DNA of 64,000 nucleotides, taken from NCBI RefSeq assembly GCF_017305435.1, contig NZ_JAFKIP010000004.1, positions 124,001-188,000 of the forward strand, in the 5' to 3' direction. This document shows positions 1 to 64,000 of this stretch, one piece after another (positions within the stretch are counted from its first letter, which is position 1; each line of letters starts with the position of its first letter). Both the position numbers and the translations under genes were made by a program. This stretch comes from Microbacterium sp. (GTDB lineage: Bacteria > Actinomycetota > Actinomycetes > Actinomycetales > Microbacteriaceae). The notes beneath the pieces were generated by a model, which searched no databases, had not been told where the DNA came from, and saw only the letters and a program-made list of their open reading frames with translations.

Positions 1-141
1 CTTCGTGATACTCAGTCTCGCGAGGCGCCAGTCGTCCCGGCGTTGGTCCGGCGCATGCGCCCCGTGGGACTGTGTTGTCCACACTAGACTCTCCGGTGCT
101 GTGACGCCGATCGGCGTTGCGGGGAAATCGGAGGACTCGTC

Positions 142-1092
142 GTGCTCAACGTCGGCATCGATATCGGCGGAACGAAGATCGCGGGCGGTGTCGTCGCGGA
201 AGACGGACGCATCATCGAACGCGCCCGCGTCGTGACGCCGACGGACACCGCCGACCTCGCGCAGGCCGTCGCGGACATGGTCGAGGACCTGGCATCCCGT
301 CACGACGTGCACAGCGTCGGCGTCGCCGCCGCGGGATACATCGACCGCACGCGCTCGATCATGATGCACGCCCCCAACATCGACTGGCAGAACGTGCCGC
401 TGCGCGCCCAGTTCGAGGAGCGCATCGGGCGGCCCGTGACGCTCGAGAACGACGCCAACGCGGCGGGCTGGGGCGAGTTCCGCTTCGGTGCCGGGCGCGG
501 CACGTCCGACATGGTGATGGTGACGCTCGGCACGGGTGTCGGCGGCGCCGTCATCACCGACGGGACGCTCGTGATCGGCGCGAACGGCAGCGCGGCCGAG
601 CTCGGCCACATCCGATTCGTCCGCGGCGGGCGCCCGTGCGGCTGCGGGCAGAACGGATGCCTCGAGCAGTATGCGTCCGGCAGGGCGCTGCAGCGCGAAC
701 TCGCCGACATCGCCGACGCCGGAGGGATCGGCGACCGGCTCGCCGCGCACCGCGGCGCCGATGGCCTCGTGCACGGCCCGCAGCTCGCTCTGCTGCTGAG
801 CGAGGGTGACGAGGGCGCGCTCGAGGCTGTGCGCCGTGTCGCGACGGCGCTCGGGGAGGCGTGCGGCGGGTTCCAGGCGGTCCTCGATCCCGAGTTGTTC
901 GTGATCGGCGGTGGAGTGGCCGACCTCGGCGAGGTGTTGCTCGAGCCCACCCGCGTCGCGTACGAGTCCGCCCTCCCTGGGTTCGGTGACCACCCGACGG
1001 CGCGATTCGTCATCGCGACTCTCGGCAACGACGCGGGGCTCGTGGGCGTCGCCGACCTGGCGGGACTGCGCTCGGGCGTCCGGGCCGAGTGA
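142..1092 (+). CDS. ROK-family sugar kinase (probable glucokinase)
   Basis: Probable cytoplasmic ATP-dependent sugar kinase, most likely phosphorylating glucose at the entry to glycolysis. The 316-residue protein opens with the phosphate-binding motif DIGGTK (residues 7-12). It has the ENDAN segment with the likely catalytic Asp104, and the ROK zinc signature from His156 through Cys166, Cys168 and Cys173 (CGCGQNGCLEQYASG), which marks the ROK family. The GTG start follows a GGAGGA ribosome binding site at 130-135. A TAGACT -10-like box at 85-90 would give a leader of about 50 nt. The acyltransferase gene follows 10 nt later, so the two are probably co-transcribed. Family assignment is firm; sugar specificity is inferred. 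Bases 1-84 contain no gene I can support. Confidence 0.9.
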   Translation: MLNVGIDIGGTKIAGGVVAEDGRIIERARVVTPTDTADLAQAVADMVEDLASRHDVHSVGVAAAGYIDRTRSIMMHAPNIDWQNVPLRAQFEERIGRPVTLENDANAAGWGEFRFGAGRGTSDMVMVTLGTGVGGAVITDGTLVIGANGSAAELGHIRFVRGGRPCGCGQNGCLEQYASGRALQRELADIADAGGIGDRLAAHRGADGLVHGPQLALLLSEGDEGALEAVRRVATALGEACGGFQAVLDPELFVIGGGVADLGEVLLEPTRVAYESALPGFGDHPTARFVIATLGNDAGLVGVADLAGLRSGVRAE

Positions 1093-1102
1093 GGAAACCG
1101 CG

Positions 1103-1813
1103 ATGTTCTACTGGTTCATGAAGTACATCGTGATCGGACCGATCGTCAAGGCGATCTTCCGGCCGTGGATCGTGGGCCGCACCCACGTCCCGGCGAACGG
1201 CGCGGCGATCCTCGCATCGAACCACCTCTCGGTGAGCGACTCGATCTTCCTGCCGCTCATGATCGACCGGCCGATGAGCTTCCTGGCCAAGAGCGACTAC
1301 TTCACGGGCAAGGGCATCAAAGGCTGGGCGACCCGCGTGTTCATGAAGGCGACCGGGCAGATCCCGATCGATCGCACGGGCGGCAAGGCCTCGGAGGACT
1401 CGCTCAACACGGGTCTGCAGGTGCTGGGGCGCGGCGATCTCCTCGGCATCTATCCGGAGGGCACGCGCAGCCCCGACGGCAAGCTCTATCGCGGCCGGAC
1501 GGGGCTGGCCCGCATGGCACTCGAAGCGCGCGTCCCCGTCGTCCCCGTCGTCATGGTCGACACGGGCGAGATCATGCCGATCGGTCGTTCGATCCCGCGG
1601 ATCGGTCGCGTCGGCATGGTGATCGGTGAACCGCTCGACTTCTCCCGCTTCCACGGCATGGAGTCCGACCGGTACGTCCTGCGATCGGTGACCGACGAGA
1701 TCATGGTCGCTCTGCAGCGTCTCGGTGAGCAGGAGTACGACGACGTGTACGCGTCGACCGTGAAGGACCGGGCGAACGCTCCGGCCGTGGGCTCGTCGCC
1801 CGCCGCCGGATGA
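1103..1813 (+). CDS. plsC: 1-acyl-sn-glycerol-3-phosphate acyltransferase
   Basis: PlsC-family acyltransferase (236 residues) that should transfer an acyl group to lysophosphatidic acid, giving phosphatidic acid for membrane phospholipids. The catalytic NHxxxxD motif is NHLSVSD at residues 40-46, and the second conserved block EGTRS is at 119-123. A hydrophobic N-terminus (MFYWFMKYIVIGPIVKAIF) should hold it at the membrane. The ATG at 1103 follows GAGGAAA by 5-6 nt and lies 10 nt after the ROK kinase, so an operon is likely. The frame is open further upstream into the kinase gene, but that extension has no family similarity and was rejected. The last ~20 residues are low-complexity Ala/Ser/Pro. 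Confidence 0.9.
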   Translation: MFYWFMKYIVIGPIVKAIFRPWIVGRTHVPANGAAILASNHLSVSDSIFLPLMIDRPMSFLAKSDYFTGKGIKGWATRVFMKATGQIPIDRTGGKASEDSLNTGLQVLGRGDLLGIYPEGTRSPDGKLYRGRTGLARMALEARVPVVPVVMVDTGEIMPIGRSIPRIGRVGMVIGEPLDFSRFHGMESDRYVLRSVTDEIMVALQRLGEQEYDDVYASTVKDRANAPAVGSSPAAG

Positions 1814-1863
1814 CGCGCACTTCCGACCCCGTCACGCGAGCATCCGCCGCTGCGCCACGCCAC

Positions 1864-1869
1864 TAGACT
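1864..1869 (+). promoter_or_regulatory. TAGACT -10 box, leaderless promoter of aroG
   Basis: TAGACT ends 6 nt before the aroG ATG and no Shine-Dalgarno sequence lies between them. Transcription is predicted to begin at or next to the start codon. No clear -35 is visible. Confidence 0.5.
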
Positions 1870-1875
1870 GGCCGG

Positions 1876-3213
1876 ATGCCCACTCCGCACGCCGACCTGG
1901 ATCACTGGCGCACGCTTCCCATCAAGCAGCAGCCGCTCTGGCCCGACGCCGACGCCGTCGCCGCCGTGTCGACCGAGATCGCGAGCCTTCCGCCCCTCGT
2001 CTTCGCGGGCGAGGTCGACAACCTGCGCGACCGCCTCGCGAAGGCCGCCGCGGGCCAGGCCTTCCTGCTCCAGGGCGGCGACTGCGCGGAGACCTTCGCC
2101 GGCGCCACCGCTGAGCAGATCCGCAACCGCATCAAGACCGTGCTGCAGATGGCCGTCGTGCTGACCTACGGGGCATCCATGCCCGTCGTCAAGATGGGGC
2201 GTATGGCCGGGCAGTTCGCGAAGCCCCGGTCGAGCGACACGGAGACGCGTGGCGACGTGACCCTTCCCGCCTACCGCGGCGACATCGTCAACGGCTTCGA
2301 CTTCACCGAGGGGTCGCGCACGGCCGACCCGCAGCGGTTGCTGAAGGGCTACCACACGGCGGCATCCACCATCAACCTCATCCGTGCGTTCACGCAGGGC
2401 GGCTTCGCGGACCTGCGCGAGGTGCACTCGTGGAACAAGGGCTTCGCGCAGAACCCGGCGAACCAGCAGTACGAGCGGCTCGCGACCGATATCGATCGCG
2501 CGATCAAGTTCATGGAGGCCGCCGGCGCCGACTTCGACGAGCTCAAGCGCGTCGAGTTCTACACGGGCCACGAGGGCCTGCTGATGGACTACGAGCGGCC
2601 GATGACCCGCATCGATTCGCGCACGCACACTCCGTACAACACGGCCGCGCACTTCCTGTGGATCGGTGAGCGCACGCGCGAGCTCGACGGCGCGCACGTC
2701 GACTACTTCTCGAAGATCCGTAACCCCATCGGGGTGAAGCTCGGCCCGTCGACCGACCCGTCGGTGGCGCTCGCGCTCATCGACAAGCTCGACCCCGAGC
2801 GCGAGCCCGGCCGTCTCACGTTCATCACGCGGATGGGTGCGGGCAAGATCCGCGACGCGCTGCCGCCGCTGCTGGAGGCCGTGAAGGATGCCGGGGCGGC
2901 CCCGCTCTGGGTCACCGACCCCATGCACGGCAACGGCATCACGACGCCCACGGGATACAAGACACGCCGTTTCGACGACGTCGTCGACGAGGTGCGCGGG
3001 TTCTTCGAGGCGCATCGCGCCGTGGGAACCCACCCCGGCGGCATCCACGTCGAGCTCACGGGAGACGACGTCACGGAGTGCCTGGGCGGCTCGGAGCAGA
3101 TCGACGAGGCGACCCTCGCGACCCGCTACGAGAGCCTGTGCGACCCGCGCCTGAACCACATGCAGTCGCTCGAGCTCGCCTTCCTCGTGGCCGAGGAGCT
3201 CGAGAAGCGCTGA
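1876..3213 (+). CDS. aroG: Class II 3-deoxy-7-phosphoheptulonate (DAHP) synthase
   Basis: First enzyme of the shikimate pathway: joins phosphoenolpyruvate and erythrose 4-phosphate into DAHP for aromatic amino acids. At 445 residues it has normal length for the plant/actinobacterial class II family. Visible family blocks are LQGGDCAETF (residues 65-74, with metal-ligand Cys70), HSWNKGF, the phosphate-binding ITRMGAGKIRD, WVTDPMHGNG and GGIHVELTGDDVTECLGG. It has its own leaderless-type promoter (TAGACT at 1864). In Mycobacterium the orthologue lies in the same neighbourhood as pknL, Rv2175c and a polyprenyl synthetase, which matches the genes downstream here. In mycobacteria the enzyme also activates chorismate mutase; that cannot be judged from this window. 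Confidence 0.96.
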   Translation: MPTPHADLDHWRTLPIKQQPLWPDADAVAAVSTEIASLPPLVFAGEVDNLRDRLAKAAAGQAFLLQGGDCAETFAGATAEQIRNRIKTVLQMAVVLTYGASMPVVKMGRMAGQFAKPRSSDTETRGDVTLPAYRGDIVNGFDFTEGSRTADPQRLLKGYHTAASTINLIRAFTQGGFADLREVHSWNKGFAQNPANQQYERLATDIDRAIKFMEAAGADFDELKRVEFYTGHEGLLMDYERPMTRIDSRTHTPYNTAAHFLWIGERTRELDGAHVDYFSKIRNPIGVKLGPSTDPSVALALIDKLDPEREPGRLTFITRMGAGKIRDALPPLLEAVKDAGAAPLWVTDPMHGNGITTPTGYKTRRFDDVVDEVRGFFEAHRAVGTHPGGIHVELTGDDVTECLGGSEQIDEATLATRYESLCDPRLNHMQSLELAFLVAEELEKR

Positions 3214-3246
3214 CGCGGGCGCCGCGCGCACCCCTGCCCGCGATCA

Positions 3247-3303
3247 CGAGAACGCACGACAGCACCTCTCCCGAACTCTGAAAGGTGCTGTCGTGCGTTC
3301 TCG
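3247..3303. repeat. Long perfect hairpin spanning the start of the DUF559-like gene
   Basis: Two arms of 21 nt (3247-3267 and 3283-3303; core GAGAACGCACGACAGCACCT) are exact reverse complements separated by a 15-nt loop. The right arm carries the AAAGG ribosome binding site and the GTG start (3293) of the following gene. A close copy of the same element lies at 4196-4250, at that gene's end. It could also end aroG transcription, but it has no T-tract. Confidence 0.9.
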
Positions 3304-4210
3304 CGCGCCGCGCTGTGGAGAGTTCGCCCGCGCGGCGGGCGTCGGACGGGGGCGGCTTCGCGGGCGTGACCTCGGCCACCCGCATCACGGCGTCTATGTC
3401 GCCGCGGCATTCGATGACCTGGTCGATCGCTGCGCGGCGCTGAGCGTCGCGCTCGGTCCGCAGCACTGGTTCAGTCACCTCACGTCCGCCCGGCTGTGGG
3501 GCATTCCGCTTCCACGCCGGCACGCACCGATCGAGCCGTTGCACGTCCTCACGGTCGGAGGGCGGGTGCCGGTGCGTCATCACCACGTCGTCGGGCGCGT
3601 GACCTCGGACGACCCCGAGCGCGGCATGCACGCCGGGCTCCGGATGATCGGCCCGGTCGTGACGTGGTGTCATCTCGCGACGCGGGGAGCCGTCACCGCC
3701 GGGAGTCTTCTCGACCGTGATGCCCTCGTGATCGCGGCCGACGTCCTCACGACGAAGCGGCGCCTCGCGACGGGGCGAACGCTCCCGCCGCTCGCTGCGG
3801 CGGCAGACCTCGTCCACGCCGTCGAGGCGCACACCGGCCGCGGCACGCGTCTGCTGCGCGAGGCGCTCGCGCTCGTGCGGCCCGGAGCGGAGTCGCCTCG
3901 GGAGACCCTGCTGCGGCTCCGCATCGTCGAGGCGGGGCTTCCCGAACCAACGGTGCAGCTTCCTGTGGCGACGACTGCCGGCATCCTGTACGGCGACCTC
4001 GGATATGAGCGGCAGCGCATCGTGCTCGAGTATCAGGGCGACGAGCACCGCACCTCGCGGTGGCGATGGCTCAGCGATCTGACGCGTGTCCAGCTGCTTC
4101 AGGATGCCGGGTACGACGTCATCCTCGTCGGTGCGGACGATCTCGTGCCCGACCCGATCGCGCTCCTCGCGCGTATCGGCCGCGCGCTCGCGCGCGAGAA
4201 CGCGCGATAG
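3293..4210 (+). CDS. DUF559/Vsr-like protein with AbiEi-like N-terminus
   Basis: Function unknown. The 305-residue protein resembles a family common in Actinobacteria, often annotated as a DUF559 or endonuclease-domain protein. The N-terminal ~75 residues look like the AbiEi-type antitoxin winged-helix region (RDLGHPHHGVYV, SAR LWG). The C-terminal ~105 residues look like a Vsr/PD-(D/E)XK fold: Glu204 in SPRETLLR, Asp235 in YGDLGYE, then Glu246-x-Gln248 in LEYQGDEHR, and a helix ending VQLLQDAGYDVILVGADDL. The usual lysine is replaced by Gln, as in some members. No toxin partner is adjacent. The start codon and ribosome binding site lie inside one hairpin, and the TAG stop lies inside a second copy of it. 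Mobility or self-regulation through these repeats is inference. Confidence 0.82.
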   Translation: MRSRAPRCGEFARAAGVGRGRLRGRDLGHPHHGVYVAAAFDDLVDRCAALSVALGPQHWFSHLTSARLWGIPLPRRHAPIEPLHVLTVGGRVPVRHHHVVGRVTSDDPERGMHAGLRMIGPVVTWCHLATRGAVTAGSLLDRDALVIAADVLTTKRRLATGRTLPPLAAAADLVHAVEAHTGRGTRLLREALALVRPGAESPRETLLRLRIVEAGLPEPTVQLPVATTAGILYGDLGYERQRIVLEYQGDEHRTSRWRWLSDLTRVQLLQDAGYDVILVGADDLVPDPIALLARIGRALARENAR

Positions 4211-4250
4211 CACCGTTCGGGCGGTTCCGCGGGTGCTGTCGTGCGTTCTC
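4196..4250. repeat. Second copy of the long hairpin, spanning the stop codon
   Basis: The left arm (4196-4214) and right arm (4232-4250, GGTGCTGTCGTGCGTTCTC) pair over 19 nt with two G-U-compatible mismatches. The right arm is identical to the right arm of the 3247 element. The left arm contains the TAG stop (4208-4210) of the DUF559-like gene. The element sits between convergent genes and could act as a bidirectional terminator. Confidence 0.88.
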
Positions 4251-4276
4251 GGCGCGGGCCGGGGGCGCCGCGCGGG

Positions 4277-6223
4277 TCAGCCCGTGACGGTGAGCTGCAG
4301 CGTGACCGCGGTGCCCTTCTCGCGTTCGGAGTTCGCCTTCGGGTCCTGCGCGGAGACCTTCGTGAGCGCGTCCGGCCAGGCATCCCACAGAAGCGAGTAG
4401 CTCGCCTCGAAACCGGCGTCCTCGAGGGTCTCCTTCGCCTGGTCGCGGGTCATGCCGACGACGTTCGGCACGGGGAAGAGCTCGGGCCCCTTCGACACGA
4501 CGAGCGTCACGGTGTCGCCGGGCCGGAAGTGCCCGCCGCCTTCGCGGTCGGCGATGCGGATGACATCGCCCTTGTCGACCTCCGAGCTGAACTCCTCGGT
4601 CGTGACGGCGGACAGGTCGACGGCGCGCAGCTTCGATGTCGCGGCATCCACCGTCGCCCCGGAGACGTCGGGTACGGGACCGATCGATACGTCGAACGCG
4701 ACCGTCGATCCTTCGAGGGCGGTGCAGCCGTTCGTGCAGTCGATCGCGTCTCCGCCGCCGGGGGGCGTGATCCAGACGCCGATGACGGCGTCCGGGGCGG
4801 CGTCGGTGAAGTACCGCGAGGGGTCTCCGGATGCCGTGATGTACAGGGACTCGAGGCTCTGCCGCGCGCCATCCACGTTCTGCCCCGCGAGGGCGCCGAT
4901 CTCGTGCGACGCCGGGCCGAGCGAGATGATCACCGTGACCTGCGCATCCTTCTCGACGCGGGTTCCGCTCGCGGGGTCGGTGCCGATCGCCTGCCCGGCG
5001 GGGATCTCGCGACTGAAGTCCTGTCCGGGGACGGCGACAAGTCCGAACCCCGAGAGGGTGGCCGAGGCGTCCTCGATGCTCTGCCCCGTCACGTCGGGCA
5101 CCGCGATGAGCGATCCCGGGCCCGATCCGAACCACCAGCCCGCCCCGCCCGCGAGGGCCGTGAGAAGCAGGACGAGAGCGAGGAGCCAGCCGCCCTTGGT
5201 CGCGTTCCGGCGCGCGCGGCGCCGGAGCCTCGTCGCGTTGTCGGTGTCGTCGGTCACGGTCGGGGCGGTGAAGCTGCCCGGAAGCACCTTCGTCACCTCG
5301 CCCGAGTCGATGCCGTCATCGATCACGGCGACGCGCGTCGCGGCCGCGGCGTGCGCGCGCACGACGTGCGGGAAGACGCCGAGCTCCTTCTCGATCTCGC
5401 GCAGCCGGTCGAGCATCACGCGCGCGTCCGTCGGGCGCTCGTCGGGCTGGCGCTCTGTCGCCCAGAGCACGAGCTCATCGAGCTGCTCGGGGATGCCGGG
5501 GTTCTTGGCGCTCGGCCGCGGCACCGAATCGGTGGCGTGCTGGTAGGCGATCTGCATGGGCTGCTCGCCCTTGTACGGCTGCTCTCCGACGAGCATCTCG
5601 TAGAGCATGATGCCGAGCGCGTAGATGTCGCTGCGGGCATCGGCGGTGCCACGCGTCACCAGCTCGGGCGCGAGGTACGCGATCGTGCCGAGCAGCATCT
5701 GCCCGGTCGCCGTGTTGGCGCTCGTCGCGCGCGCCAGACCGAAGTCGCCGATCTTGATCCGGCCGTCCTCGGCGAGCAGCACGTTCTCGGGCTTCACGTC
5801 ACGGTGGACGATCCCGGCGCGGTGCGCCGCGGCGAGGCCCGACAGCACGGCATCCATGATCGTGATCGTCTGCGGGATCGACAGGCGCCGCTGCTCGCGC
5901 AGGAGGTCGCGCAGCGTGATGCCGGGCAGGTACTCCATGACGAGATACGCCATCTCGCCGTCCTGCCCCTGATCGAAGACGTTGACGACGTGCGGGTCGG
6001 CGAGTCGGGCGGCGGCCCGCGCCTCCTGGATGAACCGGCCCTGGAAGACCTGATCGTCGGAGAGGTGCCCGTGCATGACCTTCAGCGCGACCCGGCGCTC
6101 GAGGCGCAGATCGGTCGCGACGTACACCGTGGCCATCCCGCCGCGGGCGATGCGAGCGCGTACGCGGTACCGACCGTCGACCAGACGGCCGATCAGCGGG
6201 TCGGTCTGCTGGCTCGTGCTCAC
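4277..6223 (-). CDS. pknL: PASTA-domain Ser/Thr protein kinase (PknL-type)
   Basis: Membrane-spanning eukaryotic-type kinase, likely sensing peptidoglycan fragments or lipid II outside and phosphorylating division or regulatory proteins inside. Of its 648 residues, the kinase domain covers about 15-275: glycine loop ARGGMATVYVA, Lys48, HRDVKPEN with catalytic Asp142, DFG at 160-162 and APE at 185-187. A juxtamembrane linker follows, then one membrane helix (about 345-366) and four extracellular PASTA-like repeats (about 374-436, 440-514, 517-579, 584-646). The second repeat is divergent and carries Cys496 and Cys500. The GTG start is 6 nt after TAGAAT (6235-6230), so it is probably leaderless. 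The Rv2175c-like gene and aroG nearby support orthology with PknL. Confidence 0.93.
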   Translation of the reverse strand: MSTSQQTDPLIGRLVDGRYRVRARIARGGMATVYVATDLRLERRVALKVMHGHLSDDQVFQGRFIQEARAAARLADPHVVNVFDQGQDGEMAYLVMEYLPGITLRDLLREQRRLSIPQTITIMDAVLSGLAAAHRAGIVHRDVKPENVLLAEDGRIKIGDFGLARATSANTATGQMLLGTIAYLAPELVTRGTADARSDIYALGIMLYEMLVGEQPYKGEQPMQIAYQHATDSVPRPSAKNPGIPEQLDELVLWATERQPDERPTDARVMLDRLREIEKELGVFPHVVRAHAAAATRVAVIDDGIDSGEVTKVLPGSFTAPTVTDDTDNATRLRRRARRNATKGGWLLALVLLLTALAGGAGWWFGSGPGSLIAVPDVTGQSIEDASATLSGFGLVAVPGQDFSREIPAGQAIGTDPASGTRVEKDAQVTVIISLGPASHEIGALAGQNVDGARQSLESLYITASGDPSRYFTDAAPDAVIGVWITPPGGGDAIDCTNGCTALEGSTVAFDVSIGPVPDVSGATVDAATSKLRAVDLSAVTTEEFSSEVDKGDVIRIADREGGGHFRPGDTVTLVVSKGPELFPVPNVVGMTRDQAKETLEDAGFEASYSLLWDAWPDALTKVSAQDPKANSEREKGTAVTLQLTVTG

Positions 6224-6314
6224 CCTGCGATTCTAGGGAGCGGATGCTGAAAGCCCGGGGAGCGGCTCACCCCGGAGGAGGCTCCGGACCCGTCGCCGCG
6301 CGACTCAGATCGAC

Positions 6315-7337
6315 TCACCCCAGGGCCGCGAGCCATGCATAGGCCTGCTGCTCCCACGCCGCGTAGCGGTCGGGATGGGCTGAGACCTGCACCGCCTGCG
6401 CGGCATCGGCATACGGCAGCGATTCCCACCCCGGGACGTCGAGCAGGCCGCGCGTCGCGTCGCCGCCGGGGTCATCCGGTCCGCCGTAGAACGCCGCGGC
6501 CGCGCGCGCCGGATCGAGGATCTCGTCCGACGTGCCCCATCCCGTACTGGGGCGCTGCTGGAACAGGCCCAGCGAATCGCGATCGCCCCAATCGAGGTTG
6601 CGGATCCAGGATTCGACCATGGCCGTTCCGAGCGCGATCGCGATGCCGCGATCCGGCACGCCGCGCTCCCTCCCGACCCGGATGATGATGCGCGCGTTCG
6701 CGATCTGATCGTCGTCGAGCCCGGCGACGGATGGCGCGTCCGCCGCAGGCACGGACGCGGTCGCCGGTGCGGACGCCGGTGCGGGCGATTCGGCCGGTCC
6801 GGGCAGGGCGAGGCTCTGGCCGGGGTAGATGATGGCGCCCGGCGGAAGCGCATTGGCCGCGAGCAGCGCATCGAGTGAGACCCCGGCGTCCGCCGCGATC
6901 GCCCAGAGCGTGTCGCCGGCGACGACGACGCGGGATGCCGCGGCCGCGGGCGTGTCCGTCGCGGCGGGCGCCGAGGCGTCGGCGGCCGGGCCTACGGTCG
7001 CCGCGGCGCCGGACAGTGTCAGCTCGTCGCCGGGGTGGATGATGCTCGACCAGTCGAGGCCGTTCCGCGCGAGGACGTCGCCGGTCGCCAGTTCGAACCG
7101 CTCCGCGATGCCGCTCACGGTGTCGCCGGCGACGACGACGTAGGTGTCCGGCGCGGCGAGGGCCGCGCGGAGGAACGCGTGGGGCGGGGGAGTGACGGCA
7201 CGGAGCAACACGGGGGCGGCATCGGCGCGCGCCCCGGCGGTCGGCGCGGGTGCGCCCGAGAGCGCGAGAGACACCGATCCGAGCACGGCGGTCGTGGCGG
7301 TGAGCGCCGACGGGGTCGGCAGGAGCAGTGATCGCAA
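6315..7337 (-). CDS. Secreted LysM protein with lysozyme/transglycosylase-like C-terminus
   Basis: Exported peptidoglycan-binding and probably peptidoglycan-cleaving protein of 340 residues. After a signal-like hydrophobic stretch (about 1-40) come two LysM repeats (about 65-108 and 136-178, both with AGDT and HPG/YPG motifs). An Ala/Pro-rich linker and a C-terminal domain from about 205 follow, containing GTAMVESWIRN and SLGLFQQRPSTGWG; Glu242 is the candidate catalytic acid. I chose the TTG at 7337 because GGGGGAAG lies just upstream; an in-frame GTG at 7373 adds 12 residues but lacks a ribosome binding site. The gene is divergent from the Rv2175c-like gene, with a repeat-rich gap between them. 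Its position beside the PASTA kinase suggests a shared role in cell-wall remodelling. Confidence 0.85.
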   Translation of the reverse strand: MRSLLLPTPSALTATTAVLGSVSLALSGAPAPTAGARADAAPVLLRAVTPPPHAFLRAALAAPDTYVVVAGDTVSGIAERFELATGDVLARNGLDWSSIIHPGDELTLSGAAATVGPAADASAPAATDTPAAAASRVVVAGDTLWAIAADAGVSLDALLAANALPPGAIIYPGQSLALPGPAESPAPASAPATASVPAADAPSVAGLDDDQIANARIIIRVGRERGVPDRGIAIALGTAMVESWIRNLDWGDRDSLGLFQQRPSTGWGTSDEILDPARAAAAFYGGPDDPGGDATRGLLDVPGWESLPYADAAQAVQVSAHPDRYAAWEQQAYAWLAALG

Positions 7338-7377
7338 GAACTTCCCCCTTCTTCGACCCGGCCACCGTGACACGGAT

Positions 7378-7418
7378 GTGTACGGGTGTCAATGAGTGTG
7401 ATCAGTGTGGTCTGTGTG
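7378..7418. promoter_or_regulatory. Phased GTGT direct repeats between divergent genes
   Basis: GTGTG words start at 7396, 7405 and 7414, exactly 9 nt apart, and a GTGTA word at 7378 is in the same 9-nt phase (18 nt before 7396). A further GTGTC at 7386 is one base out of phase. A TTGACA on the minus strand (7392-7387) lies inside the array. This looks like an operator for the LysM gene or for both divergent genes; the binding protein is unknown. Confidence 0.4.
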
Positions 7419-7506
7419 GCAGATGAGATCCGGATGCTCCATCGCGATGCGATTCTGCGGTGCACGCTCGCCCCTGAGGGCGCCGACGACCTGCGATAGT
7501 GAGAGG

Positions 7507-7857
7507 GTGACCGATGCCGTATCCCCCTCCGTCTCCACCGACTGGCTGACCATGCCCGACCTCGTCGAGGTGCTGGGTGTGCCGCTCGGACGGGTCCGTC
7601 GGCTGATCGACGACCGCGCCCTCGTCGGGAGCAAGCGAACGGGCGTTTTCGCCGTCCCCGCGCTCTTCGTCGTCGACGGAGCGCCGCTGTCGTCCCTGCG
7701 GGGCACGGTGATCGTGCTGCAGGATGCCGGCTTCAGCGACGACGAGCTCATCGACTGGCTGCTCAGCGAGGAGGAGTCCATCGGGCTCGCACCGATCGAG
7801 GCCCTCCGCCGCGGGCGCAAGAGCGAAGTGCGCCGCGTCGCGCAGACGCTCGCCTGA
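7507..7857 (+). CDS. Rv2175c-like DNA-binding protein
   Basis: Small cytoplasmic protein (116 residues) resembling the Rv2175c family, whose mycobacterial member binds DNA and is a substrate of the kinase PknL. The N-terminal half looks like a winged helix-turn-helix (DWLTMPDLVEVLGVPLGRV followed by RRLIDDRALVGSKRTG). The C-terminal half is a compact helical region (SSLRGTVIVLQDAGFSDDELIDWLL). The GTG at 7507 is chosen because it gives the family's usual length; GATAGT (7496-7501) just upstream suggests a leaderless start. The PASTA kinase lies two genes away on the other strand, consistent with a kinase-substrate pair. DNA target and phosphorylation are not visible in the sequence. Confidence 0.85.
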   Translation: MTDAVSPSVSTDWLTMPDLVEVLGVPLGRVRRLIDDRALVGSKRTGVFAVPALFVVDGAPLSSLRGTVIVLQDAGFSDDELIDWLLSEEESIGLAPIEALRRGRKSEVRRVAQTLA

Positions 7858-7892
7858 GCGTCGCGACGTCGGGCGTTCGGCGCGAGGACGTC

Positions 7893-8981
7893 TCAGGACG
7901 CGCGCGCCGTCGCGTCGCGCGCCAGCGCGCGCAGCGCCTCGACGGGGCCTGCCGCCAGGGGAGTATCGCGCAGCGCGCGGTCGGCCTCGTCCGCGTAGGC
8001 GTCGATCAGGCCTTCCACGCGTGTGAGCGCGCCGGAGGCGGCGATCGTCTCCTGCGCGGCGGCGACCTGCGCGGCATCCAGTGTCGGATCGCCGATGAGC
8101 GCGTCGAACGTGCGCCGCTCCGCTGGGCCCAGCGCTTCGCGCGTGTACGCCACGAGCACCGTCCGCTTGCCCTCGCGCAGATCGTCGCCGGAGGGCTTTC
8201 CCGTGACGGCGCTGTCGCCGAAGACGCCGAGCACGTCGTCGCGCAGCTGGAACGCGAGTCCGAGCGGATGCCCGAACGCCGACAGGGCCGCCGACTGCGC
8301 GGCATCCGCGCCGGCGAGCGCACCGCCCAGGAGCAGCGGGTGCTGGATCGAGTACCGCGCAGACTTGAGGGATGCCACGCGCAGCGCGCGCTCGGCGTGC
8401 TCCGCGTCGGGAGCGGTGACGAAGGCCGCCTCCTCCGCGATGTCGAGGAACTGCCCGACCGTCACCTCCCTGCGCATGAGACCGTAGACATCCCGCGCGC
8501 CCGCGGCGTGCGGGGCGTCGCGGAGGCCGTCCTCGAGGAGGTCGTCGCTCCACGCGACGAGCAGGTCGCCGAGGAGGATCGCGGCGGACCGGCCGAACGC
8601 CTCGGCCGATCCGGCCCACCCGGAGGCGGTGTGCTCCGCCTCGAGCGCGCGATGCGCGGCGGGACGTCCGCGACGGGTGTCGGAGTTGTCGATGATGTCG
8701 TCGTGCACGAGCGCGGCGGCGTGGAAGATCTCGAGCGCCGCGGCCGCCGCCAGGACATCGCCGGAGGGTGTCTTCGGAGCGTCGCCGTGGTCGGCGACTG
8801 CCTGCCAGCCGGTGACGCAGAAGCGGGCGCGCAGCCGCTTTCCCCCCGACAGCGTCGATGCGGCGTTCTCGACGAACACCGTCGCCTCGGGGCCGAATCC
8901 GCTCCATTCGCGGGCCCGGGTGTCGAGGAAGCTTGCCAGTCGCTGGGAAACTGCCTCGATCGGCGCCGGGGAGGGGATCAC
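7893..8981 (-). CDS. Polyprenyl (geranylgeranyl/farnesyl-type) diphosphate synthase
   Basis: Trans-prenyltransferase of 362 residues that condenses isopentenyl diphosphate with allylic diphosphates, supplying precursors for quinones, carotenoids or the lipid carrier pathway. Visible motifs are GGKRLRARF (46-54), the first Asp-rich motif DDIID (94-98) followed by DTRRGRP, and the second Asp-rich motif in FQLRDDVLGVFGD (245-256). Residues just before the first motif are small (FHAAALVH), which tends to permit longer products, but chain length cannot be settled by eye. The GTG start is 6 nt after TAGGCT (8993-8988), so it is probably leaderless. Its 3' end lies 35 nt from the Rv2175c-like gene, tail to tail. 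A homologue (idsA2) sits in the matching mycobacterial block. Confidence 0.92.
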   Translation of the reverse strand: MIPSPAPIEAVSQRLASFLDTRAREWSGFGPEATVFVENAASTLSGGKRLRARFCVTGWQAVADHGDAPKTPSGDVLAAAAALEIFHAAALVHDDIIDNSDTRRGRPAAHRALEAEHTASGWAGSAEAFGRSAAILLGDLLVAWSDDLLEDGLRDAPHAAGARDVYGLMRREVTVGQFLDIAEEAAFVTAPDAEHAERALRVASLKSARYSIQHPLLLGGALAGADAAQSAALSAFGHPLGLAFQLRDDVLGVFGDSAVTGKPSGDDLREGKRTVLVAYTREALGPAERRTFDALIGDPTLDAAQVAAAQETIAASGALTRVEGLIDAYADEADRALRDTPLAAGPVEALRALARDATARAS

Positions 8982-9010
8982 GGGCCTAGCCTAGTTCTCG
9001 AGCGCACGAC

Positions 9011-9016
9011 TAGAAT
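9011..9016 (+). promoter_or_regulatory. TAGAAT -10 box of the DUF3040 gene
   Basis: TAGAAT lies 46 nt before the DUF3040 ATG, giving a short leader that contains a strong AAGGAGG (9051-9057). The promoter is divergent from, and only about 20 nt away from, that of the polyprenyl synthase. Confidence 0.5.
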
Positions 9017-9062
9017 CGTGTGCACCGAATCGCCAGCACGACCCGGCCTCAAGGAGGCACGC

Positions 9063-9449
9063 ATGCCGCTGTCAGAACAGGAGCAGCGCCTGCTCGATGA
9101 GATGGAACGCCATCTCATGAACAAGGACGCGGATGTCGTCGCGCCCCGCGATGGACAGACGCTGAGCTACCGCAACATCGTGTACGGCACCATCCTCGTC
9201 CTCGTGGGCCTCGGCGGACTCGTCTTCGGCGTCTCGAGCAGCCTGATCGTGGTCGGCGTCATCGCCTTCGTCGTGATGGTTGCGGGCGTCGTCCTCGCCG
9301 TCACGCCCGCGCGCGGCGCCGCGTCTGCGCGGGGCACCGTGCCCGGCGATTCCTCCACTCCCGCGGCCGCCAAGAAGCCGACGGGCTCGTCCTCATCGTT
9401 CATGGATCGCATGAACGACCGCTGGGACCGCCGCCAAGGCGACCACTGA
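9063..9449 (+). CDS. DUF3040 membrane protein
   Basis: Small membrane protein of unknown function (128 residues), conserved directly upstream of mraZ in many Actinobacteria. The N-terminus MPLSEQEQRLLDEMERHL is the family signature. Two hydrophobic segments follow (about 38-60 and 61-82), then a polar Ser/Ala/Lys-rich tail ending in FMDRMNDRWDRRQGDH. The ATG is 5 nt after AAGGAGG, an unusually strong ribosome binding site for this window. A good intrinsic terminator follows (9486-9514), so it is transcribed separately from the division cluster. Confidence 0.9.
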   Translation: MPLSEQEQRLLDEMERHLMNKDADVVAPRDGQTLSYRNIVYGTILVLVGLGGLVFGVSSSLIVVGVIAFVVMVAGVVLAVTPARGAASARGTVPGDSSTPAAAKKPTGSSSSFMDRMNDRWDRRQGDH

Positions 9450-9485
9450 CGCGTATGTGACCGGGCTCGTCCCGGCACGACAGAG

Positions 9486-9514
9486 AGCACCGACCTCCGG
9501 GTCGGTGCTTTTTT
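9486..9514 (+). terminator. Intrinsic terminator after the DUF3040 gene
   Basis: A perfect 10-bp stem (AGCACCGACC / GGTCGGTGCT) with a TCCG loop is followed by six T residues, the classic rho-independent form. It insulates the dcw cluster. Confidence 0.93.
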
Positions 9515-9553
9515 GCGTTCGGGGGAGGGAAACCGCGTCCGAACCATAGTGAA

Positions 9554-9579
9554 GTGGAGGGAAGTGGAGTAAAGTGGTG
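9554..9579 (+). promoter_or_regulatory. MraZ box: three GTGGNG repeats at 10-nt spacing
   Basis: GTGGAG at 9554 and 9564 and GTGGTG at 9574 are spaced exactly 10 nt apart. This is the known operator architecture of MraZ, which represses its own operon. A CATAGT just upstream (9545-9550) may be the -10 box, which would place the repeats over the transcription start. Confidence 0.85.
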
Positions 9580-9619
9580 CACACCTGAGGCGGGCCGGAG
9601 CGAAGGGGGGTGGTCGCGG

Positions 9620-10051
9620 ATGCTTCTGGGCACCTACACCCCCAAGCTCGACGACAAAGGCCGCGTCATCCTCCCCGCCAAGTTCCGGACCGATCTCGGC
9701 GACGGCGTCGTCGTCACCCGTGGCCAGGAACGGTGCCTCTACGTGTTCAGCACGAAGGAGTTCGAGCGGGTCTACGAGAAGATCCGCGAAGCGCCGCTCA
9801 CCAACAAGCAGGCCCGCGACTTCCAGCGCATGTTCCTCTCCGGTGCGAGCGACGAGAAGCCCGACAGCCAGAGCCGCATCACGATCCCGCCGCACCTGCG
9901 CACCTACGCCAACCTCGGCCGCGAGCTCGTCGTCACTGGTGTCGGTGCGCACGCCGAGATCTGGGACGCCGAGGCGTGGAACACCTACGCCGAAGGCAAC
10001 GAAGACAGCTACTCGGACATGGAGCAGGAGGTGATTCCGGGCCTCTTCTGA
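9620..10051 (+). CDS. mraZ: Transcriptional regulator MraZ
   Basis: Ring-forming DNA-binding regulator of the division and cell-wall cluster; it binds GTG-type repeats in front of its own gene. The 143-residue protein holds two SpoVT/AbrB-like halves, with the first signature in [13 protein letters not shown] and the second in [13 protein letters not shown]; the second has Ser where many MraZ proteins have Gly. The ATG at 9620 gives the conserved N-terminus [15 protein letters not shown]; the open frame extends upstream across the operator but that part is not family-like. It is the first gene of a run of tightly spaced genes to murG. Confidence 0.95.
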
Positions 10052-10148
10052 CCCGTGGTTCCGACTCCCAGCCGCACGCCCTGACACACTTCCCCGGTGC
10101 CAGGTCAGGCGGATGGGGATCGGAGCTCCGGATCCCGCCCCGCACATC

Positions 10149-11108
10149 ATGAGCACGTCGGACATCCACACTCCCGTCCTCCTCGAGCGCTGCATCGAGC
10201 TGCTCGCGCCGGCCCTCACCCGGCCCGGTGCGGTCGTCATCGACGCCACGGAAGGCATGGGCGGCCACTCGGAGGGCCTGCTGGAGCGCTTCGACGGCCT
10301 CCGCCTCATCGGCCTCGACCGCGACACCGACGCGTTGCGTCTCGCGGGGGAGCGTCTGGCGCGGTTCGGCGACCGCGTGACGCTCGTCCACGCCGTGTAC
10401 GACGACATCGCGGATGCCGCGGCATCCGCCGGAGCGCCGCGCGTGGACGGCATCCTCTTCGACCTCGGCGTCTCGTCATTGCAGCTCGACGAGGCGGATC
10501 GCGGCTTCGCCTACGCGCAGGACGCCCCGCTCGACATGCGCATGGACCAGACGCAGGGCATCACCGCCGCGGAGGTCGTCGCGACGTACGGCGAGGGCGA
10601 TCTGCGACGGATCTTCGAGCGTTACGGCGAGGAGAAGCTCGCCGGCCGCTATGCGCGCGCCATCATCGCGGCACGCGGTGCGGCCCCGATCCTCCGGTCG
10701 GGACAGCTCGTCGACATCCTCGTCGCCGCGACACCTGTCGCCGTGCAGCGCGAGGGTCGCGGTCACCCCGCCAAGCGCGTCTTCCAGGCGCTGCGCATCG
10801 AGGTCAATGCCGAGCTGTCGGTCCTCGAGCGCGCCCTCCCGGCCGCGCTGGGGCTTCTGCGCGTCGGCGGACGGATCGCCGTCATGAGCTACCAGTCTCT
10901 CGAGGATCGGCTCGTCAAGCGTGAGTTCGCCGAGGCGGCGGCATCCACCGCGCCCGCGGGCCTGCCGGTCGAGCTGCCCGAGCACGCGCCGCGGTTCCGC
11001 CTCCTCACGAAGGGCGCCGAGCTCGCCTCCGACGAGGAGCGCGCCCGCAACCCCCGTGCCACCCCCGTGCGTCTGCGCGCGGCCGAGAGAATCGCGGAGG
11101 CCGTATGA
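10149..11108 (+). CDS. rsmH: 16S rRNA (cytosine1402-N4)-methyltransferase
   Basis: SAM-dependent methyltransferase (MraW) modifying C1402 in the ribosomal P site. At 319 residues it is normal length. Visible blocks are [11 protein letters not shown] at the N-terminus, the SAM-binding [36 protein letters not shown] and [16 protein letters not shown] chose the ATG at 10149 because homologues begin a few residues before HTPVLL; an in-frame ATG at 10113 adds 12 residues and cannot be excluded, as neither start has a strong ribosome binding site. The stop overlaps the next start (ATGA-type), indicating translational coupling with ftsL. Confidence 0.93.
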
Positions 11109-11707
11109 GCATCGCCGCAGCCCCCGCGCGTCCCGCGCCCCGCACAGCGCCCGATCTCGCGCCGGGGCGCGAACCGGAACGTCGCCTGCGGGCGCTCGAG
11201 CGTCCGCTCCCGCGGCGCCGCCCGCGCCTGCTGTACGGCGTCATCGCCGTCGCGGGCGCCGTGCTCATCGCGGCAGCGCAGATGGGGCTGTCGATCCTCA
11301 CGACGCAGAGCTCCTACGAGTTGTCCGCGCTCTCGAGCCGGCAGCAGGGCCTCGACTACCAGAAGCAGATGCTCACCGATTCGCTCGCGGGCCTCAGTTC
11401 GCCGCAGTACCTCGCGGCGAACGCGGCCGCCCTCGGCATGGTGACAGGCCAGGCGCCGACCTACCTCCGACTGAGCGACAGCACGATCGTCGGCACCGAC
11501 GCGGGGTCCAACGGGGCCAGTTCGGTGAACGCCCTCACGCAGGCCGCGGTCTCGAACGCCCTCGTGGCGGGCGTCCCGCTCGTCAACGACCCCGCCGCGA
11601 CCCTCCATTCGGGCGCGAGCGTCGCCGATCAGGCGATCGCCGCGGGCGCCGAATCCTCGACACCCCCCGCGATCGCCGACGGTCTGCCGACACCCGCCAC
11701 ACACTGA
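11105..11707 (+). CDS. ftsL: FtsL-like septum protein
   Basis: Bitopic membrane protein in the ftsL position between rsmH and ftsI. It has 200 residues: a basic cytoplasmic segment rich in Arg and Pro (1-40), one membrane helix (about 43-63, [20 protein letters not shown]), then a short coiled-coil-like stretch ([20 protein letters not shown]) and an extended Ala/Ser-rich tail. FtsL works with FtsB/DivIC and FtsQ to recruit and activate FtsW-FtsI. Sequence conservation in this family is weak, so the call rests on topology and position. The tail after about residue 115 is longer than in classical FtsL proteins. Confidence 0.8.
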
Positions 11708-11711
11708 TCTC

Positions 11712-13526
11712 ATGACGACTCGCGCAACCCGCAGCCCGCGTCGGCGCACCGTCGTCGCCCTGGCCGTCGTTCTCGGCATCCTCGCCGCCTTCGTCGTGCG
11801 GCTGGTCGACATCCAGGTCGTCAACGCGAACGACCACATCTCCGAGGCGGAGAGCCTCGCGACGGGGAAATCGCAGACGCTGTACGGCGCGCGCGGCCAG
11901 ATCGTCGACGCGGACGGCACGGTGCTCGCGACGAGCACGACGCTGTACGACGTGCAGATCGACCCCGCTCTGGCCGTTCAGGGGATCGACAAGGAGGATG
12001 CCGACGGCAACCCGATCGAGGGGCCGGACGGCAAGAACGAGAAGACGCCGTGGCCCGAGCTCGCGGCGCGCATCGCCGCCGTCACGGGTCAGACCGCCGA
12101 TGACGTGCAGGGGATCGTCTCCGACGCCCTCGCGAAGGACGCGTCCTCCCAGTACGCGACGATCAAGCGCTATGTCTCGACGGAGGAGTACCGCGCCCTC
12201 GCCGATCTGAAGCTCCCATTCCTGTACTACGACGAGCATCCGTCGCGCGTGTACCCCGACGGCGCGGTGGCCGGCAACATCCTCGGCTTCGTCGGATCCG
12301 ACGGCACGCCGCTGGAGGGCCTCGAGGACCTGCAGCAGTCATGCCTTCAGCCCACCGACGGGAAGATCACCTATCAGCGCGGGACGTCGGGGGTCATCAT
12401 CCCCGGCACCGAGAAGGAGACGCCCGCCGTCGACGGCGGCACGCTGAAGCTCACGATCGACGGCGATCTGCAGTGGTACATGCAGCAGCTCATCGCCGAG
12501 GAGACCGCGCACTACCAGGCCGACTGGGGCGGGATCATCGTGATGGAGGCGAAGACGGGCAAGATCCGGGCCATCGCCGAGACGCCCACCGTCGACCCCA
12601 ACGACCCGGGGGCCTCCGCGGCCGATGACCGCGGGTCTCGCCTCCTGCGGGTCTCGTACGAGCCCGGTTCGACATTCAAGCCGGTCACGGCTGCCACGGC
12701 GATCGAGCAGGCCGGCCTCACGCCGACGTCCGCCGTCGAGACGCCCGACCGCATCCAGTTCCCGAACGGCGCCGTGATCAACGACTCGGAGAGCCACCCC
12801 ACCGAGAACCTGACTCTCACGGGCGGCCTCGTGGAATCCTCGAACGTCGCGATGTCGCAGTTCGGCACGACGGTCGCCCCCGAGGTGCGTCAGCAGTACC
12901 TCGAGCGTTTCGGTGTCGGCGGCGGCGATGCGCTGAACTGGTCGGGCTCGCCGGATGCCGGGTTCAGCGCCGACGCCGCGAACTGGGACAACCAGACGTA
13001 CTACACGACGACGTTCGGTCAGGCCTTCACCGTGACCCCGACACAGGTGGTGAGCGTCTTCCAGACGATCGCGAACGGCGGCGTGCGGCTGCCGGCGCGC
13101 CTCGTCGAGTCGTGCACGGAGGCGGACGGCACGGTCGTGACCCCGGACGAACCCGACCCCGTGCAGGTGATCAAGCCCGAGACGGCGTCGGAGGTCTCGC
13201 AGATGCTCGAGAACGTCTACGCGCAGGGGACGCTCGCGGCCGACATCAACATCCCCGGCTACCGGCTCGGCGTGAAGACGGGCACGGCGCAGGTGCCGGA
13301 CGGCAACGGCGGCTACAAGGACGGGCTCTACATGACCTCGCTCGTCGGTTTCGCGCCCGCGGAGGATCCGCAGTACGTTGTTCTGACGCTCTTCGACGAG
13401 CCCAAGACCAACACGATGTCGTCGGCGAACCGCTCCGTCTTCAAGAAAGCCATGATGCAGGTGCTGACGCACTACCGGATCATGCCGTCGAACGAAGCGA
13501 CGCCCCTGCTCCCCGTCACCCAGTGA
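11712..13526 (+). CDS. ftsI: Penicillin-binding protein 2 / septal transpeptidase
   Basis: Class B penicillin-binding protein that cross-links septal peptidoglycan with FtsW. Of 604 residues, a short cytoplasmic tail and one membrane helix (about 14-34) precede the PBP dimerisation domain (GARGQIVDADGTVLATS). The transpeptidase domain then carries all three active-site motifs: Ser320-x-x-Lys323 in GSTFKP, Ser376-Ser-Asn378, and Lys522-Thr-Gly524. There are no C-terminal PASTA repeats. It starts 4 nt after ftsL. The next gene is murF, without the usual intervening murE. Confidence 0.95.
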   Translation: MTTRATRSPRRRTVVALAVVLGILAAFVVRLVDIQVVNANDHISEAESLATGKSQTLYGARGQIVDADGTVLATSTTLYDVQIDPALAVQGIDKEDADGNPIEGPDGKNEKTPWPELAARIAAVTGQTADDVQGIVSDALAKDASSQYATIKRYVSTEEYRALADLKLPFLYYDEHPSRVYPDGAVAGNILGFVGSDGTPLEGLEDLQQSCLQPTDGKITYQRGTSGVIIPGTEKETPAVDGGTLKLTIDGDLQWYMQQLIAEETAHYQADWGGIIVMEAKTGKIRAIAETPTVDPNDPGASAADDRGSRLLRVSYEPGSTFKPVTAATAIEQAGLTPTSAVETPDRIQFPNGAVINDSESHPTENLTLTGGLVESSNVAMSQFGTTVAPEVRQQYLERFGVGGGDALNWSGSPDAGFSADAANWDNQTYYTTTFGQAFTVTPTQVVSVFQTIANGGVRLPARLVESCTEADGTVVTPDEPDPVQVIKPETASEVSQMLENVYAQGTLAADINIPGYRLGVKTGTAQVPDGNGGYKDGLYMTSLVGFAPAEDPQYVVLTLFDEPKTNTMSSANRSVFKKAMMQVLTHYRIMPSNEATPLLPVTQ

Positions 13527-13556
13527 CGCGCCCCGCCGCGTGAGGAACCTGCACAC

Positions 13557-14981
13557 ATGATCCGGATGACCCTCGCAGAACTCGCAGACGCCGTCAGCGG
13601 CATCCTCGAGCCTGCCGGCGGCGACACGGCGGAGACGACGGTCGCCGGCACGGTCGACACCGATTCGCGCGAGATCGGACCGGGCGACATCTTCGTCGCG
13701 AAGCCGGGTGAGGTCACCGATGGGCACCTGTTCGTCGGTGCCGCGGCCGAGGCCGGCGCGGCGCTCGCGCTCACCGAGCGCCGCATCGACGCCGCGATCT
13801 CGCAGATCGTCGTCCCGGACGTCGTGCAGGCCCTTGCGGACCTCGCCCGCACCGTCGTCGCACGCGTCCGCGCTGCAGGGGATCTGCGCATCGTCGGCAT
13901 CACCGGCTCGAACGGCAAGACCACCACCAAGAACTTCGTGCAGCGGATCCTGCAGGACGAGGGCGAGACGGTCGCGCCCCGCAACTCCTTCAACAACGAC
14001 GTCGGCGCGCCGCTGACGATGCTGCGGGTGACCGCGTCGACGCGCTTCCTCGTGAGCGAGTTCGGCGCCGACGAGGGCGGCATGATCGCCCGGCTCGCCG
14101 GCCTCGTCACCCCCGACATCGGCGCCGTCCTGATGGTGGGTCTCGCCCACGCGGGCGGCTTCGGCGGGATCGAGGCGACGCAGCGCGCCAAGACCGAACT
14201 GGTCCAGGCGATCCGCCCCGGCGGGCTCGCGGTCCTGAATGCCGACGACGCGCGCGTCGCGGCGATGGCCGAGGTCGCGGCATCCCGGGGCGTCGCGGTC
14301 CGCTGGTTCGGCCGGGGACCGGCGGCCGATGTCCGCGCCGAGGACGTCGACGTCACCGCCGCCGGTACGACATCGACGATCGTCGTGCGTGACGACGACG
14401 GCGAACGGCGGATGCCGCTGCGCCTCAGAGTCCTCGGCGAGCACCACGTCATGAACGCGCTGGCCGCCATCGCGATCACGCGCGAGCTGGGCGTCGACCC
14501 GGCCGACGCGATCGCACGCCTCGAGACCGTCGAGATCGCCGAACGCTGGCGGATGCAGCCGCTCGGCTCGGATCGGGTGCGCATCATCAACGACGCCTAC
14601 AACGCGAGCCCCGACTCGATGGCGGCGGCGCTGCGCACCCTCGCGCAGATCACCGGACCCGGGCAGCGCAAGGTCGCCGTCCTCGGTGCGATGAGCGAAC
14701 TGGGGGATGCCGCGGGGGAGGAGCACGACCGCGTCGGACTCCTCGCCGTGCGCCTGCGCATCGAGCGGATCGTGGTCGTCGGCCGCGAGGCGCGGCGGAT
14801 GTTCATCTCGACGATCGGCGAAGGCTCGTGGGACGGCGAGGCCGTCTTCTTCGAGACCGCCGACGAGGCGTACGACTACCTCCTCACGGAGCTCCGCGAC
14901 GGCGATCGGGTGCTCGTGAAATCGTCGAACGCCGCCGGTCTTCGCCACCTGGGCGATCGTCTGGGAGAATCGTTCTCGTGA
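13557..14981 (+). CDS. murF: UDP-N-acetylmuramoyl-tripeptide--D-alanyl-D-alanine ligase
   Basis: Adds D-Ala-D-Ala to the UDP-MurNAc-tripeptide, the last cytoplasmic step of stem-peptide assembly. The 474-residue protein has the three Mur-ligase domains: a substrate domain with VDTDSREIGPGDIF, the ATP loop GITGSNGKTTTKN (about 117-129), and a C-terminal domain with NDAYNASPDSM, VLGAMSELG and VLVKSSNAAGL. These last motifs identify MurF rather than MurE. Its stop overlaps the GTG start of mraY by two bases (GTGA), so translation is coupled. The ATG lies 30 nt after ftsI. Confidence 0.95.
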   Translation: MIRMTLAELADAVSGILEPAGGDTAETTVAGTVDTDSREIGPGDIFVAKPGEVTDGHLFVGAAAEAGAALALTERRIDAAISQIVVPDVVQALADLARTVVARVRAAGDLRIVGITGSNGKTTTKNFVQRILQDEGETVAPRNSFNNDVGAPLTMLRVTASTRFLVSEFGADEGGMIARLAGLVTPDIGAVLMVGLAHAGGFGGIEATQRAKTELVQAIRPGGLAVLNADDARVAAMAEVAASRGVAVRWFGRGPAADVRAEDVDVTAAGTTSTIVVRDDDGERRMPLRLRVLGEHHVMNALAAIAITRELGVDPADAIARLETVEIAERWRMQPLGSDRVRIINDAYNASPDSMAAALRTLAQITGPGQRKVAVLGAMSELGDAAGEEHDRVGLLAVRLRIERIVVVGREARRMFISTIGEGSWDGEAVFFETADEAYDYLLTELRDGDRVLVKSSNAAGLRHLGDRLGESFS

Positions 14982-16087
14982 GATCCCTGCTCTCGGCCGC
15001 CACGATCTCGCTGGCTTTCACCCTCTTCCTCACGCCGCTGTTCATCCGGCTGTTCGAGAAGCTCGGTTGGGGCCAGGTGATCCGCACGCCCGAGGACGCG
15101 CACAATCCCTCGCACCACGCCAAGCGCGGGACGCCCACGATGGGCGGGGTGATCTTCATCCTCGGCTCGATCGTCGGCTACCTCGTCGGCACCCTGACGG
15201 GGGGATCGCCGCCGTCGATCTCGGGACTGCTCGTCATCTGGATGATGGTCGGTCTCGGCGCCATCGGCTTCATCGACGACTACATGAAGGTGCGCCAGCA
15301 GCGCAGTCTCGGCCTCTCCGGCTGGCGCAAGATCGTCGGTCAGGTGATCGTCGCGGTGCCGTTCGGCATCCTCGCGTTGAATTTCCCGAACAGCGTCGGG
15401 CAGACCCCGGCATCCCCCTATATCTCCTTCTTCCGCGACATCCCGATGCTGTCGTTCCTCGCCCTCGGCACCGTCATCGGATGGATCGCCTACCTCGTCT
15501 GGGTCTCCTTCCTGTCCGTCGCGTGGTCGAACGCGACGAACCTCACCGACGGTCTCGACGGCCTCGCGACGGGCGCCGGCATCTTCACGGTGTCGGCCTA
15601 CAGTCTCGTGACGTTCTGGCAGTTCCAGCAGCGCTGCACATCGGATGCCCTCGTCACGGCGTATCAGGCGGCGTGCTACGACACGGCCGACCCGATGGAC
15701 CTCACGATCATCGCGGCGTCCTTCGTCGGCGCGCTCGTCGGGTTCCTCTGGTGGAACGCGCCGAAGGCGAAGATCTTCATGGGCGACGTCGGCTCGATGG
15801 CGATCGGCGGCGTCATCGTCGCGATGGCCGTGCTCTCGCGCACGGAGATCCTCTCCATCATCATCGCCGGCATCTTCATCATCGGGCCGGGGTCGGTGAT
15901 CCTGCAGCGCTGGTACTTCAAGGCCACCGGCGGCAAGCGCCTGTTCCTCATGAGCCCGTTCCACCATCACCTCGAGATGCGGGGCTGGCCCGAGATCACG
16001 ATCGTCGTGCGGATGTGGATCATCGCCGGCATCCTCGCGGTCATGGGCGTGGGGCTCTTCTACGTCGAGTGGCTGGCGGCGCAGTGA
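14978..16087 (+). CDS. mraY: Phospho-N-acetylmuramoyl-pentapeptide transferase
   Basis: Polytopic membrane enzyme that transfers phospho-MurNAc-pentapeptide to undecaprenyl phosphate, making lipid I. It has 369 residues with about ten hydrophobic segments. Signature blocks are KRGTPTMGGVIFI, GFIDDYMKVRQQRSLGL with the Asp pair, NATNLTDGLDGLA, FMGDVGSMAIGG and the histidine triplet in PFHHHLEMRGW. The start is the GTG that overlaps the murF TGA; longer in-frame reading into murF was rejected. The downstream murD start again overlaps as GTGA. Confidence 0.96.
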   Translation: MRSLLSAATISLAFTLFLTPLFIRLFEKLGWGQVIRTPEDAHNPSHHAKRGTPTMGGVIFILGSIVGYLVGTLTGGSPPSISGLLVIWMMVGLGAIGFIDDYMKVRQQRSLGLSGWRKIVGQVIVAVPFGILALNFPNSVGQTPASPYISFFRDIPMLSFLALGTVIGWIAYLVWVSFLSVAWSNATNLTDGLDGLATGAGIFTVSAYSLVTFWQFQQRCTSDALVTAYQAACYDTADPMDLTIIAASFVGALVGFLWWNAPKAKIFMGDVGSMAIGGVIVAMAVLSRTEILSIIIAGIFIIGPGSVILQRWYFKATGGKRLFLMSPFHHHLEMRGWPEITIVVRMWIIAGILAVMGVGLFYVEWLAAQ

Positions 16088-17613
16088 CGGACGACGCATC
16101 CTCGGCCCCGGCGCGCGACCTCGACGCGCTGCGCAGCTGGCACGCCGATTGGCGGGGGCTGCGCGTCGCCGTGCTGGGACTCTCCGTGACGGGATTCTCC
16201 GCCGCGGACACCCTCGCCGAGCTCGGCGCCGAGGTGCTCGTGGTGACGGAGTCCGCGAGCGAGGAGTACGCACGTCTCGTTCCCGTCATCGGCGCCCGGT
16301 TGTGGGAGGGACCCCTTTCCTCGGCCCCTCAGGAACTGGTCGACTTCGCACCCGAGGTCGTCATCGCTTCTCCCGGGTTCGCGCCGCACCATCCGGTCAT
16401 CGAATGGGTGCGTGCGCAGGGCATCGCGCTCTGGGGCGACATCGAGCTCGCCTGGCGCGTGCGCGACAAGGTGGTGCGGGCGGACGGGACACCCGCCGAG
16501 TGGGTCCTCATCACCGGCACGAACGGCAAGACGACGACGACGCAGCTGACGGCCGCGATGCTCGTCGCGGGCGGCCTGCGCGCGGCACCGGTCGGCAACA
16601 TCGGCGTGCCCGTCCTCGATGCGGTGCGCGATCCTGCCGGCTTCGACGCGCTCGTCGTCGAACTCTCCAGCCACCAGCTCTGGTACCTGTCGCTCGCCGA
16701 GGGCCCGGGCGCTCTGTCTCCGCACGCGAGCGTGTGCCTCAATCTCGCGGACGACCACCTCGAGTGGCATGGCTCCGCCCGCGCCTACCGCGATGCGAAG
16801 GCCGTCGTCTATCGGAATACCCGGGTGGCGTGCGTCTACAACAAGGCGGATGCCGCGACGCGCGAGATGGTCGAAGAGGCCGAGGTGGTCGAGGGATGCC
16901 GCGCCATCGGATTCGACCTCGGCGTTCCCGGCCCGAGCGACATGGGCGTCGTCGACGGCATCCTCGTCGATCGCGCCTTCCTCGAGGACCGCCGAACGAG
17001 CGCGCTCGAGCTGACGACGGTCGCCGACCTCGCCGCGCGGGGTCTCGCCGCGCCGCACATCGTCGCGAACATCCTCGCCGCCGCCGCTCTCGCACGTTCC
17101 CTGGAGGTGGCGCCGGAGGCCGTCGCGCGCGCCCTCGCCGGGTTCCGACTCGATCCCCACCGCATCGAGATCGTCGCCGTCGCTGCGGGCGTCACGTGGA
17201 TCGATGACTCGAAAGCCACCAATCCGCACGCCGCGGCATCCTCTCTCGCCGCCTTTCCGGGGGCGGTATGGATCGTCGGAGGTCAGTTGAAGGGCGTCGA
17301 CATCGCCGACCTCGTCGCCGCGCGCGGGGGAGCCGTCAAGGCGGCGATCGTGATCGGCGTCGAGCGCACCGGGATCGTGGAGGCGTTCGGGCGACACGCG
17401 CCCGCCATTCCGCTGTTCGAGGTCGACCACGCTCAGACTGAAGACGTCATGGCAGAGGTCGTCGCGCTGGCGGCGGAGATCGCCCGTGACGGAGACGTGG
17501 TCCTCCTCGCTCCGGCCGCGGCATCCTTCGATCAGTTCGCCTCCTACGCCGACCGCGGCACGCGCTTCGCGCGGGCCGTGCAGGAGAGGTTCGGCGGAGA
17601 CGCCGAGGAGTGA
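16084..17613 (+). CDS. murD: UDP-N-acetylmuramoylalanine--D-glutamate ligase
   Basis: Adds D-glutamate to UDP-MurNAc-L-Ala (or the Gly variant used by some Microbacteriaceae). It has 509 residues, slightly long for the family because of an N-terminal extension of about 20 residues. The first domain has the nucleotide-sugar fold (VAVLGLSVTGFSAADTLAELG). The ATP loop is ITGTNGKTTTTQ, followed by VVELSSHQLW and NLADDHLEWHG. The C-terminal domain contains HRIEIVA, IDDSKATNPHAA and LLAPAAASFDQFASYADRG. The GTG start overlaps the mraY stop and the stop overlaps the ftsW start, giving three coupled junctions in a row. Confidence 0.95.
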   Translation: MTDDASSAPARDLDALRSWHADWRGLRVAVLGLSVTGFSAADTLAELGAEVLVVTESASEEYARLVPVIGARLWEGPLSSAPQELVDFAPEVVIASPGFAPHHPVIEWVRAQGIALWGDIELAWRVRDKVVRADGTPAEWVLITGTNGKTTTTQLTAAMLVAGGLRAAPVGNIGVPVLDAVRDPAGFDALVVELSSHQLWYLSLAEGPGALSPHASVCLNLADDHLEWHGSARAYRDAKAVVYRNTRVACVYNKADAATREMVEEAEVVEGCRAIGFDLGVPGPSDMGVVDGILVDRAFLEDRRTSALELTTVADLAARGLAAPHIVANILAAAALARSLEVAPEAVARALAGFRLDPHRIEIVAVAAGVTWIDDSKATNPHAAASSLAAFPGAVWIVGGQLKGVDIADLVAARGGAVKAAIVIGVERTGIVEAFGRHAPAIPLFEVDHAQTEDVMAEVVALAAEIARDGDVVLLAPAAASFDQFASYADRGTRFARAVQERFGGDAEE

Positions 17614-18935
17614 CGACGACGGGGGTGCCGGTGGCCACGACCACGACCGGGCGCACCCGACCGAACACGCGACCAATCGTCGTGCCGTCGGCAGAGCCCG
17701 CACGAGCCGGCTTCGCCGCGCGCGTTTCACTCGGGCGCGTCTCAGCGGCGGTTCCGGCGGAATTCCTCCTCATCGCGTCGACCGCGTTGATCCTCACCGG
17801 CTTTGGTCTCGTGATGGTGCTCTCGGCCACGATGGCCGACTCGCTCGCGGCCGGCGAGGGGCCGTTCGAGACCGTGCTCAAGCAGGCGGCGTTCGCGATC
17901 ATCGGCATCCCGCTGATGTTCGTCGCCTCCCGTCTTCCGGTGGCCTTCTGGAAGAAGGTCGCGTGGCCGGGCCTCATCCTCGCGACGGCTTTCCAACTGC
18001 TCGTGTTCATCCCGGGTCTCGGTGTCGCCAACGACGGCAACCAGAACTGGATCCAGGTCGGCGGCTTCCAAGCGCAGCCCTCGGAATTCTTGAAGCTCAG
18101 CCTCGCGCTGTGGCTCGGCTACGTGCTCTACCGCAAGCAGTCGCTGCTGACGTCGTGGAAGCACGTCTTCATCCCCGTGGTCCCCGTCGGCGGCCTCGTC
18201 ATCGGGCTCGTCGCGGTCGGCAGCCACGACCTCGGCACGGGCCTCGTCCTCATGGCGATCCTGCTCGGATGCCTCTTCTTCTCCGGCGTGCGGCTGCGCC
18301 TGTTCGTCGTGCCGCTCGCCCTCGTCGTCTTCGCTGCCGTGTACTTCGCCGTCACGAGCCCGAACCGCATGGCGCGCATCATGAGCAGCCTCGTGAACTT
18401 CGATTCGACCTCCTGCTACAACGCGGCGACCGGCGACTGCTATCAGGCCGTGCACGGGGTGTGGGGTCTCGCGAGCGGCGGGATCTTCGGCCTCGGCCTC
18501 GGCAACTCGCGCGAGAAGTACGGCTGGCTCCCGGCGAAGGCGAACGACTACATCTTCGCGATCCTGGGCGAGGAGCTCGGGCTCGTCGGCTGCATCGTGG
18601 TCCTCGTGCTGTTCACGCTGTTCGCCATCGGCGCGTTCCACGTCATCCGCAAGACCCACGATCCGTTCATCCGGATCGTCTCGGGCGGCATCACCGTGTG
18701 GATCGTCGGCCAGGCGATCGTCAACATGGGCGTCGTGCTCCGGATCTTCCCCGTGCTGGGCGTCCCCCTGCCGTTCATGTCGCAGGGCGGCACGTCGCTC
18801 CTGTCGGTGCTGATCGCGTGCGGCGTCCTCCTGTCCTTCGCGCGGACGCTGCCTGCGCGCAGCTTGGCTCCCGTCGGCGGCACGGCTGGGCGCGGGGCGT
18901 CCGCTCCGCGCGGGGGCGCGCCCGTCGCGCGGTAA
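17610..18935 (+). CDS. ftsW: Septal peptidoglycan glycosyltransferase FtsW
   Basis: SEDS-family polymerase that builds septal glycan strands from lipid II together with FtsI. It has 441 residues with a cytoplasmic Thr/Arg-rich N-terminal stretch (1-48) and about ten membrane segments from residue 50. Family motifs include QNWIQVGGFQAQPSEFLKL, SHDLGTGLVL, GLGLGNSREKYGWLPAKANDYIFAILGEELG and PLPFMSQGGTSLL. The GTG start overlaps the murD stop. The stop codon TAA is itself part of a TAATCT box (18933-18938) that may be a -10 element for murG. Confidence 0.95.
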   Translation: MTTTGVPVATTTTGRTRPNTRPIVVPSAEPARAGFAARVSLGRVSAAVPAEFLLIASTALILTGFGLVMVLSATMADSLAAGEGPFETVLKQAAFAIIGIPLMFVASRLPVAFWKKVAWPGLILATAFQLLVFIPGLGVANDGNQNWIQVGGFQAQPSEFLKLSLALWLGYVLYRKQSLLTSWKHVFIPVVPVGGLVIGLVAVGSHDLGTGLVLMAILLGCLFFSGVRLRLFVVPLALVVFAAVYFAVTSPNRMARIMSSLVNFDSTSCYNAATGDCYQAVHGVWGLASGGIFGLGLGNSREKYGWLPAKANDYIFAILGEELGLVGCIVVLVLFTLFAIGAFHVIRKTHDPFIRIVSGGITVWIVGQAIVNMGVVLRIFPVLGVPLPFMSQGGTSLLSVLIACGVLLSFARTLPARSLAPVGGTAGRGASAPRGGAPVAR

Positions 18936-18945
18936 TCTCGATCGG

Positions 18946-20058
18946 GTGAGCGCAGCGCATCCGAGCCCGGTCTTCCTTCTGGGCGGTGGGGGGACCGCCG
19001 GCCACGTGAACCCGCTGCTCGCCGTCGCCGACGGCCTGCGCGAGCGGGACGGCGAGGCATCCATCCTCGTCCTCGGCACGCGCGAGGGGCTTGAGTCGCG
19101 GCTCGTGCCCGAGCGCGGCTACGAACTGCTGATCGTCGACAAGGTGCCCTTTCCGCGGCGACCGAACGGCGCCGCGCTCCGCTTCCCGGTGGCGTGGCGG
19201 CGCGCGATCGCGCAGGTGCGCGCGCACATCCGGGAGCACGGCGTGGATGTCGTCGTCGGTTTCGGCGGCTACGCATCTGCGCCCGCGTATATCGCGGCGC
19301 GTCGCGAGGGAGTGCCCGTCGTCGTGCACGAGGCCAACGCTCGGCCGGGCCTCGCGAACGTCCTGGGCGCGCGCGGCGCGGCCGCCGTCGGGGTGACCTT
19401 CCCCGGTACGCCACTGCGGGGCAGCGAGGTGGTCGGGATGCCGCTGCGCCGCGAGCTGCTCGCTCTCGACCGCGTCGCCCAGCGCGGTGAGGCGGCCTCG
19501 TTCTTCGGGCTCGATCCCGATCGTCCGGTACTCCTCGTGTTCGGCGGGTCGCTCGGCGCCGTGCGGCTCAATGAGGCGTTCGCGGGCGCGTGGAGGGACG
19601 TCGTCGACGCGGGGTGGCAGATCCTCCACGCTGTCGGCGGACGCAACGGCGTGCCCGCGTCCGGGCATCCTTCCTACGTCGCGGTGCCTTATCTCGATCG
19701 GATGGACCTTGCGCTCGCCCTCGCCGACCTCGTCGTCTCGCGTGCCGGGGCGGCGACAGTGAGCGAGCTGACGGCCCTCGGCATCCCTGCCGTGTACGTG
19801 CCGTACGCGGTCGGCAACGGCGAGCAGGCCCGCAACGCGGCATCCGCCGTCGCGGCAGGTGCTGCACGGCTCATCCCCGACGCGCAGTTCACGGCGGATC
19901 GCGTGCGGCGCGACATCGTGCCGCTACTCGAGGATGCCGAGGCGCAGGAGGCGATGCGTGCGGCGGCCGCGCGCATCGCGCCCGCCGCGCGCGCCGGCAC
20001 CGAGAACGTCATCGCCCAGATCGACCGGGCGCTCGGCTCGGCGCGCCCCGGCCGCTGA
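18946..20058 (+). CDS. murG: Lipid II synthase MurG (UDP-GlcNAc transferase)
   Basis: Peripheral membrane glycosyltransferase that adds GlcNAc to lipid I, producing lipid II. The 370-residue protein begins with the GGGGTAGHVNPLLAVAD glycine loop, has VVGFGGYASAPAY and VVHEANARPGLAN in the acceptor domain, and in the donor domain VFGGSLGAVRLNEAF, VVSRAGAATVSELTALG and NGEQARNA. The GTG start has no ribosome binding site but follows TAATCT (18933-18938) by 7 nt, so a second, leaderless promoter may add to read-through from ftsW. In most Actinobacteria murC follows directly; here a reversed operon intervenes. Confidence 0.95.
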   Translation: MSAAHPSPVFLLGGGGTAGHVNPLLAVADGLRERDGEASILVLGTREGLESRLVPERGYELLIVDKVPFPRRPNGAALRFPVAWRRAIAQVRAHIREHGVDVVVGFGGYASAPAYIAARREGVPVVVHEANARPGLANVLGARGAAAVGVTFPGTPLRGSEVVGMPLRRELLALDRVAQRGEAASFFGLDPDRPVLLVFGGSLGAVRLNEAFAGAWRDVVDAGWQILHAVGGRNGVPASGHPSYVAVPYLDRMDLALALADLVVSRAGAATVSELTALGIPAVYVPYAVGNGEQARNAASAVAAGAARLIPDAQFTADRVRRDIVPLLEDAEAQEAMRAAAARIAPAARAGTENVIAQIDRALGSARPGR

Positions 20059-20060
20059 TA

Positions 20061-20153
20061 CGCGCCGCTCGTAGTCCGCAGAATGGCGCGTACTCCGCAC
20101 CGAACAGCGCATGCTCGTGCGGAGCACGTGGTGATCTGCGGAGTTCGTGCGCG
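20061..20153. repeat. Nested inverted repeats between convergent murG and gntR
   Basis: Left and right halves pair imperfectly over about 37 nt around a loop centred near 20109. Well-matched blocks are TCCGCAGA/TCTGCGGA and, inside them, TACTCCGCAC/GTGCGGAGCA. TCCGCA or its complement occurs four times, which gives a REP-like look. It probably forms a bidirectional terminator; it has no T-tract. Confidence 0.7.
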
Positions 20154-20156
20154 ACG

Positions 20157-20525
20157 TCAGCCGGCGGTCGGTTCGTGCCGCAGCGCTGCGGCGACGAGCG
20201 CGAGCGCCTCATCGGCGCTGATCCGCAAGGATCGGACCTGCTCCGCGAACGTGGCTGCCGCGCGTTGCGCCTGCCGACTCGCGGCATTCCCCTGCGGGGA
20301 GACGAAAGATCCGTTGCGTCCCCGCGTCTCGATGAAGCCGCCCGTCTCCAACTCCCGATAAGCGCGGGCCACGGTGCCCGGCGCGACGCCAAGATCGTCG
20401 GCGAGACGGCGAACGGTGGGAAGGCGTGCGCCCGCCACGAGTTCTCCCGAGGAGATGTCGTCGACGAGCCGACTCCGGAGCTGCTCGAACGTCGGGACCG
20501 CGGATGCCGGGTCGAGGACGATCAT
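20157..20525 (-). CDS. GntR-family (YtrA-type) transcriptional regulator
   Basis: Short one-domain regulator of 122 residues. An N-terminal winged helix-turn-helix typical of GntR (PTFEQLRSRLVDDISSG, LPTVRRLADDLGVAPGTVARAYRELETGGFIETRGRNG) is followed by a short helical tail, the YtrA subfamily layout. Such proteins usually repress their own operon, which often encodes membrane or transport proteins. Its ATG overlaps the stop of the upstream membrane-protein gene (ATGA), so the pair is co-translated. The inducing signal is unknown. The operon interrupts the division cluster on the opposite strand. Confidence 0.88.
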   Translation of the reverse strand: MIVLDPASAVPTFEQLRSRLVDDISSGELVAGARLPTVRRLADDLGVAPGTVARAYRELETGGFIETRGRNGSFVSPQGNAASRQAQRAAATFAEQVRSLRISADEALALVAAALRHEPTAG

Positions 20526-21421
20526 GTCGTGCTCCCCGCCGCGACGCGGATGCCGTTCGGGAACAGGGGGCGGGGAAGCGGCACGCCGTTGGTGGGATAG
20601 ATCCGGCTGAGGACGAGCATCGCCAGGTTGATGAACACCGGTCCCCATCCCAGGGCGCGATCGGAGGAGGTCGACAGGGCCAAGCCGATCAAGAAGAGTG
20701 CGACAACGCCGAGGGTCGTGCTGGACTGTCGCACCGCGCTCAGCGTCGACGCTCGGAACTCGTCATCCCATGCGAGCTCGAGCGGCGTCGTCGCGGGCTG
20801 AGGCCGGCTGAGGATCGCACGGTCGAGTGCAGGGATGGCCGCGGATGATCCGAGGGCGACGACGGCCACGATCACGGCGGCCACGGCAAACTCCGGGCGT
20901 GGGACGCCGGCTCGCGCCCAGACCAGGACCAGAACGCACCCCGCGATGAGGCCCGCTCCGGCGACCACCCATGCCAGGACGCGCGGAATGGTGGGTAGGT
21001 AGTCGGCCGGCGTGGTGACGTGTGAGCGCGCGATGCGGGGGGCACCGGTCGAAGGTGTGAAGAGGCTGTGGCGCACCGCGGCGCCCGTGCCGGCGAGCAT
21101 CACCGACACCCCCACGACCGGCAGAACCACGGCAAGAGGAAAGAGCACGCTTGTCCCGAGCGGCGTCGCGATCAGCACGCCTGCGAGACCAATGCCGACC
21201 AGACCGCCGACGGCGTCCGCGATCGTGCCTCGCCGGACGCGCGCGCGAAGGTGATCAGCACTCGCCACGGGGATCGGAAGTCCCGAACGCTCCGAGAACT
21301 TCAGCAGCCCTCGTTCACCCGCGCGAGGTCTCGCCGCAACGACGAGCACGACGACGAAGGCGATCGAGACGATCATCATGATGATCGTGCTGATGGTTCG
21401 CATGTCCAGGGAATCCGACAT
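20522..21421 (-). CDS. Multi-pass membrane protein of unknown function
   Basis: I do not recognise the family. The 299-residue protein has about seven hydrophobic segments: one at the N-terminus (ISTIIMMIVSIAFVVVLVVAA), a pair at about 75-120, a pair in the centre and two near the C-terminus. It ends in a conserved-looking loop with IYPTNGVPLPRPLFPNGIRV. The ATG at 21421 abuts an AGAGGGG; an ATG at 21403 is possible. It is the first gene of a two-gene operon with a YtrA-type GntR regulator. A 21-bp imperfect palindrome lies 20 nt upstream. By analogy with other YtrA operons it may belong to an envelope-stress or antibiotic-responsive unit, but no catalytic motif is visible. Confidence 0.72.
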   Translation of the reverse strand: MSDSLDMRTISTIIMMIVSIAFVVVLVVAARPRAGERGLLKFSERSGLPIPVASADHLRARVRRGTIADAVGGLVGIGLAGVLIATPLGTSVLFPLAVVLPVVGVSVMLAGTGAAVRHSLFTPSTGAPRIARSHVTTPADYLPTIPRVLAWVVAGAGLIAGCVLVLVWARAGVPRPEFAVAAVIVAVVALGSSAAIPALDRAILSRPQPATTPLELAWDDEFRASTLSAVRQSSTTLGVVALFLIGLALSTSSDRALGWGPVFINLAMLVLSRIYPTNGVPLPRPLFPNGIRVAAGSTT

Positions 21422-21441
21422 CCCCTCTTTGTACGCCGTTC

Positions 21442-21462
21442 GTATCAATGTGTCACCAATAC
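21442..21462. promoter_or_regulatory. Candidate GntR/YtrA operator
   Basis: The 21-bp site reads GTAT-N3-TG-N3-CA-N3-ATAC, with two-fold symmetry at the fixed positions. It lies directly upstream of the membrane-protein/gntR operon, where YtrA-type regulators usually bind. Binding is inferred. Confidence 0.4.
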
Positions 21463-21660
21463 AATCACTGCCGCCGCGGACGCCCTCGAGCCCGCCGCCG
21501 CGACATTGCCAACAGAAGGTGGCGCGAACGCCGGACTCGTCGCGGTTGACCCCGATACCTGCGCCACCGATGTCGTGGCAGACGCCCGATGTCGCGGTGG
21601 ATGCCGCCGCAGCGCGCCGCGGACGCCCTCCCGCGCCCACCGACCTAGACTTGACGGGCC

Positions 21661-23115
21661 ATGATTCGCCCCGATCTCACCCTCCCCATCCCCGACGACA
21701 TCACCGCCGCGCACTTCATCGGCGTGGGCGGCTCGGGCATGTCCGGGCTCGCCGGGATGTTCCTCGATCGCGACATCCGTGTGTCCGGCTCCGACCGCGC
21801 TGACAGCGCCGCCCTGCGCGCGTTGGCCGCGCGCGGCGCCGACGTCCGCGTCGGTCACGATGCTGCGAATCTGCCGGACGACGTCGACACCGTGATCCAC
21901 ACGGGGGCGATCTGGCCGGAGAACCCCGAGTTCCTGCTCGCGAAGGAGCGGGGTCTCCACGTCATCCATCGCTCGCAGGCGCTGCACTGGCTGATCGGCG
22001 GACGCCGCCTCGTCAGCGTCGCCGGGGCGCACGGCAAGACGACCTCGACGGGCATGATCGTGACGGCGCTGCGGGCGCTCGCGGCCGATCCGACCTTCGT
22101 CAGCGGGGGAGTGATCGCCGACCTCGGTGTCTCCAGCGGCACCGGATCCGATGACCTGGTCGTCATCGAGGCCGACGAGTCCGACGGCACCTTCCTGCTG
22201 TACGACACGTCGGTCGCCCTGATCACGAACGTCGACCCCGACCACCTCGACCACTGGGGCACGCGCGACGCCTTCTACGATGCCTTCGTGGCGTTCGGGA
22301 ACGAGGCGCGTGAAGCGGTCGTGATCAGCGCCGACGATCCCGGTGCGCGGCGCGTCGCGGCATCCCTCACGCACCCGCGGGTCGTGACCTTCGGCGAGGA
22401 TGCCGCGGCCGACGTGCGCGTCACCGACATCGTGACCGAGGGTCCGGTCTCCTTCACGCTCACCCACGCCGGCGTCACTGTCTCGGGCCGTCTCGCCGTG
22501 CCCGGTGCGCACAACGCGATCAACGCGGCGGGCGCCGTCGCCGTGCTCCTCGGCCTCGGCTACGACCTCGAGGGCGCGTTGCGCGCCGTCGAGGGCTTCG
22601 CGGGCACCGTGCGCCGGTTCGAGCTGCACGGCGTCCAGCGCGGCGTGAGCGTCTATGACGACTACGCGCACCATCCGACCGAGGTCGCAGCCGCTCTCGC
22701 CGCGGCGCGCACCGTCGTCGGCGACGGGCGCATCATCGCGATCCAGCAGCCGCACACCTACTCGCGCACGCAGGAGATGTACCGCGAGTTCGCCGAGGTC
22801 CTCGAACGGCACGCGGACCACACCGTGATGCTCGACGTCTACGGGGCGCGCGAAGATCCGGTCCCCGGCGTCACGGGGGAGCTCGTGAGCGGCGCCTTCG
22901 CCGACCCGTCGCACGTGCACTTCGTCGCGGACTGGCAGGCGGCGGCCGACTACACGGCCTCGGTCGCGCGCCCGGGCGACTACGTCATCACGCTCGGCTG
23001 CGGCAACGTGTACCAGATCATCCCGCAGGTGCTCGCCGCGCTCGAGGCGACGGATGCCACGGGGGAAAGCGCCTCGGAGACCGCCCCCGGAATCGCCGCC
23101 GGAACCGGGGCGTGA
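21661..23115 (+). CDS. murC: UDP-N-acetylmuramate--L-alanine ligase
   Basis: Adds the first amino acid to UDP-MurNAc, starting the stem peptide. It has 484 residues. The N-terminal nucleotide-sugar fold reads [22 protein letters not shown]. The ATP loop is [13 protein letters not shown], followed by [23 protein letters not shown] and, in the third domain, [24 protein letters not shown] and [11 protein letters not shown]. It has its own leaderless-type promoter (TAGACT at 21646-21651, 9 nt before the ATG), as expected now that the reversed GntR operon separates it from murG. The ftsQ start follows 3 nt after its stop. Confidence 0.95.
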
Positions 23116-23118
23116 CGA

Positions 23119-24108
23119 GTGCGGCGCCCGACTCCGCTGCCGCAGGCGCCCACGCCACGCGAAGCCGTCGAGGCGGACGCTCCGCCGCCCGCCGCTGACC
23201 CGATCCTGTTCCCGAACCCCGTCGCGCGCCCTGGGGCGTCGACGCGGCTCGCCGATCAGCCGGCGCCGCCCGAGGGCGACGCGCCTCGCGAAGCGGAAGA
23301 GCCGAGCCGGGTTCGCGCCGGGTCCGACGATGCGGCATCCGAATCCATCGGTGTGCGCGACGTGTGGGCCGCCGCCCGCGCGCGCCGCAAGGCGCTGCGC
23401 GCCGAGGTGCGCCGCTTCACCGCCCGGCAGCGACGGCGGCGTGCGATCTGGATCACCGTCGTGGCCGCGCTCGTCGTGCTCGTGCTCGGGACGCTCGGCG
23501 CGGCGTACAGCCCGCTGTTCGCCGTCCAGAAGGTGACGGTCGCCGGTACGCAGACCCTGGACGCCGGCGCCGTCGAGCAGGCGCTCTCCGGCCAGATCGG
23601 CACGCCCCTCGCGCGCGTCGACTCCTCCGCGGTGAAGGCCGCGCTCGTGCAGTTCCCCCTCGTCGAGTCCTACACGCTCGAGGCGCGGCCTCCGCACGAG
23701 CTCGTCGTGCGCATCGTCGAGCGCACGCCGATCGGCTCGGTCGAGTCGGCGGCGGGTTTCACGCTCGTGGATGCCGCGGGCGTCGCGCTCTCCACGACGC
23801 CCGATCCGCCCGCGGGCCACCCCGTCATCACGGTGACGGGGGGAATCGGGTCGCCGGCGTTCGCCGCGATCGGCACCGTGTTCCGCACCCTCCCGGCTGA
23901 CATCCGGGCGCAGGTGACGGCGATGTCGGCGACGACGCCCAACGACGTCACCCTCACCCTCGGCGGTACCGGGACGTCCGTTGTCTGGGGCAACGCCGAC
24001 GATTCGAGCAAGAAGGCTCAAGTCCTCGCGGCGATGATGAGCGCGCGACCGCCGGGCAGCGTCTCCGTCTACGACGTGTCCTCGCCGGGCGCCGTCGTCG
24101 TGCGCTGA
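23119..24108 (+). CDS. ftsQ: Cell division protein FtsQ
   Basis: Bitopic divisome protein linking FtsL/FtsB to the rest of the septal machinery. Of 329 residues, the first ~110 are cytoplasmic, rich in Pro, Ala and charged residues and ending in a strongly basic stretch (ARARRKALRAEVRRFTARQRRRR). One membrane helix (about 112-134) follows, then the extracellular POTRA domain (FAVQKVTVAGTQTLDAGAVEQAL) and the FtsQ domain (VESYTLEARPPHELVVRIVERTPIG). The GTG at 23119 is the only start near the murC stop. A 174-nt gap rich in palindromes separates it from ftsZ. Confidence 0.92.
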   Translation: MRRPTPLPQAPTPREAVEADAPPPAADPILFPNPVARPGASTRLADQPAPPEGDAPREAEEPSRVRAGSDDAASESIGVRDVWAAARARRKALRAEVRRFTARQRRRRAIWITVVAALVVLVLGTLGAAYSPLFAVQKVTVAGTQTLDAGAVEQALSGQIGTPLARVDSSAVKAALVQFPLVESYTLEARPPHELVVRIVERTPIGSVESAAGFTLVDAAGVALSTTPDPPAGHPVITVTGGIGSPAFAAIGTVFRTLPADIRAQVTAMSATTPNDVTLTLGGTGTSVVWGNADDSSKKAQVLAAMMSARPPGSVSVYDVSSPGAVVVR

Positions 24109-24197
24109 GCTCCGTCCCGCCGGCCGACACGGGTTTGTCCGCGACACGCCCAGCCGTTCGCGGCGGGCGATCGTGATGCCGCATACCTTCAATCAAG

Positions 24198-24248
24198 GAA
24201 TTGCATACTCGGCAATTCTTTAAACCTCAACTTGAGGTTCAAGGTTTA
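24198..24248. promoter_or_regulatory. Three overlapping palindromes upstream of ftsZ
   Basis: In an AT-rich patch: GAATTGC-N7-GCAATTC (24198-24218), the exact palindrome AACCTCAACTTGAGGTT (24223-24239), and TAAACCT...AGGTTTA (24221-24227 with 24242-24248), which shares bases with the second. The latter two structures exclude one another. It probably holds the ftsZ promoter and an operator or leader switch. The CCTCAA/TTGAGG half sites resemble MerR-family operators. Confidence 0.6.
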
Positions 24249-24282
24249 GACGTTTCGGGTTCGGGACACGATGGAGGCCGGC

Positions 24283-25431
24283 ATGAGCCAGAACCAGAAC
24301 TACCTCGCAGTGATCAAGGTCGTTGGCGTGGGTGGTGGCGGCGTGAACGCCGTCAACCGGATGATCGAGCTCGGCCTTCGCGGCGTCGAGTTCATCGCCG
24401 TCAACACCGATGCGCAGGCGCTCCTCATGAGCGACGCCGATGTCAAGCTCGACGTCGGCCGCGAGCTGACGCGCGGTCTCGGCGCGGGTGCAGACCCCGA
24501 GGTCGGACGCCGCGCCGCGGAGGATCACGCAGAAGAGATCGAGGAGGCCCTCGCGGGCGCCGACATGGTCTTCGTCACGGCCGGCGAGGGCGGCGGCACC
24601 GGCACGGGCGGCGCGCCCGTGGTCGCGCGCATCGCGAAGTCGATCGGCGCCCTGACCATCGGTGTCGTGACGCGCCCGTTCTCCTTCGAGGGCCGTCGCC
24701 GGCAGAGTCAGGCCGACGCGGGCGTCAACAAGCTCAAGGAAGAGGTCGACACCCTCATCGTCGTCCCGAACGACCGCCTCCTCGAGATCAGCGACCGCGG
24801 CATCTCGATGATCGAGGCGTTCGCGACCGCCGACCAGGTGCTCCTCGCCGGTGTCCAGGGCATCACCGACCTCATCACGACGCCGGGTCTCATCAACCTC
24901 GACTTCGCCGACGTGAAGTCGGTCATGCAGGGGGCGGGATCGGCCCTCATGGGCATCGGCTCCGCGCGCGGAGCCGATCGTGCGATCAAGGCCGCCGAGC
25001 TGGCGGTCGAGTCGCCCCTCCTCGAGGCGTCGATCGAAGGCGCTCACGGCGTGCTGCTGTCGATCCAGGGCGGATCGAACCTCGGCATCTTCGAGATCAA
25101 CGATGCTGCGCAGCTCGTGAAGGAGGCCGCGCACCCCGAGGCCAACATCATCTTCGGAACCGTCATCGACGACACCCTCGGCGACGAGGTGCGGGTCACG
25201 GTCATCGCGGCCGGCTTCGACGGCGGTGAGCCGCAGGCGCGCATCGAGCCCATGACGGCGCAGCGCCCCGTGACCACGCCGGTCGTGCCCGCGGTTCCGG
25301 CCGAGGAGGCCGCGCGCGAGGTCGTCGCCGCGGAGGAGCGCGAGTCGGTTGCGGTGTCCGCGGCGTCGGCCGACCCGTACGACTCGGTGTACGGCTCCGA
25401 CGACCTGGACATCCCCGACTTCCTGAAGTGA
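24283..25431 (+). CDS. ftsZ: Cell division GTPase FtsZ
   Basis: Tubulin-like GTPase that forms the Z-ring. It has 382 residues. The N-terminal [17 protein letters not shown], the tubulin signature [13 protein letters not shown] and FDFADVKS-like [11 protein letters not shown] are intact, followed by the T7-loop region and a variable Ala/Val/Pro-rich linker. The C-terminal peptide [10 protein letters not shown] is the site that binds SepF and other partners in Actinobacteria. The ATG at 24283 follows GGAGG by 5 nt; an ATG 12 nt earlier overlaps that ribosome binding site and is unlikely. The stop overlaps the next GTG. Confidence 0.97.
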
Positions 25432-26162
25432 CGGACGCCCCGGGAGCGAGCGCGCTGGGCGCACGGCTCGCCGACATCGACGAGCGCATCGCGGATGCCG
25501 CGAGGTCGGTGGGCCGTGCTCCTTCGGAGATCACGCGGATCGTCGTGACGAAGTTCCACCCGGCATCCCTCGTCGAGCGCCTGCACGCGTTGGGCGTGCG
25601 GGACGTCGGCGAGAACCGGCAGCAGGACCTCACCGCGAAACGGGCCGAGCTCCCGCCGCTCGACGGGCTGCGCTGGCACTTCATCGGCCAGCTCCAGACG
25701 AAGAAGGCGCGGGCGGTGCGCGCCGCCGCCGACGTCGTGCACTCGGTCGATCGTGATCGTGTCGCCGACGCTCTGCACGCGGCCGGCCAGGACGGGGCGC
25801 CCCTCGACATCCCGCCCCTCGACGTCCCACCTCTCGACATCCTCGTGCAGATCAACCTCACCGACGATCCCGCCCGCGGGGGAGCGGCGCCGGCGGATGC
25901 CGCCCACCTCGCCGAGCACATCGCGGAGCGGTGCCCGTCCCTGCGCGTGCGCGGCGTGATGGCGGTCGCGCCCCTCGCGGAGGCGCCGGCGGCCGCCTTC
26001 GCGCGGTTGCACGACGCGAGCGCCGCGGTGCGCCGGGTAGTGCCGGATGCCGGGTGGATCTCGGCCGGCATGTCGGGAGACTACGTCGAAGCGATCACCG
26101 CGGGCGCGACACACCTGCGGATCGGCACGGCAATCACGGGCCCGCGGCCCATGCACGGATAG
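25428..26162 (+). CDS. YggS-family pyridoxal-phosphate homeostasis protein
   Basis: Alanine-racemase-fold protein that binds pyridoxal 5'-phosphate without a known enzymatic reaction; in other bacteria it buffers PLP. The 244-residue protein has the PLP-binding lysine Lys42 in [10 protein letters not shown], then [20 protein letters not shown] and the C-terminal signature [20 protein letters not shown]. The GTG start overlaps the ftsZ stop, so translation is coupled; a place between ftsZ and sepF is typical for Gram-positives. Residues about 124-138 contain three tandem copies of a five-residue PLD unit, apparently a local expansion in a surface loop. Confidence 0.93.
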
Positions 26163-26194
26163 CCTTCAGAACAGACGAGCAAACGGAGGATGCG

Positions 26195-26665
26195 ATGTCG
26201 AACCCGCTCAAGAAGACCATGGTGTACCTGGGCCTCGCCGACGAGGAAGAGGTCTACGACGAGCCTGTCGCCGAGACCCCGGCCCGCCGCGAGCGCGCGG
26301 TCGAGCGGTCCGTCGAGAAGGCCGCTCCCGTGACGCCCCTGCACCGTCCCGCCGTCGTGCGTCAGCCGACCGCGCCGGGCGCCGTGAGCGAGATCCTCAC
26401 CGTCCACCCGAAGCAGTACCGTGACGCGCAGCTCATCGCGGAGAACTTCCGTGACGGCATCCCCGTCATCATCAACCTGTCCCAGATGAGCGACGCCGAC
26501 GCGCGTCGTCTCATCGACTTCGCGAGCGGATTGTCGCTGGGCCTCTACGGTCGCATCGAGCGGGTCACCAGCAAGGTGTTCCTGCTCTCGCCCGAGAACG
26601 TCGCGATCTCGGGCGACGGCACGCTGGCGCCGGCCGATCCCGAATCGGCGCCTTTCACCCAGTAA
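26195..26665 (+). CDS. sepF: Cell division protein SepF
   Basis: Membrane-binding Z-ring anchor that attaches FtsZ filaments in bacteria lacking FtsA. It has 156 residues. The N-terminal amphipathic segment [19 protein letters not shown] is typical of the lipid-binding helix. A charged linker and the conserved SepF domain follow (about 68-145: [59 protein letters not shown]). The ATG follows GGAGG by about 5 nt. No ftsA is present in the window, in line with SepF being the anchor here. Confidence 0.95.
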
Positions 26666-26667
26666 TC

Positions 26668-26970
26668 GTGGAGTTCGTGCAGCTGGCGGCATCCGTCGTC
26701 AACGGCCTTCTCTTCGTCTACCTCCTCGTCCTGCTCGCGCGGGTGATCCTCGAGTACATCCCCCTCTTCAATCGCGAGTGGCGACCCAAGGGTTTCGGGC
26801 TCGTGTTCGCCGAGATCGTCTACACGCTCACCGATCCTCCGCTCCGCTTCTTCCGCAGGCTCATCCCTCCGCTGCGGATGGGGCCGGTCGCCCTGGACCT
26901 GGGATTTCCCCTCACGATGATCATCGTGCTCGTCCTCATGTCGATCACCGGAGCCATCGCTCGCGTGTAA
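26668..26970 (+). CDS. YggT-family membrane protein
   Basis: Small integral membrane protein of 100 residues with two hydrophobic helices (about 8-28 and 80-98) flanking the conserved segment PLFNREWRPKGFGLVFAEIVYTLTDPPLRFFRRLIPP. YggT proteins are conserved beside sepF in Gram-positives and Cyanobacteria; a role in division or nucleoid placement has been proposed elsewhere, but the molecular function is unclear. The GTG start lies 2 nt after the sepF stop, so it is coupled to it. Confidence 0.92.
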   Translation: MEFVQLAASVVNGLLFVYLLVLLARVILEYIPLFNREWRPKGFGLVFAEIVYTLTDPPLRFFRRLIPPLRMGPVALDLGFPLTMIIVLVLMSITGAIARV

Positions 26971-27001
26971 CACCCTCCTCGCACGTCACAGATGTGCGGA
27001 C

Positions 27002-27007
27002 TATGCT
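27002..27007 (+). promoter_or_regulatory. TATGCT -10 box of divIVA
   Basis: TATGCT lies 77 nt before the divIVA ATG in a 114-nt gap after yggT. A short inverted repeat (CGCAC-N9-GTGCG) precedes it. The long leader and strong AGAGGAAA ribosome binding site suit a highly expressed polar protein. Confidence 0.45.
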
Positions 27008-27084
27008 GTTCCAGACACGGCCCGCCCGGGGGGCGCGCCGCAACCTGTCGGCCCTCGTCGTCAGCACCGAAAGAGGAAACAACA

Positions 27085-27705
27085 ATGGCTCTGACTCCCG
27101 AAGACGTCGTCACGAAGCAGTTCCAGCACGTGCGCTTCAAGGAGGGTTTCGACCCGGACGAGGTCGATGACTTCCTCGACGAGATCGTCGTCGAGTGGCG
27201 CAAGACCATCGCCGAGAACGAGGAGCTGAAGGCGCGCGTCGCCGAGCTCGAGTCCGGCGCATCGTCAGCACCGGCGGCCACTGCTGCCGAGCCGGAGCCC
27301 GTCGTCGAGGTCGCCGCAGCCGAGACCGTCGTCGAAGACGTACCGGCGCCCGTCGTCGCGCCGGCCGCGGCCGCCGCAACCGGTGGCGCCGCCGCATCGG
27401 CCGGCATCATCGAGCTCGCTCAGCGCCTGCACGATGAGCACGTCGCCGAGGGTCAGGCGCAGCGTGACAAGCTCATCTCCGACGCGCAGGCGCAGGCAGC
27501 CTCGATCCTCGCCGACGCCGAGGCGAAGGGCCGCGACGAGATCGCCCGCCTCGACGCCGAGCGCGCGACCCTCGAGACCCGCATCAGCGAGCTGCGCCAG
27601 TTCGAGCGCGACTACCGCTCGCAGCTCCGCGGCTTCATCGAGGAGAAGCTCCGCGACCTCGACGTCACGGGCGCGACCTCCGGCTCGTCCGTCTCGGCGT
27701 CCTGA
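27085..27705 (+). CDS. divIVA: Polar growth protein DivIVA (Wag31)
   Basis: Coiled-coil scaffold that marks the poles and directs wall growth in Actinobacteria. Of 206 residues, the N-terminal lipid-binding domain MALTPEDVVTKQFQHVRFKE continues to GFDPDEVDDFLDEIVVEWR. A short coiled coil, an Ala/Pro/Val-rich linker (about 58-108) and a long C-terminal coiled coil (about 110-195) follow. The ATG is chosen from AGAGGAAAC 6-8 nt upstream and the conserved N-terminus. In mycobacteria this protein is phosphorylated by PASTA kinases; whether the kinase at 4277-6223 does so here is inference. Confidence 0.95.
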   Translation: MALTPEDVVTKQFQHVRFKEGFDPDEVDDFLDEIVVEWRKTIAENEELKARVAELESGASSAPAATAAEPEPVVEVAAAETVVEDVPAPVVAPAAAAATGGAAASAGIIELAQRLHDEHVAEGQAQRDKLISDAQAQAASILADAEAKGRDEIARLDAERATLETRISELRQFERDYRSQLRGFIEEKLRDLDVTGATSGSSVSAS

Positions 27706-27713
27706 GCGGGCCG

Positions 27714-28265
27714 GTGGCGGATCGGAAGCGACTGCGTCCTCCGACGGCCGGCATCCTCATCGCGATCCTCGCGGTGACGGTGCTGGCCGTCGACCAGTTC
27801 ACGAAGCATCTCGCGCTGCAGAACCTCCCGTATCAAGAGACGGTCCCCGTCTGGGGGGATGTGCTGCAGCTGTATCTCACCCGCAACTCCGGTGCGGCGT
27901 TCTCGCTCGGCGAGGGCGTGACGTGGGTCTTCACGATCGTGCTCGCCGCTGCGGCGGTGTTCATCGTGGTCCTGGCGGTGCGCGGCATCCGCTCGCGACT
28001 GTGGACCCTCGTCTTGGGACTTCTCCTCGGCGGCATCGCGGGGAACCTCACCGACCGTCTCGTGCGTGAGCCCGGATTCGCCGTCGGCCACGTGATCGAC
28101 TTCATCTACACGCCGTGGATGATGCCCGCGATCTACAACGTCGCCGACATCTTCATCGTGACGACGATGATCTCCGTCGCGCTGCTGGTCCTCGTCGGCG
28201 TCCGTTTCGATGGCACGCGGGTGAAGGATGCCGAGAAGGCGGACGCTCCCGTCGCGGAGGCCTGA
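27714..28265 (+). CDS. lspA: Lipoprotein signal peptidase (signal peptidase II)
   Basis: Membrane aspartyl protease that removes the signal peptide from diacylglyceryl-modified prolipoproteins. It has 183 residues with four membrane helices. Conserved blocks: [31 protein letters not shown] with catalytic Asp114, and YNVADIFI with catalytic Asp145. The GTG start lies 8 nt after the divIVA stop with GAGCGGG upstream. At least two likely substrates are encoded in the window: the CtaC precursor and the lipoprotein at 54806-55333. Confidence 0.95.
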
Positions 28266-28267
28266 TC

Positions 28268-29185
28268 GTGCCGGTACGCAGCATGCCCGTTCCGGGTGGT
28301 CTGGACGGCGTCCGCGTGGATGCCGCCCTGGCGAAGCTCCTCGGATTCTCGCGGACCTTCGCGGCGGAGATCGCCGAGGCGGGCGGCGTGCGGATGAGCG
28401 GGCGCACCCTCGGCAAGAGCGACAAGCTCAGTTCCGACGCGTGGCTCGAGGTCGAATGGGAGGACCGGCGGGAGCCGGAGATCGTCCCGATCGCCGTCCC
28501 CGACCTCGGCATCGTGTACGACGATGACGACATCGTCGTGGTCGACAAGCCCGCGGGCGTCGCGGCCCACCCCTCGGTGGGCTGGGAGGGGCCGACGGTC
28601 CTCGGCGCCCTCGCGGCGGCGGGCTACCGGATCGCGACGACCGGAGCCGCGGAGCGCCAGGGGGTCGTGCATCGGCTCGACGTGGGCACGAGCGGGCTCA
28701 TGGTGGTCGCGAAGAGCGAGCGCGCCTACACCGCACTCAAGCGCGCGTTCAAGGAGCGCGAGGTCGACAAGATCTACCACGCCGTCGTCCAGGGGCATCC
28801 CGACCCGCTCGCGGGCACGATCGACGCTCCGATCGGGCGGCATCCCTCGCACTCGTGGAAGTTCGCCGTCACGCCCGACGGCAAGGACTCGATCACGCAC
28901 TACGAGACGATCGAGGCGTTCCCCGCGGCGTCGCTTCTCGAGATCCATCTGGAGACGGGCCGCACGCACCAGATCCGGGTGCACATGGCGGCCCACCGGC
29001 ATCCCTGCGTGGGTGACCCGCTCTACGGCGGCGACCCGACCCTCTCGGCACGGCTGGGTCTCACGCGGCAGTGGCTGCATGCGCACGAGCTGTCGTTCAC
29101 GCACCCCGTGACGACGGAGTGGGTGACGTTCACGAGCGATTACCCCGCCGACCTCGCGCACGCGCTCGAGGTGCTCCGCGGCTGA
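28268..29185 (+). CDS. RluA/RluD-family pseudouridine synthase
   Basis: Isomerises uridine to pseudouridine in RNA, probably 23S rRNA. It has 305 residues: an N-terminal S4-like RNA-binding region ([22 protein letters not shown] through [14 protein letters not shown]), then the catalytic domain with [28 protein letters not shown] containing catalytic Asp138, and [13 protein letters not shown]. The GTG start is 2 nt after the lspA stop. The lspA-rluD pairing is common in bacteria and supports an RluD role, but the target uridines cannot be told from sequence. Confidence 0.93.
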
Positions 29186-29232
29186 CGCACCGCCATGCTC
29201 GCGCCGCAGTGACGCCGTCCTACGCTGGACGG

Positions 29233-30933
29233 GTGAACCCACTCGCCTCCCGCCCCTGGCTGTCCTCTTACGCGGAGGGGGTTCCCGCCGACATCGAGCC
29301 GGTCACGCAGACCCTCGTCGACATGCTCGGCGATGCCGTCGGGCGGTACCCGAAACGGCCCGCGCTCGAGTTCTTCGGTGCGGTGACGACCTACGCGGAG
29401 GTGGGCGATCAGGTCGCACGCGCGGCGGGGGCACTGCGCCGGCTGGGCGTCGGAGCCGGCGATCGGGTGGCGCTCGTCCTGCCCAACTGCCCGCAGCACG
29501 TCATCGCGTTCTACGCCGCGCAGCGAGTGGGCGCGATCGTCGTGGAGCACAATCCCCGGTACACGGCTCCGGAGTTGCGGCACCTCTTCGAGGTCCACCA
29601 TGCCCGCGTCGCGATCGTGTGGGACGCGGTGGCCGACACGATCGCCGAGCTCCCTTCGGACATCCGCCCGGCGCGCGTCGTCGCCGTGCGCATGACGGAT
29701 GCGATGCCGTGGCGGATGCGCGCGATGCTGCGGCTCCCGGTCCGCAAGGCCCGCGAGTCCCGCGCGGCGCTCACCTCCCGCCCCACCGCGAAGGGCGTGA
29801 CGCCCTGGGCATCGATCGTCTCCGGTCGGCGCATCTCGCGACGCACGGCGGCTCCCGGGCTCGACGACATCGCCGTGCTGCAGTTCACGAGCGGGACGAC
29901 GGGACGCCCGAAGGCGGCGATCCTGACACATCGGAACCTCCGGTCGAATGCCGCGCAGTCGGTCGCGTGGGTCCCGGACCTGCGGGCCGGCGAGGAGGTC
30001 TTCTACGCCGTCCTGCCGCTCTTCCACGCGTACGGCCTGACGCTGTGCCTCACGACGGCGTTCTCCGTCGGTGCGCGGATCGTGCTCTTCCCGACGTTCG
30101 ATGTCGGTCTGACGCTGGATGCCATCCGGCGCACGCCGCCCACGTTCCTGCCGGCGGTGCCGCCGATCTACGACGCCCTCGCCCGCGCCACCTCCCGTGC
30201 GGGGCTCGACCTCACGAGCCTCCGCAACGCGATCTCCGGTGCGATGGCGCTTCCCGAGGCGACCGTGCTGCGCTGGGAGACGGCGACCGGAGGCATCCTC
30301 GTCGAGGGATACGGGATGACCGAGTCCTCGCCCATCAGCATCGGGAACCCGATGGGCCCGCTGCGTCGCACCGGGACGGTGGGCGTGCCCTTCCCGAGCA
30401 CCGACGTCCGCATCGTCGATCCGGACGACCCCGCCGTGGACCGGGACATCGGCGAACCGGGCGAGCTGCTCGTGCGCGGCCCCCAGGTGTTCGCGGGGTA
30501 CTGGCAGCAGCCAGACGAGACCGCGCGGGCGCTCCTGGACGGTCAGTGGCTGCGCACGGGCGACATCGTGACGGCGGACGCCGACGGCTTCCTCACCGTC
30601 GTCGATCGCATCAAGGACCTCATCATCACGGGCGGCTTCAACATCAGCCCGAGCGAGGTGGAGAACGCCCTGCTGCTGGACCCCGACATCGTGGATGCCG
30701 CCGTCGTCGGCATCCCCCGCGCGGACGGTGGCGAGGCCGTCACGGCGGCCGTCGTCATGCGCGAGGGCACGCCGTTCGACGCGGACGCGATCCGCGAGCA
30801 CGCACGGCGACATCTGACGGCGTACAAGGTCCCGCGGGCCGTCGTCCGCTTCGATGCGCTGCCGCGATCGCTCGTGGGCAAGGTCATCCGCCGGGAGGTG
30901 CGTGACGAGCTGATCCGCCGACGAGCCGCGTGA
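29233..30933 (+). CDS. Long-chain fatty acid--CoA ligase
   Basis: AMP-forming acyl-CoA synthetase (ANL superfamily) activating fatty acids for degradation or lipid synthesis. It has 566 residues. The AMP-binding loop is FTSGTTGRPKAAILTHRN, followed by LPLFHAYGLTLCL, GYGMTESSPI, LRTGDIVTADADGFLTVVDRIKDLIITGGFNISPSEVE and the C-terminal catalytic lysine region SLVGKVIRREVRDEL. The GTG start lies 6 nt after TACGCT (29221-29226), so it is probably leaderless and independent of the dcw cluster. Chain-length preference is not determinable. Confidence 0.93.
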   Translation: MNPLASRPWLSSYAEGVPADIEPVTQTLVDMLGDAVGRYPKRPALEFFGAVTTYAEVGDQVARAAGALRRLGVGAGDRVALVLPNCPQHVIAFYAAQRVGAIVVEHNPRYTAPELRHLFEVHHARVAIVWDAVADTIAELPSDIRPARVVAVRMTDAMPWRMRAMLRLPVRKARESRAALTSRPTAKGVTPWASIVSGRRISRRTAAPGLDDIAVLQFTSGTTGRPKAAILTHRNLRSNAAQSVAWVPDLRAGEEVFYAVLPLFHAYGLTLCLTTAFSVGARIVLFPTFDVGLTLDAIRRTPPTFLPAVPPIYDALARATSRAGLDLTSLRNAISGAMALPEATVLRWETATGGILVEGYGMTESSPISIGNPMGPLRRTGTVGVPFPSTDVRIVDPDDPAVDRDIGEPGELLVRGPQVFAGYWQQPDETARALLDGQWLRTGDIVTADADGFLTVVDRIKDLIITGGFNISPSEVENALLLDPDIVDAAVVGIPRADGGEAVTAAVVMREGTPFDADAIREHARRHLTAYKVPRAVVRFDALPRSLVGKVIRREVRDELIRRRAA

Positions 30934-31053
30934 GCGCTCAGCGGCCGCTCGCAGTGGGCGTCGGCCCTTCGCACGGGTGTGACCTTCAAGCGGAGGGTGA
31001 GGCGAGCTCGGCGGACGAGGGCGAGTGAGTTCCGGGGATGTCGGAGGTCTTCG

Positions 31054-31059
31054 TAGACT
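31054..31059 (+). promoter_or_regulatory. TAGACT -10 box, leaderless promoter of dnaE
   Basis: TAGACT ends 6 nt before the dnaE GTG, with CGACGA between and no Shine-Dalgarno sequence. It follows a 120-nt GC-rich gap in which I see no other feature. Confidence 0.5.
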
Positions 31060-31065
31060 CGACGA

Positions 31066-34000
31066 GTGGCATCCGACTCCTTCGTCCATCTGCACGTGCA
31101 CAGCGAGTACTCGATGCTCGACGGCGCCGCCAAGATCGGCGCGATGACGCAGGCCGCGGCCGAGTACGGGATGCCGGCGATCGCCGTGACCGACCACGGG
31201 AACACCTTCGCGGCGTTCGAGTTCTACAACGCGGCGAAGGCGGCGGGCATCAAGCCGATCATCGGGCTGGAGGCCTACGTCACCCCCGGAACGCACCGCA
31301 GCGACAAGTCCCGCGTGCAGTGGGGCTCGCCGGAGCAGAAGGGCGATGACGTCTCGGGGTCGGGCGCCTACACCCACATGACGATGTGGAGTCAGACGAC
31401 GCAGGGCATGCACAACCTGTTCCGGCTGAGCTCGCGCTCGAGCATGGAGGGGTACTACTTCAAGCCCCGCATGGACCGTGAGCTGCTGCAGACCTACGGC
31501 AAGGGGCTCATCGCGACGACGGGCTGTCCGTCGGGCGAGGTGCAGACGCGCCTGCGGCTCGGGCAGTACGACGCGGCGCGTGCGGCGGCGGCGGAGTTCC
31601 AGGACATCTTCGGCAAGGAGAACTACTTCGCCGAGATCATGGACCACGGGCTCTCGATCGAGCGCCGCGTCATGACCGATCTCCTGAAGATCGCGAAGGA
31701 CCTCGACATCCCGCTCGTCGCGACCAACGACTCCCACTACACGCATCAGCACGAGGCCGACGCGCACGCGGCACTGCTGTGCGTGCAGTCCGGGTCGACT
31801 CTCGACGACCCGAACCGCTTCAAGTTCGACGGCGACGGCTATTACGTCAAGACCGCCGCCGAGATGCGGCAGCTCTTCCGCGACCATCCCGAGGCGTGCG
31901 ACAACACGCTGCTCATCGCGGAGCGCTGCGAGGTCGAGTTCGACACCGCGGCGAACTACATGCCGCGTTTCCCCGTGCCCCCCGGCGAGACGGAGGACAG
32001 CTGGCTCATCAAAGAGGTCGAGAACGGTCTGCACTACCGCTATCCGGCCGGGATCCCCGACAAGGTCCGGAAGCAGGCCGAGTACGAGACCGGCATCATC
32101 CTGCAGATGGGCTTCCCGGGCTACTTCCTCGTGGTCGCCGACTTCATCAACTGGGCCAAGGACAACGGCATCCGCGTCGGCCCGGGTCGCGGCTCGGGCG
32201 CCGGGTCCATGGTCGCGTACGCGATGAAGATCACCGACCTCGATCCCCTCGAGCACGGCCTCATCTTCGAGCGATTCCTCAACCCCGACCGCGTCTCGAT
32301 GCCCGACTTCGACGTCGACTTCGACGACCGTCGCCGTGGAGAGGTGATCGAGTACGTCACCGAGAAGTACGGCTCCGAGCGCGTCGCGCAGATCGTCACG
32401 TACGGCACCATCAAGTCCAAGCAGGCGCTGAAGGATGCCGGGCGGGTGCTCGGGTTCCCGTTCAGCATGGGGGAGCGGCTCACGAAGGCCATGCCGCCCG
32501 CCGTCATGGGCAAGGACATGGAGCTCGGCGGCATGTTCGACCCCGAGCACAAGCGGTACAAAGAGGCGAGCGAGTTCCGTGCCCTCATCGAGAGCGACCC
32601 TGACGCGAAGACCGTCTTCGACCGCGCCCTCGGCCTCGAAGGGCTGAAGCGTCAGTGGGGCGTGCACGCCGCCGGCGTCATCATGTCGAGCGAGCCCCTT
32701 CTCGACATCATCCCGATCATGCGGCGCGAGCAGGACGGCCAGATCGTCACGCAGTTCGACTATCCGTCGTGCGAGACCCTCGGGCTCATCAAGATGGACT
32801 TCCTGGGGCTGCGGAACCTCACGATCATCTCCGACGCCCTCGACAACATCCGGATGAACCGGGGCCAGGAGCTCGATCTCGAGCACCTCGAGCTCGACGA
32901 TCGCGCGGCGTACGATCTCCTGACGCGCGGCGACACGCTCGGAGTCTTCCAGCTCGACGGCGGCCCCATGCGGTCGCTCCTGCGCCTCATGAAGCCGGAC
33001 AACTTCGAGGACATCTCGGCCGTCATCGCGCTGTACCGCCCGGGGCCCATGGGGGCGAACTCGCACACGAACTACGCGCTGCGCAAGAACGGTCTGCAGC
33101 CGATCACGCCCATCCATCCCGAGCTCGAGGAGCCGCTGCGGGAGATCCTCGACACGACCTACGGCCTGATCATCTATCAGGAGCAGGTCATGGCGATCGC
33201 GCAGAAGGTCGCCGGCTTCTCGCTCGGACAGGCCGACATCCTCCGCCGCGCGATGGGCAAGAAGAAGAAGTCCGAGCTCGACAAGCAGTACGAGGGCTTC
33301 TCCGGCGGCATGACCGAGCGGGGCTTCGGCGAGGGCGCGGTCCAGGCCCTCTGGGACATCCTGCTGCCGTTCTCGGACTACGCCTTCAACAAGGCGCACT
33401 CCGCCGCATACGGCCTCGTGTCCTATTGGACGGCGTACTTGAAGGCCCACTACCCGGCCGAGTACATGGCCGCTCTCCTCACGAGCGTCGGCGACTCGAA
33501 GGACAAGATGGCGGTCTACCTCAACGAGTGCCGCCGCATGGGCATCAGGGTGCTGCCGCCCGACGTGAGCGAGTCGATCCGGTACTTCGCGGCCGTCGGC
33601 GAAGACATCCGCTTCGGCCTCGGCGCCGTTCGCAACGTCGGAGCCAACGTCGTCGACGGGATCGTCGCGGCGCGCGCCGAGGGTCCCTACACGGCGTTCC
33701 ACGACTTCCTCACCCGCGTGCCGCCGCACGTCGCGAACAAGCGCACGATCGAGTCGCTCATCAAGGCCGGGGCGTTCGACTCGCTCGGGTCGACGCGCCG
33801 CGCCCTCATGGAGATCCACGAGGATGCCACGGAGCAGGCGGTGCTCGACAAGCGCCGCGAGGCGAACGGCGAGGTCGGCTTCGACTTCGACAGCCTGTGG
33901 GGCGACGACGAGCCGCAGCAGGTGCAGAAGGTTCCCGAGCGCCCCGAGTGGACGAAGAAGGACAAGCTCGCCTTCGAGCGCGAGATGCTCGGTCTCTACG

Positions 34001-34584
34001 TCTCCGACCATCCGCTCGCCGGTCTCGAGATCCCGCTCGCCAAGCACGCGTCGACGTCGATCCATGACCTGCTCGCCGACGAAGACGTCTCCGACGGCGA
34101 CATCGTCACTGTCGCCGGTCTCGTCACGAGCGTGCAGCATCGCGTCGCCAAGCAGAGCGGTAACCCGTACGGCATGATCACGGTCGAGGACTTCGACGGC
34201 GAAGTGACCGTCATGTTCATGGGCAAGACGTACACCGAGTTCTCCTCCATGCTCATCGCCGACTCGATCCTCGTCGTTCGCGGTCGCGTCTCACGGCGAG
34301 ACGACGGACTGAACCTGCACGGGCAGTCCGCGTTCTCCCCGGATCTGGGCACGGTGGATGCCTCCGGATCGCTTGTGCTGCTCATGCCCGAGCACCGGGC
34401 GACCGAGGCGACCGTCGGCGAGCTCGCAGAGGTGTTCCGCCGGCACCCGGGGGAGACCGAGGTGACGCTGAAGCTCCATCGCGGCGGCACGGCGAAGGTC
34501 TTCGAGGTTCCGGCGCGCGTCGGCATATCGGTGGATCTCTACGGCGAGCTGAAGGGGCTTCTCGGGCCGCAATGTCTCGGGTGA
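31066..34584 (+). CDS. dnaE: DNA polymerase III subunit alpha
   Basis: Replicative C-family DNA polymerase, 1172 residues, full length for actinobacterial DnaE1. An N-terminal PHP domain (FVHLHVHSEYSMLDG, VTDHGN) keeps several histidines typical of proofreading-active PHP domains. The palm contains PDFDVDFDDRRR (about 413-424) with the catalytic Asp pair and KMDFLGLRNLTII downstream. Later come the tandem helix-hairpin-helix region, an OB fold (VTVAGLVTSVQHRVAKQSG) and a C-terminal tail. The GTG start has its own leaderless promoter. No other replication gene is nearby. Confidence 0.97.
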   Translation: MASDSFVHLHVHSEYSMLDGAAKIGAMTQAAAEYGMPAIAVTDHGNTFAAFEFYNAAKAAGIKPIIGLEAYVTPGTHRSDKSRVQWGSPEQKGDDVSGSGAYTHMTMWSQTTQGMHNLFRLSSRSSMEGYYFKPRMDRELLQTYGKGLIATTGCPSGEVQTRLRLGQYDAARAAAAEFQDIFGKENYFAEIMDHGLSIERRVMTDLLKIAKDLDIPLVATNDSHYTHQHEADAHAALLCVQSGSTLDDPNRFKFDGDGYYVKTAAEMRQLFRDHPEACDNTLLIAERCEVEFDTAANYMPRFPVPPGETEDSWLIKEVENGLHYRYPAGIPDKVRKQAEYETGIILQMGFPGYFLVVADFINWAKDNGIRVGPGRGSGAGSMVAYAMKITDLDPLEHGLIFERFLNPDRVSMPDFDVDFDDRRRGEVIEYVTEKYGSERVAQIVTYGTIKSKQALKDAGRVLGFPFSMGERLTKAMPPAVMGKDMELGGMFDPEHKRYKEASEFRALIESDPDAKTVFDRALGLEGLKRQWGVHAAGVIMSSEPLLDIIPIMRREQDGQIVTQFDYPSCETLGLIKMDFLGLRNLTIISDALDNIRMNRGQELDLEHLELDDRAAYDLLTRGDTLGVFQLDGGPMRSLLRLMKPDNFEDISAVIALYRPGPMGANSHTNYALRKNGLQPITPIHPELEEPLREILDTTYGLIIYQEQVMAIAQKVAGFSLGQADILRRAMGKKKKSELDKQYEGFSGGMTERGFGEGAVQALWDILLPFSDYAFNKAHSAAYGLVSYWTAYLKAHYPAEYMAALLTSVGDSKDKMAVYLNECRRMGIRVLPPDVSESIRYFAAVGEDIRFGLGAVRNVGANVVDGIVAARAEGPYTAFHDFLTRVPPHVANKRTIESLIKAGAFDSLGSTRRALMEIHEDATEQAVLDKRREANGEVGFDFDSLWGDDEPQQVQKVPERPEWTKKDKLAFEREMLGLYVSDHPLAGLEIPLAKHASTSIHDLLADEDVSDGDIVTVAGLVTSVQHRVAKQSGNPYGMITVEDFDGEVTVMFMGKTYTEFSSMLIADSILVVRGRVSRRDDGLNLHGQSAFSPDLGTVDASGSLVLLMPEHRATEATVGELAEVFRRHPGETEVTLKLHRGGTAKVFEVPARVGISVDLYGELKGLLGPQCLG

Positions 34585-34640
34585 GTCCGAAGCGCTGCGG
34601 GTAGGATCGCTGGCGACACCCCGTCGTGGAAGGACCGATC

Positions 34641-35750
34641 GTGACCGACGAGAAGAACACGTTCCCGCCCGCCGACTCCGTCGAGGACGTACCGGAAGCC
34701 GCCGACGCGGTGACCGACGTTTCGCACGAGACGGGGGCCGAGACCTCGCCCCGCGACCCGCAGACAGCCGTCTCCCCGGACGCCGATGCGGCGGCATCCG
34801 CCGACCCGGATGTGACGTTCGAATCCGTCGCCGACGCCTTCGCCGCCGTCACCGACGGGCCGGATGCCGTCGACGAGAGTGCCGCACCGCAGTACGGCGT
34901 CGGGCCGTTCTCAGTGCGCGAAGTGGCCCTCGGCGGCGTCTGGCTGGTGGCGTTCATCGTGTCGTTCTTCCCGATTTACGGCACGATCGGCGCCGGGATC
35001 TCGGTGTGGAACGGCGGAATCGACTGGGTGCTGACGATCGGCGCCTCGACGGTCGCGGTGTTCCTGATCGCGCTGCGACGACTGTCGCCGCAGGGCATCC
35101 GGCGGGTCGGCTCGCTCGGCATCGATCAGTTCGCGTCGGTGACCTTCACGGTGTCGACGATCATCTGGCTCGGCATCCTGTGGAGCTCGTTCGTGAACTT
35201 CTTCGGCAGCCGTATCTTCGTCGCGACGTGGGTCGTCTGGGTCGAGTTCATCCTGATGCTCGCGGGCGTCCTGCTGACGGTGTTCGCGCCGCTCTTCCCG
35301 ACGATCGGCGAGGACTTCCGCCACCGCACCGAGGTCACCGCGCACCGCTTCGCGAGCCCCGCTCGTCCCGTCGTCGCGCGTCCGCACCCGCCGCGCCCGC
35401 AGCAGCCCGCGCCCGCAGCGGCCTCCGCACCGGTCGCGACCGACGAGACGGTCGCTGCCGGCGACCCCGCCTTCGTCGAGGCGGCGCCCGCGGGGGTCGA
35501 CACGGCGAACGAGACGACAGTCATCGAGACGGCCGCCGAGCCCGCTGCCGCATCCCCGGCGTCGCAGGCGTTCTGGGCGCTGGCCCCCGAGGAGCGCGTC
35601 GTCGTCGACGAGGGCGGCACGGCGCTATTCACGATCGGTCCCACCGCCTGGGCCCTCGTGATCGAAGACCGGGGCGATCACTACGTGGTGCGCCACGAGG
35701 ACGGCCGCATCGGCTACCTCACCGACGTCTCCGGCGTCACGCGCGGCTGA
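34641..35750 (+). CDS. Membrane protein with long acidic N-terminus, unknown function
   Basis: I do not recognise this protein. Of 369 residues, about 1-90 are acidic and rich in Asp, Ala and Val. Four hydrophobic helices follow (about 98-205, including LGGVWLVAFIVSFFPIYG, WVLTIGASTVAVFLIAL, FTVSTIIWLGILWSSFV and VWVEFILMLAGVLLTVFAP). A Pro/Ala linker leads to a small C-terminal domain (about 315-369: EERVVVDEGGTALFTIGPTAWALVIEDRG, YVVRHEDGRIGYLTD). The GTG at 34641 is 6 nt after GGAAGGA; an upstream GTG at 34626 overlaps that ribosome binding site. It sits between dnaE and hisD as a single gene. The C-terminal part could be a ligand-binding or SH3-like module. Confidence 0.75.
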   Translation: MTDEKNTFPPADSVEDVPEAADAVTDVSHETGAETSPRDPQTAVSPDADAAASADPDVTFESVADAFAAVTDGPDAVDESAAPQYGVGPFSVREVALGGVWLVAFIVSFFPIYGTIGAGISVWNGGIDWVLTIGASTVAVFLIALRRLSPQGIRRVGSLGIDQFASVTFTVSTIIWLGILWSSFVNFFGSRIFVATWVVWVEFILMLAGVLLTVFAPLFPTIGEDFRHRTEVTAHRFASPARPVVARPHPPRPQQPAPAAASAPVATDETVAAGDPAFVEAAPAGVDTANETTVIETAAEPAAASPASQAFWALAPEERVVVDEGGTALFTIGPTAWALVIEDRGDHYVVRHEDGRIGYLTDVSGVTRG

Positions 35751-35779
35751 TCGCTGAGCCCTCGCGCTAGCCTGGACGG

Positions 35780-37090
35780 ATGCTTCGCACGATCGACCTG
35801 CGCGGTCGAGACCTCTCCACCGCCACCCTCCTCGCCGCCGTGCCGCGCGCACAAGCGGCGCGCGCGGAGGCGCTCAGCGCCGCCGCCGACATCGTCGCCG
35901 ATGTGCGGGGGCGAGGCGAAGTCGCGCTGCGCGAGCAGGCGGCGCGATTCGACGGCGTCCGCGACCACGAGATCCGGGTGCCCGCCGCGCACTTCGACGA
36001 CGCTCTGGAGCGCCTCGACCCGGGCGTCCGTGCGGCTCTCGACGAGGCGATCCGGCGCGTGCGCATCGCCTCCGCCGCGCAGGTGCCGGCGTCGCAGATC
36101 ACGGAGCTCGGGCCGGGCGCGCGGGTCGAGCAGCGCTGGCAGCCGGTGCGTCGCGCGGGCGTGTACGTCCCCGGCGGCAAGGCGGTGTACCCCTCGAGCG
36201 TCGTGATGAACGTCGTGCCTGCGCAGGTGGCGGGCGTCGGCGAGGTCGCGCTGGCCTCGCCGCCGCAGGCGGAGTTCGGCGGTCGCGTGCACCCCGACAT
36301 CCTGGCCGCCGCGAAGCTCCTGGGGATCACCGAGGTGTACGCCATGGGAGGGGCGGGCGCCGTCGCCGCCTACGCGTACGGGGTCGCGACTCTCGGCCTC
36401 GAGCCGGTCGATGTCGTCACGGGGCCCGGAAACAACTTCGTCGCGGCCGCCAAGCGCGCCGTCGGCGGCGTCGTCGGCACCGACTCGGAGGCCGGGGCGA
36501 CCGAGATCCTGATCGTCGCCGACGAGCACGCCGACGCGACGCTCGCCGCGGTGGACCTGATCAGTCAGGCCGAGCACGACGAGCAGGCCTCCGCCGTGCT
36601 CGTCACGTGGTCGGAGCCGTTCGGGGCGGCTGTCCGCGCCGTCGTCGAAGAGCGTGTGGATGCCACCCGCAACGGCATCCGCGCGCGCACCGCTCTGGAG
36701 GGACCGCAGTCCGCCATCGTCCTCGTCGACGATCGCGCCGCCGCGACGGCATTCAGCAACGCCTACGCCCCCGAGCATCTCGAACTGCACCTCGAGGACC
36801 CGCGGCCGGAGGACTTCGTCAACGCGGGCGCGGTCTTCGTCGGAGCGCACTCGCCGGTGAGCCTCGGCGACTACCTCGCCGGCAGCAACCACGTGCTCCC
36901 GACGGGCGGTCAGGCCCGCTACGCATCGGGTCTGTCCGCCTCGACATTCCTCCGCCCGCAGCAGGTCATCAGCTATGACCGCGAAGCGCTGCGCACCGTC
37001 GAACGCGACATCGTCGCGCTCGCGGATGCCGAGGCGCTCCCCGCGCACGGCGAGGCCGTGACCGCGCGCTTCGCCGGGAGGGAGGGCTGA
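35780..37090 (+). CDS. hisD: Histidinol dehydrogenase
   Basis: Zinc- and NAD-dependent enzyme that oxidises L-histidinol to L-histidine in the last two steps of histidine synthesis. It has 436 residues. Blocks: [69 protein letters not shown] and [12 protein letters not shown]. It has a leaderless-type promoter (TAGCCT at 35768-35773, 6 nt before the ATG). Other his genes are not in the window. Its stop shares a base with the nrdR start (TGATG), so the two are coupled. Confidence 0.96.
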
Positions 37091-37551
37091 TGCACTGCCC
37101 GTTCTGCCGTCACGCCGACTCGCGCGTCATCGACTCGCGGACGAGCGATGACGGTCTCAGCATCCGCCGCCGGCGTCAGTGCCCGCAGTGCGGCGGCCGC
37201 TTCTCGACGATCGAGACCGCGAGCCTCAACGTCATCAAGCGCTCCGGCGTCATCGAGCCGTTCAGCCGCGAGAAGGTCATGTCGGGCGTTCGCAAGGCCT
37301 GCCAGGGTCGTCCCGTCACCGAGGCCGACCTCGCCGTCCTCGCGCAGGCGGTCGAAGAGGCGGTGCGGCAGACCGGCTCATCACAGATCGACACCAACGA
37401 GATCGGGCTCGCGATCCTCGGCCCGCTGCGCGACCTCGACGAGGTGGCGTATCTGCGCTTCGCGAGCGTGTACCAGGCGTTCGATTCGCTCGAGGACTTC
37501 GAGGCATCCATCGCGCAGCTGCGCGCCGATCACCGCGCCGACGCCGAATAG
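37090..37551 (+). CDS. nrdR: Transcriptional repressor NrdR
   Basis: Zinc-finger/ATP-cone repressor of ribonucleotide reductase genes; it senses ATP/dATP. It has 153 residues. The N-terminal zinc ribbon has Cys3, Cys6 (HCPFCRH) and a second CPQC pair after RRRRQ, followed by GGRFSTIE. The ATP-cone starts at [20 protein letters not shown] and ends near [23 protein letters not shown]. The ATG overlaps the hisD stop by one base. NrdR boxes would be expected before nrd genes elsewhere; I saw none here. Confidence 0.95.
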
Positions 37552-37601
37552 TTCCGGCGCGCGGAAGGGCCGGCAGCCCGACGCGCCCTAGGCTGGTGGC
37601 G

Positions 37602-38627
37602 ATGTATCCCTTCCTCTTCCGGACGTTCTTCGCGCGCATGGACCCCGAGCGGGCCCATCACCTGGTCGTCCCTGTGATCCGAGCGTTCGGCGCGTGGCCG
37701 CTCGCGCCCGTCGTGCGCGCACTGACGCGCCCCGACCCGGCCCTGCGCACGCACGCGCTGGGGCTGGAGTTCGATTCGCCGTTCGGGGTCGCGGCGGGCT
37801 TCGACAAGAACGCGGTCATGACCGAGGGTCTGCACGCGCTCGGATTCGGCCATGTCGAGATCGGCACCGTCACCGCGATCGCCCAGGAGGGGAACCCGAG
37901 GCCGCGCCTCTATCGCCTCATCGAGGACCGTGCCCTGATCAACCGCATGGGCTTCAACAACGCCGGCGCCGAGCGTGCGGCCGCGCGGCTGGGGCGGTCG
38001 CGCCGCCGACGTCGACGCGCCGTGCTCGGGGCGAACATCGGCAAGAGTCGCGTCGTCGACGTCGAGCAGGCGACGGCCGACTACGTCGCGAGCACGCGCC
38101 TCGTCGCGCCCGTCGCGGACTATCTCGTCGTCAACGTCTCCTCGCCCAACACGCCGGGTCTGCGGGGCCTGCAGGCCGTCGAGACCCTGCGGCCGCTCCT
38201 CGAAGCGGTGCGGGATGCCGCGGCATCCACCCCGCTGCTCGTGAAGATCGCGCCCGATCTCCCCGATGACGAGATCGAGGCGATCGCCCGACTCGCGGTC
38301 GACGTCGGGCTCGCCGGCATCGTGGCGACCAACACGACGATCGCGCGCGCGCCGCTGGCGACACCCGCCGACGTCGTCGAGGCGATGGGGGCCGGTGGAC
38401 TGTCCGGCGCGCCGCTGCGAGAGCGGGCCGTCGCGGTGCTGCGCACCGTTCGCGCGGTCGTTCCGGCGGAGTTCTGCGTCATCTCGGCCGGGGGAGTGGA
38501 AACCGCGGACGATGTGCGGGAACGCCTCGCCGCGGGGGCCGACCTCGTGCAGGGCTACACCGCGTTCATCTACCGAGGCCCGTTGTGGGCTCGGCAGATC
38601 AACCGCGCGCTCGCCCGCACGCGCTGA
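37602..38627 (+). CDS. pyrD: Dihydroorotate dehydrogenase (quinone), class 2
   Basis: FMN enzyme of pyrimidine synthesis that oxidises dihydroorotate and passes electrons to the membrane quinone pool. It has 341 residues. The N-terminal helical membrane-association segment [20 protein letters not shown] places it in class 2. FMN and substrate blocks are [44 protein letters not shown] with the catalytic Ser, [20 protein letters not shown] and [18 protein letters not shown] (37589-37594) 7 nt before the ATG suggests leaderless transcription. The frame is open farther upstream through nrdR, but the family start is here. Confidence 0.95.
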
Positions 38628-38669
38628 CCGGGTGCGCCGCACGGCCGTGAGCCGCGCGGGCGGGTGGAC

Positions 38670-39230
38670 TCAGGCGGGGTACTGTCCGCGCTTCACCTGC
38701 GGCTTCGGTAGACGCATGAAGCGCATCTGCACGGTGCGCATGGCGGCGTACCAGCGCAGACCCTTCTCGGTGCGGTCTCCGAACTTCGCCCGGGCGAGCC
38801 TCTTCACGCGCGCACCCGTGATGATCATGTCGCCGACGACGAAGAGGATGAACACCCACAGGGCGACGAAGGAGTAGTAGACGATCGCCGTGTTCTGCAC
38901 GAGCGACACGAGGATCACCACGAGCATGAGCGGCATGAGCAGCTCGCCCGCGTGCCATCCCGCGTCGACGAAGTCGCGGACGAACTTGCGCTGCGGGCCG
39001 CGGTCGCGCACCGGGAGGTACTTCTCCTCGCCGTTGGCCATGCCGACCCGGGCCTTCTCGCGCTGTGCGGCGAGGTCGGCCTTCGCACGGGCGCGGGCCT
39101 CCTTGGTGTCGGGGACGAGGGGACGCTTGCGCGCGGCCTCCTGCTCGGCACGCGTCGGCGTCGGCCGATTCTTCCCGGCCCCGGCGTCGGCGTCGGGAGC
39201 GGTGTCGGGTGCGGGCGGGGTCTTGGCCAC
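38670..39230 (-). CDS. DUF3043 membrane protein
   Basis: Conserved actinobacterial membrane protein of unknown function, 186 residues. The first ~90 residues are polar with Lys/Arg/Glu-rich segments (NRPTPTRAEQEAARKRPLVP, a family hallmark). Two membrane helices follow (about 100-145, MPLMLVVILVSLVQNTAIVYY and FVALWVFILFVVGDMII), then a basic tail. I chose the GTG at 39230, which follows GAGGA by 7 nt; longer frames upstream run into the divergent promoter region. Its 3' end faces pyrD across a 42-nt gap. Confidence 0.88.
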   Translation of the reverse strand: MAKTPPAPDTAPDADAGAGKNRPTPTRAEQEAARKRPLVPDTKEARARAKADLAAQREKARVGMANGEEKYLPVRDRGPQRKFVRDFVDAGWHAGELLMPLMLVVILVSLVQNTAIVYYSFVALWVFILFVVGDMIITGARVKRLARAKFGDRTEKGLRWYAAMRTVQMRFMRLPKPQVKRGQYPA

Positions 39231-39278
39231 GGGAGAGTCCTCGGGTGTCGGGGCAGGAGCGGCGCGATGGGCGCCCCA

Positions 39279-39284
39279 TAAGAT
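39279..39284 (+). promoter_or_regulatory. TAAGAT -10 box, leaderless promoter of the M20 peptidase
   Basis: TAAGAT lies 7 nt before the ATG at 39292 with no ribosome binding site between. It is in the 61-nt divergent gap shared with the DUF3043 gene. Confidence 0.5.
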
Positions 39285-39291
39285 TACCCGC

Positions 39292-40698
39292 ATGACCCCC
39301 TCGACCACCCCGGACCGCGACCGTACCGACACCGTGCGGAGCGCCGCCCTTGCGGCGGTGCCCGCCGCCCTCGCCGATCTCGGCGCCCTCGTGCGCATCC
39401 CGTCGATCGCGTTCCCGGGATTCGATCGCGCCGAGGTCGAGCGCAGCGCGGCCGCCGTCAAGGGGCTCCTCGACGATCTGGGCATCTTCGAGCGCGTCGA
39501 GATCCGCACCGCCGTGATCCCCGAGACCGGCGTGGAGGGCATGCCCGCCGTCATCGCGACACGTCCCGCGCGCGCCGGGCGTCCGACGATCCTGCTCTAC
39601 GCGCACCACGACGTGCAGCCCGTCGGCGACGAGTCGCTCTGGGAGTCGGCGCCGTTCGAGCCCACCGTGCGCGGTGGGCGCCTCTACGGCCGCGGGGCCG
39701 CCGACGACAAGGCCGGCGTCACGGCGCACGTGGGAGCGCTGCGCGCCCTCGTCGACGCTCTCGGCGCCGACTTCGATCTCGGCGTCAACCTGTTCATCGA
39801 GGGGGAGGAGGAGGCCGGATCGGCGTCCTTCGCCGCCTTCCTGAGCGAGAACGCCGACGCGCTGCGTGCCGATGTCATCGTCGTCGCCGACTCGGGCAAC
39901 TGGGATGCCACGACGCCGGCACTGACCGTGTCGCTCCGCGGCAACGCGCGCTTCACACTGAAGGTCAAGACCCTCGAGCACGCGTCGCACTCGGGCATGT
40001 TCGGCGGTGCCGTCCCCGACGCCATGCTGGCGACCATCAAGCTCCTCGCGACGCTGTGGGACGACGACGGGGTCGTCGCGGTCGCGGGCGTCACGGCGCG
40101 GGATGCCGAGACCCCCGACTACACGGAGGCGACACTGCGCGACGAGGCGGGGCTTCCGGCCGGTGTGAGCCCGATCGGTCACGACTCGATCCTCAGTCGC
40201 ATCTGGAACAAGCCGTCCATCACCGTGACGGGAATCGACGCCCCGAGCGTGAAGAACGCCTCCAACACGCTGACGCCCGAGGTGTCGGTCGTGATCAGCA
40301 TGCGGGTCGCTCCCGGGCAGGACGCGCGTGCCGCGTACCGGGCGATCGAGGAGCATCTGCGGGCGCACGCGCCGTTCGGCGCCGAGGTCTCCTTCAGCGA
40401 CATCGAGTGCGGGAACGGCTTTCTGGTCGACACGTCGGGTTCGGCGGTCGCCGCGGCGCGGGCGGCGCTCGAGGCGGGCTACGGCGCGACCCCCGTGGGC
40501 ATCGGTGTCGGCGGGTCGATCCCCTTCATCGCGGACCTCGTCCGTGAGTTCCCGCAGGCGCAGATCCTCGTCACCGGCGTGGAGGACCCGCATGCGCGCG
40601 CGCACAGCCCGAACGAGTCGCTGCACCTCGACACGTTCCGCCACGCGCTCGTGTCCGAGGCGCTCCTGCTCGAGAGCCTCGACCGATCGCTGCGCTGA
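39292..40698 (+). CDS. M20-family dipeptidase/metallopeptidase
   Basis: Di-zinc cytoplasmic peptidase, 468 residues, probably hydrolysing dipeptides (the family is often annotated as dipeptidase). Metal-binding blocks: YAHHDVQPVG with the first His and Asp, GRGAADDKAGVTAH with the bridging Asp, FIEGEEEAGS with the catalytic and metal Glu, and a late His in EDPHARAHSPNE. The dimerisation domain lies in the middle (about 200-330). It is preceded by a leaderless-type promoter shared as a divergent unit with DUF3043. Substrate is not determinable; wall-peptide recycling is one possibility. Confidence 0.92.
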   Translation: MTPSTTPDRDRTDTVRSAALAAVPAALADLGALVRIPSIAFPGFDRAEVERSAAAVKGLLDDLGIFERVEIRTAVIPETGVEGMPAVIATRPARAGRPTILLYAHHDVQPVGDESLWESAPFEPTVRGGRLYGRGAADDKAGVTAHVGALRALVDALGADFDLGVNLFIEGEEEAGSASFAAFLSENADALRADVIVVADSGNWDATTPALTVSLRGNARFTLKVKTLEHASHSGMFGGAVPDAMLATIKLLATLWDDDGVVAVAGVTARDAETPDYTEATLRDEAGLPAGVSPIGHDSILSRIWNKPSITVTGIDAPSVKNASNTLTPEVSVVISMRVAPGQDARAAYRAIEEHLRAHAPFGAEVSFSDIECGNGFLVDTSGSAVAAARAALEAGYGATPVGIGVGGSIPFIADLVREFPQAQILVTGVEDPHARAHSPNESLHLDTFRHALVSEALLLESLDRSLR

Positions 40699-40773
40699 TC
40701 GGCGCCCCGCTGCGCTGATTCGAGCTCGCCCGTGCTGATCGCGCCTTTCGGTGCCGACACCGGCGGGGGCGCG

Positions 40774-40779
40774 TAGAAT
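40774..40779 (+). promoter_or_regulatory. TAGAAT -10 box and structured leader of erpA
   Basis: TAGAAT is followed by a ~70-nt leader before the ATG at 40855. The leader contains GCCGGC-CTC-GCCGGC and TCCGAC-N7-GTCGGA hairpins and then a GGGAGAG ribosome binding site. This may be a regulated leader. Confidence 0.45.
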
Positions 40780-40854
40780 CGTGGCATCCCGCCGGCCTCG
40801 CCGGCCCCACCGATCCGACACCACGGGTCGGACCGACGTCACCGGGAGAGTGCC

Positions 40855-41223
40855 ATGACCGACACCGCCACCACGACCGCGACCACAGCCGAGAAGGCGC
40901 ACGGAGTCGGCCTCACCGATGCCGCCGCGGCGAAGGTGAAGAGCCTGCTCGACCAGGAGGGTCGTGACGACCTGCGGCTGCGCGTCGCCGTGCAGCCGGG
41001 CGGATGCTCGGGCCTCATCTACCAGCTGTACTTCGACGAGCGGTTCCTCGACGGCGACCAGGCCGTCGACTTCGACGGCGTCGAGGTGATCGTCGACGAC
41101 ATGTCCGTGCCCTACCTCGACGGCGCCACGATCGACTTCAAGGACACGATCTCGGAGCAGGGTTTCACGATCGACAACCCGAACGCGGCCGGCAGCTGCG
41201 CCTGCGGCGACAGCTTCCACTGA
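40855..41223 (+). CDS. erpA: Iron-sulfur cluster insertion protein, ErpA/HesB type
   Basis: A-type carrier that receives [Fe-S] clusters and inserts them into target enzymes. The 122-residue protein has the three conserved cysteines: Cys51 in QPGGCSG, and Cys115 and Cys117 in GSCACGDSF. The HesB fold region reads LRVAVQPGGCSGLIYQLYF and ends with GFTIDNPNAAGSC. The N-terminal ~15 residues are a Thr-rich extension. It lies just before the cytochrome oxidase genes, but the gap and separate promoters argue for independent expression. The [2Fe-2S] Rieske protein encoded downstream is a conceivable client. Confidence 0.93.
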   Translation: MTDTATTTATTAEKAHGVGLTDAAAAKVKSLLDQEGRDDLRLRVAVQPGGCSGLIYQLYFDERFLDGDQAVDFDGVEVIVDDMSVPYLDGATIDFKDTISEQGFTIDNPNAAGSCACGDSFH

Positions 41224-41361
41224 CCCGACTTCTTCAGGCGCCGGTCGGGCCGGAAAAACCCCTCCGATAGTGGCTGACATCCTGGGCGGATGGCCTGAAT
41301 CGGGTGGGAGGTTGCCCTAGACTGAACGGTGTTCGACCTTCATGACCCCGAAAGGTGCACC

Positions 41362-42261
41362 GTGCGAGTCACACGCCGCCTCCGCTGGGCCGTCATCCCG
41401 CTCGGAATCGCCACGGCGATCACTCTGGCCGGTTGCACGACCAGCCAGCTGAACGGCTTCCTGCCGGGCTTCACCGACGACGGTACCCAGGCCACCAACC
41501 ACACCGAGATGATCTCGGGCCTGTGGGTGAACTCCTGGATCGTGCTGCTCGTCGTCGGCATCATCACGTGGGCGCTGATGGGGTGGGCCGCCATCGCCTA
41601 TCGTCGCCGCAAGGGTCAGACGGGACTGCCGGTGCAGCTCCGCTACAACATGCCGATCGAGATCTTCTACACGGTCGTGCCCCTCATCCTCGTGATCGGG
41701 TTCTTCGCCTTCACGGCGCGCGACCAGGCGATCATCGAGACGCAGTACGACGAGCCGGATGCCTGCATCACGGCGATCGGCAAGCAGTGGGCCTGGGACT
41801 TCCAGTACGCCGAGCAGGAGTGCGACGACGCGGATGTCGCCGTCTGGAGCATGGGCGTGCAGGCGCAGACCGACGCGCAGGGCAACATCACGAGCGAGCT
41901 GCCGACCCTGTACCTGCCGGTCGACAAGAAGGTGAAGATCAAGCTCACCTCGCGCGATGTCATCCACTCGTTCTGGATCATCGACTTCCTGTACAAGAAG
42001 GACATGTACATCGGCAAGGACAACTACATGTCCTTCATCCCCACCCGCGTCGGAGAGTACGACGGGAAGTGCGCCGAGCTCTGCGGCCAGTACCACTCGA
42101 TGATGCTCTTCAAGGTGAAGGTCGTCGACCAGGCCGACTACGACGCGTACCTCGACACGCTGCGCGAGGCCGGCCAGACCGGTGACATCAACGAGGCCTA
42201 CAACCGCCTGCAGAACCTGCCGGGCACGGGCGCGACCCCTGAAGCTGAGGGAGACCACTGA
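41362..42261 (+). CDS. ctaC: Cytochrome c oxidase subunit II
   Basis: CuA-bearing subunit of the aa3 oxidase; accepts electrons from the cytochrome bc1 complex. The 299-residue precursor has a lipoprotein-type signal ending LAGC (about residues 20-24), two membrane helices and a periplasm-side cupredoxin domain with the CuA motif [12 protein letters not shown] and an upstream His (DVIHSFWI). The GTG at 41362 is chosen because AAAGG lies 6 nt upstream and the signal peptide follows; a GTG at 41329 adds 11 residues. A TAGACT box at 41318-41323 would give a ~30-nt leader. The ctaD start shares a base with its stop. Confidence 0.94.
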
Positions 42262-44024
42262 TGGCGACGACGCTTCCGCTCGAGGGCCAGGCCCCGCAGC
42301 GACCCACGACCCTGCCCCCGCGGCAGGCGGCGCTCATGAGCTCCACCCGGGTCGAGCAGAAGGGCAACATCCTCGTCCGGTGGATCACTTCCACCGACCA
42401 CAAGACGATCGGGTACATGTACCTCATCGCCTCGGTGCTGTTCTTCCTGCTCGGCGGCGTGATGGCCCTCATCATCCGTGCCGAGCTGTTCGAGCCGGGC
42501 ATGCAGATCATCCCGACGAAGGATCAGTACAACCAGCTGTTCACGATGCACGGCACGATCATGCTGCTGATGTTCGCGACACCGCTGTTCGCCGGCTTCG
42601 CGAACGCGATCCTGCCGCTCCAGATCGGCGCTCCCGACGTCGCGTTCCCGCGACTGAACGCGTTCGCGCTGTGGCTGTTCATCTTCGGCTCGCTCATCGC
42701 GGTCGCCGGCTTCCTGACCCCTCAGGGCGCCGCGGCATTCGGGTGGTTCGCCTACCAGCCGTTGGCCGGCGCCTCGTTCTCGCCCGGCGCGGGCGGCAAC
42801 CTGTGGATGCTCGGCCTCGGTATGAGCGGCTTCGGCACGATCCTCGGCGCCGTCAACTTCATCACGACGATCATCACGATGCGTGCGCCCGGCATGACCA
42901 TGTGGCGCATGCCGATCTTCTCGTGGAACACCCTCGTCACGAGCATCCTGATCCTCATGGCGTTCCCGGTGCTGGCCGCAGCGATCCTCGCCGCCGGCGC
43001 GGATCGCGTCCTGGGCGCACACATCTACGACCCGGCGAACGGCGGTGTGCTCCTCTGGCAGCACCTGTTCTGGTTCTTCGGGCACCCCGAGGTGTACATC
43101 ATCGCGCTGCCGTTCTTCGGCATCGTGTCCGAGATCTTCCCGGTGTTCAGCCGCAAGCCGATCTTCGGATACAAGACGCTCGTGTACGCGACGATCGCCA
43201 TCGCGGCCCTGTCGGTCTCGGTGTGGGCGCACCACATGTACGTCACCGGCGCGGTGCTGCTCCCGTTCTTCGCGCTCATGACGATGCTCATCGCCGTCCC
43301 GACGGGTGTGAAGATCTTCAACTGGATCGGCACGATGTGGCGAGGATCGATCACGTTCGAGACTCCGATGGTGTTCTCGCTCGGCTTCCTCGTGTCCTTC
43401 GTCTTCGGAGGTCTCACGGGCGTCATCCTCGCCTCGCCGCCGCTCGACTTCCACCTGTCCGACTCGTACTTCGTCGTCGCGCACTTCCACTACGTCGTGT
43501 TCGGCACGGTCGTGTTCGCCATGTTCGCGGGCTTCTACTTCTGGTGGCCCAAGTGGACCGGGCGCATGCTCAACGAACGCCTCGGCATGGTCCACTTCTG
43601 GCTGCTGTTCATCGGCTTCCACATGACGTTCCTCATCCAGCACTGGCTGGGCGTCGAGGGCATGGTCCGCCGCTACGCGGACTACTCGGCGGCCGACGGA
43701 TTCACGTGGCAGAACCAGGTCTCGACGATCGGTGCGATGATCCTCGGCGCCTCGATGATCCCGTTCTTCCTGAACGTGTGGATCACGGCTCGTACGGCAC
43801 CGAAGGTGACCGTCAACGACCCGTGGGGCTACGGCGGCTCGCTGGAGTGGGCGACGAGCTGCCCGCCGCCGCGTCACAACTTCACGTCGATCCCGCGCAT
43901 CCGCAGCGAGCGTCCGGCGTTCGACCTGAACCACCCCGAAGCGGCCGTCCCGGTCGGCGTGGGCCCGGCGAAGGACGCCCCTGACGCCCCGGTCGTCGAC
44001 ATCGCCGATGGAGAGGTCAAGTAA
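42261..44024 (+). CDS. ctaD: Cytochrome c oxidase subunit I
   Basis: Catalytic subunit of the aa3-type oxidase, holding haem a, haem a3 and CuB and pumping protons. It has 587 residues and about twelve membrane helices. Blocks: [27 protein letters not shown] with a haem-a His, [14 protein letters not shown] with the CuB/cross-link region, WAHHMYVTG with the CuB His pair, the K-channel region before it, and [13 protein letters not shown] with the haem His pair. An extended C-terminal tail ends near the membrane. The ATG overlaps the ctaC TGA by one base, so the genes are translationally coupled; ctaF follows directly. Confidence 0.97.
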
Positions 44025-44459
44025 GTGAAGACCAACGTCAACCTCTGGTGGATTCTCTCGGGCTTCTTCTTCCTGTGCTTCGCCCTGTACACGGGGTGGA
44101 ACATCATCGAGCACTCCGATCGTCCGTGGTATCACGCGATCGAGTGGGTCGGCACCGTCGCGCTGCTGTTCACGGTCTTCATGGGTGCCATGATCGCGTT
44201 CTACGTCGACCGTGTGCATCGCGCGCAGGGCGGCGAGCTGCCCGAGGACACGCTCACGGCCGACATCGATGACGGCGACCCGGAGATCGGTGAGTTCAGC
44301 CCGTGGTCGTGGTGGCCGCTCGTGCTCGCGTTCTCGGCGGCCCTGTTCATCCTCGGTCTCGCGGTCGGTACGTTCCTGCTCCCCATCGGAGCGGGCGTGT
44401 TCGTCGTCGCCATCGTCGGCTGGGTGTACGAGTACTACCGCGGATACTTCGCGCGCTGA
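44025..44459 (+). CDS. ctaF: Cytochrome c oxidase subunit IV (actinobacterial)
   Basis: Accessory subunit of the actinobacterial aa3 oxidase in the bcc-aa3 supercomplex. It has 144 residues with four membrane helices: LWWILSGFFFLCFALYTGW, AIEWVGTVALLFTVFMGAMI, and a close pair at about 95-135. A short acidic loop (EDTLTADIDDGDPEIGEF) separates the halves; this segment is characteristic of the family. The GTG begins immediately after the ctaD stop. Confidence 0.92.
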   Translation: MKTNVNLWWILSGFFFLCFALYTGWNIIEHSDRPWYHAIEWVGTVALLFTVFMGAMIAFYVDRVHRAQGGELPEDTLTADIDDGDPEIGEFSPWSWWPLVLAFSAALFILGLAVGTFLLPIGAGVFVVAIVGWVYEYYRGYFAR

Positions 44460-44479
44460 GCCGGGAGCTCATCACGGCT

Positions 44480-45277
44480 GTGTCAGTGTCGCTGCGCGCC
44501 GGTGTCGCCAGTGAGACCGGCGCGTACCGTGACGTGAACCAGGATGCCGCGTTCGCGGCCGCGTGGGGCGCGGGCGTCGCCGACGGAGTCGGCGGCGGCC
44601 CGGCCGGCGACCTTGCCTCCGCGGCCCTCTTACATCGGCTGGTCGCCGGCGGGCAGCGCGTCCCCAACGCGGAAGCGCTCGCTGTCCGTGTGCGAGGCGC
44701 CAACTGGGATCTCGGTGCGCACGTGCGCCGAGACCCGTCGCTGGCCGGGATGGCGACCACCCTCACGACAGTGTGGCTGGCGCTCGACGGCTCGCTGCTC
44801 CTCGCGCATACGGGCGATTCGCGGGCCTACCGCCTTCGTGTGGGCCACCTCACGCGGCAGACGCGTGACGATTCCTACGTTCAGGCGCTCATCGAGCGGG
44901 GCCTCGTGCGCCCGGAGGACGCGATGACGCACCCGCAGCGCAACATCATCACGGCCTCGCTGCGCGGGGGCGAACGCGACCTCGTCCACGTGGCCGCGTC
45001 CGTACCGACGGTCGGCGACAGGTGGATGATCTGCAGCGACGGCGTCAGCGACTACCTGCCCGACGACGCGATCGCCGAGGTCGTCGCGGGAATTGCGGAG
45101 CCGCAGACGGTCGCCGAGTATGTGGTGGCACTCGCGCTGCAGGCAGGGTCGCGGGACAACGTCACCGCCGTCATCGCCGACGTCGTCGACGCGGCGCCGG
45201 CGATGCCCATCGGCTCGGTGACGTTCGCTGGAGCTGCCTCTGCGCGATTCACCGAGGACCTCACGCTCGCCGGATGA
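44480..45277 (+). CDS. PP2C-family protein phosphatase
   Basis: Metal-dependent Ser/Thr phosphatase of 265 residues, probably cytoplasmic (no membrane helix). Conserved metal and phosphate blocks: ASETGAYRDVNQDA, ADGVGGGPAGD, GMATTLTTVWL, HTGDSRAYRL, ICSDGVSDYLPDD and GSRDNVTAVI. It could reverse the action of the PASTA kinase encoded 38 kb away, but no direct link is visible; the main actinobacterial phosphatase PstP is normally elsewhere and has a membrane anchor. The GTG at 44480 is chosen to give the family N-terminus; its ribosome binding site is weak. Its end converges with the rhodanese gene. Confidence 0.87.
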   Translation: MSVSLRAGVASETGAYRDVNQDAAFAAAWGAGVADGVGGGPAGDLASAALLHRLVAGGQRVPNAEALAVRVRGANWDLGAHVRRDPSLAGMATTLTTVWLALDGSLLLAHTGDSRAYRLRVGHLTRQTRDDSYVQALIERGLVRPEDAMTHPQRNIITASLRGGERDLVHVAASVPTVGDRWMICSDGVSDYLPDDAIAEVVAGIAEPQTVAEYVVALALQAGSRDNVTAVIADVVDAAPAMPIGSVTFAGAASARFTEDLTLAG

Positions 45278-45322
45278 GAGCCGCCTGGATCGGCCAGGAT
45301 CACTCGGGGACCGAGCCGATGT

Positions 45323-45736
45323 TCAGCGCACGTGCATGACGAGCGGGTCGAAGCGGCGGGGGAGCGGGCCGGATGCCGCTTCCACCGGAAGCCCCTCGCG
45401 CGCCCAGTACTCGAAGCCGCCGATCATCTCGCGCACCGTGAAGCCCGCTCGGGCGAACTCCACCGCTCCCTTGGCGCCGGCGTTGCACCCCGGGCTCCAG
45501 CAGTACACGACGACCGGCACAGCGGCATCCAGCTCCTGAGGAGCGCGGACGGCGATGTCGCGGTACGGCATGTGGACCGCGCCCTGAGCGTGGCCCTGGT
45601 TCCAGGCATCCTCGCTGCGGACATCGACGAGGACGAACCCGTCGCCGGCCTTCTGTGCGGCGTAGACGTCGGAGGGGTCCGTCTCGTGCGCGAGCTTCGC
45701 GGAGAAGTAGGCGAGGGCGGTCTCGGTGCTGGTCAT
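45323..45736 (-). CDS. Rhodanese-like domain protein
   Basis: Single-domain sulfurtransferase-like protein of 137 residues, presumably cytoplasmic. The rhodanese fold shows FVLVDVRSEDAWNQGHAQGAVHMPY and a catalytic-loop cysteine in VVYCWSPGCNAGAKGA; a second Cys in that loop is present. An N-terminal ~25-residue helix (ALAYFSAKLAHETDPSDVYAA) is typical of a subfamily. TAGCGT (45748-45743) ends 6 nt before the ATG, so it is probably leaderless. It lies between the two halves of the respiratory block. Substrate unknown. Confidence 0.9.
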   Translation of the reverse strand: MTSTETALAYFSAKLAHETDPSDVYAAQKAGDGFVLVDVRSEDAWNQGHAQGAVHMPYRDIAVRAPQELDAAVPVVVYCWSPGCNAGAKGAVEFARAGFTVREMIGGFEYWAREGLPVEAASGPLPRRFDPLVMHVR

Positions 45737-45816
45737 GGCTCGACGCTACGTGTACGACGAAGCGGCGGGGGTCGACCTCTCGGTCAACTCCCGCCGCTTT
45801 TCGGACAGACGTCGCG

Positions 45817-47514
45817 TCAGTGCGCCTTGCCGTCCTCGATCTCCGTCTGCTCCGCGTGCTCGTCGTGTGCGAGCTCGTGGTGCGCGTGGGCCTCTGCCGC
45901 CTCGATCTCGGTCTGCGTCACGGGCACGAGCCGATCCTCGAAGAACCAGCGCGACAGCGACGCGCGGAAGTTCTCGTGCCACGGGATACGTCCCTTGTCG
46001 TCGGGTCGCACCACGAGCGGGGCGTTCGTCTCGAAGTCGACCAGCTTGACGCGCTCGTAGGCGTCGACGGGCTGGTGGACCTCGATGAACTCACCGCCGG
46101 GAAGTCGCACGATGCGGCCGGACTCGTAGCCGTGCAGGGCGATCTCGCGGTCCTTCTTCTGCAGCGCGATCGCGATGCGCTTGGCGATGAAGTATCCGAC
46201 GATCGGCCCCAGGATCAGCAGCGCCTGCAGCGCGTGGATGACGCCTTCCATCGTGAGGTGGAAGTGGGTGGCGATGATGTCCGAGGATGCCGCAGCCCAC
46301 AGCACCGCGTAGAAGACGACTCCGGCGACGCCGATCGCCGTGCGGGTGGGCGCGTGGCGCGGACGCTGGGCGATGTGGTGCTCGCGCTTGTCGCCCGTGA
46401 TCCATGCCTCGATGAACGGGTAGATCAGCACCAGCACGATGAAGATGCCGATGACGCCGAGCGGGATGAGGATGTTGAACGACCAGGTGCGGTCCCACAG
46501 CACGAACTCGAGATGCGGCGGCACGAGGCGCAGCGCGCCGTCGGCGAAGCCGATGTACCAGTCGGGCTGGGTGCCCGCCGACACGGGGGACGGGTCGTAG
46601 GGTCCGTAGTTCCAGATCGGGTTGATCGTGAAGAGCGAGGCGATCAGCACGATGACGCCGAACGTGATGAAGAAGAAGCCGCCCATCTTCGACATGTACA
46701 CCGGCATCATCGGGAAGCCGACGACGTTGCTGTTCGTGCGGCCGGGGCCGGCGAACTGCGTGTGCTTGTTGACGATCATCAGCATGAGGTGCAGCACGAG
46801 CAGCGCGACGAGGATCGCCGGCAGCAGCAGGATGTGCAGCGTGTAGAGGCGTCCGACGATCTGCGTGCCGGGGAACTCGCCGCCGAAGAGGAGGAACGAG
46901 GTCCACGTGCCGATGAGCGGGATGCCCTTGATCATGCCGTCGATGATGCGAAGACCGTTGCCCGAGAGCAGGTCATCGGGGAGCGAGTAGCCCGTGAAGC
47001 CCTCGGCCATCGCCAGGATGAACAGCACGAAGCCGATCACCCAGTTGAGCTCGCGGGGCTTGCGGAACGCTCCGGTGAAGAACACGCGCAGCATGTGCAC
47101 GCCGATGCCGGCGACGAACACGAGCGCGGCCCAGTGGTGGATCTGGCGCACGAGGAGTCCGCCGCGGATGTCGAACGAGATCCGCAGTGTCGAATCGAGC
47201 GCGGCAGACATCTCCACGCCGCGGAGCGGCAGGTAGGCGCCGGCGTAGTGGGTCTCGACCATGGATGCCTGGAAGAAGAACGTGAGGAACGTCCCCGACA
47301 GGAGGACGGCGACGAAGCTCCACAGCGCGATCTCGCCGAGCATGAACGACCAGTGGTCGGGGAAGATCTTGCGACCGAGCTCCTTAACCATGCCGGACAG
47401 GCTCGTGCGCTCGTCGATGTAGTTCGCCGCTCCCGCGACGAAGCGGCCGCCGAGCGGCTTGTCGTCGCGCCGCTCGGCGGACGACGGGGTCTCAGTGACG
47501 GTCGCGGTGCTCAA
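45817..47514 (-). CDS. qcrB: Cytochrome bc1 complex cytochrome b subunit
   Basis: Menaquinol-oxidising cytochrome b of the bcc-aa3 supercomplex; the target of Q203-type inhibitors in mycobacteria. It has 565 residues. The core has eight membrane helices with the two haem-b His pairs: HHWAALVFVAGIGVHMLRVF in helix II and TLHILLLPAILVALLVLHLML in helix IV. The Qo-site motif region (PDWYIGF in place of PEWY) is intact. A C-terminal extension of about 120 residues, rich in charged residues, is normal in Actinobacteria. Its start overlaps the qcrA stop by four bases, so it is the last gene of ctaE-qcrC-qcrA-qcrB. Confidence 0.96.
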   Translation of the reverse strand: MSTATVTETPSSAERRDDKPLGGRFVAGAANYIDERTSLSGMVKELGRKIFPDHWSFMLGEIALWSFVAVLLSGTFLTFFFQASMVETHYAGAYLPLRGVEMSAALDSTLRISFDIRGGLLVRQIHHWAALVFVAGIGVHMLRVFFTGAFRKPRELNWVIGFVLFILAMAEGFTGYSLPDDLLSGNGLRIIDGMIKGIPLIGTWTSFLLFGGEFPGTQIVGRLYTLHILLLPAILVALLVLHLMLMIVNKHTQFAGPGRTNSNVVGFPMMPVYMSKMGGFFFITFGVIVLIASLFTINPIWNYGPYDPSPVSAGTQPDWYIGFADGALRLVPPHLEFVLWDRTWSFNILIPLGVIGIFIVLVLIYPFIEAWITGDKREHHIAQRPRHAPTRTAIGVAGVVFYAVLWAAASSDIIATHFHLTMEGVIHALQALLILGPIVGYFIAKRIAIALQKKDREIALHGYESGRIVRLPGGEFIEVHQPVDAYERVKLVDFETNAPLVVRPDDKGRIPWHENFRASLSRWFFEDRLVPVTQTEIEAAEAHAHHELAHDEHAEQTEIEDGKAH

Positions 47515-48590
47515 TGACGCTCCCAGAAGCTCGGGCCGACGGGTTCGGTGAAGTCGCTCTGCGCGACGAGGTAGCCCTCGTCATCGACCGTGATGGGCAG
47601 CTGCGGCAGCGGCCGCGCGGCCGGGCCGAAGATGACCGCGGCGGAGCGCGAGACATCGAACTGGGACTGGTGGCAGGGGCACAGCAGGTGGTGCGTCTGC
47701 TGCTCGTAGAGGGCCACGGGGCATCCGACGTGCGTGCACACCTTCGAGTACGCGACGATGCCGTTGTACGACCAATCGAGCTTATTGTGCTCGGCGGGGA
47801 GCTGCTCGGGGAGCAGACGCATGAGAAGGACGATCGCCTTCGCCTTCTGCTCGAGGTAGCCGTCGTGGTGGCTGAGGCTCGCGAGCTCCTCGGGGATGAC
47901 GTGGACGGCGGAGCCGAGCGTCAGGTCGGCTGCGCGGATGGGCTCGCCGCTCGGGTCGTGCGCGAGCCGCATGCCCTTCTTCCACATCGTGTGGCTGAGG
48001 AGCGCCACCGGGTCGCCCGCTTCGGGGTGCTCGGGGCTGGACTCCGGCGCGAGGCCGCGGAAGAGCGTGATGCCCGGGAGGATCGAGGCGACGAGGGCGG
48101 CGATCAGCGAGCCGCGGATCGCGGTGCGGCGCCCGAACCCGGACTCGTCGTTGGCGTCGCGGAACGCCTGCACTGCGGCCTCGCGCGTCGTGTCGCGGCC
48201 GCGGGTCGCGTGACGCGGCTCGATGAACTCCTTGTCGCTCATCACCGCCTTCGACCAGTGGATCGCGCCGATGCCGATCGCGAGGAGGGCCAGCGCGATG
48301 CCGAGGCCGATGAAGAGGTTGTTGTGGCGGATGTCGATGATCCGGCCGCTCTCGATCGGGAAGAGCATGTAGGCGGCGATCGCCCAGATGCTCCCGGCGA
48401 GCGAGAGGTAGAAGAGCGTGTAGACCGTGCGGACGGCGCGCTTCATGGCGGCCGGGTCCTTGTCGGTGACGCGTTCCCGGTGCGGCGGGAGGCCGGGATT
48501 CTGCACGGGATCGGGAACGGCGACGGCGAGCCCGGAGGAGGGCTTCCACGAAGCCCTCTCGTGCTCGAGCGCGTCTTCCTCGTGTGCCAT
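47511..48590 (-). CDS. qcrA: Cytochrome bc1 complex Rieske iron-sulfur subunit
   Basis: Rieske [2Fe-2S] subunit that takes electrons from menaquinol and passes them to QcrC. It has 359 residues. Actinobacterial form with three membrane helices in the N-terminal half (two near 60-120, one near 165-190), then the Rieske domain with ligands in CTHVGCPVALY and CPCHQSQFD. I chose the ATG at 48590 (MAHEEDALEHE); a TTG at 48629 would add 13 residues. Genes on both sides overlap or nearly touch, consistent with one operon from ctaE. Confidence 0.94.
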   Translation of the reverse strand: MAHEEDALEHERASWKPSSGLAVAVPDPVQNPGLPPHRERVTDKDPAAMKRAVRTVYTLFYLSLAGSIWAIAAYMLFPIESGRIIDIRHNNLFIGLGIALALLAIGIGAIHWSKAVMSDKEFIEPRHATRGRDTTREAAVQAFRDANDESGFGRRTAIRGSLIAALVASILPGITLFRGLAPESSPEHPEAGDPVALLSHTMWKKGMRLAHDPSGEPIRAADLTLGSAVHVIPEELASLSHHDGYLEQKAKAIVLLMRLLPEQLPAEHNKLDWSYNGIVAYSKVCTHVGCPVALYEQQTHHLLCPCHQSQFDVSRSAAVIFGPAARPLPQLPITVDDEGYLVAQSDFTEPVGPSFWERH

Positions 48591-48639
48591 GGTGGGTCCG
48601 TTTCCTACGTCGGTGCGGGTGTCGTGCAAGTATTCGGGA

Positions 48640-49440
48640 TCAGTTCGACTTGGCTGTGATCCACACGGTCAGCCCGATGAGGCTGCCGATGCCGAAGATC
48701 CAGATGAACAGACCCTCGGAGACGGGACCGAGCGAGCCGAGGTTCAGGCCGCCGGCGGACTCGTTCTCCTGGATGAACAGCAGCGAGGAGATGATGTCGC
48801 GCTTCTCCTCCGTGGTGAGCGTCATGTTGTTGAACACGGGCATGTTCTGCGGGCCCGTGACCATGGCGGCGTACATGTGCAGCGCGCTCGTCGACGTCAG
48901 CGCGGGGGCGTACTTGCCCTCCGTGAGGGCTCCGCCGGCCGCGGCGACGTTGTGGCACATCGCGCAGTTGACGCGGAAGAGCTCCGCGCCGTTCGCGACG
49001 TCGCCCTGGCCGTCGAGCGTCTTCGCGTCGGGGAAGGTCGGCCCGGGAGAGATCGACTGCACCCACGACGAGATCGCGAGGATCTGGTCCTCGGTGAACT
49101 GCACGGGCTTCTGCGGCGCCTGCGGGCCCTGCATCTGCAGCGGCATCCGGCCCGTCGACATCTGGAACTCGACCGCGAGCTCGCCGACGCCGTACAGCGA
49201 GGGTCCGTCCGCCGTGCCCTCGAGGTTCAGGCCGTGGCACGTGGCGCAGTTCGCCTGGAACAGCTTCTTGCCGTCCTCGACGGTGAGCGTGGTGGATGCC
49301 GAGGTCGGCTCGGTCGCGGCCATCGCCGCCGAGGCGCCGGCGTAGACGCCGCCGGTGGCGAGGAGGCCGATGCCGATGAGGGCGGCGGCGGCCCACTTGC
49401 TGCGGCGGCCGGACTTCTGGCGCGGGGACTTCGAAGACAT
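48640..49440 (-). CDS. qcrC: Cytochrome bc1 complex di-haem cytochrome c subunit
   Basis: Membrane-anchored cytochrome with two c-type haems; in Actinobacteria it replaces soluble cytochrome c and hands electrons straight to the CuA site of CtaC. It has 266 residues: signal/anchor region (about 18-45), two cytochrome c domains with CATCHG and CAMCHN, and a C-terminal membrane helix (GLFIWIFGIGSLIGLTVWI). I chose the ATG at 49440; a GTG at 49464 overlaps the ctaE stop as GTGA and would add 8 residues, so translational coupling from there is a real alternative. Confidence 0.94.
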   Translation of the reverse strand: MSSKSPRQKSGRRSKWAAAALIGIGLLATGGVYAGASAAMAATEPTSASTTLTVEDGKKLFQANCATCHGLNLEGTADGPSLYGVGELAVEFQMSTGRMPLQMQGPQAPQKPVQFTEDQILAISSWVQSISPGPTFPDAKTLDGQGDVANGAELFRVNCAMCHNVAAAGGALTEGKYAPALTSTSALHMYAAMVTGPQNMPVFNNMTLTTEEKRDIISSLLFIQENESAGGLNLGSLGPVSEGLFIWIFGIGSLIGLTVWITAKSN

Positions 49441-49460
49441 GGGTAGCGTCTGCTCCGCTC

Positions 49461-50096
49461 TCACTTGACGACGTAGATGACGAAGAACAGGACGATCCAG
49501 ACGACGTCGACGAAGTGCCAGTAGTACGACACGACGATGGCCGAGGTCATCTCCTTGCGTCCGAAGTTCTTGACCGCGAAGGCGCGGCCGATGACGAGGA
49601 GGAATGCGATCAGACCGCCCGTGACGTGCAGGGCGTGGAAGCCCGTCGTCAGGTAGAAGGCCGATGCGTACGAGTTGGCGCTGATGGGCAGACCCTCAGC
49701 GACGAGGGTCGCGTACTCCCACACCTGACCCGAGACGAAGACGGCGCCCATGAGGAAGGAGAGGAAGAACCACTCGACCATGCCCCACTGGCGGAACTGC
49801 CAGAACGATCCCTTGCGGTAGGGCTGGAAGCGCTCAGCGGCGAAGACGCCGGCCTGAGCGGTGAACGAGGAGAGCACCAGGATCACCGTGTTGACGGCCG
49901 CGAACGGCACGTTGAGAACCTGCGTCTCCTCCGCCCACAGGTCGGGGGAGGCGTTGCGCAGCGTGAAGTAGATCGCGAACAGACCCGCGAAGAACATGAC
50001 CTCGCTGCCGAGCCACACGATGGTGCCGACGGCCACCGGATCCGGTCGCTTCACGGATCGCAAGGCCTGGGAATAGGTGGCAGGAGTGGTCGTCAC
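49461..50096 (-). CDS. ctaE: Cytochrome c oxidase subunit III
   Basis: Third core subunit of the aa3 oxidase, stabilising proton uptake. It has 211 residues and five membrane helices: [89 protein letters not shown] and [27 protein letters not shown] box (50109-50104) ends 7 nt before the GTG at 50096, arguing for a leaderless start there; an ATG at 50105 overlaps that box. It is the first gene of the ctaE-qcrCAB operon and is divergent from trpD, as in mycobacteria. Confidence 0.94.
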
Positions 50097-50103
50097 ACAC
50101 CCC

Positions 50104-50109
50104 ATTATG
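50104..50109 (-). promoter_or_regulatory. CATAAT -10 box, leaderless promoter of ctaE-qcrCAB
   Basis: On the minus strand CATAAT is followed after 7 nt by the GTG of ctaE. It is among the closest matches in the window to the TATAAT consensus, as expected for a strongly expressed respiratory operon. Confidence 0.55.
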
Positions 50110-50184
50110 GCGGATTCGGCGCTCGGTTTTCGCATCCCTGAAGGTGGGTTCGCGCACCGCCCGACTTTCGGAGGCATCGGAACC

Positions 50185-50196
50185 CGCTTCGAAGCG
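50185..50196. promoter_or_regulatory. 12-bp palindrome between divergent ctaE and trpD
   Basis: CGCTTCGAAGCG is a perfect palindrome. GGGTTC (50146-50151) and GAACCC (50180-50185) form a second inverted repeat beside it. It is located between the two divergent leaderless promoters and is a candidate operator; no regulator is known. Confidence 0.35.
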
Positions 50197-50237
50197 CCCG
50201 CGAGTGTGCTGACAGTCTGCCGATAGGATCGACATCC

Positions 50238-51299
50238 ATGGCGGACCTCCACTCGTGGCCTGAGATCCTCACGGCCGTCCTCGATCGTCGCGACCTCAGC
50301 GTGTCCGAGTCGACGTGGGCGATGCGGCAGGTGATGGAGGGGCGTGCGACTCCGTCTCAACTCGGCGGATTCCTTCTGGCGCTCCGGGCGAAGGGGGAGA
50401 CGGTCGACGAGATCGTCGGATTCCGCGACGCGATCCTGGAGGCGGCGCTTCCGCTCCCGGTGCCGGCCGACGTCCTCGACATCGTCGGCACGGGCGGTGA
50501 TCGCTTCGGCACCGTCAACGTCTCGACGATGTCTGCGATCGTGGCCGCCGCCACCGGCATCCCCGTCGTCAAGCACGGCAATCGCGCGGCGAGCTCGTCG
50601 TCGGGGTCGTCGGACGTTCTGGGGGCGCTCGGGATCGACCTGACGCTCTCGCCCGAGCGAGTCTCCGAGATCCTCGCCGAGGTGGGGATCACGTTCGCGT
50701 TCGCGTCAGCGTTCCACCCGGGCTTCCGGCACGCGGGGCCGACGCGATCCGAACTGGGCGTCGCGACCGTCTTCAACTTCCTGGGGCCGCTGTGCAACCC
50801 CGCGCGTGCCGAGGCTAACGCGGTCGGCGTGGCAAGCCTCGACCGTGTGCCGCTCATCACGGGCGTCTTCCAGACGCGCGGGGCGACTGCGCTGGTCTTC
50901 CGCGGCGACGACGGCCTCGACGAGCTGACGACGACGGGTCACAGCCGCGTGTGGGAGGTCAGCCGCGGCGATGTGCACGAGCATGACCTGGACCCGCGCG
51001 ACCTCGGCATCCCGCTCGCCGACATCGACGACCTGCTCGGCGGTGACGCGGTGCACAACGCCGAGGTCGTCCGTCGCGTGCTCGCGGGCGACAAGGGGCC
51101 CGTGCGCGACATCGTCCTGCTGAACTCCGCCGCCGGGATCGTCGCGTACGAGCTCTTCCGGGATGCCGCGCAGGTGCAGCGGCCGATCGTCGAGCGCCTG
51201 GCGGACGCCCGCGACCGTGCTGCCGCGGCGATCGACGCCGGTGCCGCTGCCGGCGTTCTCGAGCGGTGGGTCGAAGCGACCAATCACGCTGTGGCCTGA
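50238..51299 (+). CDS. trpD: Anthranilate phosphoribosyltransferase
   Basis: Second step of tryptophan synthesis: joins anthranilate and PRPP. It has 353 residues. Blocks: [24 protein letters not shown] with the PRPP-binding [66 protein letters not shown] (50224-50229) 8 nt before the ATG suggests leaderless transcription. It stands alone, away from other trp genes, and divergent from ctaE; this arrangement is common in Actinobacteria. Confidence 0.96.
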
Positions 51300-51403
51300 G
51301 CGCAGCCTCGGTGGGGTTTTCCCCGGCGTCGGCCCTGGTGGCGGGAGCGAACCGGACGCTACGGTGAAGAGCGTTCCCGGCACTCCAGGAAGGACCGCCC
51401 CAC

Positions 51404-51895
51404 ATGTCCGAAGCAGTCGTCACCTCAGACACCATCGAACCCCCGCAGAAGAAGGTCGGGTTCGTCAAGGCCGCGGGCGTCCTCGGCATCCTGGGCGGCA
51501 TCGCCCTGATCATCGTCGGCGTCGTCGTCTGGGTCATGGTCTCCAGCCAGCTGCGCGCGGAGAACATCACGGTTCCCGACGACGCCATGGCGTTCCAGGG
51601 TCAGACCGTAGCCGGCCCGTTCACCGCGTACGTGCAGGCCGACATCATCCAGCATCACGCGCTCAAGATCTCGGGCGGCAAGACCTATGCCGAGCTCGCA
51701 CAGGACGACCCGGTGCGTGTGACGATGATGAACGCCTCGTTCCTGCGGACGTCGCTGTTCACGTCGGTCGTCTCGTTCGGCGTCGCAGCGTTCGCGATCG
51801 GAATCGGCATCCTCTCGATCCTGTTCGGAGCCGCATTGACGAGGCTCGCCTCCGTGCCGGTCGTCGTCAGAAGGTCGACCGTCACCAGTTCCTGA
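51404..51895 (+). CDS. Small two-helix membrane protein of unknown function
   Basis: A 163-residue protein with a short cytoplasmic N-terminus, one membrane helix (about 25-47, AGVLGILGGIALIIVGVVVWVM), an external loop of about 70 residues without cysteines, and a second helix (about 120-145, VVSFGVAAFAIGIGILSILFGAAL). Similar actinobacterial proteins have been labelled aromatic ring-opening dioxygenase LigA, but nothing in the sequence supports a dioxygenase. The ATG has a good AGGAAGGA ribosome binding site and a TACGGT box at 51360-51365. A strong hairpin follows its stop. It appears to be a single-gene unit. Confidence 0.8.
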   Translation: MSEAVVTSDTIEPPQKKVGFVKAAGVLGILGGIALIIVGVVVWVMVSSQLRAENITVPDDAMAFQGQTVAGPFTAYVQADIIQHHALKISGGKTYAELAQDDPVRVTMMNASFLRTSLFTSVVSFGVAAFAIGIGILSILFGAALTRLASVPVVVRRSTVTSS

Positions 51896-51901
51896 CCGTC
51901 G

Positions 51902-51931
51902 AACGGGCCCGCGCGTGAGCGCGGGCCCGTT
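51902..51931 (+). terminator. GC-rich terminator hairpin after the small membrane-protein gene
   Basis: A perfect 13-bp stem (AACGGGCCCGCGC / GCGCGGGCCCGTT) with a GTGA loop lies 7 nt after the stop. Only one or two T residues follow, so termination would rely on stem strength or Rho. Confidence 0.75.
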
Positions 51932-51953
51932 CCGCATTCCCGCTCGCACACCC

Positions 51954-52946
51954 ATGCACCCCACCGACGCGCTCACCGAGATCGCCGCTCTGCTCGAACG
52001 CGAGCGGGCGTCGCGGTACCGCTCGGCCGCGTTCCGCAGAGCAGCCGCCGCGATCGCCGGGCTGAGTGAGAACGAACTGACGGATGCCGCGGCGCTGCGA
52101 CGCCGTCCGGGGATCGGCGACTCCTCGCTCGCCGTCATTCAGGAAGCGCTGGCCGGCGACGTCCCCCGTTACCTCGCCGAGTTACGCGCACGCTACGCAC
52201 CCGCGGCGTCGGCGCTGCGCGGACGACTCCGCGGCGACCTGCACTGTCACTCGAACTGGTCGGACGGCACGACACCCATCGCGGACATGGTCGCGGCTGC
52301 GCGCGCGCTCGGGCACGAGTATCTCGCGCTGACAGATCATTCACCACGGCTGCGTGTCGCGAACGGCCTGTCTGCGGAGCGGCTGCGGGCGCAGCTCGCC
52401 GAGGTCGCGACGTTCCAGACGGACGGCTTCACGCTGCTGAGCGGCATCGAGGTCGACGTCCTCGACGACGGCGACCTCGATCAGGAGGATGCGCTCCTCG
52501 GCGACGTCGACGTGGTGGTCGCCTCGGCGCATTCGAAGCTGCGGATGGAGTCGGCGCCGATGACGAGGCGGATCGTCGCCGCGGCATCCCACCCGCGTGT
52601 CGACGTCCTCGGTCATGTCACGGGCAGGCTGATCGCGGGGGACCGGGGAACCCGTCCGCCGTCGCAGTTCGACGCGCGGGCCGTGTTCGAGGCGTGCGCG
52701 GCGCACGGCGTCGCGGTCGAGATCAATTCGCGGCCCGAGCGCGAGGATCCGCCGGACGAGCTCATCGCGCTGGCGCTCGACGTCGGATGCCTCTTCTCGA
52801 TCGACTCCGACGCGCACGCGCCCGGGCAGCTCGGTCTGCTCGACGAAGGGGCCGCGCGCGCGGAGCGCGCGGGGGTGCCGGCGGAGCGGATCGTCACGAC
52901 GTGGCCACTCGAGCGGCTGCGCGAGTGGACGGGGCGCGATCGCTGA
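51954..52946 (+). CDS. PHP-domain metal-dependent phosphoesterase with HhH-like N-terminus
   Basis: A 330-residue protein with an N-terminal helical region (1-75) resembling the helix-hairpin-helix part of X-family polymerases (YRSAAFRRAAAAI, LRRRPGIGDSSLAVIQEAL). A PHP phosphoesterase domain follows: GDLHCHSNWSDGT with His97, His99 and Asp104, ALTDHSP with Asp128-His129, GIEVDVL, VASAHSKL and SIDSDAHAP. This is the layout of the two ends of bacterial PolX without the central polymerase domains. It may be a nuclease or small-molecule phosphatase. The ATG is used; a GTG at 51915 lies in the terminator loop and is unlikely. Confidence 0.85.
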   Translation: MHPTDALTEIAALLERERASRYRSAAFRRAAAAIAGLSENELTDAAALRRRPGIGDSSLAVIQEALAGDVPRYLAELRARYAPAASALRGRLRGDLHCHSNWSDGTTPIADMVAAARALGHEYLALTDHSPRLRVANGLSAERLRAQLAEVATFQTDGFTLLSGIEVDVLDDGDLDQEDALLGDVDVVVASAHSKLRMESAPMTRRIVAAASHPRVDVLGHVTGRLIAGDRGTRPPSQFDARAVFEACAAHGVAVEINSRPEREDPPDELIALALDVGCLFSIDSDAHAPGQLGLLDEGAARAERAGVPAERIVTTWPLERLREWTGRDR

Positions 52947-52982
52947 CCGCCACGAGCGAGTCCGGATGACCCGCGCTGATTC

Positions 52983-53035
52983 AGGTGGCGCGAATGCGGT
53001 GCTCGGCGTCGCCGAGAGTCGCGTCTGCGCCACCT
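52983..53035. terminator. Two-tier hairpin between convergent genes
   Basis: Outer arms AGGTGGCGC... and ...GCGCCACCT pair over 16 nt with three mismatches, and inside them CTCGGCG-T-CGCCGAG is a perfect 7-bp stem. It lies between the convergent PHP and exonuclease genes and could terminate both. No T-tract is present. Confidence 0.7.
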
Positions 53036-53068
53036 CATCGCTCTCCCGCGATGGCTCAGGCGCCCCCG

Positions 53069-53986
53069 TCAGGCGCGCGCAGTGATCGCCGCCACGGCAC
53101 GATCGAGCGACGCGCCGAGCCCCCACATCTCAGCGAGGGAGCTGATCGTGGCCGCGTCGGGCGCGTGCAGCCGTGACGGAGCAACCGGGAGCTCGAGAGT
53201 GCGGACGACCTCCACGACCTGTGGAGCCACGTCGAGGTAATCGGCGGCCGCCACGATCTTGGCGCGAACACCTGCCGTCATCCCTGTGCCGGAGGTCGCG
53301 GCCGCACGGATGCCGGTGAGATCGCCGTGCTCTCTCAGGAGGCTCGCCGCGGTCTTCTCCCCGATGCCGGCGACCCCGGGGAGCCCGTCGGAGGCGTCGC
53401 CGCGGAGCACGGCGAAGTCCGCGTACTGGGCGGGGAGGACGGCGTACTTCGCGACCACGGCCGCCTCATCGAGGATCTCGAGATTGCTCATGCCCTTGCC
53501 GGTATAGATGACGCGCACGCCACGCTCGTCGTCGACGAGCTGGAAGAGGTCGCGATCCCCGGTGACCACGTCGACGGGCAGCGTGGACTGCGCGGCGAAG
53601 CTCGCGATGACGTCGTCCGCCTCGTGCGCGGCGACGCCGACGACCGGGATGCCGAGGGCGTCGAGTTCTGCGCGTATGACGGGGATCTGGGCCTCGAGCG
53701 GATCGGGCACCTCCTCGACGTCGGGGGACCCGACAACGACCTCGACCACGCGATGCGCCTTGTAGCTCGGGATGAGGTCGACCCTCCATTGCGGACGCCA
53801 GTCGTCGTCCCAGCAGGCGACGAGGTGCCTGGGCTCGTACGTCGTGACCAGCTTCGCGATCATGTCGAGGAGTCCACGAGCGGCGTTGACGGAGCGCCCG
53901 TCGGGCGCCTTCACGGTGTCGGGCACGCCGTAGAACGCGCGGAAGTAGAGGCTCGCGGTGTCGAGCAGCATGAGGCGATCGGTCAC
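53069..53986 (-). CDS. 5'-3' exonuclease (PolA N-terminal domain homologue)
   Basis: FEN-type structure-specific nuclease, 305 residues, matching the N-terminal nuclease domain of DNA polymerase I as a free-standing protein. Metal ligands are visible in LMLLDTASLYFRAFYG, ACWDDDWR, HEADDVIASFA and TGDRDLFQLVDD. The DNA-binding helix-3-turn-helix reads GDASDGLPGVAGIGEKTAASLL. The GTG at 53986 follows TAGACT (53999-53994) by 7 nt, a leaderless arrangement; longer reading into the secreted-protein gene region was rejected. It likely removes flaps or RNA primers alongside PolA. Confidence 0.92.
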   Translation of the reverse strand: MTDRLMLLDTASLYFRAFYGVPDTVKAPDGRSVNAARGLLDMIAKLVTTYEPRHLVACWDDDWRPQWRVDLIPSYKAHRVVEVVVGSPDVEEVPDPLEAQIPVIRAELDALGIPVVGVAAHEADDVIASFAAQSTLPVDVVTGDRDLFQLVDDERGVRVIYTGKGMSNLEILDEAAVVAKYAVLPAQYADFAVLRGDASDGLPGVAGIGEKTAASLLREHGDLTGIRAAATSGTGMTAGVRAKIVAAADYLDVAPQVVEVVRTLELPVAPSRLHAPDAATISSLAEMWGLGASLDRAVAAITARA

Positions 53987-54014
53987 GCGCCGGAGTCTAC
54001 GGCGTTGCTCCGGC

Positions 54015-54860
54015 TCAGCAGCCCGGTCCGCCCGGATTCTCCGCACAGGTCTTGTCGACGAGCGCCGTCCGCGCGACGAGCACCTGGATCTCGACCGACG
54101 GCGTGGGGATGTCGAGGAGCCCGTCGATCGGGAGCCAGCCGGGGCCGAGGTTGTATTCCGCTGCGTAACGGATCTGCGCGTTCGCGGTGTACGTGCCTCG
54201 TGCCGCGTAGGCGTGACTCGTGTCGGTCGCCGAGAACTGCGGCAGACCGAGCGCGGCCCACGTCGCGCCGCCCGACGCCGCACTGCGCTGAGTCCCGTCT
54301 CCGTGGACGTACACGACTTCGACCGGCGTGAAGCGGACGGCGATCGGTACCGAGAACAGCGTGCCGGCCTGCTCGTGCACGGTCGGAGCGGTCACGAAAT
54401 TGACCGGCATGCCGACGATCCCGACACCGTCCGGCTCATCGACGATCGTCAGGGATGCCGGGGCGAAGCGTGCCACGTCGGCGAGCGTCGGGCGGATCAC
54501 CGGATCCTCCGGTGCCGACGGCGGTGCCACGCAGGACGTGGGATCGGTGGGGCTGCAGTCGTCGACGGGCGGAGGAGCAGGGACCGTCGGCCCAGGCGCG
54601 GTATCCGCGTCACCTCCGCCATAGCCCGAGTCGCCGGGAAGTGACCCTCCGGGCTGCGTGGCCACGATCTCCACGGTCGATCCGTCGTTGGATACAACGG
54701 GACAGGATCCAGACCATCCGAGCCCATCGCTGCAGTCAGAGGTGTGTTCCGTAGCGAACGACGACGCGCCATTTGTCAGTGCGGTCAGCGTCAAAGCGAT
54801 TGCGACTATTGCGTGCACAGCGGCTCGCCTTCGCGGCCTGCAAAGGAGGAAATCAGCCAC
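54015..54860 (-). CDS. Secreted protein of unknown function, Cys-containing
   Basis: I do not recognise it. It has 281 residues with a signal peptide (MADFLLCRPRRR, then a hydrophobic core and a cleavage site near ASSFA, residue ~36). A Ser/Gly/Pro-rich region contains PVDDCSPTDPTSCVAPPS. A C-terminal beta-rich region (about 115-281) has HAYAARGTYTANAQIRYAAEY, reminiscent of PKD-like folds, and ends CAENPGGPGC. The GTG at 54860 follows GAGGA by 7 nt even though it overlaps the lipoprotein gene by 55 nt; a GTG at 54818 would remove the Arg-rich n-region. The pair is probably one operon, perhaps involved in surface attachment. Confidence 0.75.
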   Translation of the reverse strand: MADFLLCRPRRRAAVHAIVAIALTLTALTNGASSFATEHTSDCSDGLGWSGSCPVVSNDGSTVEIVATQPGGSLPGDSGYGGGDADTAPGPTVPAPPPVDDCSPTDPTSCVAPPSAPEDPVIRPTLADVARFAPASLTIVDEPDGVGIVGMPVNFVTAPTVHEQAGTLFSVPIAVRFTPVEVVYVHGDGTQRSAASGGATWAALGLPQFSATDTSHAYAARGTYTANAQIRYAAEYNLGPGWLPIDGLLDIPTPSVEIQVLVARTALVDKTCAENPGGPGC

Positions 54861-55333
54861 GAATTGTCCTCATTCAGGACGACAGCCATAAGGCTCTGTT
54901 CTTTCGGCCGATCGCCGACCTGAGACACGCCCGCCTCGTCTGTGAGTCTGATATCCGATACATCGACGCAGATGAGCAACTCGACCGTGTCAGTTGCTGT
55001 ACCTCGCTGTGGTTTGACCAGCGCTATCCGGCTTTCGCCAGCGACTGTCCAGCCGTCTGCGTGCATTTGAGTGAATGACTTCTTGGCCGCGCTTAACGCA
55101 TCGCCCGTGAGTTCGGCATAGACCGGCTCGAAGGTCTCAGGATCCGACAGCCGTATGCCGTTGGTTGCGTCCACATACGCGCGATACGTGGCCTCGGCCG
55201 CGGCGAAGGCCTTCTCCTCCGACGCGAACCCCGTCGGCGTGGGGGTGGGTGCGGGACTCGGAGTACACGCGGTCGTGAGTGTCAGCGCGAGGACGAGAGC
55301 CGCACCAGCGGCGAAGCGTCGTTCCCGAATCAT
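54806..55333 (-). CDS. Lipoprotein of unknown function
   Basis: A 175-residue predicted lipoprotein: signal MIRERRFAAGAALVLALTLTTAC with the lipobox cysteine at 23, a Pro/Thr linker (TPSPAPTPTPTG), then a domain of about 130 residues resembling small NTF2-like or stress-type lipoproteins (AFAAAEATYRAYVDATNG, ELTGDALSAAKKSFTQMHADGW, MAVVLNEDNSWLISSFAG). I do not assign a function. It overlaps the secreted-protein gene by 55 nt on the same strand. Codon use is visibly less GC-biased than in neighbours, suggesting relaxed selection or acquisition. Confidence 0.8.
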   Translation of the reverse strand: MIRERRFAAGAALVLALTLTTACTPSPAPTPTPTGFASEEKAFAAAEATYRAYVDATNGIRLSDPETFEPVYAELTGDALSAAKKSFTQMHADGWTVAGESRIALVKPQRGTATDTVELLICVDVSDIRLTDEAGVSQVGDRPKEQSLMAVVLNEDNSWLISSFAGREGEPLCTQ

Positions 55334-55400
55334 TCCCCCACGCTAGTCAGTCGGGCCGACGCGATCACGGGTTATCCACAGCGGGGCTAGTTTCGATCCC

Positions 55401-55844
55401 ATGTCGTTCGGAGCCGCCGCCCACGCCGCCCGACCCCGTCGCGACGCCGAATCCGCGTGTCCGTGCGGCGCGGGCGTGTTCGGCACGTGCTGCGGCGCGA
55501 TCATCGCGGGATCGCCGGCACCGACGGCCGAGCAGCTCATGCGATCCCGATTCACGGCGTTCGCGATCGGCGATGCGCAGCACCTGCGGGAGACGTGGCA
55601 TCCCCGCACGGCACCGGCATCCATCGACCTCGACGATGCGATCGAGTGGCGCCGTCTCGAGATCGTCCGCACGGAGGACGGCGGGCCGACCGGCGAGCGC
55701 GGCACCGTCGAGTTCCGCGCGCACTGGCGAGCGTCGGAGACGGGGGAGCGCGGCGTGCTCCACGAAGTCAGCCGCTTCCGCCGCGTCCGGGGGAAGTGGT
55801 TCTACCTCGACGGCGACGTCGAAGAGGAGTCCGCGCCGCGCTGA
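55401..55844 (+). CDS. YchJ/UPF0225-family SEC-C protein
   Basis: Small cytoplasmic protein of 147 residues. The N-terminal zinc-binding motif CPCGAG-x4-CCGAI is of the SEC-C type. The YchJ NTF2-like core follows (APTAEQLMRSRFTAFAIGDAQHLRETWHP and EFRAHWR...GVLHEVSRFRRVRGKWFYLDGD). Function is unknown; the family is widespread. TAGTTT (55388-55393) ends 7 nt before the ATG, a leaderless arrangement. It is transcribed divergently from the lipoprotein gene and is followed 41 nt later by the transporter gene with its own -10-like box. Confidence 0.9.
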   Translation: MSFGAAAHAARPRRDAESACPCGAGVFGTCCGAIIAGSPAPTAEQLMRSRFTAFAIGDAQHLRETWHPRTAPASIDLDDAIEWRRLEIVRTEDGGPTGERGTVEFRAHWRASETGERGVLHEVSRFRRVRGKWFYLDGDVEEESAPR

Positions 55845-55885
55845 GAAGACCGCGCCGCGGGTGCGCGCGGGCGTAGCGTGAACGC

Positions 55886-56878
55886 ATGTCGCCCACGCGC
55901 CCTGATCATGCCGCCGCTGCCGAGGCGCGCCCGGAGTCGCTGCTCACGGTGCTGATCGCACTCGGCGCGAACCTGCTCATCGCCGTCGCGAAGACGTTCG
56001 CCGCCGCGCTCACCGGCGCCGCGTCCATGGTGGCCGAGGCGGCACACTCCTGGGCGGACACCGGCAACGAGGTGTTCCTCTACATCGCCGCGCGTCGCAG
56101 CACGAAGCCGGCCGACCCTCGGCATCCGTACGGTTACGGCCGCGACGCGTACGTGTGGTCCCTGTTCGCCGCGTTCGGGCTGTTCACCATCGGTGCCGGG
56201 GTGTCGATAATGCACGGCATCCAGGAGCTCCTCGATCCCGAGCCCGCCGACCGCTTCGTCATCTCCTACATCGTGCTCGGGATCGCGTTCGTCCTCGAGG
56301 GCACGTCTTTCCTGCAGGCGACGCGGCAGTCCAAGCGTGAGGCGACGGCGTCGCACCGCGACCTGCTCGACCATGTGATGAGCACGTCCGATCCGACACT
56401 GCGCGCCGTCTTCTTCGAGGACGCCGCAGCGTTGATCGGCCTGGTGATCGCGTTCGCCGGCATCCTGGCCCACCAGATCACGGGATCCGCGACACCGGAT
56501 GCCGTGGGCTCGATCCTCGTCGGCGTGCTGCTCGCCGTCGTCGCGATCCTCCTCATCCGGCAGAACCGGCGGTTCCTCGTCGGCGTCGCAATCGACCCGG
56601 AGCTGCGCGCGGCGGCGCTGCAGCGCCTCCTCGCCCACCCGTCGATCGCGCAGATCACCTACCTCCACATCGAGTACGTCGGCCCGGGCCGCGTCTTCCT
56701 CGTCGTCGCCGTCGACCTCGCCGGCGACACTCCCGAGCACGAGGTCGCCGTGACCCTCAACGCGATCGAAGACGAACTCGCCGCGTCCCCGCGCGTCGCG
56801 TGGGCGGTGCTCACCCTGTCGCGCCCCGGGGCGCCCGCGCTCGACCCCGCCGACCCCGCGGATCCGCTCCGCGGGTGA
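55886..56878 (+). CDS. Cation diffusion facilitator (CDF) transporter
   Basis: Membrane antiporter, 330 residues, exporting divalent metal ions (Zn, Fe, Mn or Co) in exchange for protons. Six membrane helices are visible between about 17 and 230. Metal-site residues lie in SMVAEAAHSWADTGNEVFLYIA (helix II) and in FFEDAAALIGLVIAFAG (helix V). A cytoplasmic C-terminal domain follows. The region FLQATRQSKREATASHRDLLDHV between helices IV and V is longer than in classical CDFs and fits a FieF-like subgroup. TAGCGT (55874-55879) 6 nt before the ATG suggests leaderless transcription. The transported metal is not determinable. Confidence 0.9.
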   Translation: MSPTRPDHAAAAEARPESLLTVLIALGANLLIAVAKTFAAALTGAASMVAEAAHSWADTGNEVFLYIAARRSTKPADPRHPYGYGRDAYVWSLFAAFGLFTIGAGVSIMHGIQELLDPEPADRFVISYIVLGIAFVLEGTSFLQATRQSKREATASHRDLLDHVMSTSDPTLRAVFFEDAAALIGLVIAFAGILAHQITGSATPDAVGSILVGVLLAVVAILLIRQNRRFLVGVAIDPELRAAALQRLLAHPSIAQITYLHIEYVGPGRVFLVVAVDLAGDTPEHEVAVTLNAIEDELAASPRVAWAVLTLSRPGAPALDPADPADPLRG

Positions 56879-56892
56879 GCCTCAGCGTCTGA

Positions 56893-57039
56893 TAGCATGA
56901 AATGTCACGCGTGTGGCCCTTTGGCATGCGCGTGGACTCGAAAGAACACACCCTTCGCCGTGACCCGGCATCCGTTCGCGCTCGCGCGTGCGATATGGGG
57001 CACGGCCCGACATCCCACCACCCAAGGACAACCCACTAC
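56893..57039 (+). promoter_or_regulatory. rpsA promoter (TAGCAT) and long leader
   Basis: TAGCAT (56893-56898) would give a leader of about 135 nt before the rpsA ATG at 57040. The AAGGA ribosome binding site (57024-57028) is 11 nt from the ATG. An open frame runs through the leader and ends in an ATGA overlap with rpsA. The length suits autoregulation by S1, which is known in other bacteria. Confidence 0.5.
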
Positions 57040-58488
57040 ATGACTACCGCAACGACCGCCCCGGCCACCAAGCAGGTCGCCATCAACGACATCGGATCTG
57101 CTGAGGACTTCCTGGCCGCGGTCGAGAAGACCCTCAAGTTCTTCAACGACGGAGACCTCATCGAAGGCACCGTCGTGAAGATCGACCGCGACGAGGTACT
57201 CCTCGACGTGGGCTACAAGACCGAGGGCGTCATCCCCTCGCGTGAGCTCTCCATCAAGCACGACGTCGACCCCAACGAGGTCGTCAAGGTCGGCGACGAG
57301 GTCGAAGCCCTCGTTCTCCAGAAGGAGGACAAGGAAGGCCGCCTCATCCTCTCCAAGAAGCGCGCGCAGTACGAGCGCGCGTGGGGCGATGTGGAGAAGA
57401 TCAAGGAGAACGACGGCGTCGTCACCGGTCAGGTCATCGAGGTCGTCAAGGGTGGCCTCATCGTCGACATCGGCCTCCGCGGCTTCCTGCCGGCATCGCT
57501 GATCGAGCTGCGCCGCGTCCGCGACCTCACGCCGTACCTCGGCCAGGAGATCGAGGCCAAGATCCTCGAGCTCGACAAGAACCGCAACAACGTCGTGCTC
57601 TCGCGCCGCGCCCTGCTCGAGCAGACGCAGTCCGAGTCGCGCACCACGTTCCTCAACAACCTGCACAAGGGTCAGGTTCGCAAGGGCGTCGTCTCGTCGA
57701 TCGTCAACTTCGGTGCGTTCGTCGACCTGGGCGGCGTGGACGGCCTCGTGCACGTCTCCGAGCTGTCCTGGAAGCACATCGAGCACGCCTCCGAGGTCGT
57801 CGAGGTGGGCCAGGAGGTCACCGTCGAGATCCTCGAGGTCGACCTCGACCGCGAGCGCGTCTCCCTCTCGCTGAAGGCGACGCAGGAGGACCCGTGGCAG
57901 GTCTTCGCCCGCACCCACGCCATCGGCCAGGTCGCTCCGGGCAAGGTCACCAAGCTCGTTCCGTTCGGCGCGTTCGTGCGCGTCGCGGACGGCATCGAGG
58001 GCCTCGTGCACATCTCGGAGCTCTCCGGCAAGCACGTCGAGCTCGCCGAGCAGGTCGTGTCGGTCGGCGAAGAGGTCTTCGTCAAGATCATCGACATCGA
58101 CCTCGAGCGTCGCCGCATCTCGCTGTCGCTCAAGCAGGCCAACGAGTCGGTCGACCCCAACGGCACCGAGTTCGACCCGGCGCTGTACGGCATGACGACC
58201 GAGTACGACGAGAACGGCGAGTACAAGTACCCCGAGGGCTTCGACCCCGAGTCGGGTGCCTGGCTCGAGGGCTTCGACGCTCAGCGCGAGAAGTGGGAGC
58301 AGGAGTACGCTGCGGCCCAGGCGCGCTGGGAGGCGCACAAGGTCGCCGTCGCCAAGGCGCTCGAGGCCGAGGCTGCCGCCCCGGTCGAGACCGGCGCGTC
58401 GAGCTTCTCCTCCGACTCGAACAGCGGCGGTACGCTCGCCGACGACGAGGCGCTCGCCGCTCTGCGCGAGAAGCTCTCGGGTCGCTGA
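57040..58488 (+). CDS. rpsA: 30S ribosomal protein S1
   Basis: Ribosomal protein that binds and unwinds mRNA; in Actinobacteria it helps translation of structured messages. It has 482 residues and four S1/OB domains (about 37-107, 123-190, 208-278, 295-365), each with the VKIDRDEVLLDVGYK-, GGLIVDIGLRGFLP-, VVSSIVNFGAFVDLGGVDGLVH- or FGAFVRVADGIEGLVH-type core. Four domains rather than six is normal for the phylum. An acidic tail (about 370-482) follows. The ATG is chosen from the family N-terminus MTTATTAPATKQVAINDIGS. Codon use is the most biased in the window, as expected for high expression. Confidence 0.97.
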   Translation: MTTATTAPATKQVAINDIGSAEDFLAAVEKTLKFFNDGDLIEGTVVKIDRDEVLLDVGYKTEGVIPSRELSIKHDVDPNEVVKVGDEVEALVLQKEDKEGRLILSKKRAQYERAWGDVEKIKENDGVVTGQVIEVVKGGLIVDIGLRGFLPASLIELRRVRDLTPYLGQEIEAKILELDKNRNNVVLSRRALLEQTQSESRTTFLNNLHKGQVRKGVVSSIVNFGAFVDLGGVDGLVHVSELSWKHIEHASEVVEVGQEVTVEILEVDLDRERVSLSLKATQEDPWQVFARTHAIGQVAPGKVTKLVPFGAFVRVADGIEGLVHISELSGKHVELAEQVVSVGEEVFVKIIDIDLERRRISLSLKQANESVDPNGTEFDPALYGMTTEYDENGEYKYPEGFDPESGAWLEGFDAQREKWEQEYAAAQARWEAHKVAVAKALEAEAAAPVETGASSFSSDSNSGGTLADDEALAALREKLSGR

Positions 58489-58536
58489 TCCGCTCCATTC
58501 CGATCGGATAGCGCGCACCGCGCATCCCGATCCCGT

Positions 58537-58570
58537 ACAGGGGCCGGCATCTTCGGATGTCGGCCCCTGT
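58537..58570 (+). terminator. Terminator hairpin after rpsA
   Basis: A 15-bp stem (ACAGGGGCCGGCATC with GATGTCGGCCCCTGT, one G-U pair) is capped by the stable tetraloop TTCG. It has no T-tract. It separates rpsA from the histidine kinase gene. Confidence 0.8.
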
Positions 58571-58625
58571 CGCGTCGATCCCCACGGCATGGTCGGCGCG
58601 CGGTACCGTGATCGGTGAGGTACGC

Positions 58626-60278
58626 ATGAAACGACAGACCCCCCCTGCCGTGGCCACCCGATCGACGTCGCGTGCGGCGTTCCGGTTCGAGCTGCGCGAC
58701 CGCGTCGCGGCCGGCAACCAGCTGCTGCTGTGCGGCATCGTCGCAGCGCTGTTCATCGGCGGTCTGATCCTCGGGTCGCTGACGCAGCCGGGACTGTTCG
58801 CCGCCGGCGCGTTCGCGATCGCGGTCGGGGCGATCGCCGCGCTGTCCGTGCCGTGGTCCCAGGTTCCTGCGGGGTGGGTCGCCGCGGTGCCGATCCTCGA
58901 CATCTTCGCGATCGCGGTGCTGCGTCTCGCCGAGCCGACGAGCGGGGTGGGGCTGCTCTGGGCCTTCCCCGCGATGTGGCTGGCCTCCCTCGGCCGGTGG
59001 GGGCTCGTGACCGGCTGCGCCTTGACCACCACGCTGTACTGGGTGGTCGTGGCCTTCGGCCCCTACTCGGTGTTCACGTTCAGCACCCTCCTCCTCCCGC
59101 TCGTGATCATCGCGATCAGCAGTGCGGGATACTCCTCGTCGCAGCGCTTCGCCGCTCAGCGCGAGCTGCTGGATGCGCAAGCGGCGCGCCTCGCTTTCGC
59201 GCGCGCTGCGGCGGTACGGCAGGAGCAGCTCGTCTCCGAGGTGCTCGACACGGTGGACTTCGGTGTCGTGCGCCTGTCGGTCGGCGGTGACATCGTCTAC
59301 GAGAACGACGCCGTGGGGCGTTTCAGCAGCGCGATCCCCGGACTGCATGCGGCGTCGGCGCGCACCGACCTCCTCGCGGAGGACGGCGTGACCCCGCTCG
59401 ACCCGTCGGACCATCCGCTCGCGCGCGTGCGACGCGGCGAGACCATCGAGGACGAGGTCGTCTGGTCGAGGGATGCCGAGGGTCGTCTCAGCGCGCTGAG
59501 CTTTGCCTCCCGCCGACTGATCGACCACCGCGGCGAGGATTCCGGGGCGGTCATCGTCGCGCGCGACGTGACGGCGGAGCGTGAGGCGCTCCGCGCACGC
59601 GATGACCTCGTCGCCTCCGTGTCGCACGAGCTGAGGACGCCGCTGACCTCGGTGCTCGGATATCTCGAGCTGGCGTTGGACGATGACCTTCCCGATCGAG
59701 CGCGGCGGCACGTCGACACGGCGCTCAGTAGTGGTGAGCGACTGCTGGCGATCGTCGCGGACATCCTTTCCGCATCACGCTCCTCCCGGCATTCGGTCGA
59801 GTCATCGGTCCATCCGCGCGAGATCGACGTGGCCGACGTCGTGCGGGCGTCGGCACTCGCTCTGAAGCCCCTTGCGGAGGAACGCGTCATCAAAGTCAGC
59901 ATGACCGGCGACGAGCGCGTTGCGGCGTACGCCGACGCGAGCCGCATCCGGCAGGTCGTCGACAACCTCCTCGGAAACGCGATCAAGTTCAATCGCGACG
60001 GCGGGGCCGTCGAGCTCGCCGTGCACGCAGAGGGCGACACGAGCGTCATCGAGGTGCGCGACACCGGCGTCGGCATCGCCGAGGCGGACCGGGCGCACGT
60101 GTTCGAGCGCTTCTACCGGGCATCCGAGGACGTCGCGGGGAACGGGCTCGGGCTCGCCATCAGCGCGGAGATCGTGAAAGCGCACGGCGGGCAGATCTCC
60201 GTCGAATCCACTCTGGGGCACGGATCCACGTTCGTCGTGGAACTGCCGGCGCGAGGGCCAGGGGGGCGCAACGCATGA
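58626..60278 (+). CDS. Membrane histidine kinase with PAS-like domain
   Basis: Orphan sensor kinase of 550 residues. About six membrane helices (30-175, MASE-like) lead to a PAS-like region (about 195-310, LDTVDFGVVRLSVGGDIVYENDAV), HisKA with the phospho-acceptor His334 in SVSHELRTPLTSVLGYLELAL, and HATPase_c with QVVDNLLGNAIKFN, DTGVGIAEADR and NGLGLAIS. The ATG follows GGTGAGG by 5 nt. No response regulator is adjacent; instead its stop overlaps (ATGA) a gene for a membrane protein with a GGDEF-like domain. The signal is unknown; the lack of an extracellular domain suggests sensing within the membrane or cytoplasm. Confidence 0.9.
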   Translation: MKRQTPPAVATRSTSRAAFRFELRDRVAAGNQLLLCGIVAALFIGGLILGSLTQPGLFAAGAFAIAVGAIAALSVPWSQVPAGWVAAVPILDIFAIAVLRLAEPTSGVGLLWAFPAMWLASLGRWGLVTGCALTTTLYWVVVAFGPYSVFTFSTLLLPLVIIAISSAGYSSSQRFAAQRELLDAQAARLAFARAAAVRQEQLVSEVLDTVDFGVVRLSVGGDIVYENDAVGRFSSAIPGLHAASARTDLLAEDGVTPLDPSDHPLARVRRGETIEDEVVWSRDAEGRLSALSFASRRLIDHRGEDSGAVIVARDVTAEREALRARDDLVASVSHELRTPLTSVLGYLELALDDDLPDRARRHVDTALSSGERLLAIVADILSASRSSRHSVESSVHPREIDVADVVRASALALKPLAEERVIKVSMTGDERVAAYADASRIRQVVDNLLGNAIKFNRDGGAVELAVHAEGDTSVIEVRDTGVGIAEADRAHVFERFYRASEDVAGNGLGLAISAEIVKAHGGQISVESTLGHGSTFVVELPARGPGGRNA

Positions 60279-61450
60279 CCCTCGATCTCTTCACCCTCAC
60301 CGTGACGACCGCCGTCGTGGCATCGGTCGCGAGCATGACGTACATCATCGAGACGATCCTCCGTCGCGACACGGGGCCAGGCCGGCTGTGGGCGGTCGCC
60401 TTCCTCTGCGGAGTTCTCACGACGTTCGCCTATATCGCGTGGTCCGCCGGCATCGGGAACATGGTGCCGGTCGCGATCGGCAACGCGCTCTTCGTCCTGG
60501 TGCCGGGCTTCATGTGGCTCGGCAGTCGCCGCTTCAACGATCGCCCGAGCTTTCTCGCGTCCGTGGTGGTGGGAGTGCTCGCCCTCGCCACGCTCGTCGC
60601 GGCGCTGCTGGAGACGCCCACCCGGGGCAGCTGGGGAGGGTGGCCGGTCATGGCCGTGAGTCTCGTGGCGCTCTTCACGGCGGGCGCGATCGAGATCCTC
60701 CGCGCGCCGCTGCGGCGACTGCGCACGTCGTGGGCGTTGACCGCGGTCCTGGTGTTCGTCGCGCTGTTCTACGCCGTGCGGGTCGTGCTCTTCTGGACGT
60801 TCGGGCCCGACAGCGCGCTCTTCTCGACGTGGTTCGGCTCCATCACCGCGAATTTCGTGACGATGACGCTCACCGTCGTCGCCGCGATCGTCACGTCCGT
60901 CCTTCGCTCGCACCGCACCGCCGAGAGCCGGTATGCCTGGCTCACGGAGGGCGGGGTGGCCGCGGACGGTGTCATGCGCGCACGGACCTTCGCCGACGCG
61001 GCCGCCGACATCCTGGCGCGCGCCTCCTGGCGGGCGGACGGCGTCGCGATCATCGTCATCCACATCGACGGAGTGGCGGAGATTCGACGAGCCTTCGGCG
61101 CCGAGGTCGCCGACGCGGTGGCCCACTCCTGCCGGCAGGCGGTCCGTCGCTATGCGCCGGCATCGGCGATCGTCGGGGAGGATGCCGATACCGAACTCGC
61201 CGTCTGCGCCCCCGCGCCGACCGCCGCCGACGCCCGACGACTGGGCGCGACGATCTACCGGGGATGCATGGAGGAACTCTCGGCCGCGGAGTCGGGGCTG
61301 TTCCCCGTCGTCGGGGTGGGTGTGGCGTTCACCGAGGACATCGGCTACGAGTTCGCGCCCCTGCAGCGTGTCGCGCTGGCGGCGGCGCGCCGCGCGATCG
61401 AGACGCCCGGGTCGTCCGTGCTGCTCGGTGCGCCCACCTCGGCGTCGTGA
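60275..61450 (+). CDS. Membrane protein with degenerate GGDEF-like domain
   Basis: A 391-residue protein with about seven membrane helices (1-215) and a cytoplasmic C-terminal domain (about 235-385) that has the outline of a GGDEF fold: AIIVIHIDGVAEIRRAFGAEVADAVAHSCRQAVRRY corresponds to the first helix and strand. The active-site turn reads VGEDADTELAV (residues 300-310) instead of GGDEF or GGEEF, so diguanylate cyclase activity is unlikely. It may bind nucleotide or act as a partner. Its ATG overlaps the histidine kinase stop, so the two are made together and may form one signalling complex. The family call is moderate. Confidence 0.72.
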   Translation: MTLDLFTLTVTTAVVASVASMTYIIETILRRDTGPGRLWAVAFLCGVLTTFAYIAWSAGIGNMVPVAIGNALFVLVPGFMWLGSRRFNDRPSFLASVVVGVLALATLVAALLETPTRGSWGGWPVMAVSLVALFTAGAIEILRAPLRRLRTSWALTAVLVFVALFYAVRVVLFWTFGPDSALFSTWFGSITANFVTMTLTVVAAIVTSVLRSHRTAESRYAWLTEGGVAADGVMRARTFADAAADILARASWRADGVAIIVIHIDGVAEIRRAFGAEVADAVAHSCRQAVRRYAPASAIVGEDADTELAVCAPAPTAADARRLGATIYRGCMEELSAAESGLFPVVGVGVAFTEDIGYEFAPLQRVALAAARRAIETPGSSVLLGAPTSAS

Positions 61451-61463
61451 CAGGCTGATCGGT

Positions 61464-62072
61464 ATGACTCTCATCGCCCTCACCGGCGGGATCGCGTCCG
61501 GCAAGTCCACGATCGCTCGCCGACTCGCCGAGCACGGCGCCGTCATCGTGGACGCCGATGCCCTCGTACGCGAGGTGCAGCGGCCGGGATCGCCCGTGGT
61601 CACTGCGATCGCCGACGCCTTCGGCTCCGATGTCGTGACGCGCGACGGCGCGCTCGACCGCGCGGCCCTCGGTGCTCGCGTCTTCGGCGACCCGGAGGCT
61701 CTCGGCCGGCTCAACGCGATCGTCCATCCGGCGGTGAGGGCGGAGTCGGCACGCAGGTTCGCGGCGGCCGCGGCCGCCGATCCCGCCGCCGTCGTCGTCT
61801 ACGACGTGCCGCTTCTCGTGGAAGCCCGCGTCGACGATCCGTGGGATCTCATCGTCGTGGCGGATGCCCCCGCCGAGCTCCGTGCGCGCCGGCTGGTCGA
61901 GCTGCGCGGGCTGAACGCCGACGAGGCATCCGCGCGGATCGCCTCCCAGGTGGATGACGACACGCGCCGTGCGATCGCCGACGTGGTCATCGACACGTCG
62001 GGGTCAGTCGACGCCACCCTCGCGCAGACCGACGCGCTGTGGGCGCGTGTGCAATCGGCGTCGGCGACGTAG
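61464..62072 (+). CDS. coaE: Dephospho-CoA kinase
   Basis: Last enzyme of coenzyme A synthesis: phosphorylates the 3'-hydroxyl of dephospho-CoA. It has 202 residues. The P-loop is LTGGIASGKSTIARRLAEHG (start of the protein), followed by VIVDADALVREVQRPG, the LID/CoA region RLNAIVHPAVR, YDVPLLVEAR and RRLVELRGLNADEASARI. It lacks the C-terminal GrpB-like extension found in mycobacteria. The ATG gives the family N-terminus; the frame is open further upstream but not family-like. The last 69 nt overlap the convergent DUF4126 gene. Confidence 0.95.
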   Translation: MTLIALTGGIASGKSTIARRLAEHGAVIVDADALVREVQRPGSPVVTAIADAFGSDVVTRDGALDRAALGARVFGDPEALGRLNAIVHPAVRAESARRFAAAAAADPAAVVVYDVPLLVEARVDDPWDLIVVADAPAELRARRLVELRGLNADEASARIASQVDDDTRRAIADVVIDTSGSVDATLAQTDALWARVQSASAT

Positions 62073-62618
62073 CAGCACCACGACCGCCACGACGAGGCCA
62101 AGAAGAAACACGCCGGCGATGACCGGCGCGAGGATCGCCGCGAGGGCGAGCGCCAACGAGGAGACGTCCTCCGCGGTCGACAGCGCCGGTGCCGCGAGGC
62201 CCGCCGTCGCCATGTTCGCGACGGGCCGGACCGCGGCCTTCGCGAGGTGGACGAGAAGTGCGATGACGACGCCGACGACGATCGGCACCCAGGTGCCGTC
62301 CGCGAAGAGCCGCGAGGGGTCCGTCACCTCCTGAGCCCCCGCGCCGGCGCCGAAGGCGATGCCTCCCGATGCCGGGCGGACGATCGTCTGGATGACGTCG
62401 TTGACCGAGTCGACGGCGGGGATCTTGTCGGCGACGATCTCGACGACGAGGAGGGCGCCGATGATCCACAGCGCGACGTCACCGGAGAGCCACGACCATG
62501 CCGTCGGCAGCGCGAATCCCGGAAGCAGCCGGTCGAGGAGGCCGAGCGCGAACAGCGGCATCCATGCGTTGAGGCCCGCCGCTGCGGCGAGGCTCGACCC
62601 GACGAGGAACTCCAGCAT
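62004..62618 (-). CDS. DUF4126 membrane protein
   Basis: Membrane protein of unknown function, 204 residues, with about four to five hydrophobic helices. Family features are the N-terminal [31 protein letters not shown], the central [33 protein letters not shown] and the late paired helix with [22 protein letters not shown], then a basic tail. TACCCT (62630-62625) ends 6 nt before the ATG, so it is probably leaderless. Its 3' end overlaps coaE by 69 nt on the opposite strand; the overlapping part encodes only the basic C-terminal tail, so an upstream stop has perhaps been lost. Confidence 0.88.
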
Positions 62619-62705
62619 GCCTCCAGGGTAGGCATCAGGCGCCCCGATCACACGCTCGCGGCGAACGCCGACCCGCATGTCGGAGGCCGCGCCTACGCTG
62701 GAAGC

Positions 62706-64000
62706 ATGCAGACCACGCGATCCGTGCGCCCGTTCGAGGTCGTGAGCGAGTACACGCCGAGCGGCGACCAGCCCCAGGCGATCGCCGACCTCGCGGCGCG
62801 CATCAACGCCGGCGAGACCGATGTCGTGCTCCTCGGTGCGACCGGTACGGGCAAGTCCGCGACGACGGCCTGGCTCATCGAGCAGGTGCAGCGGCCGACG
62901 CTCGTCCTCGCTCACAACAAGACCCTCGCGGCGCAGCTCGCGAACGAGTTCCGCGACCTCATGCCGAACAATGCCGTCGAGTACTTCGTGAGCTACTACG
63001 ACTACTACCAGCCCGAGGCCTACGTGCCGCAGACGGACACGTTCATCGAGAAGGACTCCTCGATCAACGCCGAGGTCGAGCGGCTGCGGCATTCGACGAC
63101 GAACTCGCTGCTGAGCCGTCGCGATGTCGTCGTGGTCTCGACCGTGTCGTGCATCTACGGCCTCGGCGCGCCGGAGGAGTACCTGCGCGCGATGGTCGCG
63201 CTGCAGGTGGGGGAGCGGTACGACCGCGACGCGCTGATCCGCAAGTTCATCGCGATGCAGTACAACCGCAACGACGTCGACTTCTCCCGCGGCAACTTCC
63301 GCGTTCGCGGCGACACGATCGAGATCATCCCGGTGTACGAGGAGTACGCCGTGCGCATCGAGCTCTTCGGCGACGAGATCGAGGCGCTGTACATGCTGCA
63401 TCCGCTCACGGGCGACATCGTTCAGCGTCTCGACAGCGTGCCCATCTTCCCGGCATCCCACTACGTCGCCGGCACCGACACCGTCCACCGCGCGATCGGG
63501 ACGATCGAGACCGAGCTCGGCGAGCGGCTGAAGGAGTTCGAGGGGCAGGGCAAGCTCCTCGAGGCGCAGCGTCTGCGCATGCGTACGACGTTCGACCTCG
63601 AGATGCTGCAGCAGCTCGGATTCTGCTCCGGCATCGAGAACTACTCACGCCATCTGGACGGACGGTCGCCGGGCGAGCCGCCGCACACGCTGCTCGACTT
63701 CTTCCCCGATGACTTCCTCATGGTCATCGACGAATCGCACGTGACGGTGCCGCAGATCGGCGCGATGTACGAAGGGGATGCCTCGCGCAAGCGCACGCTC
63801 GTCGATCACGGGTTCCGGCTTCCGAGCGCGATGGACAACCGCCCCCTGCGCTTCGACGAGTTCAAACAGCGCATCGGCCAGACCGTGTACCTCTCCGCCA
63901 CGCCCGGCAAGTACGAGATGGGGATCGCGGACGGCGTCGTAGAGCAGATCATCCGCCCCACCGGACTCGTCGACCCCGAGATCATCGTCAAGCCGTCGAA
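62706..64000 (+). CDS. uvrB: Excinuclease ABC subunit B (5' part; runs off the window)
   Basis: DNA-damage-verifying helicase-like subunit of nucleotide excision repair. The first ~431 residues are present and the frame is open to the window edge. Visible are [20 protein letters not shown], the Walker A loop [31 protein letters not shown], the beta-hairpin [29 protein letters not shown] and the Walker B-like [20 protein letters not shown] (62694-62699) ends 6 nt before the ATG, a leaderless arrangement. The helicase C-terminal and UVR domains should lie beyond base 64000. Confidence 0.96.

Follow-up and report, generated by a model that had tools for sequence, protein, structure and literature searches.

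In the window, by which we mean the whole 64-kb stretch of DNA analyzed, a nuclease gene has both of its ends overlapped by 57-nt palindromes and sits between two genes that, from their sequence, we take to be aroG and pknB (Table 1). The nuclease gene opens with a GTG codon lying in the first palindrome's right arm and closes with a TAG stop in the left arm of the second, in agreement with the preliminary description of this locus. That description called the first repeat perfect, which it is, and placed the second at 4196-4250 with two changes; we find the second to be one nucleotide longer on either side, with 3 changes in the left arm and 1 in the right. If as many as 3 mismatches are allowed, the palindrome-arm 20-mer has 4 occurrences in the window but is never met in 100 shuffles, and the only symmetric CGAG...CTCG palindromes in the 64 kb are the two at the nuclease gene. 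A weak match to the palindrome model at 9472-9523 (18.7 bits, E = 0.008) is probably due to chance.

Table 1. Features of the nuclease gene locus, in window coordinates
Feature	Position	Strand	Remark
Upstream neighbor, aroG (DAHP synthase)	1876..3213	+	Conserved flank
Upstream cognate palindrome	3247..3303	.	57 nt, 20-bp arms, CGAG...CTCG ends
AbiEi-like / Vsr-type (DUF559-related) nuclease gene	3293..4210	+	Start inside palindrome; shorter at its 5' end than in M. lacticum
E204-to-H252 codon stretch of nuclease gene	3902..4048	+	Contains invariant E204, D235, E246, H252
Downstream cognate palindrome	4195..4251	.	57 nt; left arm contains the last codons and TAG stop
Downstream convergent neighbor, PASTA-type Ser/Thr kinase (pknB)	4277..6223	-	Conserved flank

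The product of the window gene has an AbiEi-like region fused to a nuclease domain of the Vsr / I-Bth0305I type. Its best matches among structures are Vsr-type nucleases, in line with the earlier remark that the protein does not look like a Y1 transposase, and the closest relative of the nuclease domain is the homing endonuclease I-Bth0305I. The four residues E204, D235, E246, and H252 (window protein numbering) are invariant in a 31-row alignment, and the equivalents in Microbacterium lacticum, E217, D248, E259, and H265, are invariant across 46 alignment rows. The DNA-binding region is probably related to that of AbiEi and Rv2827c. In Pfam, the window protein scores under the curated cut-offs of DUF559 (14.4 versus 38.2 bits) and MTES_1575 (13.5 versus 20.6 bits), with 12 and 10 of 31 homologues matching these families at E = 0.01, and a search of NCBIfam with the window protein returned no match.

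The same locus in other genomes

An exact hairpin-pattern scan over 84,980 species, in a collection that has one genome per species and possibly lacks the window's own, gave M. lacticum DSM 20427 as the sole match. The rare element suggested by this at first was given up when a covariance model, with at most 15 candidates scored per genome, matched at least 95 of 366 genomes of the genus, Microbacterium. A profile made from three orthologues has matches at E = 1e-40 in 114 of 361 genomes of the genus, and at 30 loci examined, aroG is beside the gene in 26 and pknB in 27; two loci (L128 and L129) have neither. Orthologues with the same flanking genes do have such repeats. A small selfish or self-regulating element had also been suggested; that it is currently mobile is not supported, as the gene is found at this one conserved place and no target-site duplication is definable, and its presence at the same place in M. 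lacticum and others disposes of a recent mobile unit unique to the window gene.

The order in M. lacticum is aroG, palindrome, orthologue, palindrome, and pknB, with 55 nt separating the palindrome from the ATG. Since the first long coding stretch that the two have in common starts 131 nt after the palindrome in M. lacticum versus 26 nt in the window (the latter counted by eye on the sequence), the window gene lacks about 105 nt at its 5' end and is without the usual start; a direct alignment of the two sequences places the 5' gap elsewhere, so the exact ends of the deletion are approximate. The overlap of the start codon with the palindrome is local to the window, the M. lacticum ATG standing clear, and the stop codon is within the 3' palindrome in the window, M. 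lacticum, and four more genomes (G265, G129, G222, and G160). The exact bracketing of the preliminary description is then common to other orthologues at the 3' end but due to a local deletion at the 5' end, and the window copy of the gene may itself be decaying. The G265 locus, where the palindrome arm is CGAGACCGCACGATAGCACC, is laid out as a terminator-like hairpin, two palindromes, the gene, and a tandem array with a 138- to 139-bp repeat unit that contributes four more palindromes.

Empty sites were sought in 30 genomes outside the profile match list at E = 1e-40. Twenty-nine of these have aroG, followed by pknB after 18 to 134 nt in 22 and after a larger gap in 6, with pknB not found in one; thus the anticipated arrangement, aroG with pknB close behind and the nuclease gene absent, does exist in relatives. 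A solo palindrome of the G288/G276 type lies in the 121-nt aroG-pknB gap of G338, a worn palindrome is at this locus in G101, a solo hairpin of another type in G156, and a palindrome with a shortened gene remnant in G252. These empty sites, solo palindromes, and the remnant are compatible with either gain or loss of the unit. The 299-nt aroG-pknB gap of another genome (L178, from G147) is filled with tandem GC-rich repeats of about 100 nt having strong hairpins, in a place that elsewhere holds the gene or nothing.

Bracketing, geometry, and distribution of the palindromes

To each gene we assigned a bracket score, the best match of any upstream hairpin against any downstream hairpin, with more than 20 as a pass; the counts depend on the hairpin finder and cut-offs used. 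In the genus, 38 of 51 homologues pass. The 51 are made up of 28 of the 30 loci, 19 of 20 lower-scoring loci that were hand-picked from the profile match list with a few rows skipped, and four paralogues from the window's genome; dropped before the count were L111, L123, and L149, at contig ends, and L030-L032, partial matches in the window's own genome. Random intervals pass in 4 of 577 cases and gene-swapped pairs in 94 of 2550, the 60 listed being mostly close orthologues. Other predicted genes (called by a base-composition rule and not from annotation) pass in 0 of 115, a denominator reduced from 117 because the two that passed are, by position, homologues of the nuclease gene. Outside the genus, 18 of 29 loci pass, the 29 coming from 22 genera and the 18 from 17. 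Bracketing, proposed earlier for this one gene with the thought that relatives might have it, is therefore a rule far wider than one gene, with exceptions (13/51 in the genus, 11/29 outside). Leaving the window gene aside, the distance from the end of the 5' palindrome to the match is 41 to 259 nt in the matched genes; in 24 of the 38 matched genes the 3' palindrome begins no more than 50 nt from where the match ends.

A further set came from 10 genomes searched with the 31-row profile, nine having window-type palindromes but no strong homologue, plus G193. Eighteen of the 30 matches were examined, and 10 of them have a bracket score over 20; no flank reached 20 against the scattered copies tested, one or two per genome, so orphan palindromes exist. 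Two palindromes of the window type, in L095 (G156, 3199-3255) and L097 (G359, 2995-3051), with several per genome, match no examined homologue flank, and are either orphan families or have a partner too distant for detection.

The geometry of the palindromes is close to constant. All 21 examined copies in G171 are 57 nt long and all 13 of the L027 family are 58 nt, with arms nearly invariant save for two or three mid-arm positions and with variable loops in the families measured. The 56 matched genes of the genus and family have the symmetric CGAG...CTCG ends in at least one palindrome in 37 cases and in both in 22, and the outer length of such palindromes is 56, 57, or 58 in 58 of 59. Among 80 homologues, a CGAG...CTCG palindrome is within 330 nt of an end in 44 and at both ends in 22, versus 6 palindromes in 125 kb of more distant flanks. 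Folded as RNA, the two window stems far outdo shuffled sequences (z = -10.0 and -6.5). Arm mismatches in three families are G-T in 8, 10, and 7 cases versus A-C in 9, 7, and 5, and because G-T is not preferred over A-C, what is selected seems to be each half-site as duplex DNA and not an RNA hairpin. RNA structure was rejected as the selected feature on this ground, together with covariation little above shuffles in the first family and three weak Rfam matches in window positions 1-8000, all under the gathering score.

Each gene appears to have a palindrome of its own. The palindromes of the window gene and its four paralogues in the same genome score a chance-like 7 to 13 among themselves, while 38 is reached between the window and M. 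lacticum; the bracket score of one of the paralogues, L026, is a marginal 21. For 22 genes, protein identity and palindrome similarity have a Spearman correlation of 0.464, reached in 0 of 2000 permutations. With up to 2 mismatches allowed, the arm GAGACTTCACGAATGTC is found in pairs at a 38-bp spacing in five of the six genomes with a gene flanked by that family (G048, G046, G150, G171, and G122, not G233) and in none of the other 24, which have at most unpaired single matches. The palindrome goes with the gene and not with the genome.

Copies away from the genes were sought in the window's genome for four of its five genes (all but L026). The window family has at least 8 copies, 6 of them away from the gene, so that the search for solitary 20-mers proposed earlier does turn up other copies in the host; the other three families have about 12, 9, and 3, counted by eye from one query, with several second-family matches short and weak. 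G048 has only one GAGACTTCACGAATGTC pair away from its gene. Placement was studied for 32 scattered copies in four genomes (G171, G122, G046, and G048), with genes predicted by the same base-composition rule: 26 have a predicted 3' gene end no farther than 120 nt away, and 2 are inside a predicted gene. Of 13 loci from G122, G046, and G048, only 2, which represent a single site, can be aligned with a G171 locus past the edge of the palindrome; that site is common to G171, G122, and G048, and the other alignments cover little beyond the palindrome. The loci L285, L296, and L302 hold a scattered site shared by three species with the same flanking DNA, at 74 to 78 percent identity, an old insertion whose age could be estimated. 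Clusters also occur. L083 (G265 C12, 2789-3731) has an array of five palindromes at spacings of 205 to 242 bp, with common sequence in between, that resembles a BIME-like cluster, and four of a different arm, with copies having CGAAACCGCTCAAGCGCACCG, lie 182 to 184 bp apart in tandem repeats in L085 (G324 C136, 2676-3282).

Interpretation and relation to known systems

Our preferred explanation, which we regard as reasonably probable as a whole, is that each palindrome serves as the duplex-DNA site of the protein whose gene lies between the two copies, in a REP-like system having a nuclease instead of the Y1 enzyme. The window gene product would be a sequence-specific DNA-binding nuclease, with a winged-helix AbiEi-like region and then a Vsr/EDxHD-type domain, that recognizes and spreads its palindrome. 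The observed basis is the bracketing, the gene-specific matching, the co-divergence, the scattered copies, the fixed geometry, the nuclease fold, and the lack of any Y1 transposase found. That the protein recognizes its own palindrome is very probable, because AbiEi relatives are described as binding inverted repeats upstream of their own genes, of similar length in Rv2827c (PMC7319586); the binding itself we infer from sequence. Two protomers would read the palindrome as duplex DNA, as inverted half-sites at fixed spacing, the upstream palindrome probably serving for autorepression as in AbiEi. The palindromes diverge in step with the proteins, and each paralogue has a private one. The spreading step is more speculative. 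The nuclease might nick or cut its cognate palindrome and repair might then copy the palindrome elsewhere, which would be the likeliest source of the scattered copies and akin to the supposed spreading of REPs by RAYT transposases. Tentatively, then, AbiEi-Vsr nucleases that recognize and propagate private, mostly CGAG-ended palindromes, several pairs per genome, across Microbacteriaceae may form a second, independent REP kind.

A different reading, rather unlikely in our estimation, is that nothing moves: the palindromes would be operators of an AbiEi-like autorepressor whose fused nuclease serves phage defense or another task, and the scattered copies would be regulatory sites or decoys. AbiEi and Rv2827c do autoregulate through inverted repeats (PMC7319586), the 5' palindromes of all matched genes but the window's end at the distances given above ahead of the match, and arms conserved over variable loops look like a binding site. 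An operator does not account for the second palindrome close to the 3' end, for the 26 of 32 scattered copies near predicted 3' gene ends, for tandem arrays of up to 5 palindromes, or for the 11 of 13 loci from G122, G046, and G048 that do not align with a G171 locus past the palindrome. The location near 3' ends, mostly directly after stop codons and some between convergent genes, would together with the strong hairpins fit ordinary bidirectional terminators that are repeated and flank the gene by chance, but terminators would not need a gene-specific match at both ends, which no control gene has. The flanks in one family have no T tract (0/42 with 5 or more T in 8 nt), several genomes have a separate terminator-like hairpin after aroG and ahead of the palindrome, and the arm mismatches do not favor G-T; we rate this the least probable of the readings.

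Scarcely more credible is a homing-type selfish gene, in which the nuclease would cut solo palindromes, repair would insert palindrome, gene, and palindrome together, and recombination between the two palindromes would leave a solo one behind. The relationship of the nuclease domain to I-Bth0305I, the clean empty sites with the solo palindrome of G338 at the same locus, and the gene remnant beside a palindrome in G252 are what it would lead one to expect. Against it, the palindromes, which we presume to be the recognition site, are complete on both sides, and therefore the gene does not protect that site and does not look like a classical homing gene; moreover, unoccupied scattered solo sites coexist with the gene, and the locus is conserved across the genus.

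If the preferred explanation of a nuclease with its own duplex site holds, a substrate would be in hand for a large and poorly understood nuclease-like gene family, and its palindrome-protein pairs, unlike in sequence but alike in geometry, would amount to a natural table of DNA recognition codes. REP-like palindromes are found widely, and there are described families beyond the RAYT group that lack a known enzyme, such as the CGTC repeats (PMC3733652). In the open-access literature, the titles and abstract openings among the matches listed contained no report of nuclease genes with private bracketing palindromes.

The CGTC-tagged REPs are likewise palindromic extragenic repeats with no Y1 enzyme assigned in the source cited, but they have another tag, length, and hosts (PMC3733652), and here a candidate dedicated enzyme is visible. 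The AbiEi relatives share the upstream inverted-repeat sites, and Rv2827c has two 23-bp repeats 13 bp apart, 59 bp overall versus 57 bp here, the AbiEi spacer being 3 bp (PMC7319586). An AbiE type IV toxin-antitoxin pair was rejected, as no AbiEii nucleotidyltransferase gene is seen beside the nuclease gene at this locus, its neighbors being aroG in 26 and pknB in 27 of 30 loci; in addition, a nuclease domain is attached here, and sites are also found at the 3' end and scattered. I-Bth0305I, an EDxHD homing endonuclease, and Vsr share the fold of the C-terminal domain, but the gene here is free-standing at a fixed chromosomal place with its presumed site uninterrupted.

The closest likeness is to RAYT-REP. 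By published account, two REPs invariably flank a RAYT gene, often right after the stop codon, and coevolve with it, and the likeness extends to extragenic copies both dispersed and clustered, to the presence of several gene-palindrome pairs in one genome, and to a conserved tetranucleotide at the palindrome end (PMC2817692). Palindromes at both gene ends, scattered copies (one family across 30 genomes, four families in the window's genome), and co-divergence of protein and palindrome are all found here. The enzyme differs, a Vsr-type nuclease with an AbiEi-like region versus a Y1 transposase, and Y1_Tnp (PF01797) has no match in 30 genomes at E = 0.001, the positive controls matching in 5 of 14. 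The palindromes here, about 57 nt, are mostly symmetric with CGAG ends and in fewer copies, unlike the one-sided GTAG of REPs (PMC2817692); the one-sided unpaired GTAG head is absent from three aligned families, whose ends are symmetric CGAG / CTCG. With an anatomy much the same and no Y1_Tnp in those genomes, the system is RAYT-REP-like in outline but not a member. What the RAYT, AbiE, and Pfam cut-off comparisons gave places it outside the known kinds, and a stricter reader could call it a variant of REP-like systems.
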